DNA of 61,337 nt from an uncultured Oscillospiraceae bacterium. Lineage in GTDB: Bacteria > Bacillota > Clostridia > Oscillospirales > Oscillospiraceae. Below, piece after piece: positions 1 through 61,337 of this stretch. Every line of letters starts with the position of its first letter. Position 1 is the stretch's first letter. Under the pieces are notes generated by a model. That model saw nothing but the letters and a program-made list of their open reading frames with translations, did no database searches and was not told the origin of the DNA. The stretch covers positions 1-61,337 of the forward strand of contig CALXDD010000014.1 in the NCBI GenBank assembly GCA_944386985.1, written 5' to 3'. Both the position numbers and the translations under genes were made by a program.

Positions 1-89
1 AACACTTCCTCTACGGTCTGCACGAACTCCGGCTCGTCACCGTGCTGCTTCTTCACATATTCGATGACTCTTTCCACGTATGCATTCAT
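1..89 (-). CDS. gdhA: NADP-type glutamate dehydrogenase, N-terminal fragment
   Basis: Only the first 29 codons are in the window; the gene continues past the left edge. The reverse-strand start ATG at 89-87 follows a strong CAGGAGG ribosome site. The visible N-terminus (MNAYVERVIEYVKKQHG, then EPEFVQTVEEV) matches my recollection of the start of clostridial hexameric glutamate dehydrogenases, which interconvert glutamate and 2-oxoglutarate plus ammonia in the cytosol. The catalytic domain is not visible, so the call rests on the N-terminal signature alone. It diverges from the phosphoribosyltransferase gene at 384. Confidence 0.7.
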   Translation of the reverse strand, partial: MNAYVERVIEYVKKQHGDEPEFVQTVEEV

Positions 90-297
90 CTTGTCGTTTC
101 CTCCTGTTTCTCGCAATCTGTTCATTTCATCTTTTCCATTTGGAATCGTAACCTCTCGGTCAGTTTCATTGTAACATCGGGCCAGCGGAATCTCAATATG
201 TATTTTTCGTATACAACGTCTCTCTGCATCCGAATTCTCCTTGTGTTTTTTGTGCAACCTGTCTATTGCCCGTCATTGGCGGCCTACTGTCCGCCTC

Positions 298-325
298 TTG
301 ACTTTTGGGCGAAAAACGCTATAAT
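298..325 (+). promoter_or_regulatory. Sigma-A type promoter for the phosphoribosyltransferase gene
   Basis: TTGACT at 298-303 and TATAAT at 320-325 are separated by 16 bp, close to the vegetative consensus. It lies about 60 bp ahead of the start codon at 384, with an AAGGAGG-type site just before that start. Confidence 0.7.
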
Positions 326-383
326 TTTTAAAGGAATGGCCCTTCCTGCGAGGGGACCTCATGCTTTTTAAGGAGGAATCTCC

Positions 384-944
384 ATGACGTATTCCATGCA
401 CGTAGCCGGTCTGGACCGGGAACTGCCGCTCTGTAAGGTAGCCGACAACTTTTATATCGGCGCCTTCATTCTGTTCGGCGACGCGGAGCTGACCGTGGCC
501 TGCGCCGAGCATCTTCTCAAGCGGATTCCCGCCGACAGCTATGACTATATGCTCACCGCCGAGGCAAAGAGCATCCCCCTCATCCACGAGATGGCCCGGC
601 AGAGCGGCGCCAAGCGCTATTTCGTGGCCCGCAAGGGTACCAAGGTGTACATGACCGATCCCATCCACGTCTGCGTCCACTCCATCACCACCCAGCGCCA
701 GCAGGAACTGTACCTGGGCGCCGAGGACTGTGAGTTGATCCGGGGCAAGCGGATCTTGCTGGTGGACGACGTGATCTCCACCGGCGACAGTCTGAAGGCC
801 ATGGAGGAGCTGGTTGCTCAGGCCGGCGGCACCGTGGTGGGCCGGGCGGCGGTGCTGGCTGAGGGCGACTCCCTGGGCCGCAGCGATCTGACCTATCTGG
901 CGCCGCTGCCGGTGTTCAACGCCGACGGCACCGTGAAAAAATAA
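384..944 (+). CDS. Phosphoribosyltransferase family protein (adenine PRTase-like)
   Basis: This 186-residue protein carries the type I phosphoribosyltransferase PRPP-binding loop at residues 126-136 (LVDDVISTGDS), with the two acidic residues and the TG pair that hold PRPP. Length and layout suit the adenine/xanthine PRTase group, which makes nucleoside monophosphates from a base and PRPP in the cytosol. The exact base cannot be read from the sequence. The start follows AAGGAGG with good spacing. It has its own promoter and is closed by a strong terminator, so it is probably monocistronic. It could equally be a purine-operon-type regulatory PRTase. Confidence 0.8.
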   Translation: MTYSMHVAGLDRELPLCKVADNFYIGAFILFGDAELTVACAEHLLKRIPADSYDYMLTAEAKSIPLIHEMARQSGAKRYFVARKGTKVYMTDPIHVCVHSITTQRQQELYLGAEDCELIRGKRILLVDDVISTGDSLKAMEELVAQAGGTVVGRAAVLAEGDSLGRSDLTYLAPLPVFNADGTVKK

Positions 945-956
945 GAAAATACACAT

Positions 957-989
957 GCCGCCGCAGAAGCGTTCTGCGGCGGTTTTTTC
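957..989 (+). terminator. Intrinsic terminator after the PRTase gene
   Basis: A GC-rich stem (CCGCCGCAGAA paired with TTCTGCGGCGG, 958-982) is followed by TTTTTT. Confidence 0.85.
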
Positions 990-1025
990 TGTACAGGATC
1001 TCCTCCCTCTACGGGAACCCCCGCC

Positions 1026-1053
1026 TTGCAATCCCCGATAAAAACGGTATAAT
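1026..1053 (+). promoter_or_regulatory. Sigma-A type promoter for the HAD phosphatase gene
   Basis: TTGCAA at 1026-1031 and a perfect TATAAT at 1048-1053 with a 16-bp spacer, about 60 bp ahead of the start codon at 1113. Confidence 0.65.
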
Positions 1054-1112
1054 AGAGGCGATATTCAGGCGGGTACGGAAATCCGGCCCCGCAGCAGATA
1101 AGGAGCTTTTTT

Positions 1113-1919
1113 ATGTATCGTCTGATTGCTCTCGATGTGGACGGCACCCTTCTCACCTCCGACGGACACATTCTCCCCTCCACCGTGGAGGCCATCGCCT
1201 GGGCCCGGTCCAAGGGTGTCCGGGTGGTGCTGTCCACCGGCCGCAGCGCCAGAGAGGCCGCCTGGCTCACCCGGCTGGCCGGCTGCGATAACCGGGCGGT
1301 CTGCCTCAGCGGCGGCGCTATCGCCGACGCCGTCACCGGCCGGCATGCGCGCCAGTTTCCCCTGCCCCCCGAGGCCGTGGAAGCCGCCATCCAAATCATC
1401 CTGCGTTATCCCTTTTTGTGCTTAGACGTTTTCGCCGGCCCCCACAATCTGGTAACCCCCTTCACCCGCAAAACCTTCACCGCCCTGCAGCCAAATGACT
1501 GCATGCATCAGTTCATGGTGGAATCGGAGGACCCCATCGGCTACATCCGGGAACACAAGCTGGAGGTATGCAAGATCTTCGCCGCCACCACAGGCCCCGA
1601 CCTGACGGAGGCGGTGGCGCGGCTGCAGACCATTCCCGGTACGGAGACCATCAACTGTGACGGCGCCAATTTAGAGGTTCTTCTGTCCGGCGTCAGCAAG
1701 GGCGCCGCCCTGACCCTTCTGGCGCAGGAATGGGGCATCCCCATGGAGGAGGTCATCGCCATCGGCGACAGCGGCAACGACCTCAGCATGTTCGCCGCGG
1801 CGGGCATGCCGGTAGCCATGGGAAATGGCTCTCCCGCTGCCCGGGCCGCCGCCCGCTTCGTCACGGATACCAATAACCGGGACGGCATCGCCAAAGCCGT
1901 CCGGGAACTGCTGGCATAA
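1113..1919 (+). CDS. Cof-type HAD-IIB family hydrolase
   Basis: The 268-residue protein has the HAD motif I DVDGTLL at residues 8-14 (nucleophile Asp plus general-acid Asp two residues later), an HAD-IIB cap in the middle, and the C-terminal motif GDSGNDLSMF near residue 220 that holds Mg2+. Family members are cytosolic phosphatases of sugar phosphates, flavin or pyridoxal phosphates; the substrate cannot be deduced here. The start is preceded by AAGGAG. It converges with the lipoprotein gene on the other strand through a shared hairpin terminator. Confidence 0.9.
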   Translation: MYRLIALDVDGTLLTSDGHILPSTVEAIAWARSKGVRVVLSTGRSAREAAWLTRLAGCDNRAVCLSGGAIADAVTGRHARQFPLPPEAVEAAIQIILRYPFLCLDVFAGPHNLVTPFTRKTFTALQPNDCMHQFMVESEDPIGYIREHKLEVCKIFAATTGPDLTEAVARLQTIPGTETINCDGANLEVLLSGVSKGAALTLLAQEWGIPMEEVIAIGDSGNDLSMFAAAGMPVAMGNGSPAARAAARFVTDTNNRDGIAKAVRELLA

Positions 1920-1947
1920 GGCGGGGAACTGAGACTTTGCACAAATG

Positions 1948-1984
1948 AAAGGGGACTGTGCCTGTTCGGCACAGTCCCCTTTTG
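1948..1984. terminator. Bidirectional terminator between convergent genes
   Basis: AAAGGGGACTGTGCC and its complement GGCACAGTCCCCTTTT form a long stem around a five-base loop. A-rich and T-rich flanks allow it to act for both the HAD gene and the lipoprotein gene. Confidence 0.85.
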
Positions 1985-1992
1985 TTTTCCGG

Positions 1993-3204
1993 CTATGACA
2001 TCAGCGCCTCCTCCGGCACATCGAAGGTGGCATACCAGGTCTCCTCATCGTTGCCCTGAATGCGGCAGTTGAGCCGCACCTGCGTCTGGGATACCCAGGT
2101 GGCGGAGATGATCTCCATCTCAGCCCCCCGCTCCTCCTCTATCTGGGAGAACTCCGTCAGCGTCCGGCTCATGCCGTACTTCTTGGAGGTAACAGTGAAA
2201 TCCTTGGGATTCGCCGTCAGATTCACCCAATAGCTGCCGTCCTCCGACCAATAGCGGGCCAGAGTGGCGTCTTCACCCAGGCGTTTGTCCGTCATCTCCT
2301 CCACCAGTCCCACCATGGTGTCCCACATGGAGAAGCCGCTGTCGCTGAGCACCGCGAAGCGGTTGGCCTCGATCCGGCGGCCCGCCAGCTCCTTTTCGTC
2401 CAGGGTGGCCTGATCGCTGAGGTAGATATAGTCCCCATCGGTCACCAGAAAACTGTAGCGCTGTTGGGTAATGGCCTGCTCGGCGCTGGGCTCCCGAGTA
2501 GTATCCTTGCGGCAGATAAAGCAGCTGCCGTCATACTCCACATCGTAGATCACGGGATTGCCGGACAGGCCGTAGCTGACAATCCGCACCATCCCCGGCG
2601 TATCGTCATTCACCTTCTCCAGGAAAGTGATGATGTGTTCCTCGCTGCCGCCGATGATCTCTCCGCCGCTGTTAATGGCGATGTCGTAGGTCAGCGTCTC
2701 AAGATCGATCTCCTCCGGAAGGGACTCCAAAGTCCCGTAGCCGTAGGGATCCTCGTCATAAGATTCCGCCCCGATGGAGAAGGAAGCGGTATAGAGCTTC
2801 CCACTGATGGTCAAAATCAGCCGGTATTCACCGTCCACCACCTCATAGTCGTACTGTAGGAAGCTGAACTTTCCCTCCGCCGTCTCCCCCGGCGCCACGG
2901 CCCGCATCTCCGCTGTTCCCTGTTCGGCCTCCTTGCGCTTGGGCAAGCTGTACCAGACGCCGTCCCGCTTGACCTCTATGGAATATCCTGTGGAGTAGAC
3001 GATATCTTCCTTGCCGTAATTGGAGATCCGGTAGGTGAAGCTCTCCACGCTCTTGTCGTAGGTCCGGTTCTCTGTGGCCAGAATCACCGTTCCCTCCGTA
3101 TTGAAATCCTCCTCGTGGTAGGGGGATTTCTCCCATTTCTCCTGACAGGCCGCCAGCCCCAGCGCAAGCACCAGCACCAGCAGCAGACACACCACTCGTT
3201 TCAT
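1993..3204 (-). CDS. Lipoprotein with Ig-like domain, function unknown
   Basis: A 403-residue secreted protein. It begins with a basic N-terminus, a hydrophobic leucine/valine run and the lipobox LAAC, so it should be lipid-anchored to the outer face of the membrane. Residues of roughly 45-145 look like a bacterial Ig-like beta-sandwich of the type found in clostridial lipoproteins (pattern around SFTYRISNYGKEDIVY). The remaining two thirds are beta-rich and unassigned. The ATG at 3204 is preferred over the in-frame GTG nine bases upstream because GAGGTGA sits just before it. No partner gene is evident. Confidence 0.75.
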   Translation of the reverse strand: MKRVVCLLLVLVLALGLAACQEKWEKSPYHEEDFNTEGTVILATENRTYDKSVESFTYRISNYGKEDIVYSTGYSIEVKRDGVWYSLPKRKEAEQGTAEMRAVAPGETAEGKFSFLQYDYEVVDGEYRLILTISGKLYTASFSIGAESYDEDPYGYGTLESLPEEIDLETLTYDIAINSGGEIIGGSEEHIITFLEKVNDDTPGMVRIVSYGLSGNPVIYDVEYDGSCFICRKDTTREPSAEQAITQQRYSFLVTDGDYIYLSDQATLDEKELAGRRIEANRFAVLSDSGFSMWDTMVGLVEEMTDKRLGEDATLARYWSEDGSYWVNLTANPKDFTVTSKKYGMSRTLTEFSQIEEERGAEMEIISATWVSQTQVRLNCRIQGNDEETWYATFDVPEEALMS

Positions 3205-3305
3205 CGCAATCACCTCACATTGGATTAGACGGCGCCGGACCGGGAAAGTTCCCCACCCGACAAGGAAATTTTCTCAAACGGCACAAAAAAGCGGGAAATG
3301 ACAAA

Positions 3306-3347
3306 ACAGAAAAAGAGACACCGCATCCTTCCGATGCGATGTCTCTT
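3306..3347 (-). terminator. Terminator of rplS
   Basis: Read on the minus strand, AGAGACATCGCATC pairs with GATGCGGTGTCTCT and is followed by a T-rich run. It lies just past the rplS stop codon. Confidence 0.8.
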
Positions 3348-3358
3348 CCCTCTCATGC

Positions 3359-3697
3359 TTACAGCTTCTCGCGCACCTTGGCAGCCTTGCCCACGCGGTC
3401 GCGCAGGTAGTACAGCTTGGCCCGGCGCACAAAGCCGTGGCGAACAGTCTCGATCTTGTCGATGGTGGGGGAGTGCAGGGGGAACACCTTCTCCACACCC
3501 ACGCCATAGGACACGCGGCGCACGGTGATGGTCTCCTCGATGCCGCCGTGCTTCTTGGCAATGACGGTACCCTCGAAGACCTGGATACGCTCACGGGAGC
3601 CTTCCTTCACCTTCACATGCACGCGGACGGTGTCGCCCACGTTGATTTCGGGCATGTCCTTGATCTGGGACTTGGTCAATTCTTTGATGAGATCCAT
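3359..3697 (-). CDS. rplS: 50S ribosomal protein L19
   Basis: The 112-residue sequence is a clear L19: N-terminal [20 protein letters not shown], the central [15 protein letters not shown] and the C-terminal [18 protein letters not shown]19 sits at the 30S-50S interface of the ribosome. The usual length is about 115 residues. It has its own promoter and terminator, so it appears monocistronic rather than joined to trmD/rimM as in many bacteria. Confidence 0.97.
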
Positions 3698-3799
3698 GGA
3701 ATTTTCCTCCTAAATATTAGGCGTTCTTGCGCGTTTACAGTAGATTTTCATCCCATTTGGAAAATCCCGCAGCAGAGGACCACCCTTTATCGCCATGAT

Positions 3800-3828
3800 A
3801 GGATATCACAACACACCACAAATTGCAA
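3800..3828 (-). promoter_or_regulatory. Promoter of rplS
   Basis: On the minus strand TTGCAA (3828-3823) and TATCCT (3805-3800) are separated by 17 bp. This leaves a leader of roughly 90 bases before the rplS start, long enough for an L19 leader-type autoregulatory RNA, although I could not fold one convincingly. Confidence 0.5.
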
Positions 3829-3854
3829 GCATTTTTTGAAAAATCGGGCAAATT

Positions 3855-4517
3855 TCAGCAGAAGGCCGAGCCGTCCTCACAGAGAAGAGCGGTGCGGCGG
3901 ACCCGGACAAAGTCCGGCTTCAGCTCCGGCAGATGCCGCCCCACGGCGGCGGCCAGGAGCGCCGGGTTCACCCCCGGATTCTGGCCCTGGACCCGGACCG
4001 ACAGCACCAGTGCCTTCTCCTCCGTCCGGGCAGTCACCGAGGCGATCATGGGGCGGATGTCCGTGTCCACCATCTGCTTTTTCTTGTTGCGCCGCTCCAC
4101 CACCACCTGGTCCCCCAGGAGAAGGGTGCAGACGGCCTCAGCGGCCCCGGCGGGGACGCCCTTGTCGTACTCCAGAGTCACTTCCGCCTCCAGATACCGC
4201 ATGTCACGGACCGGGTGGACCGGGGCGGCGCAGGAGAGGACCCGGACTCCCTCGGGGAGGTAGGGGTTCAGCCGCTCCGGCATCCCCTCCGGGCTCAGAT
4301 CCTCCACAGTGGAGAAGTCCAGCAATTCACAGACGCTGGTCTGTCCTACGGAGAGCGGCAGCACAAAGGACATAATGGGATGGGGGTGGAAGCCCTTGGA
4401 GTGGCGGATCACCAGCCCCGAGCGGATGAACACCCGCTGAAAGGTCCTGAGGAGGTCCAGATGGGAGATCCAGGCCGCCCTTCCCTCCTTCACAAAGGTC
4501 AGACGAAGCTCAGACAC
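3855..4517 (-). CDS. TIGR03936/DUF2344 radical-SAM-linked protein
   Basis: About 220 residues beginning VSELRLTFVKEGRAAWISHL, typical of the DUF2344 proteins that accompany (or are fused to) a TIGR03960 radical-SAM enzyme in Firmicutes; the HLDLLRTFQRV and SKGFHPHP patterns are characteristic. I place the start at the GTG 4517-4515 because GGGAGG lies eight bases upstream and the frame then overlaps the radical-SAM stop by 8 bp, which suggests translational coupling. Its partner's substrate is not established, though an RNA-modification role is often suspected. Confidence 0.85.
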   Translation of the reverse strand: MSELRLTFVKEGRAAWISHLDLLRTFQRVFIRSGLVIRHSKGFHPHPIMSFVLPLSVGQTSVCELLDFSTVEDLSPEGMPERLNPYLPEGVRVLSCAAPVHPVRDMRYLEAEVTLEYDKGVPAGAAEAVCTLLLGDQVVVERRNKKKQMVDTDIRPMIASVTARTEEKALVLSVRVQGQNPGVNPALLAAAVGRHLPELKPDFVRVRRTALLCEDGSAFC

Positions 4518-6345
4518 AGCACACACCTCCCACCATTTTGTTGGCCCCGCAGCCGCTGCAGCGGGTGCGGCAGTCGGGCGTGGTAAGGCTCTCCCGGGAC
4601 CGCTCCCGCTCCCGCCACAGATAGTCGTCCCCCACGCCGCAGGAGATGACGCTCCAGGGGAAGATCTCCTCCCTCTTCCGCTCCCGGTTGGCGTAGAAGG
4701 CCGGATCGAGACCGCACTCGGCAAAGGCCTCATGCCAGCGGTTCAGATCAAAATACTCCTGCCAGGCGTCCAAGTGGGCGCCCTTGCGGAAGGCGGTCTC
4801 CAGCACCCGGCCCAGCCGCCTGTCGCCTCGGGCCAGCACCGCCTCTAAGAAGCTGGTGTCCCCGTCATGCCAGTTGTAGGTGACGGCCTTGGCGGTCATG
4901 TGCTCCCGCAGCAGCTGCACCCGGCGCTCATACTCCGCCCGGGTGATCTGAGGCTCCCACTGGAAGGCGGTGAAGGGCTTGGGCACAAACCAGGAGGTGG
5001 ACACGGTGATCCGCACCCCCCGGGTCTTGTTGCTGGCGTACTCCCGCCAGCAGTGGATGACGTGGTTGGCCATCTCGGCGATGCCGATGATGTCCTCGTC
5101 GGTCTCCGTGGGGAGACCCAGCATGTAGTAGAGCTTCACCGCGTTCCAGCCATTGGAGAAGGCCCGCTTCAGGCTCTCCATCAAATCCTCCTCGGTGAGG
5201 TTTTTGTTGATGGCGTCCCGGAGGCGCTGGGTACCCGCCTCGGGGGCAAAGGTGAGGCCCGCCTTTCTCCCACGGCTCAGCCGCTCGGTGAGGCCCATGG
5301 AGAAGTTGTCCGCCCGAAGGCTGGGGAGGCTCAGGCTCACATGGTGGCTGTCGCAATAAGCCTCCAGGTCATCGCACAGCTCCAAAAGCTGGGGATAGTC
5401 GCTGGTGGAGAGGCTGGAGAGGGTCATCTCCTGATAGCCGGAGTCCTCACAGGCGGCGGCGCCGTACTCCGCCAGCAGCTTCTCGCTGCGGCAGCGGACC
5501 GGACGGTACACATACCCCGCCTGGCAGAACCGGCAGCCCCGGATACAGCCCCGGAACAGCTCCAGCGTCACCCGGTCGTGGACGATCTCTGTAGAGGGGA
5601 CGATGGATTTTACCGGGAAGGGAGCCTTGTCCATATCCCGAACGATCCGCTTCTGCACCCGCTCCGGCGCGCCGTCTTTAGGGGTGATGGCGGCCACTGT
5701 GCCGTCGTCGTGGTAGGTCACGTCGTAGAGGGAGGGGACATAGATCCCCTGAATCTTCGCGGCAGCCCGAAGGAAGCGGGGCTTGTCCCATCCCTCCCGC
5801 TTGGCCTCGCGGTAGAGCGTCAAAAGCTCCGGCAGCTCCTCCTCCCCCTCGCCGATGCAGGCTAAGTCGATAAAGTCCGCCAGAGGCTCGGCGTTGTACA
5901 TGGCGGTGCCTCCGGCGATGACCAGGGGCTTGAGGGCGTCCCCCCGGTCCGCGGAGCGCAGGGGGATGCCGGAGAGGTCCAGCATGTTCAGCACCGCCGG
6001 ATAGGCCATCTCATAGCCGATGGAGAAGGCCACGATGTCGAAGTCCCCCACGCTGTCGCCGCTCTCCAGAGCGTAGAGGGGGATGTGGTTTTGCCGCAGC
6101 TCCGCCTCCATGTCCCCCCAGGGGGTGAAGACCCGCTCGCACCAGACCCCCTCCATGTCGTTCATGATGCTGTAGAGAATCCGCATGCCGAGGTTGGACA
6201 TGCCGATCTCATAGGTGTCGGGGAAGCAGAAGGCCACCCGGGTGTCCACGGCTGCCTTCTCCTTCACCACGGCGTTATATTCTCCTCCCACATACCGGGC
6301 GGGCTTTTGCACCCTGGGGAGGATCCGCTCCAATTTCTGATCCAA
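4510..6345 (-). CDS. TIGR03960 family B12-binding-domain radical SAM protein
   Basis: The 611-residue protein has an N-terminal cobalamin-binding-like region (FPDTYEIGMSNLG near residue 41), then the radical-SAM cluster motif CxxxCxxC at C267, C271 and C274 (RGCIRGCRFCQAG). A Cys-rich end (CRTRCSGCGANK) could bind a second cluster. Radical SAM enzymes use a 4Fe-4S cluster and S-adenosylmethionine to start radical chemistry; the reaction of this family is unknown. It is upstream of and overlaps the DUF2344 gene, the conserved clostridial arrangement next to spoIVFA/B-like genes. Confidence 0.9.
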   Translation of the reverse strand: MDQKLERILPRVQKPARYVGGEYNAVVKEKAAVDTRVAFCFPDTYEIGMSNLGMRILYSIMNDMEGVWCERVFTPWGDMEAELRQNHIPLYALESGDSVGDFDIVAFSIGYEMAYPAVLNMLDLSGIPLRSADRGDALKPLVIAGGTAMYNAEPLADFIDLACIGEGEEELPELLTLYREAKREGWDKPRFLRAAAKIQGIYVPSLYDVTYHDDGTVAAITPKDGAPERVQKRIVRDMDKAPFPVKSIVPSTEIVHDRVTLELFRGCIRGCRFCQAGYVYRPVRCRSEKLLAEYGAAACEDSGYQEMTLSSLSTSDYPQLLELCDDLEAYCDSHHVSLSLPSLRADNFSMGLTERLSRGRKAGLTFAPEAGTQRLRDAINKNLTEEDLMESLKRAFSNGWNAVKLYYMLGLPTETDEDIIGIAEMANHVIHCWREYASNKTRGVRITVSTSWFVPKPFTAFQWEPQITRAEYERRVQLLREHMTAKAVTYNWHDGDTSFLEAVLARGDRRLGRVLETAFRKGAHLDAWQEYFDLNRWHEAFAECGLDPAFYANRERKREEIFPWSVISCGVGDDYLWRERERSRESLTTPDCRTRCSGCGANKMVGGVCCV

Positions 6346-6383
6346 AAGGTTGTTCTCCTTTGTGTGGTAATATCCCGTTCATT

Positions 6384-6974
6384 CTACCCTTTTCTTCCCC
6401 TTTTGGCAACCCTGATTTGATGGAAAACCAATCCCAGGGCGCCCAGCAGGCAGAAGGCCCCGCCGCCGGTGGACCAGAGAAGAACGGTGGAGAGACCCAC
6501 CAGCACCGCTAAGGTCACCGTACCCACAATGCCTGTGAGCCGCTGGGCGGCGAAGGGGTCGGTGCACCAGGCCGCCGCCAGGTAGAGGACGCGGCTGCCG
6601 TCCAGCCCCGGCACCGGCAGGAGATTGTAGGCTCCCAAGAGAAAATTAGCCCCCGCCAGCAGGTAGTCCCCAGACACCCGGGCCAGCACCAGCGCCAGCA
6701 GCAGGTTGACGGCGGGTCCCGCCGCCACCGCCAGAAGCTCCCGTCCATAGCTGAGCCGCCGCTGGCCCGGAGCCTCGATCACCGCTCCCATAGGGCCGAT
6801 GGTAAGACGCACCACCGGCACCCGGAACAGCCGCAGCACCGCCAGATGGCCCAGCTCATGGCAGAGGGCCGCCAGCAGCACATGGGGCAGCACCGGTCCG
6901 GCCCCCGCCAGCACCGACAGCCCCAAAAGAACAAAAAACCCCGGAGACAGCCGGAGCTCAGTGGACCTCCACAT
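6384..6974 (-). CDS. M50 site-2 protease, SpoIVFB-like
   Basis: The 196-residue membrane protein begins MWRSTELRLSPGFF and carries the zinc motif HELGH at residues 39-43. A second motif, NLLPVPGLDGSR, supplies the third ligand. Several hydrophobic spans are visible. In spore formers the homologous SpoIVFB cleaves pro-sigma-K inside the membrane. The start overlaps the 3' end of the M23 gene by 17 bp, matching the spoIVFA-spoIVFB pair, which supports a sporulation role. A housekeeping site-2 protease is the alternative. Confidence 0.8.
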   Translation of the reverse strand: MWRSTELRLSPGFFVLLGLSVLAGAGPVLPHVLLAALCHELGHLAVLRLFRVPVVRLTIGPMGAVIEAPGQRRLSYGRELLAVAAGPAVNLLLALVLARVSGDYLLAGANFLLGAYNLLPVPGLDGSRVLYLAAAWCTDPFAAQRLTGIVGTVTLAVLVGLSTVLLWSTGGGAFCLLGALGLVFHQIRVAKRGRKG

Positions 6975-7905
6975 AGTAGATGGGATTGAGATAGGTATCC
7001 CCCCGGTGGACTTCAAAATGAAGATGGGACCCGGTGGCAAGGCCGGTGGCCCCCATGGCGGCAATGGTCTCCCCCATTTCCACCTGCTGCCCGGTAGACA
7101 CCGAGACAGAGCTGCAGTGGGCGTAGAGGGTGGTGATATCATTGGGGTGGTCCAGCATCACATAGAGACCCAGGGCGTCGCTCTCCCCGATGGCCTTCAC
7201 CGTTCCGTCGGCAAAGGCGGAGATGGCGGTGCCCTGGACGTTGGCAATATCCAGTCCGTAGTGGAAGCGCCGGTCTTTGTAGATGGGGTGGATGCGGTAG
7301 CCGAAGGCGTCGGTCATGGTCCCCTGGGCAGGAGTGGTGTAGGCAAAGCCCATCACCGCCTGCTGGAAGGACACATTGGCCGGCGCGGCGGCGCTGAAAG
7401 ACACCAGGGTCTGGCTCTCCGCCGCCTGCCGCTCCGGCTCCTCCTCCGTCTCCGTCCCGGCCTCAGGCTCCACCAGGTCCTCCAGCTCCTCCCGCAGCCG
7501 GTCCGCCGGGGCTGTCACAGTCTCCACCGTCTCCAGCATGGCGCTGGCCCGCTGGGCCCGGTAGGCGGCGGGGGCGAACACGGCGGTATAGGCTTCCTCC
7601 AGGGACTCCCCTACTTCCTTCTCCCCGGCGATGGCCTCCCCCACCGCGGAGAAGGCGGCCTTGAAATCGGCGTCCTGGCTGAGAAGGGAGCGGAGACTGC
7701 CCGCAATTCCCCCCACCGCCTCCGGCAGCAGCAGCTTTCCCATGGCCAGCAGCACGAAGATGATCCCCGCCACCGCCAGCTGGATGGTACGCCGCCGCTG
7801 AATTTTTGTCACCTGTCCCTTTGCCGCCGGGCGGCTTTTTGGTGCCGGACGGCTCTTCGACGCCACCCGTCTTCCTCTGTATCCGCGCCTTTGTGCCGTT
7901 GTCAT
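6958..7905 (-). CDS. Membrane-anchored M23 (LytM) protein, SpoIVFA-like
   Basis: 315 residues: a basic cytosolic N-terminus, one membrane span (about residues 42-62, IQLAVAGIIFVLLAMGKLLL), a low-complexity middle and a C-terminal LytM domain. The zinc motifs HYGLD (near residue 218) and HLHFEV (near 294) are both intact. Overlap with the M50 gene suggests the SpoIVFA role, namely control of the SpoIVFB-like protease during sporulation. Because the metal ligands are kept, a real peptidoglycan hydrolase is also possible. Confidence 0.75.
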   Translation of the reverse strand: MTTAQRRGYRGRRVASKSRPAPKSRPAAKGQVTKIQRRRTIQLAVAGIIFVLLAMGKLLLPEAVGGIAGSLRSLLSQDADFKAAFSAVGEAIAGEKEVGESLEEAYTAVFAPAAYRAQRASAMLETVETVTAPADRLREELEDLVEPEAGTETEEEPERQAAESQTLVSFSAAAPANVSFQQAVMGFAYTTPAQGTMTDAFGYRIHPIYKDRRFHYGLDIANVQGTAISAFADGTVKAIGESDALGLYVMLDHPNDITTLYAHCSSVSVSTGQQVEMGETIAAMGATGLATGSHLHFEVHRGDTYLNPIYYVEVH

Positions 7906-7963
7906 AGCGCCCCTCCTCTCCCGCTTTGCTGCCAGTATATGAGGAGGGGGATGGAAATAGACA

Positions 7964-7992
7964 TAAAAAATCGCGCCGGAAAACCGGCGCGA
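7964..7992 (-). terminator. Terminator of the U32/mltG operon
   Basis: ATCGCGCCGG and CCGGCGCGAT pair around a four-base loop (7970-7992). On the minus strand the stem is followed by TTTTTTAT, just after the U32 stop codon. Confidence 0.85.
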
Positions 7993-7999
7993 TCTTCAT

Positions 8000-9229
8000 T
8001 TATTTTGCTGAGAGATCCCGGGCGATGCGGAGAATGGTCATAGGGGGCACCGCCTTGGGAAGGCGCATGCGAAACTCCATCCTGGGCTTCCGGGGCTCCC
8101 GGAGGGGAAGACCGTCCATGTCCTCCATAAGAGGAACCTCAAAGGCAAAGGGCCGCAGATCCGGTCCCACCGCCTCCACCGTCTCTCCGGCGGAGAACTT
8201 GTTGTTGAGTGTCAAAAGGGCGTTGCCCTCCCCGTCGCACTCCCGGACCATGGCTACCACCTGCCAGTCCCGGATATACCGGGAGTTCTCCACATACTGC
8301 CCCGGCTGACCATAGTAGAAGCCGGTGGAGTAGTGGCGGTGGCTCACATGCTCCACCTCGTCCCGCCACACCGGGTCCATCGGCCGTCCGGCGGCCACAT
8401 CGTCTATACAGTGGCGGTAGGCCCCGGTGACGATGGCGGCGTAGTAAGCGCTTTTGGCCCGGCCCTCGATTTTCAGACTGCTGAGCCCCGCGTCCATCAG
8501 ATCGCCCAAGTGGTCGATCATGCACATATCCCGGGAATTCAGGATGTAGGTGCCCTTCTCGTCCTCAAAGACCGGGAAATACTCCCCGGGCCGCTTTTCC
8601 TCCACAAGGGCGTACTGGTAGCGGCATGGCTGGGCGCAGGCGCCCCGGTTAGAGTCCCGGCCGGTCATGTAGTTGCTGAGCAGGCACCGGCCGGAGTAGC
8701 TGACGCACATGGCCCCGTGGACGAATGCCTCGATCTGGAGGTCCGCCGGGGTCTTCTCCCGAATTTCCCGGATCTCCCCGAGGCTCAGTTCCCGGGCCAG
8801 AATCACCCGCTTTGCCCCCAGGTCGTACCAGGCGCAGGCAGTCTCGAAATTCGAGATGCTGGCCTGGGTGGAGATGTGGCGCTCACACCGGGGGGCGTAC
8901 CGCCCCGCCAGTGTGAAGGCGCCAAGATCCGCCACAATCAGGGCGTCCACCCCGGCGTCCTCCAGCCGCTCCAGGTGCTCCGGCAGACGGACCACCTCGT
9001 CATTTCGCGGCATGGTGTTCACGGTACAGTGTACCCGGACGCCGTGGCTGTGGGCAAATTCCACCGCCTTTGGCAGCTCCTCCGCCGTAAAATTCCCGGC
9101 AAAGGAGCGCATACCGAAGCTTGTCCCCGCCAAATACACCGCGTCGGCTCCGTAGAGCACGGCCATCTTCAGCCGCTCCATATCCCCCGCCGGAGCGAGA
9201 AGCTCCGGCTTTCGTCTCTGCTCCGCCAT
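8000..9229 (-). CDS. U32 family protein, TrhP-like tRNA hydroxylation factor
   Basis: A 409-residue U32 protein with the family N-terminus (KPELLAPAGDMERLKMAV) and the Cys-containing segment AMCVSYSGRCLLSNYM followed by SNRGACAQPCRYQY. U32 proteins of the TrhP/YrrO type take part in making 5-hydroxyuridine at the tRNA wobble position; older annotation calls them collagenase-like peptidases. The ATG shares one base with the mltG stop codon (TGATG), so the two are translationally coupled. The mltG-U32 order resembles the yrrL-yrrN-yrrO cluster of Bacillus. Confidence 0.85.
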   Translation of the reverse strand: MAEQRRKPELLAPAGDMERLKMAVLYGADAVYLAGTSFGMRSFAGNFTAEELPKAVEFAHSHGVRVHCTVNTMPRNDEVVRLPEHLERLEDAGVDALIVADLGAFTLAGRYAPRCERHISTQASISNFETACAWYDLGAKRVILARELSLGEIREIREKTPADLQIEAFVHGAMCVSYSGRCLLSNYMTGRDSNRGACAQPCRYQYALVEEKRPGEYFPVFEDEKGTYILNSRDMCMIDHLGDLMDAGLSSLKIEGRAKSAYYAAIVTGAYRHCIDDVAAGRPMDPVWRDEVEHVSHRHYSTGFYYGQPGQYVENSRYIRDWQVVAMVRECDGEGNALLTLNNKFSAGETVEAVGPDLRPFAFEVPLMEDMDGLPLREPRKPRMEFRMRLPKAVPPMTILRIARDLSAK

Positions 9230-10392
9230 CACTTCAGCCCCGCGATGACCTGCTGGTGTTCCGCATAGGTCTTGCTGAAGATGTGCTTGCCGTCTTTGCC
9301 CAGGACATAGTAGTAGTAGTCGGTCTGGGCGGGCATCAGGGCCGCCTTGATGGACTCAATGCCCGGGTTGCAGATAGGCGTGGGGGGCAGACCCTTGTTC
9401 TTATAGAGATTGTAGGGGCTGTCCAAATTGAGATCCTCCTCTGTCAGCTCGTTGTGTCCGGTGGCGTACACCAGGGCCGCGTCGATCTGCAGGAGGCCTG
9501 CGGTCTCCTTGGAGGGGTTCTCCAGACGGTTGTAGATCACCGAGGCGATATTCTGGCGATCGCTGCCGTCAGTCTCCTTCTCGATGAGGGAGGCGATGGT
9601 GAGGATCTCCTCCAGACTGCGTCCGGAGTTCTCCACCAGCTCCATCATCTCCGTATCCATCTGGCGGTTGAACTCCTTGAGGAGCCGGCCCAGAGCGTTG
9701 GCGGCATCCTCACCGATATAGAAGTCGTAGGTGTTGGGGAAGAGGTAGCCTTCCAGGCGGCTGATTTCACCCAGATTCTCGTTGTCCACAAAGTCATAGT
9801 CCTCGTAGACGTGGTTCTTGGCGGCGTCCTCCAGCTCCTCCTTGTCGCTGACTCCCTTCTCCGCCAGCAGATCGATGATCTGCTGGACACTGTAGCCCTC
9901 GGGGATGGTGACCCGGACCGTATCGGCGCTCATGCTGCCGCCGCTGGAGCTGACCATGCCGGTGATGAGGGCCCGGTAGTCCATATCGGTGTTCAGGGTG
10001 TAGGTGCCCTCGCCGATCTTCTCCTCCGCGTCGGCGACGGCGCAGAAGAGGCGGAAGAACCACTTGTATTCAATGAGTCCGGCGTCCTTCAGCTTCTTGG
10101 TGACGCTGCCCATATCATCGTCCTGGGTGACCTCAATGGTTGCCTCCTTGTAGTCCTTGTTCAGGGCGCACAGGTCGTTGGCCAAAAGCCAGCCCACACC
10201 GGCCACCACAAAGGATGCCGCCACTACAAACACCAGATACAGCAGGACGCTGGCGGCGTGGCTCCTCCGCCTTCTCCGCTTGCGTCCGCCGTTTCCCGAT
10301 TCGGAGGTCCGCCGCTCCGCCTGACTGCTCTCCGCCCTGCGGCGCACCTCCTCCCGGTCCCATCCTGTGGTACTGAAACGATCTTCACTCAT
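9229..10392 (-). CDS. mltG: Endolytic transglycosylase MltG
   Basis: The protein has a cytosolic N-terminus with an RKRRRRRSH basic stretch, one membrane span and a YceG/MltG domain. The catalytic region IASLIEKETDGSDRQNIASV contains the expected Glu; IYNRL and the C-terminal GLPPTPICNPG motif are also typical. MltG cuts nascent glycan strands outside the membrane and may set their length. I chose the ATG at 10392 (GGTGAGG upstream); an in-frame GTG at 10404 is the alternative. It is first in a two-gene operon with the U32 gene. Confidence 0.93.
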   Translation of the reverse strand: MSEDRFSTTGWDREEVRRRAESSQAERRTSESGNGGRKRRRRRSHAASVLLYLVFVVAASFVVAGVGWLLANDLCALNKDYKEATIEVTQDDDMGSVTKKLKDAGLIEYKWFFRLFCAVADAEEKIGEGTYTLNTDMDYRALITGMVSSSGGSMSADTVRVTIPEGYSVQQIIDLLAEKGVSDKEELEDAAKNHVYEDYDFVDNENLGEISRLEGYLFPNTYDFYIGEDAANALGRLLKEFNRQMDTEMMELVENSGRSLEEILTIASLIEKETDGSDRQNIASVIYNRLENPSKETAGLLQIDAALVYATGHNELTEEDLNLDSPYNLYKNKGLPPTPICNPGIESIKAALMPAQTDYYYYVLGKDGKHIFSKTYAEHQQVIAGLK

Positions 10393-10580
10393 CTCTGCCC
10401 TCACCGCTCCTTTCTCGGCTCTGTCTCTCTTGCCGGCCGCCCTCTGGGGGACCCGCAGGCGCTGTCCGGCCCGGACAGAGTCCGGTTCCGGTTTTTATGG
10501 AAAATTTCTCCCACCCAGGTTCCCTTTTCCTCCCGCCGTCATAGAATACATCAGAATACGGCAAGCGAGGTGACAAGAAC

Positions 10581-10727
10581 ATGTGGAACAACGGCAACGA
10601 CTGCGGCTGCCTGTGGATCGTACTGCTTATCATCCTGCTGTGCTGCTGCTGCGGCAGCGGCTCCGGGATGGGCAACTGCGGGTGCGGCTGCGGATGCGGC
10701 TGCAACCATGACGACGGCTGCTGCTGA
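10581..10727 (+). CDS. Cys/Gly-rich 48-residue microprotein
   Basis: A small ORF with a good ribosome site (GAGGTGA eight bases before ATG). The product starts MWNNGNDCGCLW, has a short hydrophobic stretch (IVLLIILL), then CCCC, and ends in repeated GC dipeptides and HDDGCC; 14 of 48 residues are Cys. It resembles the high-cysteine (chorion class HCB-like) or YjcZ-type small proteins annotated in clostridia, some of which are sporulation-linked; that link is inference. A hairpin terminator follows directly. It is encoded opposite to both neighbours. Confidence 0.65.
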   Translation: MWNNGNDCGCLWIVLLIILLCCCCGSGSGMGNCGCGCGCGCNHDDGCC

Positions 10728-10754
10728 ACTGCGAACCACTCCGGCACATACGGG

Positions 10755-10793
10755 AAATATCAGGCCGCGGCGCGGCCTGATATTTCTTTTTAT
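10755..10793. terminator. Bidirectional terminator between the Cys-rich gene and tmk
   Basis: AAATATCAGGCCGCG pairs with CGCGGCCTGATATTT, flanked by T-runs on the plus strand. It serves the microprotein and, read from the other side, the end of tmk. Confidence 0.8.
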
Positions 10794-11455
10794 AAAAGAG
10801 GCGTCACCAGACGCCAGATCTCCTCATGGATCTCCTCCGGCGGGCGCATCCGCCCCTCCCGGGCGCAGTCAAGGCGCCGCCAGCCGGCGTAGTCCGCCAC
10901 CTGCCGCCCGCTCTCCCGGCAGCGGCGGAGATATGCCTCATCCGCCTCGTGGATATCGGCGTGGGTACCGGTCTTCTCCTCCCTTAGACGGCGAAGCGCG
11001 GCAGAAAGTTCCGTAGGAACATCTAAATAGATCACCAAATCCGGGGCCGGCAGCCCCATGAGGCGGTATTCAAAGTCAAAGAGCCAGTTGAGGTAGGTTT
11101 TCCGCTCCTTCCCCGACAGCTTGGATGCCTGGTGAACGGCGTTGGAGGTGGTGTACCGGTCCGTGAGGACAAGCCCGCCGTCCTCATAGTATGCCCCCCA
11201 ATCCTGCTTATAAGACGCATACCGGTCCACGGCGTAAAAGGTGGAGGCAGCATAGGCGTTGACGGACTGGGGGTCCGTTCCGAAAGCGCCTCCCAGATAC
11301 ATCCGCACCAGCATGGAGGAGTCCTGGTCATACCGGGGGAAGGACAGCTGGCGCACCTCCCGGCCCGCCTTTCTCAGACGCTCCGCCAGAAGGGCCGTCT
11401 GGGTGGCCTTGCCGGACCCGTCGGTGCCCTCCAATACGATGAGACGGCCCCTCAT
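10790..11455 (-). CDS. tmk: Thymidylate kinase
   Basis: 221 residues starting MRGRLIVLEGTDGSGKATQT, the P-loop of dTMP kinase (the residue after the P-loop Lys is Ala rather than the more usual Ser/Thr). The DRYTTSNAVHQ segment is the DR[YH] substrate motif. It phosphorylates dTMP to dTDP for DNA synthesis. Its start overlaps the stop of the upstream glycosyltransferase gene by four bases (ATGA), indicating coupled translation. Confidence 0.92.
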   Translation of the reverse strand: MRGRLIVLEGTDGSGKATQTALLAERLRKAGREVRQLSFPRYDQDSSMLVRMYLGGAFGTDPQSVNAYAASTFYAVDRYASYKQDWGAYYEDGGLVLTDRYTTSNAVHQASKLSGKERKTYLNWLFDFEYRLMGLPAPDLVIYLDVPTELSAALRRLREEKTGTHADIHEADEAYLRRCRESGRQVADYAGWRRLDCAREGRMRPPEEIHEEIWRLVTPLL

Positions 11456-12180
11456 TTCTTCTTTCCCTTCTCTCCGGCCACATGGACCAGAAACAGGGGC
11501 AGCTTCATCATCCGCCCGATGCGCTTGGGGTCCTTCACAAGGCGGTGGAGCCACTCCAGCCCCAGCTTCTGATAGACCTCCGGCGCCCGCTGGACATTGC
11601 CGGAGAACACGTCGAGACAGCCGCCGAGACCAATGAGCAGGTGGGCCCCGGTGGCCTCTTTGTTCTTCGCCATCCACAGTTCCTGCTTGGGGGCCCCCAA
11701 GCACACGAACACCACGTCCGCGCCGCTGTCCCGAATGGCCTCCACCACCGGCCCGTCCTCCTTGAAATAGCCGTCGTGGGTGCCAACGATCTCAAGACCG
11801 GGATAGCGCATCCCCAGCCGGTGGGCCGCCTCGTCGGCATAGCCGGGCTTGGCCCCCAGAAGGAACAGCTTCTTCCCGTCCCGGGCCATGGCGGCCATGA
11901 GGGCCTGGGCAAAATCGATGCCCGGCATTCTCTGTTTCAGCGGGGTCCCCAGCATCTTGGCGCCGTAGATGACGCCGATGCCGTCGGCAAGCACCAGATC
12001 CGCCCCGTTCACCACGTCCCGGACCTCCTGGTTCTCCCGGCAGATCTCCACGATCTCCGGGTTGGGGGTCACCACATAGTGGGCGCCGGGCGTGTTGATC
12101 AGGCGGATGCCCTCCGCCACGGCCTGGTCCATGGTGATATTGTCAAACCCCACGCCCAGTACGTCGATTCTCATGTCCAT
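11452..12180 (-). CDS. WecG/TagA/CpsF family glycosyltransferase
   Basis: 242 residues with the GT26 signature: NPEIVEICREN, the ADGIGVIYGAKMLGTPL stretch, LLGAKPGYADEAA and the late VCLGAPKQELWM. TagA-type enzymes add N-acetylmannosamine to a lipid-linked GlcNAc when wall teichoic acid or related polymers are made; the acceptor here is unknown. It lies in a minus-strand group with the GT4 gene upstream and tmk downstream. Confidence 0.88.
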   Translation of the reverse strand: MDMRIDVLGVGFDNITMDQAVAEGIRLINTPGAHYVVTPNPEIVEICRENQEVRDVVNGADLVLADGIGVIYGAKMLGTPLKQRMPGIDFAQALMAAMARDGKKLFLLGAKPGYADEAAHRLGMRYPGLEIVGTHDGYFKEDGPVVEAIRDSGADVVFVCLGAPKQELWMAKNKEATGAHLLIGLGGCLDVFSGNVQRAPEVYQKLGLEWLHRLVKDPKRIGRMMKLPLFLVHVAGEKGKKK

Positions 12181-12289
12181 TCTCCTTCTGCCGCGCGCCG
12201 CGCGGTTTCCAAAATTGCTGGTAGTATATCATAAAAAAAACCTCATGTCTACGGTGGAAGCGCCCAAAAGCCGCCCCTCCGTTCCCCGC

Positions 12290-13591
12290 TCAGTCCTCGC
12301 TTCGGTCAAAGAACCGGTCGATGCGCCGGCGGCTTTTGGCGTGGACCGACCGGGCAAAGGCGATGCCTCGGCAGATATCGTTCATCCAGGAAAAGAGCTC
12401 GTCGTTCCACTCAAAGTGCCGCTCGGTATGGCCCCGGCGGTAGCGGTCGATCACCAGCTGGTAGCGGTCAAAGGCCACCTTCACGCTGTCCTCCCAGGAC
12501 ATGTAAATCTCGTGGAGGGCATGCCGGCCCACGTCGGCCATCTGCTGCCGGGTGAGATTTCTGAGGGCCGCCCACATGCTGTCGGCATTCTCCTCAATGA
12601 GGATGCCGTTTTGCCCGTCGGCGATGTCCTCAGCGGCACAGGAGCCCCGGATGAGGATGCTCCCCAAAGCGCAGGCCGCCGCCTCCCGGACCACAATGCC
12701 GTTGGTGTCATAGGTGCTGGGGAACAAAAACAGATCCGCCATGGAAAAGTAGGTCCGTAGCTTCTGCCGGTCCCGGATGGCTCCGGCGAAGACGCACCGC
12801 TCCCCGACGCCAAGCTCTTCCGCCGTCTGCTCCATCTCCTGGCGCTCGGCGCCGTCCCCCACAAAAACCATGCGGAAGTCGGCCCCCTCCCGCTTGCCCC
12901 TGGCCAGGGCGTCTAAAATGATCCGTACCCCCTTGTACCACATCATCCGGCCCACAAAGAGGAACACCGGCACATCCATAGGGAGCCCCAGCTCCCCACG
13001 GAGAGTCTCCGCCTCCTCCAGGGGCACCGGACCTCTGGGGAAGTCCACACCGTTGTGCATCACCACATAGTCTCCCTGGTAGCCGAGGCTCCGGAGATTT
13101 TCCCCCGCGCCGCTGCTGACCACCCACACCTCGTCGCAGCTCTCGATGCTGTTGACCAGCAGCCGGATGGCGGCGCTCTGAAGAGCCTTGGACTCAATGG
13201 CATGGGCAATATCGATGTCAAACTTGGTGTGGTAAGTAAAGATCAGCGGAACGTCCAGCTGCTCCCGCAGGGTCCGGGCCACCATATTGGACATAAACGG
13301 ACAATGGGAGTGAATGATGTCCGGCCCAAACTCCACCAGCTGCCCCAGAGACCGGGCGCTGAAAGGGTACCCCGCCCGGTAGCCCACCAGCTTGGTGGTG
13401 TTGAGGCTGGGGTAGCGGACCACGGGAAAGTCGTAGTGGTCCTCCACATTGGGGTATTTGGGGGTGGCGACAATGGCCTCCCCCAGTTCTCTCTGAATAA
13501 TGGTGGCGTAGTTCACCACCGTATTGGCAACGCCGTCAATCACCGGCGGAAAGGAATCGTTCAGCAGGCAGACCCTCTTTTTCTGGTCCAT
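12290..13591 (-). CDS. GT4 family glycosyltransferase
   Basis: 433 residues. The N-terminal Rossmann half opens with VCLLNDSFPPVIDGVANTVV and contains IIHSHCPF and FTYHTKFD. The C-terminal half has FLFVGRMMWYKGV and the EX7E-type region LFLFPSTYDTNGIVVREAAA. GT4 retaining enzymes transfer sugars to lipids or polysaccharides; the pattern is near that of diacylglycerol glycosyltransferases. The start at 13591 is set by GGAGGGAAC just upstream. A C-terminal tail of about 60 residues is rich in Arg and aromatic residues and may bind the membrane. Confidence 0.85.
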   Translation of the reverse strand: MDQKKRVCLLNDSFPPVIDGVANTVVNYATIIQRELGEAIVATPKYPNVEDHYDFPVVRYPSLNTTKLVGYRAGYPFSARSLGQLVEFGPDIIHSHCPFMSNMVARTLREQLDVPLIFTYHTKFDIDIAHAIESKALQSAAIRLLVNSIESCDEVWVVSSGAGENLRSLGYQGDYVVMHNGVDFPRGPVPLEEAETLRGELGLPMDVPVFLFVGRMMWYKGVRIILDALARGKREGADFRMVFVGDGAERQEMEQTAEELGVGERCVFAGAIRDRQKLRTYFSMADLFLFPSTYDTNGIVVREAAACALGSILIRGSCAAEDIADGQNGILIEENADSMWAALRNLTRQQMADVGRHALHEIYMSWEDSVKVAFDRYQLVIDRYRRGHTERHFEWNDELFSWMNDICRGIAFARSVHAKSRRRIDRFFDRSED

Positions 13592-13749
13592 AGTTCCCTC
13601 CTTCTCTGCAGCACAAAGACAGGGCCCAAGCGGTCTTACTCCCCGGGAGTACACCACCCCATCTTATTTTTTATTATAACACACACGGAATGCGTAATTT
13701 GAAAAATCTTTGTAAATCTTGGCGCCTTTTGTCCCTCCGGCGGTGGGAA

Positions 13750-13778
13750 TTGAAAATAAAAGCCATCCATGATAGAAT
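13750..13778 (+). promoter_or_regulatory. Promoter of the glycosylase-DarA-HAD cluster
   Basis: TTGAAA at 13750-13755 and TAGAAT at 13773-13778 are 17 bp apart. The site lies 20 bp ahead of the glycosylase start at 13799 and rules out an earlier in-frame ATG at 13769. Confidence 0.65.
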
Positions 13779-13798
13779 ACTACCAAAGAGGTGAGGAA

Positions 13799-14434
13799 AT
13801 GGCAAGACTGGGCAAGGAATTTTACGACCGGGACACCTTGACCGTGGCCCGGGAATTGGTGGGCTGCTATCTGGTCCGCATTCTTCCCGACGGTACTCCT
13901 CTGGTGTGCCGCCTGACGGAGACGGAGGCCTATGTGGGGGCCGTGGACAAGGCCTGCCACGCCTACGGCGGCCGCCGTACGGCCCGGACGGAAACTCTCT
14001 ACGCCGCCCCAGGCACCACCTATGTCTACTTTATCTACGGCATGCACCACTGTCTCAACCTGGTGACGGAGCCGGAGGGAGTGGCCTCAGCGGTGCTGAT
14101 CCGCGGCGCGGTCCCTGTGGAGGGCCTGGACGAGATCGCCCGCCGCCGCTTCGGCACGGACTATGCCGCCCTCACCCCCGCCCGCCGCCGGGCTCTCCTC
14201 AACGGCCCCGGCAAGCTGTGCCAGGGTCTCGGAATCACCCGGGAGGACAACGGACTTTTGGTGGACAATCCCGCCCTGTACCTCTGCGACGCTCTGCCCA
14301 GCCATCCCGACATCCGGAGCGGGCTGTCCATCTCCGCCGGCCCCAGGATCGGCATTGATTACGCTCAGGAGGCAGCGGACTTCCCCTGGCGGTTTTATGT
14401 AGCAGATTTCCCGGCCTCGCCGGGGAGAAAATAA
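13799..14434 (+). CDS. DNA-3-methyladenine glycosylase (AAG/MPG family)
   Basis: 211 residues with the family hallmarks: ARELVGCYLVR, the catalytic-loop TETEAYVG, YVYFIYGMHHCLN and the late GPGKLCQGLGIT. The enzyme flips out and removes alkylated or deaminated purines, starting base-excision repair. The start is fixed by GAGGTGAGGAA before ATG 13799. It leads a three-gene run with the DarA and HAD genes at 13 and 18 bp spacing. Confidence 0.92.
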   Translation: MARLGKEFYDRDTLTVARELVGCYLVRILPDGTPLVCRLTETEAYVGAVDKACHAYGGRRTARTETLYAAPGTTYVYFIYGMHHCLNLVTEPEGVASAVLIRGAVPVEGLDEIARRRFGTDYAALTPARRRALLNGPGKLCQGLGITREDNGLLVDNPALYLCDALPSHPDIRSGLSISAGPRIGIDYAQEAADFPWRFYVADFPASPGRK

Positions 14435-14447
14435 AGGAGGTCTTCTT

Positions 14448-14798
14448 ATGGAAAGCAGAAAGAAAATGGTCATCGCCGTCCTTCAGGAGAGCGACTACGA
14501 CGCCACTGTGGAGGTGCTCAGCAGCCATCGGATCTTTGTCACCAAGCTCAGCTCCAGCGGCGGCTTTCTCAAGAAGAAGAATGTGACCGTGATGATCGGT
14601 GTGGAGGAGGAGCGGCTCCAGGACGTGCTGGATATTCTGAAATCCTGTGCCGGCCGCCGGAAGGACACCATGTACACCGTGGCCTCCACCGCTCCCGACG
14701 CCCACTGCGCCGGTACCGCCCAGGCCATCCCCATCCCCGTGGAGACCGGCGGCGTGACGGTGTTCGTCATGGACCTCAACCGCCTGGAAAAATTCTGA
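14448..14798 (+). CDS. darA: Cyclic-di-AMP receptor, DarA/PstA-like
   Basis: 116 residues of the PII-like c-di-AMP receptor family: MVIAVLQESDYDATVEVL, then FVTKLSSSGGFLKKKNVT with the typical TKL-x-SxGGFLK loop, GVEEERLQDVLDIL and the C-terminal PVETGGVTVFVMDL. These small trimers bind c-di-AMP between subunits and pass the signal to unknown targets. Length fits the family. It starts 13 bp after the glycosylase stop with a clear AAGGAGG site. Confidence 0.9.
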   Translation: MESRKKMVIAVLQESDYDATVEVLSSHRIFVTKLSSSGGFLKKKNVTVMIGVEEERLQDVLDILKSCAGRRKDTMYTVASTAPDAHCAGTAQAIPIPVETGGVTVFVMDLNRLEKF

Positions 14799-14816
14799 AT
14801 CACCAAGGAGAACCCT

Positions 14817-15443
14817 ATGCTGCTTTTTGACCTGGACGGCACCCTCATCGACTCCAACGGCGTGTGGGTGGACGTGGACAAGACCTTTCTCGCCCGCCGG
14901 GGCGCCCCCTACACCCGGGAATACTATGAGGGGGTAGCTCACACCATTCTCCCCAACTGCGCCATCTTCACCAAGGAGTACCTCCATCTCAGCGAGTCCT
15001 GCGAGGAAATCATCGCCGAGTGGATGGAGCTGGCCGCGGGCAAGTACGGGGTGGAGGTTCCCCTGAAGCCCCATGTGAAGGAATACCTGGACCGGTGCCG
15101 GGAGGCGGGACACCGGATGGCGGTGTTCACCGCCTGCGTGCCGGAGCACTGCAGGGCCGCCATGGAACACCTGGGCCTCATCCCCTACTTTGAGCGGGTG
15201 ATCTACGCCCAGGAGATGGGCGTGGACAAAAAGGACCCGGAGATTTTCCGGCGGGTGGCTGCCTCTCTGGGGGTCCGGCCCCGGGAGTGCGTGCTCTTTG
15301 ACGACTCCCTCACCGCCTGTAAGGCGGCCAAGGCCGCCGGGATGACGGTAGTAGGAGTCTATGACGACTACTTCCAGGACGCCACGGCGGATATGCGGGA
15401 GCTGTGCGACCAGTATATCCGGGACTTCGGAGAACTGCTGTAA
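14817..15443 (+). CDS. HAD family hydrolase (beta-phosphoglucomutase/PGP-like)
   Basis: 208 residues with motif I DLDGTLIDSN at the N-terminus, a helical cap, VFTACVPEH as the motif II region, and VLFDDSLTACKAAKAAG as the Mg2+-binding end. Members are small-molecule phosphatases of the phosphoglycolate phosphatase type; the substrate cannot be told. It follows the DarA gene at 18 bp, so it probably shares its transcript. Confidence 0.85.
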   Translation: MLLFDLDGTLIDSNGVWVDVDKTFLARRGAPYTREYYEGVAHTILPNCAIFTKEYLHLSESCEEIIAEWMELAAGKYGVEVPLKPHVKEYLDRCREAGHRMAVFTACVPEHCRAAMEHLGLIPYFERVIYAQEMGVDKKDPEIFRRVAASLGVRPRECVLFDDSLTACKAAKAAGMTVVGVYDDYFQDATADMRELCDQYIRDFGELL

Positions 15444-15556
15444 CGGAGAAAATTGCCGCTGTCAGCTCTGGTTGCGGCCATGCAAGCCAGAAACGGTGGA
15501 CGGTTTTCTCCCGCAGGGCTACACTGAGGGCATCTCATTGAAGGAGGTCCCATTTC

Positions 15557-16216
15557 ATGACATTCGGAGAAAAACTGCAGCAGCTGCGCCGCCGGCAGGG
15601 CTGGAGCCAGGAGGAGCTGGCCGCTCAAATTCCCATCTCCCGCCAGGCGGTGAGCAAGTGGGAGAGCGGCGCCGCCATGCCGGACACGGAGAACGTGGTG
15701 GCCATCAGCCGCCTGTTCGGCGTATCCACCGACTATCTGCTCCACGACGACTACGCCGGGGACCAGGATATCCCGGCGGTGAAGGACCGGGAGGCCGCCC
15801 TGAAGAAACGGCACAAACGGGATATGGTCATGATGGTGCTCATCGGCGTCCAGGCTCTGTCCCTTTTCTGGCAGCTGGCAGGCAGTCTCATCTATCAAAA
15901 CCATCTGATCCCCCTTCTGGGCATGACCGCCCACATCATGACCATCATCGGCTTTGAAGCGGGCTTCCGCTACTTTCAGCGGGATGCGGAAGCGGACACG
16001 GAGGCCCTCTCCTGCCGCCGTACCTTCTACCGCGTCAGCGTGTGGCTGGTGTCCCTCTTCCCCTGCGCCGCCCTCACCCGGGTCTTCTGGGCCCTGTATC
16101 CCCGGCCCTACTCCTCGTTTACGGCGTTTCTCTCCCCGCTGGTTCTCTACCTGCCCTTCTGTGTTGCGGTCACCCTCCTTCTGCGGCCAAGGGGGGCGGC
16201 GGGTAAGGAGGCTTGA
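15557..16216 (+). CDS. XRE-family regulator with membrane segments
   Basis: 219 residues. Residues 1-65 are a Cro/CI helix-turn-helix (LRRRQGWSQEELAAQIPISRQAVSKWESG), then a linker and about four hydrophobic spans (for example MVMMVLIGVQALSLFWQLAG). The ribosome site GGAGG precedes the ATG. Such HTH-membrane proteins are common in clostridia and may sense a cell-envelope signal; the target genes are unknown. A second protein of the same build follows at 16736. Confidence 0.8.
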   Translation: MTFGEKLQQLRRRQGWSQEELAAQIPISRQAVSKWESGAAMPDTENVVAISRLFGVSTDYLLHDDYAGDQDIPAVKDREAALKKRHKRDMVMMVLIGVQALSLFWQLAGSLIYQNHLIPLLGMTAHIMTIIGFEAGFRYFQRDAEADTEALSCRRTFYRVSVWLVSLFPCAALTRVFWALYPRPYSSFTAFLSPLVLYLPFCVAVTLLLRPRGAAGKEA

Positions 16217-16267
16217 GCGGGAGTTTGTCCCCATACCTGTCCATCCATTTTGGAAGGAGGTACTTTC

Positions 16268-16609
16268 ATGAATTACTGTGAAACCTGCCGTCTCGCCGTG
16301 GAGGGGGAAATCTGCCCTGTCTGCGGAGACGATTTTCTGCGCCCGATCCACGGGAAGGACTACTGCTTCCTTGCTGCCAAGGAGGAGATGTGGGCAAAAA
16401 TGCTCCAGGAGCTTCTCCAGAACAACCATATCCCCGCCGTCCTGCTTCCCACCTTGGGGGCGGGGATATCACTGAAGAGCGGCCAGACGGAGCAGTATCA
16501 GATCTTCGTTCCCTATGAGGGGCTGGAGCAGGCTTCCGGTCTTCTCCAGATGGTCTTTGGAGATGCGTGTCCAGAGAACGAGGAAGCAAACGATTATTTT
16601 CCGGCATAG
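16268..16609 (+). CDS. Small zinc-ribbon protein with DUF2007-like domain
   Basis: 113 residues. A zinc knuckle (CETCRLAVEGEICPVCG, four Cys) comes first, then a compact alpha/beta segment resembling the DUF2007 putative signal-transducing domain (LLQNNHIPAVLLP, YQIFVPYEGLEQASGLLQ). The start at 16268 is preferred because GGAAGGAGG lies just ahead. It lies between two XRE-membrane genes, so a regulatory link is possible but not shown. Confidence 0.7.
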   Translation: MNYCETCRLAVEGEICPVCGDDFLRPIHGKDYCFLAAKEEMWAKMLQELLQNNHIPAVLLPTLGAGISLKSGQTEQYQIFVPYEGLEQASGLLQMVFGDACPENEEANDYFPA

Positions 16610-16735
16610 CAGGGGTTCCGAAACGCCGCGTGGTCTCTTTTTGAGAAAAAAGCCCGCCAAGTCAGGACTCTATGCTTCATAGGGTGACACTTCTGTTTAT
16701 CTGCGGTATGCTGGAGGCAGAAAAGGAGGGTCGCT

Positions 16736-17650
16736 ATGAACACACAGAAAACCGGACAATTTATCTGCCTTCTCCGGAAACAGAAGGGCCTCACCCAGAG
16801 CCAGCTGGCAGAGCAGGTCGGCGTCACCGACAAGGCGGTGAGCCGCTGGGAGACCGGAAAGGGCTTTCCCGACATCTCTCTGCTCCAGCCTCTGGCGGAC
16901 GCTCTCGGCACCTCGGTGACGGAGCTTTTAGCCGGGGAGCCTCTGACGGCGGAGGAAAAAGCCGACCGCAGCGACAGCGCTCTGCTGGAGGCCCTCCGCT
17001 ATACCGGAGGCATGGGGAAACCTGTCCTGTCGGCGCTGCTGGCGGTGGCCGGAGGATTTTTGCTGATCGCCCCCCTCTTTATGGCCGGAGGGACTGCGGG
17101 CCTTCGGCTGACGGGGCTGGTGCTGCTGGCGCTGGCGGCGCTGATTCATCGCTGGAGGGGCTTTTCCCTAACGGTCAGCCTCTCCAAGCCCGCCGCCCGG
17201 GCGGGGACCGCCCTCTGTCTTCTGGCAGCACTGGTACTGGAGTGTCTGCCCTTCGGCGCCGTGCTGAACTTCGCCCGCCCCGCCTCGGACGGCTCCATCG
17301 GTCATTTTCGGGAGACCTACTCCTATTTTAATATGATGCCGGTTGGGTATGGAAATTTCTTTCCCATGCTCACAGGTATCCTTACCGCCGTTTTGCTGTT
17401 GATTTCGCTGCTCCAGTGGCGCCGCCCCCGAGAGAAACGGGGGAACCGCCTCTTTGTAGCTCTGGCGGTGACGATGGTGTTCTCCCTCCTGCCTCTGGTG
17501 TTTTTCGGCCCGGATTTCTTCTCCGCCGTGGGAGGCTCCATCACCCTGTGTCTGTTCCTTTCCCTGCTGTTTTTGGCGCTGGCCAACCGGGATTTGAAAA
17601 AAGAGGAAGTTTTTTGCGAAAAAAAGGTTGACTTTCCCCAAAACACTTGA
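16736..17650 (+). CDS. XRE-family regulator with C-terminal membrane domain
   Basis: 304 residues: an N-terminal helix-turn-helix (LRKQKGLTQSQLAEQVGVTDKAVSRWETG), a short charged linker with the LLAGEPLTAEEK pattern common to this clostridial group, then about six or seven hydrophobic spans. AGGAGGGTCGCT precedes the ATG. The promoter of rplU overlaps its last codons. Function and signal are unknown. Confidence 0.8.
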   Translation: MNTQKTGQFICLLRKQKGLTQSQLAEQVGVTDKAVSRWETGKGFPDISLLQPLADALGTSVTELLAGEPLTAEEKADRSDSALLEALRYTGGMGKPVLSALLAVAGGFLLIAPLFMAGGTAGLRLTGLVLLALAALIHRWRGFSLTVSLSKPAARAGTALCLLAALVLECLPFGAVLNFARPASDGSIGHFRETYSYFNMMPVGYGNFFPMLTGILTAVLLLISLLQWRRPREKRGNRLFVALAVTMVFSLLPLVFFGPDFFSAVGGSITLCLFLSLLFLALANRDLKKEEVFCEKKVDFPQNT

Positions 17651-17656
17651 TATACT
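17628..17656 (+). promoter_or_regulatory. Promoter of rplU-prp-rpmA
   Basis: TTGACT at 17628-17633 and TATACT at 17651-17656 are separated by exactly 17 bp. The -35 box lies inside the 3' end of the preceding XRE gene. Confidence 0.8.
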
Positions 17657-17661
17657 TGATA

Positions 17662-17741
17662 AGCCGCTTTGAATGGGCTGAAGTGCGTCCTTTTGGCCGC
17701 CGCCCCCGACAGCGAGCCCGTAATGAAGGAGTTGAAATGGA
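17662..17741 (+). ncRNA. Possible L21 leader (5'UTR of rplU)
   Basis: About 80 transcribed bases separate the promoter from rplU. The GC-rich stretch with complementary GGCCGCC/GGGCG-type segments occupies the position of the known Firmicutes L21 leader, which is thought to autoregulate the operon. I recognise it by position and composition only and could not confirm the fold. Confidence 0.35.
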
Positions 17742-18053
17742 ATGCACGCAATCATTGTGACCGGCGGCAAGCAGTATAAGGTGGCCGAGGGCGACACCCT
17801 CTTCATCGAGAAGCTGCCTGTGGAGGCCGGCGACAAGGTGGTCTTCGATCAGGTTCTGGCTGTGCTGGACGGCGACAACGCCACCTTCGGCACCCCCGCT
17901 GTGGCCGGCGCCACTGTGGAGGCCAACACCGTGAAGAACGGCAAGGGTAAGAAGATCCGTATCTTCAAGTACAATCCCAAGAAGGGTTACCGCAAGCGTC
18001 AGGGTCATCGTCAGCCTTACACCAAGGTTGAGATCACCAAGATCAATGCCTGA
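17742..18053 (+). CDS. rplU: 50S ribosomal protein L21
   Basis: 103 residues with the L21 pattern [35 protein letters not shown] and the C-terminal [19 protein letters not shown], which contacts 23S rRNA. First gene of the rplU-prp-rpmA unit; its stop codon is two bases before the prp start. Confidence 0.97.
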
Positions 18054-18055
18054 GC

Positions 18056-18385
18056 ATGACCACTGTCACATTCCATACGGAGGGCAGTGTCATCACCGGC
18101 TTTGACGCCAAGGGCCACAGCGGCTTCGCCCCGGAGGGCGAGGATATCGTCTGCGCCGCCGTCACCAGCGCGGTCCGCCTGGTGGAGTGTACGGTAAATG
18201 ACGTAATGGGGCTGTGCGCCGCGGTGAAGGTCCGGGAAAAGGACACTTTCATTTCCCTGCGGCTCCCCGGCGGTTTGTCCGCCCAGGCCGACAGCACCTG
18301 TCAGGCGCTGCTCACAGGGTTGATGGTGTATCTCACGGAGCTTCACGACGAGTACCCCGACCATATTGAAGTTTTGGAGGCGTAA
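18056..18385 (+). CDS. prp: Ribosomal-processing cysteine protease Prp
   Basis: 109 residues. The catalytic pair is visible: His in GHSGFA and Cys in DIVCAAVT. Prp removes the N-terminal extension of L27 before ribosome assembly in Firmicutes and relatives. The adjacent rpmA encodes exactly such an extension (ending LQFF before AHKKG), so enzyme and substrate lie side by side. Confidence 0.93.
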
Positions 18386-18420
18386 GCCTCTGCATCTTAC
18401 AGAAAGGATGGCAGACTACC

Positions 18421-18702
18421 ATGATTCGGATTGGTTTACAGTTCTTCGCCCACAAAAAGGGCGTTGGTTCCACCAAGAACGGCCGTGACAGCGAGTCCAA
18501 GCGTCTTGGACCCAAGCGTGCCGACGGTCAGCACGTTCTGGCCGGCAACATTCTGGTCCGTCAGCGCGGCACTCACATTCACCCCGGTGTGAACGTGGGC
18601 AAGGGCAGCGACGACACTCTGTTTGCCAAGGTGAACGGTGTGGTTCGCTTTGAGCGTCTGGGCAAGGACCGCAAGCAGGTCTCCGTTTACGAGGCTCAGT
18701 AA
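18421..18702 (+). CDS. rpmA: 50S ribosomal protein L27 with cleavable N-terminus
   Basis: 93 residues. The mature part starts [20 protein letters not shown], which reaches the peptidyl-transferase centre. It is preceded by the nine-residue leader MIRIGLQFF, the Prp cleavage signal of Firmicutes L27. Last gene of the operon, closed by a strong terminator. Confidence 0.97.
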
Positions 18703-18712
18703 CCAGGAGCAG

Positions 18713-18748
18713 AAAAGAGGTTTCGGAGGAGTTCCGAAACCTCTTTTT
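18713..18748 (+). terminator. Terminator of rplU-prp-rpmA
   Basis: AAAGAGGTTTCGGA pairs with TCCGAAACCTCTTTT around a short loop, followed by a T-rich run. Confidence 0.9.
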
Positions 18749-18779
18749 TCGTCCTCTCAGACGGATGGGAACCGTTCTA

Positions 18780-19391
18780 TTTTGTCCGCTGACGGGGGGC
18801 GGTTTTGATTTTGTCGGTACCCGACGGTGTTTCGTTTGGTGTTTTGCCTCCGGCGGCCTACTTTTCTCGTCAAAGAAAAGTAGGCAAAAGTTGACTTAGA
18901 ACCAAGGTTCTAAGAACTCCTTTTCATCCTATTATGGAAAGTCTGTACCGTTGGAATTGTTAGATTGTGCGACTGACCCTGCAAAGGGGTGACAGTTCCC
19001 CTGTTTCCGCGCTTCAGCGCGCTGCCCTGGTGATTGTTGGGTCCTCTGCAACTCTCGATGCTGGAAAACTTCCAAACATCGTTGCCGCTCAGTTGCGGAA
19101 AAAACGGTAGGCGAAAGTACCATCGTCTACCCAACAATAGAGCGCGCCGAAGCGCGGTATTAGACGGAGCAGGACACGTCAATCGGCGTCACTCGTAGAA
19201 ACCAGCAAACAAAAGCACCCCTGACTATCCGGTCTTGGTAATAATAAAGGAGTCCTTAGAACCATTGGTTCTAAGCTGATTTTTGCCTACTTTTGTTCAG
19301 TGACAAAAGTAGGCCGCCGGAGGCTTAACCCCAAACGAAACACCGTCGGGTACCGACAAAACCAAAAGCATCCCCTGTCAGCGGACAAAAC
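18780..19391. repeat. 612-bp foldback (nested inverted-repeat) element
   Basis: The gap between rpmA and obgE holds a large imperfect inverted repeat. The left arm (about 18780-18914) and the right arm (about 19255-19391) are complementary over roughly 130 bp. Each arm also holds two small hairpins of its own: a CCTACTTTTC/GAAAAGTAGG-type stem (left 18858-18887, right 19285-19314) and a CTTAGAACC/GGTTCTAAG palindrome (left 18895-18914, right 19255-19275). Inside, CCGCGCTTCAGCGCGC and its near-complement GCGCGCCGAAGCGCGG continue the pairing towards a central GCAACT/AGTTGC plus CGATG/CATCG hairpin. No credible gene is inside; a weak 90-residue reverse ORF is judged spurious. It could be a MITE-like or REP-like element or a structured RNA. 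Confidence 0.7.
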
Positions 19392-19420
19392 AGCCTGTCC
19401 CGGCGTCTGAGGGGCAATAA

Positions 19421-20791
<1,371 letters not shown>

Positions 20792-20795
20792 TCAA

Positions 20796-20837
20796 AAAAG
20801 AGCGGCCCGCGAAGCCAATGCCTCGCGGGCCGCTTTC
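20796..20837. terminator. Bidirectional terminator between obgE and the CcdA-TlpA gene
   Basis: AAAGAGCGGCCCGCGA pairs with TCGCGGGCCGCTTTCT. It lies between two convergent genes and has A/T-rich flanks on both sides. Confidence 0.85.
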
Positions 20838-20841
20838 TCTC

Positions 20842-22155
20842 TTATTGAGCCCTTTTCCCCGTCATAGTTTGCTCCACGATACTGTCCATGATCGAGCGGT
20901 CCACTGCGCCGGTCACATAGCCAAACACCGTGCCGTCCGAGGCAATCATAAAGGTAGTGGGGAATGCGGTGATGCCGTATTGGGAGAAGAGCTTGCCGGT
21001 GGTGTCCATAAGCACCGGATAGGTATACCCATTCTCCTCCAGGAAAGCGGTGATCTCCTCCTGGGTGCCGTCCTGGCCGTAGGGATTCTCGTCGCTGGTG
21101 GGACTGGCTACGCCCAGCACTACCACATCGCCGGTGTTCTCTTCCCAATCCTCATAGAGTGCCTGGATATCCGGCATCTCTGAGCGGCAGGGACCGCACC
21201 AGGTGGCCCAGAAGTTGAGGAAGATGGTCTTCCCCTCGTAATCCGCCAGAGTATGGACCTCGCCGTACTGGTCTGTCAGAGCGAAATCCGGGGCTTGCAC
21301 CGCATTGGGATCGGCGCTCTGCTCCTCCCTGTCTTCCTGAGGCTGCTCCGTCTCTTCCTCCTGGTCTGTCTCCGCGCCGGAGGCGTCCTGCTGCTGGGAC
21401 TGAGAGGTTTCCGGTGCGGAAGCGGTGACCTTGGAGAGATAGGAGGAGATACTGTTAAGCCAGCCGGTGAACATCATGACGCCCATCAGGATCATGAGTA
21501 CGCCGCCGGCCTTCACCGTATAGCGCACCACCTTCTGGTGTTTTTTGAAAAAATCCAGCAGGGTGCCGGTGAAGAGACCCACCGCCAAAAAGGGCAGCAC
21601 AAACCCCAAAGTATAAAGGGCGATGAGGAGAAAGCCTTTTCCCGCCGAGGAGGCGGAGGAGGCCATCAGCAGCACCGAAGCCAGGGCCGGGCCCACGCAG
21701 GGCGTCCAGGCGAAAGAGAAGGTAAAGCCCAGCACCAGGGCCGTCAGAGGACTCATGGTCATCCGGTCCAGCCGGAAGGGCAGCCGCCGCTCCGTGGAGA
21801 GGAAGCGGGAGGAGCCGAAGACGCCCAATTGATACAAGCCGAAAAGAATAATCAAAATACCGCCGATGCGTGTGAAAAGGGCCTGATTTTTAGAGAAGAA
21901 CTGCCCTGCGGCGGTAAAGCCAAACCCTAAAAGGAAGAAGGCGAAGGACACACCCAGGACGAAGCCCACCGTGTTTACCATCACTTTGCCTCGCCGATAG
22001 CGGATCACGCCTTTTTCATCCACCGTTTTAGCGCCGCCGGAGAGATAGCCGATATAGAGCGGCACCAGCGGCAGCACACAGGGGGAAAAAAAGCTGAAGA
22101 TCCCCTGCAAAAATACGGTCAAAGCGGAAATGCTGACTTCAACATCAAATCCCAT
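20842..22155 (-). CDS. CcdA (DsbD-like) membrane protein fused to a TlpA-type thioredoxin
   Basis: 437 residues in two parts. Residues 1-240 are a six-span CcdA domain with the two conserved half-sites FFSPCVLPLVPLY and FAWTPCVGPALAS, each with the redox Cys. After a Glu/Gln/Asp-rich linker (about residues 245-285) comes an extracytoplasmic thioredoxin domain with the active site WCGPC in FWATWCGPCRSEMP. CcdA carries electrons from cytosolic thioredoxin across the membrane; the fused TlpA domain would reduce exported disulfides. The fusion puts donor and acceptor in one chain. It has its own promoter. Confidence 0.92.
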   Translation of the reverse strand: MGFDVEVSISALTVFLQGIFSFFSPCVLPLVPLYIGYLSGGAKTVDEKGVIRYRRGKVMVNTVGFVLGVSFAFFLLGFGFTAAGQFFSKNQALFTRIGGILIILFGLYQLGVFGSSRFLSTERRLPFRLDRMTMSPLTALVLGFTFSFAWTPCVGPALASVLLMASSASSAGKGFLLIALYTLGFVLPFLAVGLFTGTLLDFFKKHQKVVRYTVKAGGVLMILMGVMMFTGWLNSISSYLSKVTASAPETSQSQQQDASGAETDQEEETEQPQEDREEQSADPNAVQAPDFALTDQYGEVHTLADYEGKTIFLNFWATWCGPCRSEMPDIQALYEDWEENTGDVVVLGVASPTSDENPYGQDGTQEEITAFLEENGYTYPVLMDTTGKLFSQYGITAFPTTFMIASDGTVFGYVTGAVDRSIMDSIVEQTMTGKRAQ

Positions 22156-22202
22156 AGCATCGCCTCCTGCGCTTTTTGCGCCGCGAAAAATTCTGTGGAG
22201 AC

Positions 22203-22232
22203 ACTATAGCAGGCATCCTACAGATTCGTCAA
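22203..22232 (-). promoter_or_regulatory. Promoter of the CcdA-TlpA gene
   Basis: On the minus strand TTGACG (22232-22227) and TATAGT (22208-22203) are separated by 18 bp, about 50 bp upstream of the start codon. Confidence 0.6.
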
Positions 22233-22280
22233 GTGATTTGATCACACAAACGGTTTCAAAAATTTACCGACAGGAAGACG

Positions 22281-22309
22281 GGATATTCGATGGCGTTTGG
22301 GTCATGCTA
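22281..22309 (+). promoter_or_regulatory. Possible sigma-G promoter of the ssp gene
   Basis: GGATA at 22281-22285 and CATGCTA at 22303-22309 are 17 bp apart. The second box fits the forespore sigma-G -10 consensus CATNHTA; the first is a near match. The position, about 85 bp before a spore-protein gene, is right. The matrix is short, so this is tentative. Confidence 0.4.
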
Positions 22310-22392
22310 TGGTTGCAGCGGGGACGACGAAAAAGTCCCACGGCTTTTCCTTCGATCCTGCTGCAGAAACAATGGAGAAGGAGAAACCAAGT

Positions 22393-22587
22393 ATGTCTAA
22401 GAAGAGTAATCGTATCAATGTTCCCGAGGCCCGTGCCGCCATGGACAAGTTCAAGATGGAGGCCGCTAACGAAGTCGGCGTGAATTTGAAGGACGGTTAC
22501 AACGGCGAGCTGAGCAGCCGCGAGGCCGGCTCCATCGGCGGCCAGATGGTCAAGAAGATGATCGAGTCCTACGAGAGAAATCTGTAA
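22393..22587 (+). CDS. ssp: Small acid-soluble spore protein, alpha/beta type
   Basis: 64 residues starting MSKKSNRINVPEARAAMDKF, with GYNGELSSREAGSIGGQMVK near the C-terminus, the conserved DNA-binding part of alpha/beta SASPs. These proteins coat forespore DNA and protect it from UV and heat. The start at 22393 is chosen because GGAGAAGGAGAA lies upstream and the preceding in-frame residues look unlike the family. Its terminator overlaps the prophage integrase stop codon. Confidence 0.93.
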   Translation: MSKKSNRINVPEARAAMDKFKMEAANEVGVNLKDGYNGELSSREAGSIGGQMVKKMIESYERNL

Positions 22588-22603
22588 CTTTCTATAGGCG
22601 GCA

Positions 22604-22648
22604 GGAAAGCCCTGTAGTTTCAACGGCTACAGGGCTTTCCCCTTTTTA
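22604..22648 (+). terminator. Terminator of ssp, at the prophage junction
   Basis: GGAAAGCCCTGTAG pairs with CTACAGGGCTTTCC, followed by CCTTTTTATTT. The right arm also encodes the last codons and the TAG of the integrase on the minus strand. An attachment core may lie here, but the other end is not in the window. Confidence 0.85.
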
Positions 22649-23733
22649 TTTGTTAGTAACACGTCCGCAATATCAACAGCTTTTACAAGCGTGTCTTTGT
22701 CTATGTGCGTATAAACATTGGCCGTCATGGCATAGTCCGTATGCCCCAGAATCTTCTGCAAAATCTCTGGAGCCACACCGGCCTTCACGGCCATAGATGT
22801 ATAGGTGTGCCGGGTGCTGTGCGGGGATTTGTATGGAATCCCCAACCGCTTCAATATAAAGTGGTAATCCCGTGCCCGAAAGTTGTCCGCGTCCCGGCAG
22901 CCGCTATACCCCGAAAGCAGTTTCTCGGCTATGGCCTTGTCCCGGAAATAAGAAAAATATTCCCTCGCCTCCGGCCATATTGGAATGATCCGATTTCTCC
23001 CAGCCTCGGTTTTCGAGCCACCCACTACATATAGCCCGTGGCAGTCCTCCACCCGGAGTGAAAAAAGCTCCCCTATCCGCATACCGGTGTAAATCAGCAT
23101 AAGGATAATCTTTGCTGCCTCCGTCCCGTCTTGCTTCAGCTTTTCAATTTCTTCTTCGGTGAAAACCGCCTTTTCCTTAGGTGGCTTTTGTTTTGTCTGT
23201 ACAAACTGGGCAAAATTTTGTGTAGAGATTTCTTCTCGGATTGCCCACCTCGACATTTGCCCAATCAGCTGTTTGTATTTTAATGCAATAGCGGGCTTGT
23301 CCCCTTTGGCGTCTATTACGTCCTGAAAGTCTTTTGTCCGAAGATCCCTAAACTTCTTGTCGTGCAAAGAAACGAAACCATTAAAGGCAATTTTATATGA
23401 ATTAATCCCGGCGGAAGTAAGAGTTTTAAAATGCTCTGCACTCCATTCCTCATACACTTCTCGAAAGGTCATATTATAGCGGCCTGTCACATTGCGTCCC
23501 GCCATCTTCTCCAGGGCCTCCAGGGCGTCGGTTTTTCGCTCATAGTATCCGAGAATCACCTTGTTTTTAGCGGCCACCCACGGCCTTCTCCGCCTCCCTG
23601 ACAGCTTGTAGACGGTGCCGGTGCCGTTAGCTCGCTTTAGGGCCTTGCGCTTCTCCTGGGCCTGCTTCTTGCCACAGTATGGGCAAAACAGCGCCCCCAG
23701 CGGCAGCTCTGCCCGGCACTTAATGCACTCCAT
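22627..23733 (-). CDS. int: Tyrosine-type site-specific integrase with zinc ribbon
   Basis: 368 residues. An N-terminal zinc ribbon (MECIKCRAELPLGALFCPYCG, two CxxC pairs) comes first, then an AP2-like arm-binding part, a SAM-like core-binding domain and the catalytic domain. The active-site set is visible: Arg in TGMRIGEL, HSTRHTY (His-x-x-Arg), LGHTD, and the nucleophile Tyr in VYTHID. It joins phage and host attachment sites. The zinc ribbon ahead of the integrase is an uncommon addition and may aid arm-site or protein contacts. The gene ends within the ssp terminator. Confidence 0.95.
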   Translation of the reverse strand: MECIKCRAELPLGALFCPYCGKKQAQEKRKALKRANGTGTVYKLSGRRRRPWVAAKNKVILGYYERKTDALEALEKMAGRNVTGRYNMTFREVYEEWSAEHFKTLTSAGINSYKIAFNGFVSLHDKKFRDLRTKDFQDVIDAKGDKPAIALKYKQLIGQMSRWAIREEISTQNFAQFVQTKQKPPKEKAVFTEEEIEKLKQDGTEAAKIILMLIYTGMRIGELFSLRVEDCHGLYVVGGSKTEAGRNRIIPIWPEAREYFSYFRDKAIAEKLLSGYSGCRDADNFRARDYHFILKRLGIPYKSPHSTRHTYTSMAVKAGVAPEILQKILGHTDYAMTANVYTHIDKDTLVKAVDIADVLLTNKKGKAL

Positions 23734-23754
23734 ATCTCTCCCCTCGTGCTATCA

Positions 23755-24708
23755 TTACCAGCCTGTCACATTTACAACAGCAAATCGATTGGCGCTATCC
23801 TCAAAAATAGGTGCCTTGAACTCCCAAACAGCTCCAGGAGAAAGATTGTTGACGTTATCCAATGTAGACCCTACCAAAGTTTCCCCGTTGTAAAGATTAA
23901 TTTCTACTTGTACATAACTGTAGGTCTTAGAAGAATTGTTGACAATATGCCCGGTGGCGTAACGAACATACCCGTCAACGGTAGAGTCCGTGTCCAATAC
24001 CTGCAAATCAGGAAGCTGCATGCCATCCCCTTCCGTTACGGGATCATGGGGATTGTCAAAAAAGTTTGTGTAAGATATGTAGGTATAATCAATGGTGCCC
24101 TCTGTATCTCCAAACATGCACCACAGATCATGCACTCCGCAATCTTCCACGCGATACTCAGCGGGCGTATCAGAGACCACCGTCCCACTGTCCAGGTTAT
24201 ATAATTCAGGAATTTTGCTTTTTTCTGTGTAATTTGTGGGCACCCATATTCTTATTCTTGCAAGCTGATCGTTATAAAAACAATACGAATAATTGCTGTC
24301 GTTGTAATAGAAATCTGTTACCGGATATTCTGATGCTCCAAAAGCATACGACCATTCCTCTACTTCCTCAGGCTCCCCTATTTTTGTGATAACCTCTTCG
24401 GAAGTCATGGGACGGACATTTCCATCTTCTTCCACCAAAAACTGTCTTGCATCAAACACAACTTCAACCGGGTTTTCCGGCTCTTCTTCGCCGTTATTGT
24501 CATTAAAAAGGATGAATCCTACTCCACCCCAAAATATGATCAATGCCAAAATCACAAAAGGCAAAAACTTCCCTTTGTTTTTATTCTGCGGCGGCTTCTG
24601 GAAATTCCCGGGAACCGGCTGCTGCATCTGCGGCTCCCACATATGATAGCCGCACTTAGAGCAAAACCGATCTGTTCCAGTGTTGTTTCCGCATCTTGGG
24701 CAAAACAT
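23755..24708 (-). CDS. Zinc-ribbon membrane protein with FxLYD-like domain
   Basis: 317 residues. A zinc ribbon (MFCPRCGNNTGTDRFCSKCG) is followed by a Pro/Gln-rich linker, one membrane span (FLPFVILALIIFWGGVGFIL) and a large outer region. Residues near the C-terminus fit the FxLYD beta-sandwich (VEINLYNGETLVGSTL, NLSPGAVWEFKAPIF). The start at 24708 follows GAGAGGTAG. It sits on the lysogeny side next to the integrase and is probably expressed in the lysogen. A surface or superinfection role is possible but not shown. Confidence 0.65.
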   Translation of the reverse strand: MFCPRCGNNTGTDRFCSKCGYHMWEPQMQQPVPGNFQKPPQNKNKGKFLPFVILALIIFWGGVGFILFNDNNGEEEPENPVEVVFDARQFLVEEDGNVRPMTSEEVITKIGEPEEVEEWSYAFGASEYPVTDFYYNDSNYSYCFYNDQLARIRIWVPTNYTEKSKIPELYNLDSGTVVSDTPAEYRVEDCGVHDLWCMFGDTEGTIDYTYISYTNFFDNPHDPVTEGDGMQLPDLQVLDTDSTVDGYVRYATGHIVNNSSKTYSYVQVEINLYNGETLVGSTLDNVNNLSPGAVWEFKAPIFEDSANRFAVVNVTGW

Positions 24709-24735
24709 TTTTCTACCTCTCAAAATTCTATATTT

Positions 24736-25467
24736 TTAATTTTTTAAACAATCTAAATATTTTCGCATCCACTCTTGATACTTTTCGGAATTATTAAGCA
24801 TATGTTTTTCGAAAGTATGGTATGTTTTTGGAAATTTTTCAATTCCAAGTTTTTGGATTTTCAAAAACAAATTATATTGCTCAAGCCATTTTCTGCGATC
24901 ATCAATAACATTTTGGGGAGTTCCCGGAAGAAATCCTAAATCATATTCTCCAAAAGGGAAAATATACGGAGAAACGCTGTCTTTTATCCCTTTTTTATTA
25001 ATTTGGTCATAATAGATTTTGGAAGATATGTTTTTCTTTTTCGTGGATGCATATATTATTTCTCTGTTTTCACTTTCAAAAATCCAATTTTTTCTTTCTA
25101 AAAAACATTCCAAATATTTTGAATGGAATTTCTCGTCGCTCAATTCCGCTTGCCTTTTTACACCCCAGCAATCTTTAAAATCAAACAAATAGTCTACAAA
25201 AATACCCGCTTGTATAAATTCTATTTTAGTTTTAGTGTTGTCGCAATCAGAATAATCTTCTTTTAACATAAATTCTATATAGCGAGAATCTAACGACCAC
25301 ACCTGTTTCCAATTATTCCAGTCTACTCCAATACTTCCTGGCGGATTTTTCGCGTATGCCTTTTGCCGAACGTTTGCAGCTTGTTCAAAGTTTTTTTCAA
25401 TAGCTAAAAAAATACATCGCTCAGCAATGGCTCTTTTTTCGGAAGCTAAAATTCCCAAATTCAGCAC
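24736..25467 (-). CDS. Unknown AT-rich cargo gene with capsid-protein-like C-terminal tail
   Basis: 243 residues, charged, without a membrane span or a family I recognise. Base composition is much richer in A+T than its neighbours, a sign of separate acquisition. Its last 30 residues (FPKTYHTFEKHMLNNSEKYQ...) closely match the end of the phage head morphogenesis protein at 42358 (VPKTYQTFERHKMADDDKYK...), sharing about half the positions. The start codon is uncertain: GTG at 25467 or a TTG nine bases later with AGAGGTG ahead. It lies between the membrane protein and the immunity region. Confidence 0.55.
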   Translation of the reverse strand: MLNLGILASEKRAIAERCIFLAIEKNFEQAANVRQKAYAKNPPGSIGVDWNNWKQVWSLDSRYIEFMLKEDYSDCDNTKTKIEFIQAGIFVDYLFDFKDCWGVKRQAELSDEKFHSKYLECFLERKNWIFESENREIIYASTKKKNISSKIYYDQINKKGIKDSVSPYIFPFGEYDLGFLPGTPQNVIDDRRKWLEQYNLFLKIQKLGIEKFPKTYHTFEKHMLNNSEKYQEWMRKYLDCLKN

Positions 25468-25509
25468 CTCTTACTTCGTTTCTGTTTTTTGAATGTCCAC
25501 ACTGGAAAA

Positions 25510-25525
25510 ATCTCAGGAACAAATG
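25510..25525 (+). promoter_or_regulatory. Operator-like site upstream of the microprotein promoter
   Basis: ATCTCAGGAACAA here resembles the two repeats ATCACAGGAACAACAA (26184) and ATCACAGAAACAACAA (26238) around the early promoter, differing at one of the first 13 positions. Probably a third repressor site. Confidence 0.35.
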
Positions 25526-25542
25526 TTGTATATTTTGCTGTC

Positions 25543-25571
25543 TTGCCATAATCGAACACACGTTCTATAAT
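25543..25571 (+). promoter_or_regulatory. Promoter of the 34-residue microprotein
   Basis: TTGCCA at 25543-25548 and a perfect TATAAT at 25566-25571 with a 17-bp spacer, 45 bp before the start codon. Confidence 0.75.
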
Positions 25572-25615
25572 AAGGATCAAGATAAACGTACTTAAGATAA
25601 GAGAGGGGCGCTATT

Positions 25616-25720
25616 ATGAAATCAAAAGAAATCATCGAAAGCATCCGTGAACTGCTGGAAAAGGCCAACACTCGTCAACTGGAACTAATTCGCAAGGTCA
25701 TTCAATCGATTATCAAATAG
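25616..25720 (+). CDS. 34-residue microprotein, helical
   Basis: The product begins MKSKEIIESIRELLEKANTR and continues QLELIRKVIQSIIK. It should form one or two amphipathic helices. GAGAGGGGCG precedes the ATG, a near-consensus promoter lies upstream and a terminator follows, so it is a free-standing unit pointing against the repressor gene. Small proteins of the pattern EIIxLLEKAxxRxLxLI are common in Firmicutes mobile elements, but I know no function for them. Confidence 0.6.
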   Translation: MKSKEIIESIRELLEKANTRQLELIRKVIQSIIK

Positions 25721-25730
25721 CGCCCATCAC

Positions 25731-25760
25731 TCCGGCCCTTAATGGGGGCCGGATTTTTTT
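25731..25760. terminator. Shared terminator of the microprotein and repressor genes
   Basis: TCCGGCCC pairs with GGGGCCGGA and is followed by TTTTTTT on the plus strand. The repressor stop codon lies inside it. Confidence 0.8.
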
Positions 25761-26122
25761 GTTTCCTCCACAAATTCCTTGGCCACCTGGGCCAGGACTT
25801 CCCACTGCTCATCCGTCAGCCTGGACATGGCGGCCAGCAGTTGGGCCTGGATCGATCCTGCCTCTCCCTCGGCCACCTTGGCAGCAAATTCGAATAGCTC
25901 CTCATTCCGGCTCTTGGGTTGGAACATCTCACCCTCGCCGGTGCGAAGCCATTCCTCCGAAACATTAAACTCTCGGCAAATAAGAGTAATAACGGTATCG
26001 TTGGGAGGGTTTCTTCCCATTTCATACTGCGCCACCGTGTTTTGCCGAACACCAATAGCGTCTGCAAATTTCTGCTGTGTAAGGCCCAAAGCTTTGCGCA
26101 GTTCTTTTATGCGTTCGTACAT
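25739..26122 (-). CDS. Phage repressor, XRE family (CI-like)
   Basis: 127 residues. Residues 1-65 form a Cro/CI helix-turn-helix (LRKALGLTQQKFADAIGVRQNTVAQYEMGRN is the core region); the rest is a helical tail without the Ser-Lys protease of LexA-type repressors, so induction would not be by self-cleavage. It faces the early genes across a 140-bp region with divergent promoters and repeated operator-like sites. This position, next to the integrase, makes it the likely lysogeny repressor. Confidence 0.8.
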   Translation of the reverse strand: MYERIKELRKALGLTQQKFADAIGVRQNTVAQYEMGRNPPNDTVITLICREFNVSEEWLRTGEGEMFQPKSRNEELFEFAAKVAEGEAGSIQAQLLAAMSRLTDEQWEVLAQVAKEFVEETKKSGPH

Positions 26123-26145
26123 ATAATCACCCCCTTTTCTTTTTT

Positions 26146-26174
26146 ATACTATCATCTCTTTGCAAAAAAAGCAA
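26146..26174 (-). promoter_or_regulatory. Promoter of the repressor gene
   Basis: On the minus strand TTGCTT (26174-26169) and TAGTAT (26151-26146), 17 bp apart, end about 25 bp before the repressor start. Confidence 0.6.
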
Positions 26175-26183
26175 GGAAAAAAT

Positions 26184-26199
26184 ATCACAGGAACAACAA
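26184..26199 (+). promoter_or_regulatory. Operator-like repeat, copy 1
   Basis: ATCACAGGAACAACAA lies between the two divergent promoters, just upstream of the early -35 box. It is repeated with one change at 26238. Confidence 0.5.
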
Positions 26200-26207
26200 A
26201 ATAGTTC

Positions 26208-26236
26208 TTGACTTTATTGGTTTAGTGATATATAAT
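26208..26236 (+). promoter_or_regulatory. Main early (rightward) promoter
   Basis: TTGACT at 26208-26213 and TATAAT at 26231-26236 with a 17-bp spacer, a near-consensus strong promoter flanked by the two operator-like repeats. Confidence 0.8.
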
Positions 26237-26237
26237 A

Positions 26238-26253
26238 ATCACAGAAACAACAA
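26238..26253 (+). promoter_or_regulatory. Operator-like repeat, copy 2
   Basis: ATCACAGAAACAACAA begins directly after the -10 box, where a bound repressor would block the early promoter. It differs from copy 1 at one base. Confidence 0.5.
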
Positions 26254-26266
26254 GGAGGTGAACATA

Positions 26267-26386
26267 ATGGCCCTGAAAAAGAAAAGCGGCAATAAGGACA
26301 AAACCCTGCAAGCAATCGTCCTTATCACCGCAATCCTGAACTTGGTCAATGCCGTGATCAATCTGATCATCAGGCTGACCGAGTAG
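26267..26386 (+). CDS. 39-residue membrane microprotein, first early gene
   Basis: AAGGAGGTGAACATA precedes the ATG, an ideal ribosome site. The product is a Lys-rich N-terminus (MALKKKSGNKDKT) followed by one hydrophobic helix (LQAIVLITAILNLVNAVINL), ending RLTE. Being the first gene under the strongest early promoter, it may be an abundant membrane-acting peptide, either a host-takeover factor or a small regulator. No family recognised. A GGGGGCGGGGGC/GCCCCC-type hairpin follows its stop. Confidence 0.65.
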   Translation: MALKKKSGNKDKTLQAIVLITAILNLVNAVINLIIRLTE

Positions 26387-26449
26387 GGGGCGGGGGCGCA
26401 AGCCCCCTCCCTTAAAATAGTATACTCTTTTTCCGGGCCGTTGTCAATC

Positions 26450-26530
26450 ATGGACATTCTTTGGAACATTACTGAGGCAGTTTTCTGGCTGGTTGTTATT
26501 GTTTGGCTTATCAGGCGCTGGGATGAGTGA
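26450..26530 (+). CDS. Possible 26-residue membrane peptide
   Basis: The frame reads MDILWNITEAVFWLVVIVWL and ends IRRWDE, one hydrophobic helix with charged ends. No good ribosome site is visible, so support is weak; the neighbours on both sides are also small membrane proteins. Its stop lies 14 bp before the next start. Confidence 0.3.
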   Translation: MDILWNITEAVFWLVVIVWLIRRWDE

Positions 26531-26543
26531 GGAGGTGAGTTTG

Positions 26544-26711
26544 ATGTCTTTGCCATTGGCGCTTGTGTTGCTTTCCCTTTTTCTCTGCGGGGTAGGCATT
26601 GGGATGAATGTTTGGTCGCTTGCCTTTGCGCTTAAACGGTTAGCGTGGAAGGATCGCCAGGACAGCAGCAGACAAAACCGAGGAGGTGATGGATATGGGC
26701 GGTGTATATGA
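26544..26711 (+). CDS. 55-residue membrane microprotein
   Basis: GAGGAGGTGAGTTTG precedes the ATG. Residues 1-30 are hydrophobic (MSLPLALVLLSLFLCGVGIG) and the rest is basic. No family recognised. It overlaps the next gene by 17 bp. Confidence 0.55.
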   Translation: MSLPLALVLLSLFLCGVGIGMNVWSLAFALKRLAWKDRQDSSRQNRGGDGYGRCI

Positions 26712-26895
26712 CTATGAACTGCTGGAAGCTCTGAAGCAAATAGGAAAAAGCGCAGAGCGGATTGCGTTGGCATTGGAAAAGATGTCGCCCCCCAGCGGGC
26801 AAGGCCAGGAGGCGATTGAGAGGATCGTGGATGATCGAGTTAAGAGGATGTTTTCAGATTCTCTTCAATCATCCTCTCATACTCGCGCATGGTAG
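26695..26895 (+). CDS. Small unknown early protein
   Basis: 66 residues beginning MGGVYDYELLEALKQIGKSA, helical and charged. ATG 26695 is chosen because GAGGAGG lies eight bases upstream; an ATG two codons earlier is too close. The 3' end overlaps an opposite-strand gene by 56 bp. Confidence 0.5.
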   Translation: MGGVYDYELLEALKQIGKSAERIALALEKMSPPSGQGQEAIERIVDDRVKRMFSDSLQSSSHTRAW

Positions 26896-27028
26896 CGATG
26901 ACGGCAGTAACTGCCATCTGAGCAATGGCTTCTTGAACATCTGGATTCGGTCCATCGAATGCACCTTTCAATTTTTCGCGGACACGCTTTTCCAGTTCAA
27001 TGCATTGCTCTTTTGTGAGTTCAAGCAC
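26840..27028 (-). CDS. Small reverse-strand protein in the early region
   Basis: 62 residues starting at a GTG (LELTKEQCIELEKRVREKLK in the first part), helical and acidic/basic. A good ribosome site AGGGGGGTGAT lies before the start. It is the only leftward gene among the rightward early genes and overlaps the 3' end of its neighbour, so it could act as a protein or as antisense RNA. No family recognised. Confidence 0.5.
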   Translation of the reverse strand: MLELTKEQCIELEKRVREKLKGAFDGPNPDVQEAIAQMAVTAVIATMREYERMIEENLKTSS

Positions 27029-27088
27029 AATATCACCCCCCTTCTGTGGTCAGTGTATCACGGACTCGGGGAGAAAGGAAAGAAAAAC

Positions 27089-27247
27089 ATGAACGAAAAG
27101 CAGAAGAAGCTGGTGGAGGAGCTTACCGCCAACGTGGAGAAGCTGCCACCTGAGAAGCAGTACCAGCTCCTCGGTGTAGCACAGGGCCTGGGTATGGTAC
27201 CCGGGCCTGCGTCTAACAAGCTGAATAAGGAGGTTGCCGAGAATTGA
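27089..27247 (+). CDS. 52-residue unknown early protein
   Basis: Begins MNEKQKKLVEELTANVEKLP and contains QLLGVAQGLGMV. It is mostly helical, preceded by GAGAAAGGAAAG, and its stop overlaps the start of the HTH gene at 27244. No family recognised. Confidence 0.55.
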   Translation: MNEKQKKLVEELTANVEKLPPEKQYQLLGVAQGLGMVPGPASNKLNKEVAEN

Positions 27248-27456
27248 TAAATTTGGCTGTTCTTTCCGCCCAGGAGGCCGCCGAGCGCCTCCGGGACATG
27301 GGGATGAAGATTTCCCCAGATATGCTGCGGTGCGGCATTGAGCAGGGACAGTTTCCCTTTGGTGTGTCTATTCGCTCCAAAGACAACAATCCCCGCTGTT
27401 ACATCTATGAGAAGAAGCTCATTCAGTGGGCCAAGGAAAACGGCTACCAAAGCTGA
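27244..27456 (+). CDS. Excisionase-like small DNA-binding protein
   Basis: 70 residues from a TTG start that overlaps the preceding TGA; AAGGAGG lies ten bases upstream. LSAQEAAERLRDMGMKISPD is a helix-turn-helix opening followed by a beta wing and YIYEKKLIQWAKE, the layout of MerR/excisionase-like proteins. It could direct excision by the integrase or act as an early regulator. Confidence 0.55.
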   Translation: MINLAVLSAQEAAERLRDMGMKISPDMLRCGIEQGQFPFGVSIRSKDNNPRCYIYEKKLIQWAKENGYQS

Positions 27457-27504
27457 AGATAATTACCCCGCCCCGGGGATACGGGGGCAGAAATGGAGGA
27501 CTGC

Positions 27505-27759
27505 ATGTATCATATCACAATTACAGACATCAAAACAGGCGAGGTCACCATTGACCAGGACACCGACGCGCTGATCGCGTCCGTGCGGGTGGAAAACGGT
27601 GTAAGAGGTATGACCCTGCTGGACGCCTGCGCCACCGACGTGGCGCGCGTTGTGGACGTTGCGACCCGGACGACGGCCCGGGTGCTCAGCGAGAATCCCC
27701 CCCGTGGAGCGGGCCCTGTGGGCGCTCCTCGCTGCTGGGGACGTGCCCATGGCAACTGA
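27505..27759 (+). CDS. Unknown early protein, frame-shifted at a C7 run
   Basis: The start MYHITITDIKTGEVTI is preceded by GGAGG. The frame reads well until the run of seven C at 27697-27703, after which the encoded end (RGAGPVGAPRCWGRAHGN) looks unlike protein. If the run had six C, the frame would continue as VERALWALLAAGDVPMATE and end at the TAA 27785-27787, overlapping the next start. This points to a one-base expansion (mutation, slippage or sequencing error). No family recognised. Confidence 0.5.
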   Translation: MYHITITDIKTGEVTIDQDTDALIASVRVENGVRGMTLLDACATDVARVVDVATRTTARVLSENPPRGAGPVGAPRCWGRAHGN

Positions 27760-27779
27760 GGCAGCCCCGGAGGCAGACA

Positions 27780-28043
27780 ATGGGTAACCCGCGCCGTGGG
27801 TCAGAGGAGGACCGGCTCTACCAGGAGTGGTTCTCCCCGTACTTTTCTGACCGGCGAATAGCTCAGGCGATATTTGAACGGCTGACCGAGCTGCAATTCT
27901 CCGTGCTTGTGGATTACTACGGGAACGGTAAGCCTTTTGTGGATATCGCGCTGCTGAATGGCGTAACTTGCGACGCCGTAAGAAACCGATTTAAAGTCGC
28001 GGTTGAAAAACTGCGAAAAATCCGAGAGGAGGTGCAGGAGTGA
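27780..28043 (+). CDS. Sigma-70 region 4-like HTH protein
   Basis: 87 residues. The C-terminal half (LTELQFSVLVDYYGNGKPFV, then DAVRNRFKVAVEKLRKI) fits the region-4 helix-turn-helix of sigma factors and related phage activators. GGAGG lies before the ATG. Overlaps by 4 bp with a second protein of the same kind, suggesting the two work together in phage transcription control. Confidence 0.6.
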   Translation: MGNPRRGSEEDRLYQEWFSPYFSDRRIAQAIFERLTELQFSVLVDYYGNGKPFVDIALLNGVTCDAVRNRFKVAVEKLRKIREEVQE

Positions 28044-28411
28044 CACCCTCGACCAAGTCCCAGTATGAAATACAGTCCGACGCCCGGGATTTTCACGCGT
28101 GGCTTCACGCCGAAACGACCGTCGCCCCGGACGAGGATATGCGGCATTTGAGACGCATTCTTTCTGCTGCTATTGAAAATGAGCTGACACCCAAGCAGCG
28201 CCTATACATGGCGGAGTATTACGTGGACGGCCGGACAGTAGGGCAAATCGCCCTGCGGCATAAGGTATGCCAGTCCACCGTGTCCCGAGTGCTCAAATAC
28301 GGCAGAAAGCGCCTCCGGCGGGTGCTGCGCTACTGTAGCCCGCGATTATTCGACGCCCAGGGTCAGAGATCCTATAACAAAGCCCACCAGGAGGACGCTT
28401 ATGACGAATAA
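28040..28411 (+). CDS. Sigma-70 region 4-like HTH protein
   Basis: 123 residues from a GTG start. LTPKQRLYMAEYYVDGRTVG followed by IALRHKVCQSTVSRVLKYGR is a clear region-4 type helix-turn-helix; no region 2 is present, so it is not a full sigma factor. Possible phage gene activator (ArpU/RinA-like role). AGGAGG lies upstream of the start. Confidence 0.65.
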   Translation: MTPSTKSQYEIQSDARDFHAWLHAETTVAPDEDMRHLRRILSAAIENELTPKQRLYMAEYYVDGRTVGQIALRHKVCQSTVSRVLKYGRKRLRRVLRYCSPRLFDAQGQRSYNKAHQEDAYDE

Positions 28412-28568
28412 CCCCGTTGTGGCAGATCGGGCGGGAATCCGGAGAGATATTTTCTCACGCATTGTGCGTTGCAAAAGGCCGGTCTACGCAGACGAGGTTG
28501 GCCAGATTGCCCAGGCGCTTGGTGTGTCCATTGAGCACCTATTCGCCCAGTCGGGCGATGCAAACTGA
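28401..28568 (+). CDS. 55-residue unknown early protein
   Basis: CCAGGAGGACGCTT gives an ideal ribosome site before ATG 28401. The product starts MTNNPVVADRAGIRRDIFSR and later reads DEVGQIAQALGVSIEHLF, a helical segment that could be a short helix-turn-helix. It overlaps the preceding gene by 11 bp. Confidence 0.55.
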   Translation: MTNNPVVADRAGIRRDIFSRIVRCKRPVYADEVGQIAQALGVSIEHLFAQSGDAN

Positions 28569-28595
28569 GAGGTACATTGGGGAAAGGAGACCGGA

Positions 28596-28790
28596 ATGAA
28601 TGGAAAAACGGAGGAGATCCATACCACAGAAGATGGGCGTCTGCACATCCATGTGACCATCAGCGGAGCGGAAGAAGATGTGAACGAGGCCTTTCGTCTG
28701 ACGGCTAAAGGTATCCGGGAGGTCAGGTGCAGACTGGGAGAGCGAGGCATCGAGGGCGTGAGCTACAAAATAGAAAAGGCCGACGGCTGA
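28596..28790 (+). CDS. 64-residue unknown early protein
   Basis: Begins MNGKTEEIHTTEDGRLHIHV, with an alternating beta pattern followed by a helix (EEDVNEAFRLTAKGIREV). AAAGGAGACC precedes the ATG. No family recognised. Confidence 0.5.
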   Translation: MNGKTEEIHTTEDGRLHIHVTISGAEEDVNEAFRLTAKGIREVRCRLGERGIEGVSYKIEKADG

Positions 28791-28830
28791 TCAGCAGACG
28801 CCGGGCAGAGCTTTGGGGGGAGAGGTAAAG

Positions 28831-29031
28831 ATGACTGCCAAGAACACATATGAGGAGGCCGTCCGGGGGACGGCCAGGGAGGCGGTTGAGATGGAGCGGA
28901 CCTATGGGGGCGGGTATGCCTACCTCATCGGTACCATCCGGGCCATCAGCGGCGGAGACGATGCTCCGTCGAACAAGATACGCAAGATCCTGCTCCTGCT
29001 GGAGGAGTTTGACCAGGCACAGAGGGAATAG
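28831..29031 (+). CDS. 66-residue unknown early protein
   Basis: MTAKNTYEEAVRGTAREAVE opens a helical protein that ends KILLLLEEFDQAQRE. GGAGAGGTAAAG is the ribosome site that fixes the start at 28831. No family recognised. Confidence 0.5.
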   Translation: MTAKNTYEEAVRGTAREAVEMERTYGGGYAYLIGTIRAISGGDDAPSNKIRKILLLLEEFDQAQRE

Positions 29032-29076
29032 GACAATCCGGGCAATACATAGGGTTTCTTGAAGGAGGTGGGGGCG

Positions 29077-29325
29077 TTGCTGCAGGAGCTGGTGACACCA
29101 AGCGGATACCGGTTCTGGGGAGAATCATTGGTCACAATCGACGGGAAGGACTACCCGCTGGACGCGCTGACGAAGGAGCAGCGAAGCTATGTGCTGGCAG
29201 TGCGGGACGTCAACGCTCTGAACGCGGCCTACGCTGGGAGGGCGGAGTTCCGGGCAGAAGGGCTGCCAGCCTTTGAGGAGGTATTTCCTGAAATCGTGGC
29301 GGAACGGAGAAAGGCGAAAAAATAA
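29077..29325 (+). CDS. 82-residue unknown early protein
   Basis: A TTG start with AAGGAGGTGGGGGCG directly upstream. The product opens MLQELVTPSGYRFWGESLVT, has TIDGKDYPLDALTKEQRSYV and a Lys-rich end. No family recognised. A GGCCGGCG/CGCCGGCC hairpin follows. Confidence 0.55.
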   Translation: MLQELVTPSGYRFWGESLVTIDGKDYPLDALTKEQRSYVLAVRDVNALNAAYAGRAEFRAEGLPAFEEVFPEIVAERRKAKK

Positions 29326-29327
29326 CA

Positions 29328-29352
29328 TAGGCCGGCGCTCCGCCGGCCTATA
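29328..29352 (+). terminator. GC-rich hairpin, weak terminator or RNA punctuation
   Basis: ATAGGCCGGCG pairs with CGCCGGCCTAT around three bases. No T-run follows, so it may mark an RNA processing or partial-termination site. Confidence 0.45.
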
Positions 29353-29395
29353 GCAAACCAGTCCATAGGACAAGCATAGAAAGGAAGGAACTGCT

Positions 29396-29752
29396 ATGGC
29401 AAAGTACAGGACCTGCGAAAAATGCGGCGCAGCGCTGGACCACGGAGAGATCTGTGACTGTGGAAAGGGAGAGAAGGCGCGGAAAAGCGTGGCATATGAG
29501 GCGAATCGGGCAGCCATCCGAGAGGCAGTGGAGGCAGAGGTGTACATTACCCTGGAGAAGAGAAAAGGGAGCGAGACATTCAAGCGGGAGATCAGGGCGT
29601 CCAGTGCGTCGGCCGCCCTGAACGGGCTGGCCGTGCTTCTGAAGGAGTGCGCAAAGGTGGTGGGCGTGAACGCCGTGGAGGTGCTTGCGCTGCTGGCCAC
29701 GGTGCTCACTGTGCCGGACATTCAGGGCGGAGAAGCCGAAGAGAGACGTTGA
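29396..29752 (+). CDS. Zinc-ribbon unknown protein
   Basis: 118 residues. An N-terminal zinc ribbon (CEKCGAALDHGEICDCGKG) is followed by a helical Ala-rich domain ending in a hydrophobic stretch (VNAVEVLALLATVLTV). GGAAGGAACTGCT precedes the ATG. No family recognised. Confidence 0.55.
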   Translation: MAKYRTCEKCGAALDHGEICDCGKGEKARKSVAYEANRAAIREAVEAEVYITLEKRKGSETFKREIRASSASAALNGLAVLLKECAKVVGVNAVEVLALLATVLTVPDIQGGEAEERR

Positions 29753-29764
29753 GGAGGTGTGACG

Positions 29765-30364
29765 ATGGAGCAGCAGTTTCTGACGATTGAGGTACAGGTC
29801 CTGCCTTCCAGGGCGGAGCGTTTGCGCCGGCGGCGGGAGCTGCTGGTGCTGCGGATGGCGCTGGCGGCGGCGTCTCTCCTGGTGGTGATTTTGTTGGCGT
29901 TCCTGCTCTCGCCCAACCGCGCTGTGAGGGGAGCGGAACAGGTTGAAGAAGGTCCGGCGGCAAGGGTTCAGTTGATTGAGGCGGAAAAAGAAAGGGAAAG
30001 TCGGTACGACGCTCTCACAGAGAACGAGCGGGAGTTAATCGCCCGGGTGGTGTACCTGGAGGCCCGGGGAGAGCCGGAGGAAGGGCAGCAGGCTGTGGCG
30101 GAGGTGATTTTGAACCGGGTGGCCGCAGAGAACTTCCCAAGCAGTGTGGAGAGCGTGGTGTACCAGGAGGGCCAATTCGCGGCGGCGGAAGACATTGAGA
30201 AGGCGACACCGGGGGAGAAACAGTACGCAGCGGTGGAGGCTGCCATGTACGGGGAGCCGGTGCTTCCCATGGACGTGGTGTATTTCTCCCAGAAGGGGGA
30301 GAACGAGAACGTGTGGGGGAAAATCGGAGGTCATGTGTTCTGCTACCAGTACGTATGGAAATGA
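29765..30364 (+). CDS. Membrane-anchored SleB-type cell wall hydrolase
   Basis: 199 residues from ATG 29765 (GAGGAGGTGTGACG upstream). A basic N-terminus precedes one membrane span (LLVLRMALAAASLLVVILLA), a linker, then the Hydrolase_2 (SleB/CwlJ) domain: ERELIARVVYLEARGEPEEG, AVAEVILNRV, and VYFSQKGENENVWGK. The Glu in EARGE is the expected catalytic residue. SleB-type enzymes cut peptidoglycan. Finding it among early genes, far from the late lysin, is unusual. Confidence 0.8.
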   Translation: MEQQFLTIEVQVLPSRAERLRRRRELLVLRMALAAASLLVVILLAFLLSPNRAVRGAEQVEEGPAARVQLIEAEKERESRYDALTENERELIARVVYLEARGEPEEGQQAVAEVILNRVAAENFPSSVESVVYQEGQFAAAEDIEKATPGEKQYAAVEAAMYGEPVLPMDVVYFSQKGENENVWGKIGGHVFCYQYVWK

Positions 30365-30606
30365 GACAAGCCCATCTGATAATGGCCTGGAGGGCACAGG
30401 CCGAAATGGTCCTTTTATGGGATACCCGCCTGGGCAGCAGCCTGGCGGGGAAGGAGCCGCAATGGAATGCACGAGCTTCGCTGCATGGCAGGGGAGAACG
30501 GGACATGCTGTTTGCGGCGATGCCGTCACGGGAGCCCGTCGGCAACGTGGGGGATCGCCGCCACGATGATATATGCACTTTGAAATATGAAAACGGAGGA
30601 ACGAGC

Positions 30607-30846
30607 ATGACGGAAGGCTTGATGTTCATTTACCGGGTGAAGCACCCGGAGTACGGTGAAATCGAGGTAAAGGCGCAGGACAGGCTGCGCGCAGCGAGCG
30701 AATCCGGAAAGGCCTGGGGAACCCCGTGGACCGGAATTGCAAGGGAGTGCACCTGTGAGAAAATCGGTCCGGCGCCCGCGCCGGCGCCGGCAAAGAAAGC
30801 TGCGCCGAGAAAGAGGACACAGAGCAAGGAGGCGGAAAAGAAGTGA
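30607..30846 (+). CDS. 79-residue unknown early protein with Ala/Pro/Lys tail
   Basis: GGAGGAACGAGC fixes ATG 30607. The product opens MTEGLMFIYRVKHPEYGEIE and ends in a low-complexity Ala-Pro-Lys tail that might bind nucleic acid. The 242 bp before it hold no frame I can support. It overlaps the next start by 4 bp. Confidence 0.5.
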   Translation: MTEGLMFIYRVKHPEYGEIEVKAQDRLRAASESGKAWGTPWTGIARECTCEKIGPAPAPAPAKKAAPRKRTQSKEAEKK

Positions 30847-31508
30847 TCAGTGAGAAGGGACTGTGCAAGATCCTGAAGTCCGCGTACAAACAGGGCGGGT
30901 ACTCTATCATACCCCAGACGCTGCGGGAGGATGGGCCCGCAGGGACATGGAGAAGGAATACCCTAATCCTGAACGGCGCCACCTGGGCAGTAAGGTGCCC
31001 CACTGTGGACCTGCCTGGAAAGGCGGCGGTCCAGATCGTCGAGGACGCAGGATACCTGCCGGTGGAGGCTGTGAACATCCAGAAGGGCGCGCCGAACCAA
31101 CTTGTACTTGAAGAAGTGGCCGGAAGCCGCTGTGAGCTGCTGGAGGAGCAGAGCGTCGGGAAGCTGCGCATGCGGAGGATACCGGTGATTTTCCGGGAGA
31201 GGTGGCAACTCTACCAGACCGAGCGGGGCAACGTGTTCGCCTTTGACATTGAGCTACTGAAGCTGATCGATTTCAAGGAGGTGGAACCGTCTGCCTACAT
31301 GACTGCAAACGGACATCTGGGTATGTGGTTCTATGGAGACAGCGCGGTGTACCTGGCGCCGGGGCGCTTCTCCAGGAACAACGAGGACAAGATCCTGTAT
31401 ATTGCGGGCTTCGACTGGGAGAACCAGATCGACACGGAGGATCCGGTGGTAAACGTGAGCCTGTTCGACGAGGACGAGGACGCACCGTTGATGGAGCAGG
31501 AGGAGTGA
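30843..31508 (+). CDS. Unknown phage early protein
   Basis: 221 residues from a GTG start overlapping the preceding stop. Opens MISEKGLCKILKSAYKQGGY and is a mixed alpha/beta protein with a very acidic C-terminus (DEDEDAPLMEQEE). The pattern KILKSAYKxGGYxI occurs in other Firmicutes phage genes of unknown role. Confidence 0.6.
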   Translation: MISEKGLCKILKSAYKQGGYSIIPQTLREDGPAGTWRRNTLILNGATWAVRCPTVDLPGKAAVQIVEDAGYLPVEAVNIQKGAPNQLVLEEVAGSRCELLEEQSVGKLRMRRIPVIFRERWQLYQTERGNVFAFDIELLKLIDFKEVEPSAYMTANGHLGMWFYGDSAVYLAPGRFSRNNEDKILYIAGFDWENQIDTEDPVVNVSLFDEDEDAPLMEQEE

Positions 31509-31510
31509 CA

Positions 31511-31705
31511 ATGGATCAGGAGCTACATTACTACGACATCTCCTTCCGGAGGACCGAAAGGGGCCCGCTGGGCGTAGCAAGGAGAACCGACATGGATAGC
31601 GTGATCCAGTGGCTGCGGGAAAATGAAGGCAGGCTCAACATGGCTCTGATCATGGTAATGCCGGGAGAGATGCCGAACATACCGGACAAGGAGAGTATCA
31701 CATGA
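31511..31705 (+). CDS. 64-residue unknown protein
   Basis: Begins two bases after the preceding stop, with AGGAGGAGTGACA upstream. Opens MDQELHYYDISFRRTERGPL. Overlaps the next start by 4 bp (ATGA). No family recognised. Confidence 0.5.
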   Translation: MDQELHYYDISFRRTERGPLGVARRTDMDSVIQWLRENEGRLNMALIMVMPGEMPNIPDKESIT

Positions 31706-32142
31706 ACAACTACGAAAAGTACACCTCCTCCCCTGAAATGATGGAGAAGCTGCTGAAGGAGGTATCCACAAAGGCGGAGAAGCCGTGGGAGATCGCCTTC
31801 AACAGGATCTTCTGCCACGAGTGCGAGCACGACACGTGCCCGGACGTGTGCCCCCATGAGGAGTACAGGGATAACCCGGGGTGGTGGCTGGGACTGGAGG
31901 CTGGTATCTGCATGCTGACCAAAAAGGGAGAGAAGATCGGGTGGTACTCCCAGTACAAGAAGGAGGATCTGGTGAACAAGCTGAGCCCCATCGAGCACGA
32001 GGCGGAGGAGATCCTGGAGCAGATCTGCGAGAAGCGGTGTGCCTTCCGGAGGCCTCCCCTGCTGCCGGAGAGCCAGGAGGACATGGACGCCATCTGCGAG
32101 GACTGCCCCATGAACCGGCTGGCGCAGCTGATCGGGGTGTAA
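31702..32142 (+). CDS. Cys-rich unknown phage protein
   Basis: 146 residues. Two Cys/His clusters are visible: FCHECEHDTCPDVCPHEEY near residue 38, and EQICEKRCAF plus CEDCPMN near the C-terminus, suggesting one or two zinc or Fe-S sites. Otherwise helical and acidic. No family recognised. Start coupled to the preceding gene. Confidence 0.6.
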   Translation: MNNYEKYTSSPEMMEKLLKEVSTKAEKPWEIAFNRIFCHECEHDTCPDVCPHEEYRDNPGWWLGLEAGICMLTKKGEKIGWYSQYKKEDLVNKLSPIEHEAEEILEQICEKRCAFRRPPLLPESQEDMDAICEDCPMNRLAQLIGV

Positions 32143-32145
32143 GGC

Positions 32146-32682
32146 ATGGAAGAGATCATTCTGGCCTGGCCCAATATATCGCTGTGCTATATGGACCGAA
32201 CTGGATCCTGTGGCGGCTATCGGATATTCCCGGAGATTGAGAAGGGAAAATACGGATACCGGCTGACCGTAGGGCAGAAACTGCAAGCTATCAGGTATCA
32301 CGGGACAAACTACGATATTTTTGTAAACCCGAAGGTGGTGGAAATCCGGCCTGATGGGCTGATGGTGACCCACCTGTTACAGAAAGAAGGAGAGGGTCCG
32401 GTGTTCTGCCCGTACAAGAAGGAACTGCCAAACGGAGGCGTATATGCGCCAAGAGATCTATACATAGAGCCGTGCGAGCACCTGTACGAGAAAAATAAAC
32501 TTGCAGACGTTCTCTCGGGAAATGCGCGTGACGAGGATCCGCGCCGACCTGGGCGTAAGGACGACATTGGAAAGAACAGAGGCATCTTCTGGGAGCATGG
32601 AGGGTGGAGGACCACAGGGGACTATATCAGCCAGAAAAACCTGAAAAACTTTGTGAAACTGGGGCAGCAGGAAATATTTTGA
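32146..32682 (+). CDS. Unknown phage protein
   Basis: 178 residues opening MEEIILAWPNISLCYMDRTG; beta-rich, with several Cys (CGGYRIF, FCPYKKE, EPCEHLY). Starts 3 bp after the preceding stop. No family recognised. Confidence 0.5.
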   Translation: MEEIILAWPNISLCYMDRTGSCGGYRIFPEIEKGKYGYRLTVGQKLQAIRYHGTNYDIFVNPKVVEIRPDGLMVTHLLQKEGEGPVFCPYKKELPNGGVYAPRDLYIEPCEHLYEKNKLADVLSGNARDEDPRRPGRKDDIGKNRGIFWEHGGWRTTGDYISQKNLKNFVKLGQQEIF

Positions 32683-32696
32683 AGGAGGATCTGAAG

Positions 32697-33038
32697 ATGA
32701 AGCTGACGGAGCAGGACGTGCTGTGCCTGACCAACAACGAAAAACGGAAGGCGGTGCTGGCTGCCTGGAGAGACTGGCCGGTGTGGGCCGACGTGCCGGA
32801 GATCGGCCTGACGGTGCACCGCTTGGACCTGCCGGGCGGCGGGGCCTTTACGGCATGCTGGTACGCCGGGGACGACTTCTTCCCCGGCGGCGGGACCAAG
32901 AACGCGAACCGGCCGTGCTTCCATTTGATCGGGCATGACGGGAAGCTGGCACACGGAAGCCAGGGAGAGAGTGTGTTACTGGAGCAGTTACAGCAGATCC
33001 GCACCGAGTTGGTGAAGCGGATCAGGAAGAGAGGCTGA
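32697..33038 (+). CDS. Unknown phage protein
   Basis: 113 residues; AAGGAGGATCTGAAG precedes ATG 32697. Opens MKLTEQDVLCLTNNEKRKAV, then a WRDWPVWADVPEIGL segment and a helical end (LLEQLQQIRTELVKRIRK). No family recognised. Confidence 0.55.
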   Translation: MKLTEQDVLCLTNNEKRKAVLAAWRDWPVWADVPEIGLTVHRLDLPGGGAFTACWYAGDDFFPGGGTKNANRPCFHLIGHDGKLAHGSQGESVLLEQLQQIRTELVKRIRKRG

Positions 33039-33040
33039 CC

Positions 33041-33334
33041 ATGAGAGTTATAAGGAAGCGGCCGGGCGAGGCCTGGGAGCCCATCGAGGTGGAGAACGAG
33101 CTGAAGCCCCTCCAGCAGGCGGTGGGCGGCTATCTGGAGAGCTTCACCTTCGCGGAGGATGCCTGCGTCCTATGTGACGAGGAAGGCCGGCTGAAGGGAA
33201 AGCCCTACAATACCACCGTGTGCGGAGTACCCTTCGTCGGTACCGTTCTGATCGTCGGCGTGGCCGGAGAGGACTTCTCGGACCTGACCGAGCAGATGGA
33301 GGCACGGCTGCGGGCCATGGGTATCCTGCCGTAG
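33041..33334 (+). CDS. DUF3846 domain protein
   Basis: 97 residues with the DUF3846 pattern: ELKPLQQAVGGYLESF, CVLCDEEGRLKGKPYNTTV and VGTVLIVGVAGEDFSDL. The family is widespread in phages and conjugative elements of Firmicutes, often near anti-restriction genes; its function is unknown. It starts two bases after the preceding stop. Confidence 0.75.
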   Translation: MRVIRKRPGEAWEPIEVENELKPLQQAVGGYLESFTFAEDACVLCDEEGRLKGKPYNTTVCGVPFVGTVLIVGVAGEDFSDLTEQMEARLRAMGILP

Positions 33335-33358
33335 TCACGGGAGGAGAGCGGGTGGGAT

Positions 33359-34351
33359 ATGGAAACCATACTTGTAGGTGACGCCCTGGAGAACCTTCAG
33401 ACACTGGAGACAGAAAGCGTCAACGTGTGCGTGACATCTCCGCCTTACTACAATTTGCGAGACTATGAAGCGGACGGACAAATAGGAATGGAGGCAACAC
33501 CGGAGGACTTTGTGGAAAAGCTGGTTGCCGTATTCCGGGAGGTCCGGAGGGTGCTGCGAAGAGATGGAACGCTGTGGGTAATCATCGGAGACAGTTATGC
33601 CACGCGGTCTGGGAGGCAGCCTCCGACAAACACCAGGAACAGATGCGGGCACACAGAAAAGAGGACGCCGGCTGGGTATAAGTACAAGGACCTGATTGGG
33701 ATACCGTGGATGCTGGCGTTTGCCATGAGAGCGGATGGCTGGTATCTGCGGCAGGACATCGTTTGGAAGAAACCGAACTGCATGCCGGAAAGCGTCCGGG
33801 ACCGCTGCACAAAATCCCATGAATACATCTTCTTGCTATCTAAATCGGAGCGGTACTTTTTTGATGCAGAGGCGATCAAGGAACCGATAACGGGAGCGAG
33901 CACCAAGAGGTACCTTCAAAATCTGGAGGCGCAGAACGGATCTATGAGGCAGCCAGGAAGAGGAGGCAGGCCGATGAAAGCCGTGCTACCTCGGTTTGGA
34001 GGGGAAAAATACGGGAGCAGCGAGAAGGAAAAGGACCGAACAAAAAGCGGAAAGGCCTATACACCAACCGCCTGGAAAAACAAAAGAGATGTATGGACTG
34101 TACCAACGGGCGGCTTCAAGGGGGCCCATTTTGCTGTGTTCCCAGAGAAGCTGATAGAGCCCTGCATTTTAGCCGGAAGTCCGGCCGGAGGCGTGGTTTT
34201 GGACCCTTTTATGGGAAGCGGTACCACCGGGGCGGCGGCAAAGCGCCTGGGAAGAGATTTCGTCGGCATCGAGATCAATCCGAGGTATTGCGAGATTGCA
34301 AAGAAGCGGATCGGTGAGACGCCGGAGTTCTTTGAACAGATCACTTTATAG
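33359..34351 (+). CDS. Beta-class DNA methyltransferase (adenine-N6 or cytosine-N4)
   Basis: 330 residues. The catalytic motif IV TSPPY is at residues 26-30 and the AdoMet-binding FMGSGTTG motif near residue 280, the order of beta-class amino-methyltransferases. No restriction gene is beside it, so it is a solitary phage methylase, probably protecting the phage genome from host restriction. The base modified and the site recognised cannot be read from the sequence. Confidence 0.88.
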
Positions 34352-34360
34352 GAGGTCGGA

Positions 34361-34507
34361 ATGGAAATCATCATCAAAAGCCGGGAGAACGGCTGGGAGA
34401 CGGAGCGGCGGATGGAGCTGCCGGAGGACGACGGGCTGGTGAAGTCCATCCTGCGCAGCGTGAAGCGGCGGGTAAACCCTCCTGCAAATGCGGGGGGGGG
34501 TGATTGA
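34361..34507 (+). CDS. 48-residue unknown protein ending at a G9 run
   Basis: GGAGGTCGGA precedes the ATG. Product opens MEIIIKSRENGWETERRMEL and ends in Gly residues encoded by the run of nine G at 34492-34500. The same run supplies the ribosome site of the next gene. No family recognised. Confidence 0.5.
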   Translation: MEIIIKSRENGWETERRMELPEDDGLVKSILRSVKRRVNPPANAGGGD

Positions 34508-34880
34508 AAACCAGGAGCCGAAGGAGACGGTGCTTCAGGAGCTGCCAGCGGCGGAGGACAAGGGGCCGGCGGAGGATGTGCGGACCGTGTTTGAGACCGG
34601 GGCACGGGGATTTCTCCTGATCCGCTGCGCGAGCTGCGGGAAGGAGTACAGCTTCAATGCCAAGGAACCCCTGGAGAAGAGCGTGTGCAGGGCGTGCGGA
34701 AGCGTTACGCAGCTGGACGAGCTGGCCGTTGCGGAGCTGCGCTGCCCTGCCTGTGGGAGAACCTGGCGCTACCGGACCAACAGCGAAGAGCCGGAGATCA
34801 CCTGCCGCTGCATCAAATGTGGGGAGGAAATGACCGGCCGGTGGAACGGAAAGCTGCGGCGGTACATGCCGCGGGAGTGA
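34500..34880 (+). CDS. Zinc-ribbon unknown protein
   Basis: About 126 residues. Two double-CxxC units are seen: CASCGKEYSF...CRACGSV and CPACGRTWRY...CIKCGEEM, so one or two zinc ribbons. GTG 34500 is preferred because the G-run lies directly upstream; ATG 34488 inside the preceding gene is the alternative. It sits between the methyltransferase and the Gp37/Gp68-like gene. Confidence 0.55.
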   Translation: MIENQEPKETVLQELPAAEDKGPAEDVRTVFETGARGFLLIRCASCGKEYSFNAKEPLEKSVCRACGSVTQLDELAVAELRCPACGRTWRYRTNSEEPEITCRCIKCGEEMTGRWNGKLRRYMPRE

Positions 34881-34889
34881 GGGACTTAT

Positions 34890-35069
34890 ATGCGGAACAA
34901 GAAGAACCTGCGGAGGCTGTCTGTGCTGGTAACGGCGCAGACGGCCTATCACCTGGAAAGACTGGCCGCAATGTACGGGCACAGAGATCAGGGGCGCATC
35001 ATCGACAAGCTGGTGCGGGAGAAAATGATACAGATGAACGGAGGTACCTATGGACAACACAAGGATTGA
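34890..35069 (+). CDS. Small ribbon-helix-helix-like protein
   Basis: 59 residues. NLRRLSVLVTAQTAYHLERL is a short strand followed by a helix, then IIDKLVREKM, the layout of Arc/CopG-type regulators. It overlaps the next gene's start by 20 bp. A local phage regulator is the natural guess. Confidence 0.5.
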   Translation: MRNKKNLRRLSVLVTAQTAYHLERLAAMYGHRDQGRIIDKLVREKMIQMNGGTYGQHKD

Positions 35070-35877
35070 CTGGGTGGACATGACCTGGAACCCGGTAACT
35101 GGGTGCAGGAACGGGTGCCGCTACTGCTATGCAGCGAGAACGGCAAGGCGGTTTGCTGGCTATCTGTCCCAGGGGGTAAGGGTATCGAATGGCACGAGGA
35201 AAGAGGAAATTGTGCAGGAGGTGAAGAAGCCGAACTGCGAGCGGGAAGGCATCGTCGTCCTGGACAAGCCGCTTAAAACCATCACGGCAGCGGGGAAAGT
35301 GGTGAACGCCCCCTACCCCTTCGGATTTACGCCGACGTTTCACCGATACCGGCTGGGGGATCTGGCCAGGAAGCAGCGGCCACGGAACATCTTTGTATGT
35401 TCCATGGCGGATCTTTTTGGGACGTGGGTGCCCACAAAATGGATCATGGAGGTAATAGATGCCTGCCTGGCGGCGCCGCAGCACAATTATCTGTTCCTCA
35501 CCAAGTTCCCGGAGCGGTACATACAGCTGGACGAGATGGCGCTTCTCCCCCGCCGGGAAAATTTCTGGTACGGGACGACGGCCACAAAGGAGGGAGACCC
35601 CTACTTCTTCTCCAGCTTCCACAACACCTTCGTCAGCGTGGAGCCCATGATGGGGCCGCTGTGGCCGGGATCGGACGGGCTCCTGGTGGACTGGGTGATC
35701 ATCGGAGCGGAGACGGGACCGCGGGCAGATAAGGTGACGCCGGAGCGGGCCTGGGTGGAAGATCTGATGGACGACTGCGAGGAAGAGGGCATCCCCATCT
35801 TTATGAAGGGAAACCTGGCCGGCGTCTGGGGAGAGGATCTGATCCAGGAGCTGCCTGGTGGCCTTCAGAGGGGGTGA
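35050..35877 (+). CDS. Phage Gp37/Gp68 family (DUF5131) protein, radical-SAM-like
   Basis: 275 residues. The N-terminus MTWNPVTGCRNGCRYCYAAR holds C19, C23 and C26 in the CxxxCxxC spacing of radical-SAM clusters. Later segments FVCSMADLFG, NYLFLTKFPER, VSVEPMMGPL and IIGAETGPRA are typical of DUF5131. The family is frequent in phages; its substrate is unknown, and DNA or RNA modification is often suspected. It overlaps the ribbon-helix-helix-like gene and is near the methyltransferase. Confidence 0.85.
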   Translation: MDNTRIDWVDMTWNPVTGCRNGCRYCYAARTARRFAGYLSQGVRVSNGTRKEEIVQEVKKPNCEREGIVVLDKPLKTITAAGKVVNAPYPFGFTPTFHRYRLGDLARKQRPRNIFVCSMADLFGTWVPTKWIMEVIDACLAAPQHNYLFLTKFPERYIQLDEMALLPRRENFWYGTTATKEGDPYFFSSFHNTFVSVEPMMGPLWPGSDGLLVDWVIIGAETGPRADKVTPERAWVEDLMDDCEEEGIPIFMKGNLAGVWGEDLIQELPGGLQRG

Positions 35878-35883
35878 GCTGCC

Positions 35884-36063
35884 GTGCCTTACAGAGTGGT
35901 GGTAGACTGCCGCATGGCACCGCCGAACCTGACGGAGGAGCAGATTATCCAGCGGGCGAAGGCGGACCTGGTTCGGCATATTGCCGAGTACGTGGCTGGG
36001 CAGGTGGTCCTGGAATATGGCCGGAGGACGAACAAGGTGATCGGAACGTGGAGGACAGAATGA
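35884..36063 (+). CDS. 59-residue unknown protein
   Basis: GTG start, with GAGGGGGTGAGCTGCC upstream. The product opens MPYRVVVDCRMAPPNLTEEQ and is helical after that. No family recognised. Confidence 0.45.
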   Translation: MPYRVVVDCRMAPPNLTEEQIIQRAKADLVRHIAEYVAGQVVLEYGRRTNKVIGTWRTE

Positions 36064-36091
36064 GCCAGGAAGTGGAGCAGGAGGCGCTGTG

Positions 36092-36382
36092 ATGGCGAAG
36101 ATACTGCTATCGGACAGGCTTATTGAGGGGTGGGCTGCGTTCCTGTCGGAGAATATACAGGCCCTGGAGGACTACAAGGTGCGAGCTGTCGCCCTGGTGG
36201 TACTGTTGGAGGAACCGGACGAGGATGGAGCGGACGTACTGACCGGGTACTACGGCATGAGCCTTCAGGACAAGCAGATAGCGGCCTCCAACATACAGGC
36301 GGACATAACCGACGGGATTATCAGGGCAAACATTCAGCGGTACCTGGAGGAGTTGGAGGAGGAACAGGATGGCCAGGAGTGA
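36092..36382 (+). CDS. 96-residue acidic unknown protein
   Basis: GGAGG eight bases before ATG 36092. Opens MAKILLSDRLIEGWAAFLSE and ends with an acidic tail (LEELEEEQDGQE). Overlaps the next start by 14 bp. No family recognised. Confidence 0.5.
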   Translation: MAKILLSDRLIEGWAAFLSENIQALEDYKVRAVALVVLLEEPDEDGADVLTGYYGMSLQDKQIAASNIQADITDGIIRANIQRYLEELEEEQDGQE

Positions 36383-36591
36383 GGAACTAATGGCCCTGGA
36401 GATCTCCCTGCTGCTGGATATGGGGCGGCGGTATGGACAGATGATAAAAAAAAGCAGCCCGGAGCGAGAGTGCGCGGAAGCGCGCAAAAGAGCCGGGAGA
36501 GGAGGACAGCTTCGAGCGGGACAAGCTGAAGCGGCTGCTGGAAAGGCTGGAGGAGGCACACGCGGAAGGACAGCCGGGCGATAGCCGGTAG
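36369..36591 (+). pseudogene. Unknown small gene with a frameshift at an A8 run
   Basis: The frame opens MARSEELMALEISLLLDMGR and runs to a run of eight A at 36445-36452. Beyond it the direct frame (to 36584) gives an Arg/Gly/Ala-rich end of low plausibility. Dropping one A gives AAARSESARKRAKEPGEED-like sequence and then FERDKLKRLLERLEEAHAEG, an amphipathic helix ending at TAG 36589-36591. The gene therefore looks shifted by one base, by mutation, sequencing error or productive slippage on A8. No family recognised. Confidence 0.45.
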
Positions 36592-36619
36592 TTTTGCACA
36601 TAAGAAAGGAGTTTTCCAC

Positions 36620-36811
36620 ATGGCAAGCGCAATGAACCACAAAAAGAGATCCCACCGCAGCGAGAAGATGCACATGGCGAGCGTGCGGCAGATGAAGCAG
36701 TTCCCTCCCAGGGCGGGCGTAGCCCTTCCGCTGGGGATGGGCATGTTCTCCACCTTTGGGCGGCATTTCCTGGGGCGGAGAAGAAAGAGAGAAGAGCAGA
36801 CGGCCCAGTAA
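36620..36811 (+). CDS. 63-residue basic unknown protein
   Basis: AAAGGAGTTTTCCAC precedes the ATG. Opens MASAMNHKKRSHRSEKMHMA, with a Gly/Phe middle and RRRKREEQ end; strongly basic, so nucleic-acid binding is possible. No family recognised. Confidence 0.5.
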   Translation: MASAMNHKKRSHRSEKMHMASVRQMKQFPPRAGVALPLGMGMFSTFGRHFLGRRRKREEQTAQ

Positions 36812-36841
36812 CGCCGGTGGATCGGGAGAGGAGGTGTTCGC

Positions 36842-37114
36842 GTGTTCCGGTTCAAAAGATCTGTGCCCGTGAGCTATGACAGGCAGGGGTACATATACTT
36901 CGCGTCAAGGCTATACAAGGAGCTGCCGCAGAAAGCGCAGCAGGCAATTCTCAACCTTTGCCTGGAGTGCGGCGGAGAATACTATCAGGCGCTCTTTGAG
37001 TTCGTGACAACGGACGCCGGCGCCACCAATGTTTGCATGCAGCACCACCTCTCCCGCTCGACGCTGGAGCGAGCGGTAAGAAAATACTATGAGCGATTTC
37101 CAAAAGAGATATGA
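36842..37114 (+). CDS. Small HTH-like unknown protein
   Basis: 90 residues from a GTG start with GAGAGGAGGTGTTCGC upstream. MFRFKRSVPVSYDRQGYIYF opens it; the C-terminal CMQHHLSRSTLERAVRKYYE is a likely helix-turn-helix. It is the last gene before the putative origin region. Confidence 0.5.
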   Translation: MFRFKRSVPVSYDRQGYIYFASRLYKELPQKAQQAILNLCLECGGEYYQALFEFVTTDAGATNVCMQHHLSRSTLERAVRKYYERFPKEI

Positions 37115-37488
37115 CAGGAGCACCATTTTCGTGATCTCACGAAAATGATAACGGCAGAGGTCTATATGCGGGCTGCTTGGGGAGCACCCGGCGGCCCGCC
37201 TTTTTCCTCCTGTTTATATATAAGATCACGCCCCGGTAAGGGTCTCGCCGGCGCCGTCTGGTACACGGCGCCGGTGCTCCGGTGCAATTCCGGTGAGCCG
37301 GGACTTCAACTTCTGACCTTCTCTATACGGCGCCGATAACTTGCTGGCCATTTGCCGGCGACTTGCGCAGCGGCGCCGCACAGAGAGAGCCAGAAAAGTG
37401 GATACCTATATATATTCGCGCGCGCGCGTTTTTTCGGGCTTGGTAAGAGCCTAAGTTTTCAACCATCCCACAAAAGGAGGAACTGAAC
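37115..37488 (+). other. Palindrome- and repeat-rich gap, candidate replication origin
   Basis: No gene fits in these 374 bp. In order they hold a near-perfect palindrome, CATTTTCGTGA/TCACGAAAATG (37124-37147); a terminator; four copies of the palindrome CGGCGCCG (around 37249, 37266, 37328 and 37371), the first two forming a 10-bp stem with a seven-base loop (37248-37274); an alternating TATATATAT (37407-37415); and CGCGCGCGCGCG (37417-37428). The HUH initiator gene follows at once. Hairpin loops, iteron-like repeats and an easily melted segment suit a replication origin, but this is inference. Confidence 0.5.
37168..37206 (+). terminator. Early-operon terminator
   Basis: GCGGGC pairs with GCCCGC across a GC-rich loop and is followed by CTTTTT. 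It closes the early gene run before the putative origin. Confidence 0.6.
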
Positions 37489-38292
37489 ATGGCGGAGGGT
37501 TACTGGGTAGTGAGAACATACGAGGCCGGGAACGTAGGAGAGAAAACCAAGTTCTGGGTACCGGGCCGGCGTCCGGACAAATCCACCCGGAGGGAGAAGG
37601 TGGAGCTGCGCAAGCAGGAACAGAACGAGCACTCCGCAGAGAAGCAGCTGGCCAGGCTGATCAATGAGAACTTCGGACCCGGGGATCTGCTGATGGGGCT
37701 GGACTACTCTGAAGCAGGGATGGACCGTCTTATGGCATGGGCGTCTGCCAGATCGGGGAGCCTGGATCAGGCGGACGAGGAGACCAGGGCGGAGATCATC
37801 AAAAAGGCGGCGGAGCGGGAGATGCGACTGGCCCTCCGCCGGGTCAAGCGGGAGTTGGCAAAGGAAGGCGTCGCTTTAAAATACATAGCCATCACCTCGG
37901 ACATGGACGGAGACACCGGGGAGGCGGTCCGGGTACACCACCACCTGATCGTTCCGGCCGGCGTCCAGGAGCTCTTCGTGGAGAAATGGGCCGAGCTGGG
38001 AAGCGTGGACTGGGAGCCCATGTCAAACCAGCAGGACTACACCCCCATTGCCGCCTACTTCATCCGGCAGGTGCGCAGAGTGCCGGACGCCAAGAAGTAC
38101 GTCAGCTCCAGGAACCTGTCACGGCCCCAGCCGAAGGATCGAGTTGTCCTCACAGAGGCGGAGCTGCGGGTGCCAAGGGGCGGAGAGCTGCTGCACAGAA
38201 ACGAGTTCAAGCCGGGGCGGCCCCAGTACATCCGTTACGTGCTGCCGGATGGGAGGAAGCGGCGGAAGCCGCCTGAAGAGAAAAACGCATAA
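37489..38292 (+). CDS. HUH endonuclease, rolling-circle-type replication initiator
   Basis: 267 residues. A HUH-type metal motif is seen at H150-H152 (VRVHHHLIVP) after a strand KYIAITSDMDGD. Candidate catalytic tyrosines lie 30-50 residues later (DYTPIAAYFIRQ with Y184 and Y190, and KKYVSSR with Y204), with nearby lysines as in Rep proteins. HUH enzymes nick one DNA strand and stay bound through Tyr. AAAGGAGGAACTGAAC precedes the ATG. The upstream repeat-rich gap is the natural target. Alternative: a relaxase-like or regulatory HUH protein. Rolling-circle-type initiation in a terminase phage would be notable. Confidence 0.65.
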   Translation: MAEGYWVVRTYEAGNVGEKTKFWVPGRRPDKSTRREKVELRKQEQNEHSAEKQLARLINENFGPGDLLMGLDYSEAGMDRLMAWASARSGSLDQADEETRAEIIKKAAEREMRLALRRVKRELAKEGVALKYIAITSDMDGDTGEAVRVHHHLIVPAGVQELFVEKWAELGSVDWEPMSNQQDYTPIAAYFIRQVRRVPDAKKYVSSRNLSRPQPKDRVVLTEAELRVPRGGELLHRNEFKPGRPQYIRYVLPDGRKRRKPPEEKNA

Positions 38293-38301
38293 GAGCTGCC
38301 A

Positions 38302-38328
38302 CCCCCTTGCCTGCTGCGGGCAAGGGGG
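38302..38328 (+). terminator. Hairpin after the HUH gene
   Basis: CCCCCTTGCC pairs with GGCAAGGGGG around a seven-base loop (38302-38328). No T-run follows directly, so termination may be partial. Confidence 0.45.
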
Positions 38329-38568
38329 CAGGCGTCGTGCTGCGATCGGGCGGTAGGACCCACTTTTTTCATGTCTGGAAAAGTTGACGGTTCGAGGCGC
38401 GCTCTTTGCTGTATGGTTTATGCAAGAAACGGGGCGTTTGCGGCCGGGGAGGAGGGGCTGGCCCTGGGGTCCACGGCGGGCAGTCGGCCCACTGAGGAAA
38501 AGAGCAGCCCCGGAACGAGTAAGTCCTGCCGCTGGCGGCGAGACGAGGGATGTGGAAGGGGCGACGAC

Positions 38569-38940
38569 GTGGGCAGACCGAGGAAATACACCGAGAGGAC
38601 GCTGAAGCGGGCGGTGGAGGAATACTTCGACAGCATCACCCGGGAGGTGGGGCTGACCGAGAAGGTAGACACCGGGAAAAAGGATGCGGACGGACACAAG
38701 GTCTTTGAGAATGTGCCTGTGATCAACAAGCGCGGGGAGCAGGTAAAGATCACCGAGTACCTGGTCCCCCAACCGTGGGCGCCTGTGCGAGGGCCACAGG
38801 TGGTCCGTAGAGCTGCCGGAGGGCCGGGTATCTGTGGTGCCTGCCACAGGCCCCTGGGGTGTCCCCCGGCTGATCCGGGCGGAGCAAGAACAGGGCTGTG
38901 TGTACAGGCCACAGTACACGGAGACGTGGGACGCCGTTGA
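38569..38940 (+). pseudogene. Broken small-terminase gene joined to another gene's 3' end
   Basis: From GTG 38569 the frame reads VGRPRKYTERTLKRAVEEYF and on to KITEYLVP, a typical N-terminus of phage small terminase/DNA-packaging proteins. Near 38768 the frame is lost: the expected PPTVGALCE-like continuation is only recovered by restoring bases at two places. A different frame (+1) then carries protein-like sequence, WSVELPEGRVSVVPATGPWG to DAVDAFFGTASE, ending at 38967. I read this as a decayed first small terminase fused to a foreign tail, made redundant by the intact gene at 39241. The 38330-38568 stretch before it holds no gene I can support. Confidence 0.55.
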
Positions 38941-38991
38941 TGCCTTTTTTGGTACCGCCTCTGAATAAGCCGATTAGCGAAGGTGTGTGTA

Positions 38992-39020
38992 TTGAAAAGT
39001 AGCAAATAACCCGCTACACT
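38992..39020 (+). promoter_or_regulatory. Possible late promoter upstream of terminase
   Basis: TTGAAA (38992-38997) and TACACT (39015-39020), 17 bp apart, in a gap (38968-39240) with no gene. It is well placed to drive the packaging and structural genes. Confidence 0.45.
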
Positions 39021-39240
39021 GGTATTGTCCGGGGCGGACGATACTTGCCAAGCGGCGTGGGAGGGCTGCGTCCTCCTCTCCCCCGCGCCGCGTATATGTC
39101 CTGACGCAGGGAAATACGACTGCCAGGGGCAGCCGACGCACGCGGGAAAAGCCCTCAAACCCGCGACATGGGCTGCAACCCGGCCCATATATGAACAAGC
39201 CTGGCTGCATGAGGCCGGGCGGTTGACGACTTAATGTGGG

Positions 39241-39720
39241 GTGGTGAGCGTGAGAAAACGTTTGACAGCTAAGCAAAAGCAGAGAATCATAGCAGACTAT
39301 ACCACGCTTGGAACTTATGCCGCAGTAGCGAGAAAATACAAAATATCGCCCCACACGGTACGCGACATCGTGGCCGCAGATCCAACGGTAGCCGACAAGT
39401 GCCGCCAAAAAAAAGACGAATCGTTAGAGCAGGTCCTCACGCACCTGGGAAAGCGGGCTGGTAAAGCTTGCGACCTTATAGACGTATTCATGCAATACCT
39501 GGAGAGCCCTCAAAAGCTGGAGCGGGCTAACGTCCGTGACCTGGCCACGGCGCTGGGAATCGTGGTGGACAAATTTACGGGGACCGCACCGGAGATTGAT
39601 AAAATGCGGGCCGAGATCGCTAAACTGAACGCAGCTATCAGGTCTCCTGGAAAATCGGATTCTGAGGACGACCCCATAACCAAGAGCTTAAAGGAGGATG
39701 TCAAGAATGGGCTTCTCTGA
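39241..39720 (+). CDS. Terminase small subunit
   Basis: 159 residues. The N-terminus is a homeodomain-like helix-turn-helix (LTAKQKQRIIADYTTLGTYA then ARKYKISPHTVRDIV), followed by a helical oligomerisation part. Its place directly before, and overlapping, the large terminase supports the call. It recognises the packaging site on phage DNA. Start uncertain among GTG codons at 39241, 39244 and 39250. Confidence 0.7.
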   Translation: MVSVRKRLTAKQKQRIIADYTTLGTYAAVARKYKISPHTVRDIVAADPTVADKCRQKKDESLEQVLTHLGKRAGKACDLIDVFMQYLESPQKLERANVRDLATALGIVVDKFTGTAPEIDKMRAEIAKLNAAIRSPGKSDSEDDPITKSLKEDVKNGLL

Positions 39721-40948
39721 AAAGCAACGAACGGTTCTCAGGTTTCCGTATACGGGGTACGACGCATTGATTTGCGACGGCGCTGTCCGCAGTGGAAAAA
39801 CTTCCGTTATGGCGCTATCGTTTTTCCTGTGGGCTATGAGCAATTTTCGAGACTGTTCTTTCGCGCTATGCGGGAAATCCGTGGGCGCGGTACAACGGAA
39901 CATGGTAACCCCTTTACTTGGCGTAATGTACCTACAAGAACAGTTTGACATTAAGTACAACCGGGCCGACCATGTGATCGTGGCCCGGCGTGGAGACCGG
40001 GAAAACCGGTTTTACCTATTTGGCGGAAAGGATGAGTCCTCCGCTGCGCTGATACAGGGTATCACTCTGGCGGGCGTGCTCCTGGACGAGGCGGCGCTTA
40101 TGCCACGGTCCTTCGTGGAGCAGGCTCTCGCCCGGTGCAGCGTGGCGGGGTCTAAATTGTGGTTCAATTGCAACCCAGAGGGGCCGGAACACTGGTTCAG
40201 AAAAGAATGGATTTTGAAGCCGGAGAAGCACAACGCCCTGCATCTGCATTTTACCATGGATGATAACCCCTCTCTGACCGATGAAATCCGGGAGCGCTAT
40301 AAGTCCATGTATTCCGGCGTGTTTTACGAGCGTTTCATTTTGGGCCGCTGGGTGATGTCGGAGGGTCTAATTTATGACATGTTCGATACGGACGCCAATA
40401 CATACACGGACGCGCAGGCCCCGGCCTCGCTGCATTTCAGCGGTGTTCGGACTGTGGCTTGCGATTATGGCACAACTAACCCAACAGTGTTTCTTGATAT
40501 CTACGACTATGACGGGACTATCTATGTAGACCGTGAATACCGCTGGGACAGCCGGGATATGGACAACGGCGGGAGGCAGAAAACCGATGAAGAGTATGCC
40601 GATGATATGGAGGCATTTCTCCACGGTGACCAGTGCGCCATCATCGTGGACCCGTCGGCGGCCTCATTCATTGCAGCCCTGCGGCGCCGGGGCTTGTATG
40701 TGGTCGCTGCGGAAAACGACGTGCTGGACGGTATCCGGCGGACGGCCGCGCTGATCCAGCGCCGTAAACTGCTGGCCAATAAGACCTGCGCCGGGCTTAT
40801 CGGAGAATTGGGCACCTACCTGTGGGATGAAAAGTCCTGCAAATTGGGCGTTGACAAGCCGCTGAAAGAGCGAGACCACGGTCCGGATGCCCTGCGGTAC
40901 TACGTAAACTCACTACCCGATTGGAGGTTTGACGTTGTCCAGACGTAA
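39707..40948 (+). CDS. Terminase large subunit (PBSX-type)
   Basis: 413 residues from ATG 39707 (AAGGAGGATGTCAAGA upstream). The Walker A motif GAVRSGKTS is near residue 25, Walker B GVLLDEAA near 125, and the C-terminal RNase-H-like nuclease shows VACDYGTTNP, IIVDPSA and DHGPDALRYY with the metal-binding Asp residues. It powers DNA entry into the prohead and cuts the concatemer. Overlaps the small subunit gene by 14 bp. Confidence 0.95.
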   Translation: MGFSEKQRTVLRFPYTGYDALICDGAVRSGKTSVMALSFFLWAMSNFRDCSFALCGKSVGAVQRNMVTPLLGVMYLQEQFDIKYNRADHVIVARRGDRENRFYLFGGKDESSAALIQGITLAGVLLDEAALMPRSFVEQALARCSVAGSKLWFNCNPEGPEHWFRKEWILKPEKHNALHLHFTMDDNPSLTDEIRERYKSMYSGVFYERFILGRWVMSEGLIYDMFDTDANTYTDAQAPASLHFSGVRTVACDYGTTNPTVFLDIYDYDGTIYVDREYRWDSRDMDNGGRQKTDEEYADDMEAFLHGDQCAIIVDPSAASFIAALRRRGLYVVAAENDVLDGIRRTAALIQRRKLLANKTCAGLIGELGTYLWDEKSCKLGVDKPLKERDHGPDALRYYVNSLPDWRFDVVQT

Positions 40949-42386
40949 TAAGGCGACGCCAAGGGGCGGAAAACCAAATACCGGCGTACCCACCACGGAC
41001 GCCTTTTCTAACCTGCTTTACCGGCTGGGCTACGGCAGCCAGTCCCCTCTGGAAGCCACCACATATCCGCTCACGCGGATGACGGATAACTACGCTCTGC
41101 TCAATTCCCTGTATCGAGACAACTGGGTAGTGCAGAACGTGGTCGGCCTGATGGTGGACGATATGCTGCGAGAGTGGTACAAAATCCGGGGCTCCATTGC
41201 CCCTGATTATCTGGACGAATTGGAACGTGTGGAGCGCGTGACCAAACTGCGGAAAAAGCTCAACTTGGGCCTCAAATGGGGGCGCCTGTACGGTGGAGCC
41301 GCCGGTCTGATTCTGATTAAAGGCCAGGAGGGCATGCTTGACAAGCCCCTTGACCTGGAGACCGTGCTGCCGGGTACCTTTGCGGGGCTGATGATTCTTG
41401 ACCGGTGGATGGGCATCGTGCCCCAACTGGGATTGGTTCAGGATATGGGAGACCCAGACTTCGGCCTGCCGGAGTATTACACCATAAACGATGCTACCGG
41501 CCGCGTGGTGGCCACCGTACACCACTCGCGCATTGTGCGATTTACCGGGCGAGACCTGCCGGAGATTGAGAAAATTGCAGAGGTGTACTGGGGTGAATCT
41601 GAGGTGGAGGCGCTTTACAAGGACGTGGTAGCTCACGACAACGTAAGCGCCAACATGGCAGCCCTGACTTTTCGGGCCAACATTAACACCATGGAAGTGC
41701 AGAACCTGGAGCAGCTTTTCTCCTTGGGATCCGTAGAGCAGCAGCGGCGATTTTGGAACGTTATGCAGGCGCAGTCCGTGATGATGTCCAACTTTGGCTA
41801 TCAGCTGGTCAATAAGGGCGACCAGATGAAGAATACCCAGTACACCTTTACCGGGCTGCAGGAAGTTTACGAATCCATGTGCCTGAACCTTTGCGGCGCG
41901 TCCCACTACCCCATGACCAAACTTTTCGGCCGGTCCCCCTCCGGTATGAACGCCACGGGGGAAAGCGACCTGCAGAACTACTACGATTATGTAGACAGCC
42001 AGAGGGAATCAAAGGTCCGCCCAGCGCTGGAAAAGCTGCTGCCTATAATGGCCATGTCTGCCTGGGGCGCTGTCCCTGACAATTTGCAAATCGACTTCCC
42101 GCCTCTCTGGACGCCCACAGCCAAGGAAGTGGCGGAAATTGCCAAGGCCAAGGCAGAGGCCATCGTCTCCACTTATCAGGCAGGTCTGCTCAATGTGGAC
42201 ACCGCACAGAAGGAACTCAAAAAACTGGAAGATGATACGGGCATGTGGGGTAGTATTACGGACGAAGAGATCAAGGTCCACGCCGGGAAAAGCTACCAGG
42301 ACGCTACGGCCCTGCGTGACCCGCTTATGGGTCTTGGGTACGGGGAGGCCTTAACCGATGCCGACATTACAACGGGCACCGAATGA
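40935..42386 (+). CDS. Portal protein (DUF1073 family)
   Basis: About 483 residues of the DUF1073 portal family: RDNWVVQNVVGLMVDDMLREW, LKWGRLYGGAAGLILIKGQ and the TKLFGRSPSGMNATGESDL region typical of portal clip/stem parts. The TTG at 40935 is preferred (GGAGG seven bases upstream) over TTG 40929. The dodecameric portal is the DNA gate at the capsid vertex. The C-terminal Acb1-like catalytic motifs seen in some relatives are not visible. Confidence 0.9.
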   Translation: MSRRNKATPRGGKPNTGVPTTDAFSNLLYRLGYGSQSPLEATTYPLTRMTDNYALLNSLYRDNWVVQNVVGLMVDDMLREWYKIRGSIAPDYLDELERVERVTKLRKKLNLGLKWGRLYGGAAGLILIKGQEGMLDKPLDLETVLPGTFAGLMILDRWMGIVPQLGLVQDMGDPDFGLPEYYTINDATGRVVATVHHSRIVRFTGRDLPEIEKIAEVYWGESEVEALYKDVVAHDNVSANMAALTFRANINTMEVQNLEQLFSLGSVEQQRRFWNVMQAQSVMMSNFGYQLVNKGDQMKNTQYTFTGLQEVYESMCLNLCGASHYPMTKLFGRSPSGMNATGESDLQNYYDYVDSQRESKVRPALEKLLPIMAMSAWGAVPDNLQIDFPPLWTPTAKEVAEIAKAKAEAIVSTYQAGLLNVDTAQKELKKLEDDTGMWGSITDEEIKVHAGKSYQDATALRDPLMGLGYGEALTDADITTGTE

Positions 42387-43518
42387 GAAAGAGCTCGAAA
42401 AGCTGGTTTCTTTGTTCCTCCGAGCTGAAACAGCAATCATAAACGAAATAGGCCGCTTACGGTCTCAGGGGCTTGTTGATTACCACGTGGTGGCCGCTCT
42501 GGAGCGTGTCCAAGCGATCCTCCGAAAGCTGGAGAGCGACTCATGGGAATACGTCCCTCCGATGATCGAAAAGCAGTTTTACGTCCGAGTTCCGGAGGCT
42601 CGAAAACAACTCGAAGTGCCAGAGGACGCCGAAAAGCACGCCGCGGGGTACGCTAACGCGGCAGCCCTGACAAGCGAGCAGTGGGCCCTTGTTGAAAGCC
42701 TCACACAGCAGCTCATGGCAGAGATCACCGACGCCACTATGACGGCTATGGCGACCGTGCAGAGCGCCATTATAGGGCGTGTGGAGCCCGACGTGTACCG
42801 ACGGGTAGGCCTGGAGCAGGTGGCTGGAATCCAGGCAACAGGTAAGGGAATAAATGCTGCGGTGCCTGATTTTGTGGAGGCACTTCGCAGAGAGGGCATA
42901 ACCGCATTTATCGATCGGGCGGGGCGCCGCTGGAGCCTGCATACCTACTGCACTATGGCTGCCCGAACCACATCCAGACAGGCGGAGATCGCGGCAGTGC
43001 TGAGCGCAGATCCCGGGCACGACCTTTACAAGATTTCCAGCCATGGGACGACTTGTAAAATTTGTGCCCCATTTGAAGGCCGAGTTTATTCTCGGTCCGG
43101 GACAGATCCGGACTTCCCTTCGCTGGCCGATGCGTTTGGTAAGCAAGATCCGGATGGTCCAGATACTCTGGCAAACACTTGGCTCAACATCCACCCCAAC
43201 TGCCTCCACGTTTTGATTCCCTGGACGCCCGCCGGGAGATCCCCGGAGGAAATCAAAAAAATCAAAGACTTTTCCAACCCCCGAAAAAATCCATACACTG
43301 TGGACCCCCGAAGCAAGGAGCAGATTGATGCATACCGAAACAAGGAACGGGGCAGGGCGCAGTGGTTGGCCGGGTATCGTCAATGGGAGAGATACCGTAT
43401 GACTCTGGGCGACAAGGTGCCCAAGACCTACCAAACGTTTGAGCGGCACAAGATGGCCGACGATGACAAATACAAGGAATGGGAACGACTGTACAGGGAG
43501 GCAAACGCAAATGAATGA
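42358..43518 (+). CDS. Phage head morphogenesis protein (MuF/SPP1 gp7-type)
   Basis: 386 residues. The N-terminal half is helical; the centre has a MuF-like region with the Cys/His signature SHGTTCKICAPFEGRVYS and HPNCLHVLIPW, typical of head morphogenesis proteins, where it may bind zinc. The C-terminal tail KTYQTFERHKMADDDKYKEW recurs in the prophage gene at 24736. It overlaps the portal gene by 29 bp. Minor head protein, few copies per virion. Confidence 0.85.
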   Translation: MPTLQRAPNEKELEKLVSLFLRAETAIINEIGRLRSQGLVDYHVVAALERVQAILRKLESDSWEYVPPMIEKQFYVRVPEARKQLEVPEDAEKHAAGYANAAALTSEQWALVESLTQQLMAEITDATMTAMATVQSAIIGRVEPDVYRRVGLEQVAGIQATGKGINAAVPDFVEALRREGITAFIDRAGRRWSLHTYCTMAARTTSRQAEIAAVLSADPGHDLYKISSHGTTCKICAPFEGRVYSRSGTDPDFPSLADAFGKQDPDGPDTLANTWLNIHPNCLHVLIPWTPAGRSPEEIKKIKDFSNPRKNPYTVDPRSKEQIDAYRNKERGRAQWLAGYRQWERYRMTLGDKVPKTYQTFERHKMADDDKYKEWERLYREANANE

Positions 43519-43765
43519 ATATTGCTACCCGGTTGGGTCTGGATACATTCCTATTACTCCCGGCGACAAAGACAGAACTTTTTCGCCATCGGCTCCTTTA
43601 ATTTCTGCTCATATGCCAAGCAAAGAAAAGACCGGAGGAGAAAAAGTGAAACCTGAAACGATCAAAGCCATTGAGTCCATTCTCTCCAAAGGCGACCGGG
43701 CCGAGGTAATCCCAACAAAGGAAGGGGTTAAGGTGGTACGCATCCGCCGGGAGCCTGTAAAATGA
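43511..43765 (+). CDS. Small unknown head-region protein
   Basis: 84 residues from ATG 43511; the C-terminal half (VKPETIKAIESILSKGDRAE) could also be made alone from GTG 43646, which has its own GGAGGAG site. Overlaps the preceding gene by 8 bp and the next by 4. No family recognised. Confidence 0.5.
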   Translation: MNEYCYPVGSGYIPITPGDKDRTFSPSAPLISAHMPSKEKTGGEKVKPETIKAIESILSKGDRAEVIPTKEGVKVVRIRREPVK

Positions 43766-43965
43766 AAAAACGGTATGTATGGTTTGAGGACTTTGATGGG
43801 GTAACATGTTGCCCAAACTGCGGCCATCAGGTGGACATTTATTTCAGGGCCTCTCTACATGGGGAAGAATCATTTGAGCCAAACTTTTGCCCGGAATGTG
43901 GGCAAGCGTTAGATTGGTCCGATTCGAGAAGTTATGGTGTGATTGAAGAACACGAATCCAACTGA
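43762..43965 (+). CDS. 67-residue zinc-ribbon protein
   Basis: Begins MKKRYVWFEDFDGVTCCPNC and has a second CPECGQ, a classic two-knuckle zinc ribbon. Coupled to the preceding gene by ATGA. Function unknown; similar small ribbon proteins occur in many Firmicutes phages. Confidence 0.6.
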   Translation: MKKRYVWFEDFDGVTCCPNCGHQVDIYFRASLHGEESFEPNFCPECGQALDWSDSRSYGVIEEHESN

Positions 43966-43974
43966 ATACCGTTC

Positions 43975-44048
43975 CTCGCCCTAAGTGGTGGGCGAGAAGG
44001 ACCGAGTGGGGTCAACTGCTGAGAAATCGGCGGTTGGCTCCTTTTTTA
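43975..44048 (+). terminator. Tandem hairpins with a strong intrinsic terminator inside the late operon
   Basis: First, CTCGCCC/GGGCGAG (43975-43996). Then a 15-bp stem from 44008 to 44041 closed by a GAAA tetraloop and followed by TTTTTT. The second hairpin is a textbook intrinsic terminator, yet essential head genes lie downstream, so read-through, antitermination or a new promoter must be used. Confidence 0.75.
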
Positions 44049-44069
44049 TTTGCCTGCGAGGTGATGACT

Positions 44070-44288
44070 ATGACCTATCTGGAACTCCTGCAAAAGAATC
44101 TGGTGGACGAAATCGAAGCCACCCGGGCCTATGCGGCCACCATGGCCGTGGCTCCTCCCGGGGACATTCCGGTGCTGCTGGAGCTGCTGGCCGACGAGAC
44201 CGACCACATTGCCCATGTGGCGGAGCTGATCTCCAAAGTGACCGGTGACCCCGTGGACTATGCGGCGCTGGTGCCGGGGGTGGAGTAA
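44070..44288 (+). CDS. Small ferritin-like helical protein
   Basis: 72 residues: two helices around a short turn. The first has E14/E16 (LVDEIEATRAY), the second E43 and H46 in ELLADETDHIAH. An isolated Glu on helix one and ExxH on helix two is the half-site layout of encapsulated-ferritin-like and rubrerythrin-like proteins that form a di-iron site between subunits. GCGAGGTGATGACT precedes the ATG; the stop overlaps the protease gene start. Iron binding is inference. Confidence 0.5.
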   Translation: MTYLELLQKNLVDEIEATRAYAATMAVAPPGDIPVLLELLADETDHIAHVAELISKVTGDPVDYAALVPGVE

Positions 44289-45499
44289 TGGCAATTGCGT
44301 ACTACGGGGCCACCATCAGCCCCAACATGGACAAGACCCCGGAGGGCTATCTCATCTGCCGAAATGTGCCCATCAACCGCACGGGCGTACAGGTCTACAC
44401 CGCCCAGGAGGTTGGCATTCCCGGCGGCGGAGACGATCCGGTGAATGTGTACCGCCTGGAGGAGGATGTGTTTGCCCCGGCAGCCCTGGCCAGCATGGAG
44501 GGAAAGGACATCACCCGGGGCCACCCGCCCGACATGCTGGACGCCAGCAACCAGGCGGCCTACTCCAACGGGCACATCGAAAACGTACACCGGGACGGGG
44601 ACAACACTTTGGCGGACCTGATCATCAAAGACCCGTCCCTGGTATCGGATGTGGAAAACAAGGTGCTGCGGGAGGTCTCCTGCGGCTACTATTGCACTTT
44701 TGAGCCGTACATGGACGGCTACAAGCAGACTCATCTTATCGGCAATCACGTGGCCGTGGTCCCCCGGGGCCGAGCCGGACACGAGGTAGCAATACACGAC
44801 ACCGCCCCAGAGGCGGAGAAAGGCAGGCAAAAAATGTCTGAATTTTGGAAATCTGTCCTGACCGCCTTTGGTATGGCGGCCAAGGACGCCAGCCCCGAGG
44901 AGCTGGACGCTATGGTAGCCACTACCGCCACTGCGCTGGACGCCGCACCCGCTGAGCCCGCAGCTGAACCTGCGAAGGACGAAGCGCCGGAGGTCGCACC
45001 CGCAGAGGACGAGATGGTGGAGAAGGCCCCCAAGGGTGACGACATCGGCTCCAAGCTGGACCGCATTCTTGAAATGCTGGAGGCCAAGGCCCGGGGCGGC
45101 CGTGGTGAGCACCCCCTGCACGACGAGAGCGATCTGGACAAAATGGTGGCAAAGCTGGCGGGCAAGGCCAAGGACCCTGAGGCCGCCGTTACCGTCCCCG
45201 CCGAAGAGATGGAGGACGCCTGCATGTCCCCCGAGGCTAAGGACACCGCCGTGCAGCTGTTGAAAAAGGTGCGCCCTGTGGTGGCCGGAATGAAGGACCC
45301 CCAGGAAAAGGCCCGCGTGGTTGACGCCATGCTGGCCACCATTAAGGGGACCAACATGGTGGGCTCCATTATGCAGGCTGCCCAGGACAGCGCCAAGGCC
45401 AACTCTGAGGCATCCCGGCGCACCAACTACCAGAAAATGTGTGAGGAGTCCGAGAACGCGTACGCGGCCCGGAACCCCCACAAGAATAAGGAGGTTTAA
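44288..45499 (+). CDS. DUF2213 prohead protease fused to scaffold-like domain
   Basis: 403 residues. The first 175 fit the DUF2213 family (YLICRNVPINRTGVQVYTAQ, KDITRGHPPDML, SCGYYCTFEPY, NHVAVVPRGRAG), thought to be prohead maturation proteases. A low-complexity Ala/Glu/Pro region and a helical scaffold-like part follow. An in-frame ATG at 44834 (MSEFWKSVLTAFG) could give a separate scaffold protein, as in lambda C/Nu3. It starts within the preceding stop (TAATG). Confidence 0.8.
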   Translation: MAIAYYGATISPNMDKTPEGYLICRNVPINRTGVQVYTAQEVGIPGGGDDPVNVYRLEEDVFAPAALASMEGKDITRGHPPDMLDASNQAAYSNGHIENVHRDGDNTLADLIIKDPSLVSDVENKVLREVSCGYYCTFEPYMDGYKQTHLIGNHVAVVPRGRAGHEVAIHDTAPEAEKGRQKMSEFWKSVLTAFGMAAKDASPEELDAMVATTATALDAAPAEPAAEPAKDEAPEVAPAEDEMVEKAPKGDDIGSKLDRILEMLEAKARGGRGEHPLHDESDLDKMVAKLAGKAKDPEAAVTVPAEEMEDACMSPEAKDTAVQLLKKVRPVVAGMKDPQEKARVVDAMLATIKGTNMVGSIMQAAQDSAKANSEASRRTNYQKMCEESENAYAARNPHKNKEV

Positions 45500-45502
45500 A
45501 TC

Positions 45503-46018
45503 ATGGCTGGACTTAATCCCCAGGTCATTGGGACCACTATGACCGCGGGCTATGCCGGCTCCTACGCTCGGCAGCCCGATATGATCGTAAACACCCGCGT
45601 AGCCGGTGGCTCCGCTAATATTCCCTTTGGCGCTCCCCTGGTCTATTCCACCGGCACCGTCGTGCAGATGGGTGCCAGCGCCACCGCTGCCCAGTTCGTG
45701 GGCGTGGCTGGCCGTGAAATCAAATCTTCCCTCACCTACCTGGAGCAGAGCCCTGGCGAGTACGCCCCCGGCGACGCTGTCAGCGTGTTCCAGCGTGGCA
45801 GCATCCAGGTGTACTGTCAGCGCGGCACTCCTGCCCTTGGCGGTGCTGTGTATGTCCGTATTGCCGCCAACGGCAGCTATGAGGACGCTGTTGTGGGTGG
45901 CTTTGAGGCTGAGGCGGACAGCTCCAACACCGTGCAGCTGACCAATTGCCAGTGGGGCGGCCCCCCTGACGCAAACGGCATTGCTGAGCTGGTCATCCTG
46001 ACCCGGCTGAACGCCTGA
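45503..46018 (+). CDS. Structural cement (head decoration) protein
   Basis: 171 residues, beta-rich, opening MAGLNPQVIGTTMTAGYAGS and containing FVGVAGREIKSSLTYLEQ, the pattern of cement proteins that clamp the capsid lattice. It lies between protease/scaffold and the major capsid gene, the usual place. AAGGAGGTTTAAATC precedes the ATG. Confidence 0.8.
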   Translation: MAGLNPQVIGTTMTAGYAGSYARQPDMIVNTRVAGGSANIPFGAPLVYSTGTVVQMGASATAAQFVGVAGREIKSSLTYLEQSPGEYAPGDAVSVFQRGSIQVYCQRGTPALGGAVYVRIAANGSYEDAVVGGFEAEADSSNTVQLTNCQWGGPPDANGIAELVILTRLNA

Positions 46019-46035
46019 TTGGAGGTATCGAGTAA

Positions 46036-47100
46036 ATGAACAAGTTTTCCAACGTCGGCACCTTTGACGCGGGTGTCATTAAGTCCGGCGCCGCCCCCGT
46101 TGCGGGTGGCGTGCCCACCATGGACGCGGCCGGCATTGCTTCCGGCCAGGCGTTCCTGATTTCCGAACTGGAGAAGCGGGACCCCAACATCCGCAAGCCC
46201 CTGACCAGCTTCACTTATCCCCGTGATATCGTCATCCAGAGCGGCGGCGGCTGGGTGGACTATGTGTCCGCTATGAGCGTTGGCTACGGCACTACCGGCG
46301 GCTCCGGTGCTTCCCTGATCCAGGCCGGCGGTTCCAACGGCCTGCCCATCGTCCAGGCCAATGTGGACAAAGGCATCTACAAGGCCCACGCCGTGGCTAT
46401 GGCTCTGCGCATCATGTTCCAGGACATGCAGCGGGCCAACTTCATCGGCCGCAGCATTGACCAGCTGCTCCAGGACGGCATTCGCCTGACCTACGACAAG
46501 CATTTGGACCAGAACACCTATGTGGGCTTTACCGAGTACGGCACCACCGGTCTGGTGAACAACCCCAACGCCACCGTTTCCACCGTGGCTGACGGTGCCA
46601 GCGGTAACGGAAACTGGGCCACCAAGACCCCCAACGAGATCCTCACCGACGTGAACACCGCCTTGACGGAGACCTGGGCCCAGGCTGAGTACAGCCTGGA
46701 CGCTATCCCCAACCACATCCTCATCCCCTATGAGGAGTACACCTACATCATGAACACCCCGTTCACTCTGGTGGCCGAGGGCGCCCAGGTGGCTTTCTCC
46801 TCGATTTATGAGTACATCAAGAAGCACAACATCACCAACGCCAACGGCGGCGACCTGTACATCGGCGCGACCCAGTGGTGTAAGGGAGCCGGCACTGGCG
46901 GCACCGACCGCATGGTGGTGTACGTGAACCATGAGCGGTTTGTCAAGATGGACGAGTTGGTCCCTTTGAACCGCAATATGACCGCCCCCAACCCCACCAA
47001 TTTCTGCTACGACACCGCCTATTCGGCCAACGTGTCCGAGGTCGAGGTGTTCTACCCCCAGACCATCACTTACTGGGACCACATCGGCGGAGACACCTGA
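46036..47100 (+). CDS. Major capsid protein (DUF2184 family)
   Basis: 354 residues of the DUF2184 capsid family, which has the HK97 fold: AFLISELEKRDPNIRKPL, DIVIQSGGGWVDYVSAMSV, IPNHILIPYEEYTYIM and VNHERFVKMDELVPL. Forms the icosahedral shell. Codon use is strongly biased, as expected for a highly expressed gene. GGAGGTATCGAGTAA precedes the ATG. Confidence 0.9.
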   Translation: MNKFSNVGTFDAGVIKSGAAPVAGGVPTMDAAGIASGQAFLISELEKRDPNIRKPLTSFTYPRDIVIQSGGGWVDYVSAMSVGYGTTGGSGASLIQAGGSNGLPIVQANVDKGIYKAHAVAMALRIMFQDMQRANFIGRSIDQLLQDGIRLTYDKHLDQNTYVGFTEYGTTGLVNNPNATVSTVADGASGNGNWATKTPNEILTDVNTALTETWAQAEYSLDAIPNHILIPYEEYTYIMNTPFTLVAEGAQVAFSSIYEYIKKHNITNANGGDLYIGATQWCKGAGTGGTDRMVVYVNHERFVKMDELVPLNRNMTAPNPTNFCYDTAYSANVSEVEVFYPQTITYWDHIGGDT

Positions 47101-47115
47101 TAGGAGGGAAAGAGA

Positions 47116-47397
47116 ATGACTATTCTGACAAAGCAGGCGGTGCTTTTCTCCGCCAACGGAGAGAAGTTCCGCGCTCCCAACGGCTACCTTGGCCAGTGTC
47201 CTGACTGGGTGGCCAAGACCCGGCAGTTCAAGGAAATGGTGGCTGACGGTATGATCGTGGCCACAGAGTCCGCCAGCGACAAGGCTATGGACAAGGCGGC
47301 GGAAAAGGCCAAGAAGCCCAAAAAGCCCAAGGAGGCCCCCGAGGCGCAGGACCAGGAGGCTCCCGAGCCCGCCGGCGACAAGCCCGCCGAGGAGTAA
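47116..47397 (+). CDS. Small protein with Lys/Pro/Glu tail after the capsid gene
   Basis: 93 residues: a short folded N-terminus (MTILTKQAVLFSANGEKFRA, PDWVAKTRQFKEMVADGMI) followed by a Lys/Pro/Glu/Ala low-complexity tail. It has the position of a capsid accessory or connector-assembly protein. No family recognised. Confidence 0.6.
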   Translation: MTILTKQAVLFSANGEKFRAPNGYLGQCPDWVAKTRQFKEMVADGMIVATESASDKAMDKAAEKAKKPKKPKEAPEAQDQEAPEPAGDKPAEE

Positions 47398-47415
47398 GAA
47401 AGGAGGAGCTGCGGG

Positions 47416-47919
47416 ATGTACTTCTATGGAGCGCCCCAGTTTTACGGCGTCCGGGCCATGGCCGCCAACATTGGCCAGTCCCAGGGCGATTATACGGCGG
47501 AACAGTTCCAGCAGGACTTCCCGCAGTTCTTCACCCCCGGGACCGAGGAAAGCCCTTCCGTGTGCCTGGTTCCAGCCACCATGCTGACTGAGATCATCAA
47601 CATGGCCAACGCCTGCGTCCAGCCGGATAAGTGGCTGGAATCTTGGCGATACGCCGTTGGATTGTATGTGGCCCACTACGCCACTCTCTATCTGAGGACC
47701 TACGCTACGAGCAACACCAGCCCTCAGCAAGCCGCCGCTTCCGGGGCGTTGGTAGGCGTGGTCAAATCCGCCACCTTGGGAGACAGCTCTGTCGCCTATG
47801 ACACCTCTGCTGTAACCAAGGGCACCGAAGACTGGGGCGATCTCAACAGCACCACCTACGGCCAAATGCTTGCCAATCGGGCCAAGTTGATTGGAATGGG
47901 GGGCACATACGCCATATGA
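47416..47919 (+). CDS. DUF4054 head-tail connector
   Basis: 167 residues with the DUF4054 pattern YTAEQFQQDFPQF, WRYAVGLYVAHYATLYL, LVGVVKSATLGDSSVAYD and YGQMLANRAKLIGMGG. The family is the adaptor ring under the portal. Stop overlaps the next start by 4 bp. Confidence 0.82.
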   Translation: MYFYGAPQFYGVRAMAANIGQSQGDYTAEQFQQDFPQFFTPGTEESPSVCLVPATMLTEIINMANACVQPDKWLESWRYAVGLYVAHYATLYLRTYATSNTSPQQAAASGALVGVVKSATLGDSSVAYDTSAVTKGTEDWGDLNSTTYGQMLANRAKLIGMGGTYAI

Positions 47920-48329
47920 ACTTCCAGGATTGGTACACCGACACCGTAGACATCTGGCGGGTAGTGCCTACTACCACTAACAGCCTAACCACCAATACGC
48001 TCACTGAGCTGTACACTGCGGTGCCGTGCCGCATTTATCAGAGTGACAACCAGCCCATCAACATGGAGCAGACAGCGGCCCATGTCAAGCAGGCCGACCG
48101 GCTTATGTGCGACGCTTCCGTGGACATCCAATCGGGCGATCAGTTGATCATACACCGGGGAGCAGGTTTGGGAAAAAGCACACCGGCCATCAGGGCTTTT
48201 GCCTCAGACCCAAACCTCTATTTTGAGCCGTTTGGTGCGGTAATACCCGGACTGGCACATCAGGAGATCAGGCTGCTTCAGCAGGAGCGTGTGAAAGGAG
48301 GGACTTCCGTTGGCAACGCTGACCCTTAA
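47916..48329 (+). CDS. Head closure-like protein
   Basis: 137 residues opening MNFQDWYTDTVDIWRVVPTT, beta-rich (CRIYQSDNQPI, ADRLMCDASVDIQSGDQLI), like the head-completion/stopper ring proteins found at this place in phage operons. Assignment is by position and pattern. Overlaps the next gene by 20 bp. Confidence 0.6.
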   Translation: MNFQDWYTDTVDIWRVVPTTTNSLTTNTLTELYTAVPCRIYQSDNQPINMEQTAAHVKQADRLMCDASVDIQSGDQLIIHRGAGLGKSTPAIRAFASDPNLYFEPFGAVIPGLAHQEIRLLQQERVKGGTSVGNADP

Positions 48330-48804
48330 CGAGCGGATACGACGCTTGCAGGAAGATCCCGCTTACGTTCTCCGGCGCGTTACGCAGGCGTGCCGAGTGG
48401 CAACTATGCGCGCGGTGGAAAAAGCCACCGAACTCACCCCGCCTACAGAAAATGACCTGCGAGGCACCAACACCCGCACCGGTGAGATGAAACAGCACTG
48501 GGCGACCGACAGCAAAACAGAGCCCCGAATCGAGGGAGACAACTTTGTCACGGAGCTGAACAACGACAAAGAGTACGCCTCTTATGTCAATGACGGACAC
48601 CGGATGGATCGGCATTTTGTCCCCGGTCTGTACATCAACCCGCACAACGGGATGTTGGAGTATGACCCCGGCGCCGACGTCGGCATCGTGGTAGGCACCC
48701 GGACTCCCTATGTCCCTGGCCTGTTTATGGTGGATCAAGCTGAACAAGTATATCACGAAGTTCTCCGGCAGGAGCTGGCCGACCTGGGGGAGGTATTTGA
48801 GTGA
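48310..48804 (+). CDS. HK97 gp10-like tail completion protein
   Basis: 164 residues from a TTG start with GGAGGGACTTCCG upstream. VTQACRVATMRAVEKATELTPP, MKQHWATDSKTEP and YASYVNDGHRMDRHFVPG match the gp10-like neck/tail completion family. Overlaps the next start by 4 bp. Confidence 0.75.
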   Translation: MATLTLNERIRRLQEDPAYVLRRVTQACRVATMRAVEKATELTPPTENDLRGTNTRTGEMKQHWATDSKTEPRIEGDNFVTELNNDKEYASYVNDGHRMDRHFVPGLYINPHNGMLEYDPGADVGIVVGTRTPYVPGLFMVDQAEQVYHEVLRQELADLGEVFE

Positions 48805-49256
48805 ATTTTACCATTTCCACCATTGCCCAATCTCTGGCGGCCTACCTGTCCCCTTCCTTCGCTGGAGTGACCTTTTACGAAGATCCCAACCAGCAAGGAA
48901 CACAAACTCCCTGCATGTTTTTACAGCAGCGCTACGCCTACACCAAATTGCGCCAAAACGGCCGGTGGCTGCGGCAGATCGGACTGGACCTCACTTATTT
49001 GGTGGACTACAACCTCCCTAACATGCAGCAGCTTTATCAGGCAGCCGCAGAAGCTCTTGATCTGGTAATGGAAACATTTCCGTACACCGACGGCACCTCA
49101 GAAGGCACTACTCTCCTTCGGACTTACAACCGAGAGTGGCGAATTGATTTGGATGCCATGCACTATAAGTTTGAGCTGCAGGTATGGGTAGAACAGCCGG
49201 ACGCCTTCGTTCCTATGGAAACTATGGACTATATCCCGGAGGTAACCGATGGATAA
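48801..49256 (+). CDS. Tail terminator-like protein (DUF6838-type)
   Basis: 151 residues from a GTG start: ISTIAQSLAAYLSPSFAGVT, QTPCMFLQQRY and EWRIDLDAMHYKFELQVWV. The family sits at the head-proximal end of the tail in PBSX-like phages. Position before the sheath gene supports this. Confidence 0.65.
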   Translation: MNFTISTIAQSLAAYLSPSFAGVTFYEDPNQQGTQTPCMFLQQRYAYTKLRQNGRWLRQIGLDLTYLVDYNLPNMQQLYQAAAEALDLVMETFPYTDGTSEGTTLLRTYNREWRIDLDAMHYKFELQVWVEQPDAFVPMETMDYIPEVTDG

Positions 49257-49410
49257 AGCTAAGAAATACGCCCGGGAGGCGCTGCTGAAAAGCAAGCGAT
49301 ATGCCGGGTATCAACGACATTTTCTCGCGGCTGTGCTTAATCAGCCCGAGTACACATTGGCTGAGGCCGACAAGGCGGTCAAAGCCTTTTTTGGAAAGGA
49401 TGTGAAATAA
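49249..49410 (+). CDS. 53-residue unknown protein before the sheath gene
   Basis: ATG 49249 overlaps the preceding stop by 8 bp and has CCGGAGGTAACCG upstream. Product opens MDKAKKYAREALLKSKRYAG, basic and helical. The stop abuts the sheath start. Small proteins of this sort are common here in related phages; function unknown. Confidence 0.6.
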   Translation: MDKAKKYAREALLKSKRYAGYQRHFLAAVLNQPEYTLAEADKAVKAFFGKDVK

Positions 49411-50745
49411 ATGCCTGGAACATGGACCAGCCAGAATAAAGTTCTCCCCGGTGTCTACATCCGTTTTACTTCCAGCCAGGGCCTCGGTCTAACGGTAGGC
49501 GAGCGCGGCACCGTGGCCATCTGCGAACCTATGAGCTGGGGACCTGTAGGCACCGTACAGACTGTAGAGTCCGGCGCTGACACCACCCCCTATTGCGGAT
49601 ACCCCCTCACCAGCCCCAGCACTATGTTTTTGCAGCAGATTTTTCTCGGCACCAACCGCACCAGCGGCGCCAGCAAAGTTTTGCTGTATCGTCCTGCGGC
49701 AACCAGCTCTGCTCAGGCCACGGTCACTACGGGTGTTCTGACGGCGACTGCTCTTTATCCCGGCGCCCGGGGAAACGACATCACCATCGTTATCACCGAG
49801 GAAGTGGACGGCGACACATTTACTGTGTCCACCGTGGTGGATGGCGCTACGGTAGATGAGCAGACCGGCATCACCAATGTATCTGATCTGACAGCTAACT
49901 CCTGGGTCACCTGGAGTGGTGAAGGCGCCGTAGCGGCTACTACTGGGGCAGCTCTGACCGGCGGTGCGGACGGCACGGTAGAAAACGCTGCCTACGCAAC
50001 ATTCCTTACAGCTATCGAACCCTACAACTTTGACATCCTGATCTATGACGGCAATGACCCGACCACTCAGACGGCCATGCAGTCTTTTATCCAGAGCCAA
50101 AACGAAGACAACGGCATTTACTGCCAGCTGGTAGTGGCGGGCATGAGCAACCCCGACAGCCGCTACACGGTAAACGTCAATTCTCCGGTGACCCTCAACA
50201 CCGGTATCACGCTCACTCCCCAGCAAGTCACTTGGTGGCTCGGCGGCGCTGAGGCTGGGGCAATGTACAACCAAAGCCTGACCAACGCCACCTATCCCGG
50301 CGCTGTGTCTACCACGATGCAGACCACCTCGCAGATGATCGCCGCGCTGAATGCCGGTCAGCTCATTTTGGCCAGTGACAATGGGCGGGTGTATGTGGTG
50401 CAGGACATCAATTCTCTGGTAACCTACACCACCGACATTACCGAGGTCTACCGGTACAACCGGACTATTCGGCTGGCCAATACCATTGCCAACGACCTGT
50501 ATCAGCAGTTTTCCACCAACTACATCGGAGTTGTCAACAACAACGCCCAGGGACGCACGATGTTCCAGAGCGCCATTGTCGGCTACCTGCTGGACATTCA
50601 GGCAAACGAGGGTATCCAGAATTTCTCTGCCGAAGATGTGACCGTAGAGCCGGGTGAGGCCATCAACGCCATTGTGGTCACTCTGGCCATCCAGCCCGTG
50701 GGAAGCGTGGAGAAGATCTACGTCACCATTTCTATGGACGCATAA
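49411..50745 (+). CDS. Contractile tail sheath protein (XkdK-like)
   Basis: 444 residues. N-terminus KVLPGVYIRFTSSQGLGLTV, central beta domain (GARGNDITIVITEEVDGD, TLSGG-like GAALTGGADG), and the C-terminal hand-shake strand (VEKIYVTISMD) typical of sheath subunits. AAGGATGTGAAATAA precedes the ATG. The sheath contracts to drive the tube through the host envelope and shows a myovirus-type tail. Confidence 0.93.
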   Translation: MPGTWTSQNKVLPGVYIRFTSSQGLGLTVGERGTVAICEPMSWGPVGTVQTVESGADTTPYCGYPLTSPSTMFLQQIFLGTNRTSGASKVLLYRPAATSSAQATVTTGVLTATALYPGARGNDITIVITEEVDGDTFTVSTVVDGATVDEQTGITNVSDLTANSWVTWSGEGAVAATTGAALTGGADGTVENAAYATFLTAIEPYNFDILIYDGNDPTTQTAMQSFIQSQNEDNGIYCQLVVAGMSNPDSRYTVNVNSPVTLNTGITLTPQQVTWWLGGAEAGAMYNQSLTNATYPGAVSTTMQTTSQMIAALNAGQLILASDNGRVYVVQDINSLVTYTTDITEVYRYNRTIRLANTIANDLYQQFSTNYIGVVNNNAQGRTMFQSAIVGYLLDIQANEGIQNFSAEDVTVEPGEAINAIVVTLAIQPVGSVEKIYVTISMDA

Positions 50746-50758
50746 GGAGGTGTAGAAG

Positions 50759-51232
50759 ATGGCATATTTGCTGGCAAAAGATACTGTCAACGGCGCTGAA
50801 GGCAGCATCGTGATCACTCAGAACGGTGTAAATACTGTGGTGGCCTCCATGCGCAACATTACCACCAATGCCGAAATTCAGTCTTCCGACATGCGTGTGG
50901 TGGGTACCCGTACCATCCAGAACAAGAACAACGGCGTGAAGCAGACCGGTACTGGAAATATCTACTACGGCTCCAACATCTTCACCGATATGGTGCTGCA
51001 GTACATCCAGACCGGCGTCATGCCTGAGTTCGATATTCAGATCACCAACTATGACCCCGCCACCTCGGTGGGAACTCAGGTGATCGCCTACTATGGCTGC
51101 ACTCTCACTGGAACTGTCCCCATGTCCATCCTCAATAGCGAGGAGGCCATGTTGAACTATGATTTCAATTTCGCCTACACCCGTGTCGCACGGCTGACGG
51201 CGTTCAATGACCCGGCACAGCTGGGCCAGTAA
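50759..51232 (+). CDS. Tail tube protein (XkdM-like)
   Basis: 157 residues beginning MAYLLAKDTVNGAEGSIVIT and containing VGTRTIQNKNNGVKQTGTGN and FDIQITNYDPATSVGTQVI, as in XkdM-type tube proteins. It forms the inner rigid tube inside the sheath. GGAGGTGTAGAAG precedes the ATG. Confidence 0.9.
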   Translation: MAYLLAKDTVNGAEGSIVITQNGVNTVVASMRNITTNAEIQSSDMRVVGTRTIQNKNNGVKQTGTGNIYYGSNIFTDMVLQYIQTGVMPEFDIQITNYDPATSVGTQVIAYYGCTLTGTVPMSILNSEEAMLNYDFNFAYTRVARLTAFNDPAQLGQ

Positions 51233-51241
51233 GGGGGATTT

Positions 51242-51646
51242 ATGAGCAAACTTTCTGCATTTCTTAATCCCGCCCCTCTGGGTGAGGAAAAAGAAGTAAT
51301 TATTTCTGATCGATTCAAAGATGAGAACGGCAACGTCGTTCCCTTCAGGATTCGAGCTCTGAGCCAGGCAGAAGCCGAAGGCATCGCCAAGCAGGCTACC
51401 CGCCGGGTAAAGGTGGGCGGTGAGTACCAGAATGAGCTGGACCCTACCCTTCATTCCCATCTGCTGCTGGTGGCGGCGACCGTGGAGCCCGATTTCCGGG
51501 CCACCGAGGTGTGCCAGCACTACGGAGTGCTTGATCCCAGCATGGTACCCGCCAAGATGCTGCGCTCCGGTGAGTACGCCAAACTGTTGAAAGAGGTAAC
51601 TGACCTTTCCGGTTTTGGCAGCCTGGAGGATGATGTAAAAAACTAA
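51242..51646 (+). CDS. Tail assembly chaperone, short form (XkdN-like)
   Basis: 134 residues opening MSKLSAFLNPAPLGEEKEVI, with ALSQAEAEGIAKQATRR and EPDFRATEVCQHYGVLDPS, the XkdN/gpG-type chaperone that coats the tape measure before tube assembly. Its last codons contain the slippery heptamer A AAA AAC (51637-51643), right at the stop, for a -1 frameshift into the extended form. Confidence 0.88.
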   Translation: MSKLSAFLNPAPLGEEKEVIISDRFKDENGNVVPFRIRALSQAEAEGIAKQATRRVKVGGEYQNELDPTLHSHLLLVAATVEPDFRATEVCQHYGVLDPSMVPAKMLRSGEYAKLLKEVTDLSGFGSLEDDVKN

Positions 51647-51825
51647 TCGACGGGGCCACCTGGGACGCAGAAATGCTGGCATGCTATTACTGTTTTATAA
51701 ATCTTGGATGGCCCCCGTCCAAATTTAACGATCTGCCGCCAAGAGAAAAGCGACTTGTCGTTGAATTCGCACTAAAAGAAATGCGTGACCGGAAAACAGC
51801 GCAGAACGGAGGTGGTAAGCCGTGA
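51643..51825 (+). CDS. Tail assembly chaperone, -1 frameshift extension
   Basis: Entered by -1 slippage at A AAA AAC, the frame continues LIDGATWDAEMLACYYCFIN then PPREKRLVVEFALKEMRDR for about 60 codons to TGA 51823-51825, giving a long chaperone of about 194 residues. This is the gpG-GT arrangement of tailed phages. The extension lacks a good start of its own, although an ATG exists at 51673. It overlaps the tape measure start. Confidence 0.85.
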   Translation, partial: LIDGATWDAEMLACYYCFINLGWPPSKFNDLPPREKRLVVEFALKEMRDRKTAQNGGGKP

Positions 51826-53846
51826 CAATTAGAGACACTCTTATTTTGGAGGATCGATTCTCCGCCAACTTTTCCCGGTATATCAACCTGGGCAACCGGG
51901 CTGCCAATGCCAACCGGCTGGCCACCTCCGCGGCCCAAAACTACCAGTCCGTAATCAATGCGCTGGACCGGAGACTTATTTCCCTCAACGCCCAATTTAA
52001 CGCCGGCCTGGCCCGTCAGCAGGAAATGATCCGGGCCGGCATGCAGAATACGGACGCTTTCCGGCAGCTCGACCAGGAGCTGGAACGCCTGGGGCAGTCC
52101 ATCCGGGACACCCGGCAGCAGTACGGGTCCCTTGTGGACGAAATGGAAGAGGCTACACGGGAGGCAGAACGTTTTGAGCGGGCAACCACCGGGATGTCCG
52201 ACGGCCTTGGCTCCATCACCGGCATGCTGAAGGGCCTGGCCGCCGGATACCTCAGTTTCCAAGGGCTGTCTTCTTTGGTGGGCCTATCGGACACGATGGC
52301 GCAGACCAACGCCCGCCTCGACATGATGAACGACGGCCTGCAGACCACCGCCGAACTTAATCAGATGATCTATGAAAGCGCTCAGCGGTCCCGTGGTGAG
52401 TATCAACAAACTGCGGATATGGTAGCCAAGCTGGGTACGCTTGCTGGCGACGCATTCAACAGCTCTGCCGAAATCGTTGCTTTTGTCGAACAGATCAACA
52501 AGCAGATGACCTTGGCAGGCACTTCTACGGAGGGCGCGCAGGCTGCGGTGCTGCAGCTTACTCAAGCACTGTCTTCCGGCGCCTTGAGAGGCGAAGAGCT
52601 TAATTCTGTGCTGGAGCAGGCCCCCACCATCGCCCAGGCCATCGCCAAGTATATGGGCGTGTCTACAGGCGTGATGCGGGAAATGGCATCTGAGGGTAAA
52701 ATCACCGCCGACGTAGTCAAAAATGCGTTGTTCGCGGCTGCAGATGAAACAAACAAGAAGTTTGAAAAAATGCCGCTCACTTGGGCGCAGGTTTGGACAA
52801 AATTCAAAAACGCCGCTCTCAATGCTTCTCGCCCGGTGCTCAACGCCATAAACGACATGGCCAACGCATTGGACGATGCTGCAGCCTGGGTGGACGACAA
52901 CAAGAATATTGTAGTAGCCGCTTTTGTCTCCATTGCTACTGCGGCCTCTATCGCTGGAGCCAGCGCCCTGTTTTCTGCAATCTCCTCTGCCGCCGCCTGG
53001 GCCGCAGCCGTTTGGCCAGTGCTTCTTGTGGCTGCCGCTTTTGGAACGGTAATCTACGCCGCCCGAGAAGCCGGGGCAACGTGGCAGCAAATCGGAAGTT
53101 TTATCGGCGGCCTGTCAGGCCTTTGGGCAGCATCTATCATCAATTTTATGGTTGCCCCTGTATGGAATGCTTTTGCAAACCTATCCAACTTAATTATCAA
53201 CGCATTTAATTATGCCGTAACCGCAGTAAAAAATAATTTCTACGACCTGGCTGCAGTAGTTCTGGAGCAGGTGTCGAAAATGGCTCACGGTGTAGAGGAT
53301 ATCATCAACCGTATTCCTGGCGTTCAGGTGAACATCACCAGCGGAGTGGATCGATTGCTTTCTACCGTTAAAGCAAATGCAGAGTCCGCCAAAACCGAGT
53401 ATGAGTGGCAAAAGTACGTAAAAAACATGCGTTACGTAGATTTTGCTGACGCATGGAACGCAGGAAGTTCGGTTGGAGCAAAAGTCGGGGATTATGTTGA
53501 AAATTTCAACGCTTCCGAGTTTTTTGAGAATGCAGCGGGGGAGCTGTTTGACTCTATTCCGTTTACCGATTTGGCGTCTACTATCGATGGCATGGCTGAC
53601 GATGTAAGCGGAATCAAAAAATCTGTAGACATGTCTAAGGAAGATATCAAGTCCTTGGTAGACATGGCTGAGCGGCAGTTTGTGGCCAACGTCAATCTCA
53701 CCGCTCAGTCTCCGGTAATCAATATCAGCGGCCAGAACACCGGGAACACCTCGGCAGACCGTAAAGCACTGGCGGACACTATCCGGGATATGCTGATCGA
53801 GCAGGCGGCGGCCAGCACCATGCGCAGTACAGCGAGAGCATTTTAA
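51822..53846 (+). CDS. Tail tape measure protein
   Basis: 674 residues from a GTG start (GGAGGTGGTAAGCC upstream). The tape-measure N-terminal domain is visible (SQGALRGEELNSVLEQAPT-like region near 240, GVMREMASEGKITADVV), then hydrophobic spans (about residues 365-420), then a helical tail. It sets tail length and probably helps DNA cross the membrane. At about 0.15 nm per residue the predicted tail is roughly 100 nm; this is a rule-of-thumb estimate. Confidence 0.9.
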   Translation: MTIRDTLILEDRFSANFSRYINLGNRAANANRLATSAAQNYQSVINALDRRLISLNAQFNAGLARQQEMIRAGMQNTDAFRQLDQELERLGQSIRDTRQQYGSLVDEMEEATREAERFERATTGMSDGLGSITGMLKGLAAGYLSFQGLSSLVGLSDTMAQTNARLDMMNDGLQTTAELNQMIYESAQRSRGEYQQTADMVAKLGTLAGDAFNSSAEIVAFVEQINKQMTLAGTSTEGAQAAVLQLTQALSSGALRGEELNSVLEQAPTIAQAIAKYMGVSTGVMREMASEGKITADVVKNALFAAADETNKKFEKMPLTWAQVWTKFKNAALNASRPVLNAINDMANALDDAAAWVDDNKNIVVAAFVSIATAASIAGASALFSAISSAAAWAAAVWPVLLVAAAFGTVIYAAREAGATWQQIGSFIGGLSGLWAASIINFMVAPVWNAFANLSNLIINAFNYAVTAVKNNFYDLAAVVLEQVSKMAHGVEDIINRIPGVQVNITSGVDRLLSTVKANAESAKTEYEWQKYVKNMRYVDFADAWNAGSSVGAKVGDYVENFNASEFFENAAGELFDSIPFTDLASTIDGMADDVSGIKKSVDMSKEDIKSLVDMAERQFVANVNLTAQSPVINISGQNTGNTSADRKALADTIRDMLIEQAAASTMRSTARAF

Positions 53847-53858
53847 CGGAGGTGCTGT

Positions 53859-54608
53859 ATGCCAAATAATTTTGGACTGTTTTTCACCCGCGACAGCACG
53901 GTAATCCGGTTGCCGGTCAATCCTGAAAAGCTGCCGGTAGAAAAAACCAGCGACAACAGCGATTACAACGTATTGGGCATTGGCCCCATCATTGTCCCGC
54001 GCATTCCAAATCTCCGGATCGTCACCATTTCGAGCTGGTTCCCCGGGCGGCCCTTCTCCGGAGTGCTGACACCTTCTGCGTTTCAGCCCCCTGAGTTTTA
54101 TCTTCAGTTTTTTCAGTCCGCTATGGACGACAAAGTCCCCATTCTCTATACCCCTGTTCGATATTACGAAAACGGCGAGCCCTTCGCGACGGGAGAGACC
54201 GGTTTCCAGGTCATCGTGACCCAATTCAACGCCGAAGAGCGTGGGGGCGAGACCGGTGATTTTTACTATGATCTGGAGCTGACCGAATACCGGGACTATT
54301 CCCCCCAGACTATGACGGTGACCAGCACCGCCCAAAGCACCGAAAACCAGACTATCCCCGCTACGGTCTCCCCCGCCCGGGAGATCCCAACTGGGCAATT
54401 GTATGTGGGCGCAGCGTGTATCGCCAACGGCACCTACTACGCATCCAGCTACGGTGCGCTGCCCAGCGGGACGGCCTCCGGCTCCACAGTTCTGGTGTCC
54501 CGCATTGTCGACCTGTCCCGACCCTATCCTGTTCACATCACCACTGAGAGCGGCGGCGCCCTCGGGTGGATTGAGCAATCCGGTTTACAGGTGGTGAGCA
54601 CCACATGA
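53859..54608 (+). CDS. XkdP-like tail/hub protein
   Basis: 249 residues opening MPNNFGLFFTRDSTVIRLPV; PEKLPVEKTSDNSDYNVLGI, ITISSWFPGRP-like and VQVIVTQFNAEE-like segments agree with the XkdP family next to the tape measure gene. The usual C-terminal LysM is not seen; instead the end is a Ser/Thr/Gly beta stretch. It is followed with a 4-bp overlap by the XkdQ-like gene. Confidence 0.7.
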   Translation: MPNNFGLFFTRDSTVIRLPVNPEKLPVEKTSDNSDYNVLGIGPIIVPRIPNLRIVTISSWFPGRPFSGVLTPSAFQPPEFYLQFFQSAMDDKVPILYTPVRYYENGEPFATGETGFQVIVTQFNAEERGGETGDFYYDLELTEYRDYSPQTMTVTSTAQSTENQTIPATVSPAREIPTGQLYVGAACIANGTYYASSYGALPSGTASGSTVLVSRIVDLSRPYPVHITTESGGALGWIEQSGLQVVSTT

Positions 54609-55576
54609 ATACCGTAGAGTTTCTGATCGAAAATAAGCGAAACGGCAAAATTTTCGAGGTCAGCAAATCAGTGACCACGGTTTCCGTCGAGACAAACCGG
54701 ACCGGCTCCCCCGGAAAAATGACATTCACCATCATCAAATCCGGGGATCTTGATTTCTTGGAAGGTGATACGGTCCGATTCTCCGTGGACGGCCAGCTCC
54801 AGTTTTTTGGCTGGGTGTTTACAAAATCCAAGGACCGGTGGGGCGTGATCGATGTGGTGTGCTACGACCGCCTGCGGTATCTCAAAGCCAAGGCGTCCTA
54901 TGCCTTTTACGGCCAGACAGCGGGGGCAATCCTGCAGCAAATTTCAGCCGATCTACAAATCGACACTGGGACCGTAGAAGACACCGGCTACCAGATCCCG
55001 TCTTTGATTGAGGAGGAGCAGACCTGCTTCGACATTATCGAAGGGGCGCTGCAGCAAACCCTCCTCAATACCGGCGTCATCTATGTCATGTATGACAATG
55101 GCACCGGCGTGTCCCTGCAGCGTAGTGACAATATGATCTCCAACGTGATCATTGGTGAGAAGTCTCTGCTGACCGACTATAAGTACAAGACGGACATTGA
55201 CTCGCAAACCTATAACTCCATCAAGTTGGCGCGGCCCAACGAAGAGACCGGTCGTGCGGATGTGTTTATCGCTCAAGACACCTCGACCATCGCCCAGTGG
55301 GGCCTCCTGCAGCTGTACCAGTCCGTGGACGGCGATGTCAATAATGCTCAGGTAAAAGCCCAGGCGGCCACGTCGCTCCAATATTACAACCGGCGGATGA
55401 AAACCCTGTCCGTGTCGTCTCTTGGCATCCCTGGGCTGCGAGCAGGACAGATGGTCTACATGCATGTTCCCGGCCTCGGAGACATCAACCTGGACCAGTA
55501 TGTGCTACTCGAAAAAGTGGTGCACACATGGGAACAGGGTGTCCACACCATGGAGTTTGAGACACTTCCCCTGTAG
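54605..55576 (+). CDS. XkdQ/YqbQ-like baseplate hub protein
   Basis: 323 residues: VEFLIENKRNGKIFEVSKSV, RTGSPGKMTFTIIKSGDLDF, ISADLQIDTGTVEDTGYQI and VSSLGIPGLRAGQMVYMHVP are the gp27/gpD-like hub pattern. It forms the central ring at the end of the tube. Confidence 0.85.
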   Translation: MNTVEFLIENKRNGKIFEVSKSVTTVSVETNRTGSPGKMTFTIIKSGDLDFLEGDTVRFSVDGQLQFFGWVFTKSKDRWGVIDVVCYDRLRYLKAKASYAFYGQTAGAILQQISADLQIDTGTVEDTGYQIPSLIEEEQTCFDIIEGALQQTLLNTGVIYVMYDNGTGVSLQRSDNMISNVIIGEKSLLTDYKYKTDIDSQTYNSIKLARPNEETGRADVFIAQDTSTIAQWGLLQLYQSVDGDVNNAQVKAQAATSLQYYNRRMKTLSVSSLGIPGLRAGQMVYMHVPGLGDINLDQYVLLEKVVHTWEQGVHTMEFETLPL

Positions 55577-55585
55577 GAGGCATCA

Positions 55586-56005
55586 ATGGAACTCATAGAC
55601 ATGCTCCATCAGATTTCCCAGCAGAGCCAGGAGGCATCTCAGCCTACCGACCTACGGGTGGGTACAGTGACATCCGCTAACCCGTTGGAGATCTCCATAA
55701 ATCCCAACATGGCGCCGTTGCAAGCAGGTGTTCTGTATCTCACGGTCAGCGTAGTGGAGAAGAAAATCCCTGTTCTGCAACACAACCACGTGATCCACGA
55801 CACTTACACCGGGGGCGGTACCAGCGAAGACAATCTGCTTCAGAGCAACATTATTTGCTATGAAAACGGCCAAGCGCTGCCAGTGGAAGACGGATATATC
55901 ATTCTTAACCGCGCGCTGACTGTAGGTGATAAAGTCCTTCTGCTGCGGGTCCAAAAGGGCCAGAAATTTATCGTGCTGTCCCGTGTAATGGAGGCGACAA
56001 CATGA
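55586..56005 (+). CDS. DUF2577 (XkdR-like) baseplate protein
   Basis: 139 residues, opening MELIDMLHQISQQSQEASQP; VGTVTSANPLEISINPNMAP and an OB-fold-like middle fit DUF2577. Family members lie at the spike end of the baseplate. GTAGGAGGCATCA precedes the ATG; 4-bp overlap with the next gene. Confidence 0.82.
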   Translation: MELIDMLHQISQQSQEASQPTDLRVGTVTSANPLEISINPNMAPLQAGVLYLTVSVVEKKIPVLQHNHVIHDTYTGGGTSEDNLLQSNIICYENGQALPVEDGYIILNRALTVGDKVLLLRVQKGQKFIVLSRVMEATT

Positions 56006-56409
56006 GCGTATTACCCACATCGACCATTGATCTCAACAACGTACAGGTTCAGCAGCAGCCCTCCCTGACGTGGTACATAGACAAGACCACCAATCGCATC
56101 CAGGGCACGGCAGACGGCCTCCGGGCGGTCCAGCAAGCTGTGGACATCATCCTCAACGTAGAGCGTTTTCGCTGGCAGATCTACCAGCCCTATTCCGGGA
56201 TGCAGTGGGAGGGTCTGATTGGGCAAAATCCTGGCTATGTAACCTCCGAGCTGCAAAGGCGCATCCGGGCGGCACTGCTCATGGACGACCGAGTCCGGGG
56301 GATTTCCAATTTCTCCTGTTCCGTCTCCGGTAATACCATTACTGCATCTTTTACCGTAAACACTGTATACGGTGATACTCCGGCCAACATGGAGGTGAAT
56401 CCGGCGTGA
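56002..56409 (+). CDS. DUF2634 (XkdS, gp25-like) baseplate wedge protein
   Basis: 135 residues with TNRIQGTADGLRAVQQAVDI, ILNVERFRWQIYQPYSGMQW and LQRRIRAALLMDDRVRGI, typical of the gp25-like lysozyme-fold wedge. It nucleates sheath assembly. 4-bp overlap with the baseplate J gene. Confidence 0.87.
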   Translation: MSVLPTSTIDLNNVQVQQQPSLTWYIDKTTNRIQGTADGLRAVQQAVDIILNVERFRWQIYQPYSGMQWEGLIGQNPGYVTSELQRRIRAALLMDDRVRGISNFSCSVSGNTITASFTVNTVYGDTPANMEVNPA

Positions 56410-57521
56410 TCGATTTCTCCAGCCAGACATACCAAAATATTTTGCAGGCAATGCTGGCCCAGGTGCCCAGCACATTTGATCAGCGAGACACCGCCCCCAT
56501 ACCTACGGCGCTTGGACCGGCGGCCTATACATTTGAGGGCTTTTATCTCAACCTCAATCTGGTGCAGCAGCAGGCTTTTATCCAGACTGCTTCCGGGCAG
56601 TCTCTGGATTACCTGGGAGCCCTGGCAGGTCTGACCAGATACCCGGCCTCCGCCGCCGTTATGCTCGGCGTATTTAATGCCGAGGTCCCCATCGGCTCCC
56701 GGTTTTCTACAATCAATGGCGAAAACTCTATCAATTTTTCCGCCACTTCGCAGGTGGCCGACGAGACCTACCAGTATCAGCTTACAGCGGAAGTGCCAGG
56801 AACTATCGGCAGCGACTATACCGGGCCGATTGTTCCCATTTCGGTCATTCCCGGCCTGACCTCTGCGCAGATCACCAGCATCCTCATCCCAGGCGATGAT
56901 ACTGAGACCGATGATGCGTTCCGGCAGAGAATTATCACCGCCCTCAATGACCGTCCTTTCGGCGGCAACATCGCCAGTTACCGGGAAAACATCCTGGCCA
57001 TCGACGGTGTAGGCGCCGTACAAGTTTACCCCACATGGAACGGCGGCGGCACCGTGGCATGCTCAATCCTCGGCAGCAATTACCTTCCTGCGTCGGAAGA
57101 GCTGGTACAGACCGTTCAGACGGCAATTGATCCGCCCGCGCAGGGAACCGGCCTTGGGCTGGCCCCCATCGGTGCACAGGTCACCATTACCACACCGGCC
57201 GAGGTTACAATCAATGTGTCCGCTACGCTGACGCTGTCGCCGGGGTATGAAGTGGGGCAAGTACAGGCCCCTATTGAGGCGGCAATTGAGGCCTACCTGC
57301 TGACCGTACGCCAGGGATGGAGCACCAACACCAGCAGCACAAGCGTAGTATACGCCGCCGACGTGTATGTCGCCCGGGTGGTGGCTGCTATTGTCAGCGT
57401 GACCGGCGTGGTCAACGCTACCAACGTGCAGCTCAACGGCGGTACGGCGGATCTCACGCTCACGGAGACTGGGGCGCTCCAGCAAGTGCCCATCACAGGG
57501 ACGGTGACGCTCAGTGTATAG
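56406..57521 (+). CDS. Baseplate J family protein (XkdT-like)
   Basis: 371 residues from a GTG start. SGQSLDYLGALAGLTRYPAS, GDDTETDDAFRQRIITALND and VGAVQVYPTWNGGGTVACSI are the gpJ signature. It forms the wedge arms that hold the tail fibres. Confidence 0.9.
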   Translation: MIDFSSQTYQNILQAMLAQVPSTFDQRDTAPIPTALGPAAYTFEGFYLNLNLVQQQAFIQTASGQSLDYLGALAGLTRYPASAAVMLGVFNAEVPIGSRFSTINGENSINFSATSQVADETYQYQLTAEVPGTIGSDYTGPIVPISVIPGLTSAQITSILIPGDDTETDDAFRQRIITALNDRPFGGNIASYRENILAIDGVGAVQVYPTWNGGGTVACSILGSNYLPASEELVQTVQTAIDPPAQGTGLGLAPIGAQVTITTPAEVTINVSATLTLSPGYEVGQVQAPIEAAIEAYLLTVRQGWSTNTSSTSVVYAADVYVARVVAAIVSVTGVVNATNVQLNGGTADLTLTETGALQQVPITGTVTLSV

Positions 57522-58407
57522 TATTCCTTTTGACACGGACCTGCAGGCCCTTCTGCCCCCGTGGTATCGGGAGGTGCTGGACTACCAGGCAATTTGTCAG
57601 ACCGAGCAACAGCAGTTTGAGGCCCTGGCGAATGCAATTACCTCTGTAGCGGACAATTTCTTTTTCCAGACCATGGACGCCTCCGCTGTCCAACAGTGGG
57701 AGCAGATTTTTGGAATTGTGCCGAACCCGCAGACAGAGACGCTGGCTTTCCGGCAGGCGCGGCTGATTAACCGAATTTCCACCAAACCGCCCTTCACGCT
57801 CAATTTTCTATACCAAAAGCTCGACGAGCTGATTGGGCCCGGACAGTGGTCCGTATCGGTAGATTACGCTAATTATGCGCTCTATATCCGCTCAGCTGCG
57901 CAAAATCAAAGTTATGCCACAGAAGTTGCCTATACACTTAACCTTTTAAAACCAGCTCACATAGTTTACGTCAACACACCCTATGTAGGATCTAATTTAA
58001 TTCTTTCAGAATCTATTAGTTTAACCCAACGAAAATTCAACTATGTGCTCAACCAATGGGATCTTGGAGAGCTCCCGTTTTCTACCGACAATTTCCAGGG
58101 GGTAATTAAAATGCCGGAAACACCATCCGTACAACCCAGCCTGCTCACCGGTGTCGCGAACTTTGTCAGTGGAGACGTTGCGTCTGCACGCATTAATGAC
58201 ACCGTATCTGTTACCGATTTAACAAAAACGGTAACCGGATCTACCCTTACAGTACAATATACTATTCCGGCCGGGTCTATCACAGAAGTCACTTCTGTAT
58301 CCCTCTTAGACTCCGAGGGAAACGCCCTTACTAATTCATTGGTGTATATACCCGTTTCGGGCGCAACGTTGCTGGAACATACAATCCCTGTATCGGAAGG
58401 AGTTTAA
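57514..58407 (+). CDS. DUF2313/YmfQ (XkdU-like) baseplate protein
   Basis: 297 residues. The first 170 match the XkdU/gpI-type family (LLPPWYREVLDYQAICQTEQ, QWEQIFGIVPNPQTETLAFR, LNLLKPAHIVYV). The last 120 are an added beta-rich, A+T-richer stretch with Thr/Ser repeats, perhaps part of the fibre attachment. GTG start overlaps the preceding stop. Confidence 0.8.
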   Translation: MYSIPFDTDLQALLPPWYREVLDYQAICQTEQQQFEALANAITSVADNFFFQTMDASAVQQWEQIFGIVPNPQTETLAFRQARLINRISTKPPFTLNFLYQKLDELIGPGQWSVSVDYANYALYIRSAAQNQSYATEVAYTLNLLKPAHIVYVNTPYVGSNLILSESISLTQRKFNYVLNQWDLGELPFSTDNFQGVIKMPETPSVQPSLLTGVANFVSGDVASARINDTVSVTDLTKTVTGSTLTVQYTIPAGSITEVTSVSLLDSEGNALTNSLVYIPVSGATLLEHTIPVSEGV

Positions 58408-58410
58408 AAA

Positions 58411-59589
58411 ATGCCTGAAAATCCCATTACCGTCCCACTGCCGCAAGACTTGCCGGAAAATTGGAAAACCTCACAAACCGTATCTGTTGACGGAACCAGT
58501 GTGGGACTCACGCCGCAGCACGGGTACAATTATCTCATGGAGCAAGTAAACAACGCCCAAACTGCTGCCCAGCAGGTAGGAAACGCCATACCCTTATGTG
58601 CCGATTTGTCCCTCTCCAATTTAAACACACCCCAAATGGCGCTCTACCACTTAGGGGCCGGTGTTCGGCCCAATTTGCTGGACAATCCCTATTTTGTGGG
58701 CGGAGGCTCCCAGCAGGGCGGAGGGCAGCTACCAATCAATCAAATGGGGTTGATAAGCTACAATATTGGCCAGAGAAAAACTACAATTGACAGGTGGGAA
58801 AGCACCGTTACTTCTATCACCGCATCTTTGTCTCAATCAGGCTTGACTTTAGATAGTTCTGGTACATCCGGCGAATTTTATCAACGAATAAGTTCAAATT
58901 TTTCAATGTTTGCAAAAAAAGTTCTAACACTTTCCGCCCTTACAGTGGATGGACAGCTATACACTGCTTCCGGGCAGGTGCCGGCAGAAAGCCCAGATGT
59001 GCTTACCGTATTTTTGCAGACCGCTCTTCCGTTTGGATTCCTGCGATTTGCGTGGGGCGTTGCAAATCTATCGTATTTTGTTTCTTTTGTATGGAATGAA
59101 ATCGGCAGTATCGAATTAGCGGCCGTGAAGCTGGAAATAGGAGACACCCAAACGCTTGCTTATCAGGACACAGACGGAAACTGGCAAATTCTTCCCCAGC
59201 CTGACATGGATTATATTATGCAGTTGGCAAAGTGCCAGAACTACCTAATCAATTTAGACAATGGCAGCACAGTATCCACCAGGGACTACCCCGGGACTTG
59301 GGTACAGACCGCCTCAAATGCCGGACAGTATTTTATTCCGTTACCTACTACTATGCGTACAACGCCGGGGACGGTAACACCGGAGGGACAATTCTACATT
59401 TGGGGGTATGGTAATAGTGGTTCTGCATCTATCCCCGTCACGCTCGCATACGCACCGTCTGCAAGCACGCCTAATACTGTTGTAGTTCAGGTTTCGGTTA
59501 CGGGTGACACACTTCCGGATCTGTCAATTTCTTATGGACTATCTCGCAGAGACTCGTCAAGTAGAATACTGGTTTCCGCAGAATTGTAA
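58411..59589 (+). CDS. Tail fibre / receptor-binding protein
   Basis: 392 residues opening MPENPITVPLPQDLPENWKT. The N-terminal part carries the INQMGL-LISYNIGQRKTTIDRW-type segment common in tail fibre proteins of Firmicutes phages (NLLDNPYFVGGG...DRWE). The C-terminus is beta-rich and should contact the host. Base composition is richer in A+T than the baseplate genes, as usual for exchanged receptor-binding genes. Confidence 0.75.
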   Translation: MPENPITVPLPQDLPENWKTSQTVSVDGTSVGLTPQHGYNYLMEQVNNAQTAAQQVGNAIPLCADLSLSNLNTPQMALYHLGAGVRPNLLDNPYFVGGGSQQGGGQLPINQMGLISYNIGQRKTTIDRWESTVTSITASLSQSGLTLDSSGTSGEFYQRISSNFSMFAKKVLTLSALTVDGQLYTASGQVPAESPDVLTVFLQTALPFGFLRFAWGVANLSYFVSFVWNEIGSIELAAVKLEIGDTQTLAYQDTDGNWQILPQPDMDYIMQLAKCQNYLINLDNGSTVSTRDYPGTWVQTASNAGQYFIPLPTTMRTTPGTVTPEGQFYIWGYGNSGSASIPVTLAYAPSASTPNTVVVQVSVTGDTLPDLSISYGLSRRDSSSRILVSAEL

Positions 59590-59597
59590 GGTGTTTT

Positions 59598-59906
59598 ATG
59601 GAGAATTATATAGTTTACGTCAAAACGGACACAAAAAACCGAATTATAGACATTAATTCTTCAGCTTTTGTCTCCACAGATTGGGGCATCCAGATTGACC
59701 AAGGGATTGGTGATCGCTACCACCACGCCCAAAGAAACTACTTTCCGCTCCCGCTCTATACGGAAGATGGTGTTCCCTGCTACAAGCTGGTGGCTGGAAT
59801 GCCTGTGGAGCGGTTAGAATCGGAGATTCAGGCAGACCGGAAAGACTTACAGAAAGCGGAGCCGACCGACACGGACGTACTTAATACTTTGCTGGGGGTG
59901 ATTTAA
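59598..59906 (+). CDS. Small tail-fibre-associated protein
   Basis: 102 residues opening MENYIVYVKTDTKNRIIDIN, with a C-terminal helix. This fits the short proteins downstream of fibres (fibre assembly or YqbV/XkdW-like). The stop abuts the next start. Assignment by pattern and position. Confidence 0.6.
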   Translation: MENYIVYVKTDTKNRIIDINSSAFVSTDWGIQIDQGIGDRYHHAQRNYFPLPLYTEDGVPCYKLVAGMPVERLESEIQADRKDLQKAEPTDTDVLNTLLGVI

Positions 59907-60644
59907 TTGACAGACAGATTGCTTGCAGCTGAACAGCTCCGCCGGGCGCTCCAGCTTTTTACGGCAACCCTGCCGGAGGAGAGGGCGCTGGAGATCGCCA
60001 GCGTTTACCCGTCATGGGAGGCCAACCGGGTCTACGCCGTGGGAGACATTATCTCCTACGGCACCAACCCGGTAGGAGACCCGCAGCTCTACAGGGTGGT
60101 GCAGGCCCATACCAGTCAAGCCGACTGGACGCCGGACGCCGTAGCCTCCCTGTATGACGCTTTCGGCCTGGACGATTCCGGCTACCCCCTTTGGGCACAG
60201 CCCAGCGGCGCGCACGACGCTTACAACGTGGGCGACATTGTCAACTACAACGGCGCCCTGTACAAGTCCACCATCAATGGAAACGTCTGGTCTCCTGACG
60301 TGTACCCCGCAGGCTGGGAGCTGGTGGACAGCGGCACGGTAACTCCCGAGCCCATGCCGGAACCCACGCCGGAGCCTGGGGACGACACATACCCCGACTT
60401 TGTCCAGCCTACAGGGGCCCATGATGCTTATAAAACCGGGGACATCGTAATGTATAATGGGACGGCATATCGGTCGCTGATCGACGGCAATGTCTGGAGC
60501 CCTGACGCATACCCGCAGGGGTGGGAGGTGTGGAAGGGGGCAGAGGCGGCAAAGCCCGTTCCGGCGGTTACGCCCACTCTCGAAGAGCGAGTAGACGAAC
60601 TGGACGAAGCCCTCAACATGATCCTGACGGGGGTGACGGAGTGA
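59907..60644 (+). CDS. Tail protein with repeated carbohydrate-binding modules
   Basis: 245 residues from a TTG start. Three related units are seen: an N-terminal one (YPSWEANRVYAVGDIISYG), then two near-identical ones (AHDAYNVGDIVNYNGALYKS ... WSPDVYPAGWE and AHDAYKTGDIVMYNGTAYRS ... WSPDAYPQGWE) joined by a Pro/Glu linker. These aromatic-rich units match CBM5/12-type chitin-binding-like modules, so the protein probably binds a cell-surface glycan. It follows the fibre genes and precedes lysis-region genes. Confidence 0.75.
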   Translation: MTDRLLAAEQLRRALQLFTATLPEERALEIASVYPSWEANRVYAVGDIISYGTNPVGDPQLYRVVQAHTSQADWTPDAVASLYDAFGLDDSGYPLWAQPSGAHDAYNVGDIVNYNGALYKSTINGNVWSPDVYPAGWELVDSGTVTPEPMPEPTPEPGDDTYPDFVQPTGAHDAYKTGDIVMYNGTAYRSLIDGNVWSPDAYPQGWEVWKGAEAAKPVPAVTPTLEERVDELDEALNMILTGVTE

Positions 60645-60820
60645 AGCTGGAGTTGAGAGAAAAGATCATCGCCTACAATAAGGCAGTAGCCGCCAACCGG
60701 GAAAAATCCGATGATCTCATGACCATCCTCGGGGCGTTGCCTCCCGGTCAGGCAAAAAATCTGCTGAAAGACCCTACCATCGGACCGATCCTTGAAAAAT
60801 ACGGAATCACCGGCGCTTAA
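60641..60820 (+). CDS. 59-residue unknown late protein
   Basis: GTG start overlapping the preceding stop. Product opens MKLELREKIIAYNKAVAANR and later reads ILGALPPGQAKNLLKDPTIG, helical. Similar short proteins lie between fibre and lysis genes in related phages; function unknown. Confidence 0.6.
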   Translation: MKLELREKIIAYNKAVAANREKSDDLMTILGALPPGQAKNLLKDPTIGPILEKYGITGA

Positions 60821-60850
60821 GCCGTGATAAAAACGAAAGGAGAAAAAACT

Positions 60851-61228
60851 ATGTTCAATCCCGCACTGTGTATCTATGAGGTCTACAAGGTCGCTGAAAC
60901 CCGTCGGACCACCGACTACCCCGGCTGCGATGTCGGCACCGCCTTCTCCATGTTCTTTTCGGATGTGAAGCAGGGTGCTGCACATCCTGAGAACACCGGC
61001 AATATTCTGCCCGAGTTCGATTTCGCCGCCGCAAAGGCCGCATGGGACGCCATGACCAGCGACGAGCAGAGCGCCGCCCTGGAGGAGGCCCGTGTGAGCC
61101 GTACCGCCCTCTACAACGAGCTGACCAAGGCCTATCCTGACAAGGCAACTATGGTCAAGCTGGTGGAGGACTATTTGGCGGAGTACCGGAAGGAGAAGGC
61201 CGAGGAGACACAGGAGGCGGCGGAGTAA
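60851..61228 (+). CDS. Unknown late protein
   Basis: 125 residues; AAAGGAGAAAAAACT precedes ATG 60851. Opens MFNPALCIYEVYKVAETRRT; the second half is helical and acidic (LVEDYLAEYRKEKAEETQEA). Its stop overlaps the lysin start by one base. No family recognised. Confidence 0.55.
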   Translation: MFNPALCIYEVYKVAETRRTTDYPGCDVGTAFSMFFSDVKQGAAHPENTGNILPEFDFAAAKAAWDAMTSDEQSAALEEARVSRTALYNELTKAYPDKATMVKLVEDYLAEYRKEKAEETQEAAE

Positions 61229-61337
61229 TGGCCTGCCGAGTCCTCTCTGGTAAAGACTGCGTCATAACCTGCCCATTCGGTCCCCGCGTACATCCCGTAA
61301 CCGGAAAATACAGCAACCACAACGGCGTGGACGTGGT
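61228..61337 (+). CDS. M23 peptidase lysin, N-terminal fragment
   Basis: Only 36 codons are in the window; the gene runs off the right edge. VITCPFGPRVHPVTGKYSNH followed by NGVDVV shows the FGxRxHPxTG and HNGVD motifs that open an M23 (lysostaphin-type) metallopeptidase domain, with the first zinc-binding His and Asp. Its place after the tail genes suggests the phage endolysin. Confidence 0.7.
   Translation, partial: MACRVLSGKDCVITCPFGPRVHPVTGKYSNHNGVDV

Follow-up and report, generated by a model that had tools for sequence, protein, structure and literature searches.

Many tailed phages of gut Clostridia carry no recognised replication genes, and the locus described here raises the question of how one such phage starts to copy its DNA. 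The stretch analysed (the window) is 61,337 nt long and is the whole of a contig from the genome of an uncultured Oscillospiraceae bacterium. A prophage of 38 kb or more appears to run from a tyrosine integrase gene on the minus strand (22630-23733) to the contig end, and an obg-like gene at 19511 belongs to the host and lies outside it. Matches to terminase, portal, major capsid, tail sheath, tape measure and baseplate J proteins identify the phage as contractile-tailed. As a first-pass annotation of the sequence had remarked, no helicase loader, primase or polymerase was seen, and no replicative helicase either, when 44 prophage ORFs were compared with Pfam and/or PHROGs; the 44 do not include some ten of the late genes or several of the short ORFs, and the absence is to that extent not complete. 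The sole PHROG "DNA helicase" match (phrog_16, E 3.9e-4, 49 residues) falls in a DNA methylase gene at 33359 and overlaps the methylase match of the same ORF. Two adjoining small proteins of the early region (27780-28411) have sigma-factor-like matches.

The annotation had also drawn attention to a gene with an HUH metal motif behind a palindrome-rich gap, and had proposed that replication starts there by a nick. The ORF at 37489-38292 (267 aa; here called rep) does contain H150-x-H152, and the preceding ORF ends at 37114, leaving a gap of 374 bp. We consider it likely, with a probability of roughly 0.78, that gap and gene together serve a tailed temperate phage as its module for rolling-circle replication, which would let it do without its own helicase loader, primase or polymerase. 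The features discussed below are collected in Table 1.

Table 1. Features in and around the gap upstream of rep (positions in the window)
Feature	Position	Strand	Description
90-aa ORF	36842..37114	+	Possibly HTH; Pfam HTH_AraC only at E 0.034
Inverted repeat	37124..37147		22/24 bases; just after the 90-aa ORF
Structured RNA candidate	37210..37312	+	Three helices; helix 2 contains the CGGCGCCG hairpin 37248-37274
Hairpin 0	37311..37395	+	Long, imperfect inverted repeat; includes copies three and four of CGGCGCCG
Conserved origin element	37401..37466	+	Putative double-strand origin, upstream of rep
Hairpin I	37417..37428	+	CG-alternating inverted repeat; 12-base core only here, longer stems in most relatives
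Conserved core	37436..37465	+	GGGCTTGGTAAGAGCCTAAGTTTTCAACCA; from an alignment of 29 copies
rep	37489..38292	+	One-tyrosine HUH replication initiator, 267 aa; putative metal ligands H150/H152, putative catalytic tyrosine Y190
Terminase large subunit	39698..40948	+	Downstream of rep; Terminase_6N E 1.3e-10, phrog_2 E 2.3e-45

The assignment of rep draws on profile matches, residue conservation and a predicted structure, all of which agree. The protein matches phrog_3584 ("replication initiation protein") at E 2.3e-47 over residues 3-261, covering profile positions 2-257 of 265, and Pfam PF23343 (REP_ORF2-G2P) at E 7.5e-4 with 20.2 bits, below the curated cut-off of 27.8; 30 of the 31 aligned members of the family match REP_ORF2-G2P at E up to 0.1, the best at 8.3e-18. 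H150, H152, W167 and Y190 are invariant in all 31 rows, as the nicking proposal had required of the histidines and tyrosine, and Y190 is the one invariant Tyr of the alignment. At the Lys position of YxxK the window protein has R, where many relatives have K and others N, G, E or S. An AlphaFold2 model (pLDDT 91.5, pTM 0.87) places the HUH motif on strand 146-155 and Y190 on helix 185-193, and its three best BFVD matches, with E from 2e-17 to 1.6e-13, are siphovirus ORF2/G2P and gene A proteins, microvirus Reps ranking lower; PDB sequence searches returned no HUH protein. From its family matches, its invariant residues and this confidently predicted fold, rep is an HUH replication initiator, and one of an already known kind.

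Phage P2 provides a precedent for such an enzyme in a tailed temperate phage, where the HUH initiator gpA acts in rolling-circle mode, has two active tyrosines and nicks a site inside gene A. The window protein belongs to a different family, and shows no Phage_GPA match at E up to 0.1; two of the 31 members do, and Rep_1, Helitron_like_N (weakly) and Gemini_AL1 were each matched by one. Closer to rep are the phrog_3584/PF23343 proteins of the siphoviruses ctwuP1 and cthae16 and of the Butyrivibrio phages Arawn and Idris, which are of the same family and have a similar predicted fold. The annotated replication initiation protein of Arawn is 28.8% identical to rep over 84%, and a term search of the main text of the Arawn paper (PMC7372960) found no word starting with "replication" and no "rolling circle". 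The first-pass annotation had called initiation by a nick uncommon among tailed phages of this kind, which looks too strong a statement given that several siphovirus proteins share the family name and that 64 of the 250 host-family genomes contain a match to the rep family. In virus contigs the window protein alone retrieved no relatives and a closer alignment used as query retrieved 62. One genome (contig G000:C52, locus L043) holds a second, diverged rep with the same origin element, and a stretch of 34 aa at 58411, at the contig end, shares 85% identity with the window protein. Extra partial rep-like copies beside a full-length rep were seen at G078:C1:138265-139276, G182:C2:101761-102240 and G237:C23:120538-121059.

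One segment of the gap recurs upstream of rep in relatives. This 66-bp element consists of an AT-rich stretch, then the CG inverted repeat (hairpin I), then GGGCTTGGTAAGAGCCTAAGTTTTCAACCA. A sequence-only model built from 14 aligned copies (R1) finds it in the window at 53.8 bits, the only window match at E up to 10 and itself a training row. Across 250 genomes of the host family, R1 recovered the 14 training copies and, under E 1e-3, two others, each immediately in front of rep; another nine lay between E 0.002 and 0.0094, eight of them at loci without rep and the ninth on the opposite strand of a true copy. In 345 genomes of the order there were five new hits under E 1e-3, of which the best (G407, E 7.5e-7) and one other (G524, E 4.8e-4) precede rep and three weak ones (L080, L082, L083) lie at loci without it. 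Genomes with both rep and the element include those of Oscillibacter valericigenes Sjm18-20, Oscillibacter ruminantium GH1 and Pseudoflavonifractor sp. An85.

Selecting loci in two opposite ways led to the same association. By DNA, at least 120 virus stretches were picked on 14 core bases, and among the 120 listed, the 16 with the whole element (E under 1e-4) are the 16 with rep, at least two pairs of them having identical element and upstream DNA; element hits without rep occur in this set at L105 (E 0.0098) and L186 (E 0.0066). By protein, 84 loci were selected (22 in genomes and 62 in virus contigs) and 80 searched, the other four (L092, L115, L118, L152) being already in the DNA-selected set and all carrying the element. 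The element was matched at E up to 0.01 in 76 of the 80, always on the same strand and 13-219 nt upstream of the rep match; the 76 matches comprise 55 distinct sequences, some of them weak or limited to the core half. Three of the four misses (L227, L289, L294) start within 55 nt of the rep match, and the fourth (L295) is only 27% identical. These tests are not fully independent, because L222, L226 and L234 of the 80 are training genomes and several contigs overlap the DNA-selected set. A cis element beside rep in fixed orientation is what rolling-circle double-strand origins show, and the expectation that gap and gene would be kept together in related phages holds for this 66-bp part. The CG stretch (37417-37428, with an alternating TA stretch just before it) had indeed been listed by the first-pass annotation, which did not propose it for nicking, and it is this stretch with the next 30 nt that recurs in the 76 loci. 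On a tree of 30 reps, the 16 that bear the element form one side of a branch with support of 94/96, just under the tool's mark of 95/80, and 96% of 200 bootstrap trees contain this branch. No copy of the element came up for the other 14 reps, where the filters can lose weak copies, and none was seen upstream in 15 more distant loci of the rep family. Among the literature matches listed, none concerned this origin by title or abstract start.

Stem formation at hairpin I exceeds that of shuffled DNA. In 32 distinct copies the best stem near the CG run averages 8.19 bp, compared with 4.51 after dinucleotide shuffling (5.06 at most in 100 sets), the stem scored in L066, L067 and L079 differing from the CG repeat. 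The outer arms vary in sequence yet still pair (AAGAAC/GTTCTT, GATAC/GTATC, AAATAC/GTATTT, CATTC/GAATG). CG alternation was considered as an essential feature and rejected, since L170 has a stem without it. RNAalifold on a MAFFT alignment did not line up hairpin I. The alignments leave out L031, for which a wrong ORF had been taken (A3 and A4), and, in A5, L060, L066 and L068, whose anchor was misplaced or poor, together with the duplicates L197 and L201. The replication proteins of phiX174 and pC194 cut at CTTG/ATA, and because of these sites we guess a cut at CTTG/GTAA; more broadly, the same analogy suggests a nick within CTTGGTAA. For a small second hairpin around GGTAA at this core, which might expose the nick sequence in its loop, covariation was rejected: 78.6% of cells of the GGCTY..RRGCC helix are paired, no better than in shuffles, and support goes no further than conserved sequence.

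Directly upstream lies hairpin 0, a 115-nt region around which folds with a z of -4.73 in the window. In 19 hand-picked loci of 34, the 115 nt before the CG repeat have a mean z of -4.41, with 17 of the 19 below -2, although the folding energy comes from other structures in some of them, e.g. L152. Many copies of the element have a long imperfect hairpin in this place, and its sequence differs between loci. Folding energy and position suggest that hairpin 0 resembles a single-strand origin; a terminator is the rival reading. Origins of rolling-circle plasmids of the pT181 and pC194 types have the same layout, with a hairpin region upstream, a nick region and rep, and differ from this one in sequence and Rep family and in that the replicon here is a prophage of 38 kb or more. 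An upstream inverted repeat with a conserved hairpin also makes up a similar bipartite origin for archaeal Reps of an unrelated family, as described in part of a 2026 study (PMC13107129).

Taken with the conservation across loci, this arrangement makes the 66-bp element probably the place where replication starts, a double-strand origin. We infer that the element is nicked, at which base and on which strand, what hairpin 0 does and which mode replication follows. Rep would recognise the element (37401-37466), in which supercoiled DNA would open at the CG inverted repeat and the AT-rich flank. Y190 would then nick the strand carrying GGGCTTGGTAAGAGCCTAAGTTT, probably within CTTGGTAA, and Rep would stay on the 5' end while a host helicase and polymerase extend the 3' end. 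Hairpin 0 (37311-37395), exposed last on the displaced strand, could serve as the single-strand origin for the second strand.

The gap contains a second structured feature, which bears on where the nick had first been placed. It holds four copies of CGGCGCCG (37249, 37266, 37328 and 37371), as reported before, out of 15 in the window against 2.61 expected, and the first two form the 10-bp stem with a 7-base loop (37248-37274). That stem is helix 2 of the structured RNA candidate. Across three copies of the RNA, 9 of 22 pairs are changed on both sides with 100% pairing, and 0 of 500 shuffles did as well; across eight distinct rows, 14 of 22 pairs are changed on both sides and 98.1% of cells are paired compared with 74.6% in shuffles, again with 0 of 500 as good, in an alignment that was fitted to the model and leans to it. 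Folding of single copies is unremarkable, with z of -1.76 and -1.79 for two cuts in the window, 0.42 for L092 and -2.61 for L152, and the support for the RNA candidate is its covariation, not its single-copy folding energy. A model (R2) added three copies from two further genomes of the 250, and pattern searches of virus contigs found further ones; the copies are in L092, L152, L205-L217, L245, L254 and L255, with weaker ones in L265, L266 and L280. Those in L205, L210, L211 and L214 sit among tRNA genes, in loci without rep, and L205 and L214 look like one region. A T-arm-like and an acceptor-like stem suggest that the RNA may mimic tRNA; ARAGORN found no tRNA in the window from 25000 on. Rfam gave no match for the RNA in the window or, at E up to 0.1, in L205, L206, L207, L210 and L152, the best score at the window copy being 18.3 bits against a gathering score of 70.4, and none of the literature matches listed was about this RNA by title or abstract start. 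Elsewhere in the window, a gut-2 RNA (RF02990) scores above its gathering threshold at 43972-44019, inside the head gene region of the prophage.

These results decide against the CGGCGCCG hairpin at 37248-37274 as the nick site, where the first-pass annotation had looked for it. Its perfect 10-bp stem and 7-base loop speak for such a role, but the RNA to which it belongs was matched in only 8 of the 80 rep loci (two pairs among the eight looking like duplicates), compared with 76 for the 66-bp element, its pairs covary as RNA, and it has copies in tRNA clusters at loci without rep; as a rule the hairpin does not recur upstream of relatives' reps. We have rejected it and regard this reading as scarcely credible. 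It is also unlikely, if less sharply so, that the origin lies elsewhere and that the element regulates rep as a leader or operator, acting as an RNA hairpin or as an autoregulatory site bound by Rep. In favour of it, the element closely precedes rep and shares its strand, hairpin I could also fold as RNA, and an AT-rich, TATA-like stretch comes before it. In 14 copies, however, the start codon (chosen by script) lies anywhere between 48 and 321 nt from hairpin I, and the core that follows the hairpin has a conserved sequence but no visible ribosome-binding role. Rfam had no match for the element at the gathering score in the six sources searched and none that is credible in the gap, the gut-2 RNA lying elsewhere. 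One initiator with one cis element that contains its binding and nick sites is the usual layout of rolling-circle replicons as outlined in PMC5714925.

It is very unlikely, too, that the HUH protein serves mobilisation or IS-like movement, as a relaxase or a transposase-like enzyme would, instead of initiating phage replication. HUH enzymes include both kinds, one family member has the weak Helitron_like_N match, and three relatives' loci encode a PcfJ-like protein, a family name that recalls a conjugative plasmid. Against this, rep matches viral replication proteins in both family and fold, none of the 44 window ORFs scanned matched a conjugation family, and rep lies near terminases of several families. 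The downstream terminase gene has counterparts in relatives: a terminase or portal gene lies within about 3 kb of rep in 12 of 14 rep loci, for each of which one or two large ORFs were scanned. The remaining two (L043 and L047) had neither among those ORFs, and the scan took in neither L040 nor L044. The best terminase matches near rep belong to five families (phrog_2, 9, 15, 979 and 3717). Ten large early ORFs of rep loci matched ParB, PcfJ-like proteins (three), DUF3102 (three), methylases (two) and MatE, with no helicase and no primase among them.

The rolling-circle reading has a wider form, which we hold at a little better than even odds. The compact replicon (a hairpin resembling a single-strand origin, a CG-hairpin origin and a one-tyrosine Rep) may pass as an exchangeable unit between unrelated tailed phages of the Oscillospiraceae and relatives of that family, phages with at least five terminase families among them, in which it would replace theta replication genes; in some, a new tRNA-like structured RNA would sit beside it. 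It would also identify an orphan cluster of Clostridiales HUH Reps: part of Kazlauskas et al. 2019 (PMC6668415) places such Reps in presumed integrated elements of unrecognised type, and our guess is that they are this rep family. An initiator of a single protein, with an origin short enough to search for, would account for a set of the phages that carry no recognised replication genes, and their origins could be found by pattern.

Two features at the upstream edge of the gap complete the description. Relatives of the 90-aa ORF adjoin rep on either side in 9 of 20 context loci by tblastn and in 6 of 16 rep-bearing virus loci, and the protein may be a partner or regulator of rep. The "24-bp palindrome" previously noted behind this ORF is present, and matches at 22 of 24 bases rather than throughout, as 11-bp arms around a non-palindromic TC. 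Its pattern is unique in the window, and an arm of at least 11 arose in 1 of 500 dinucleotide shuffles of the gap. The palindrome itself was not seen upstream of relatives' reps; at a comparable position several relatives carry other long inverted repeats, unrelated to it.
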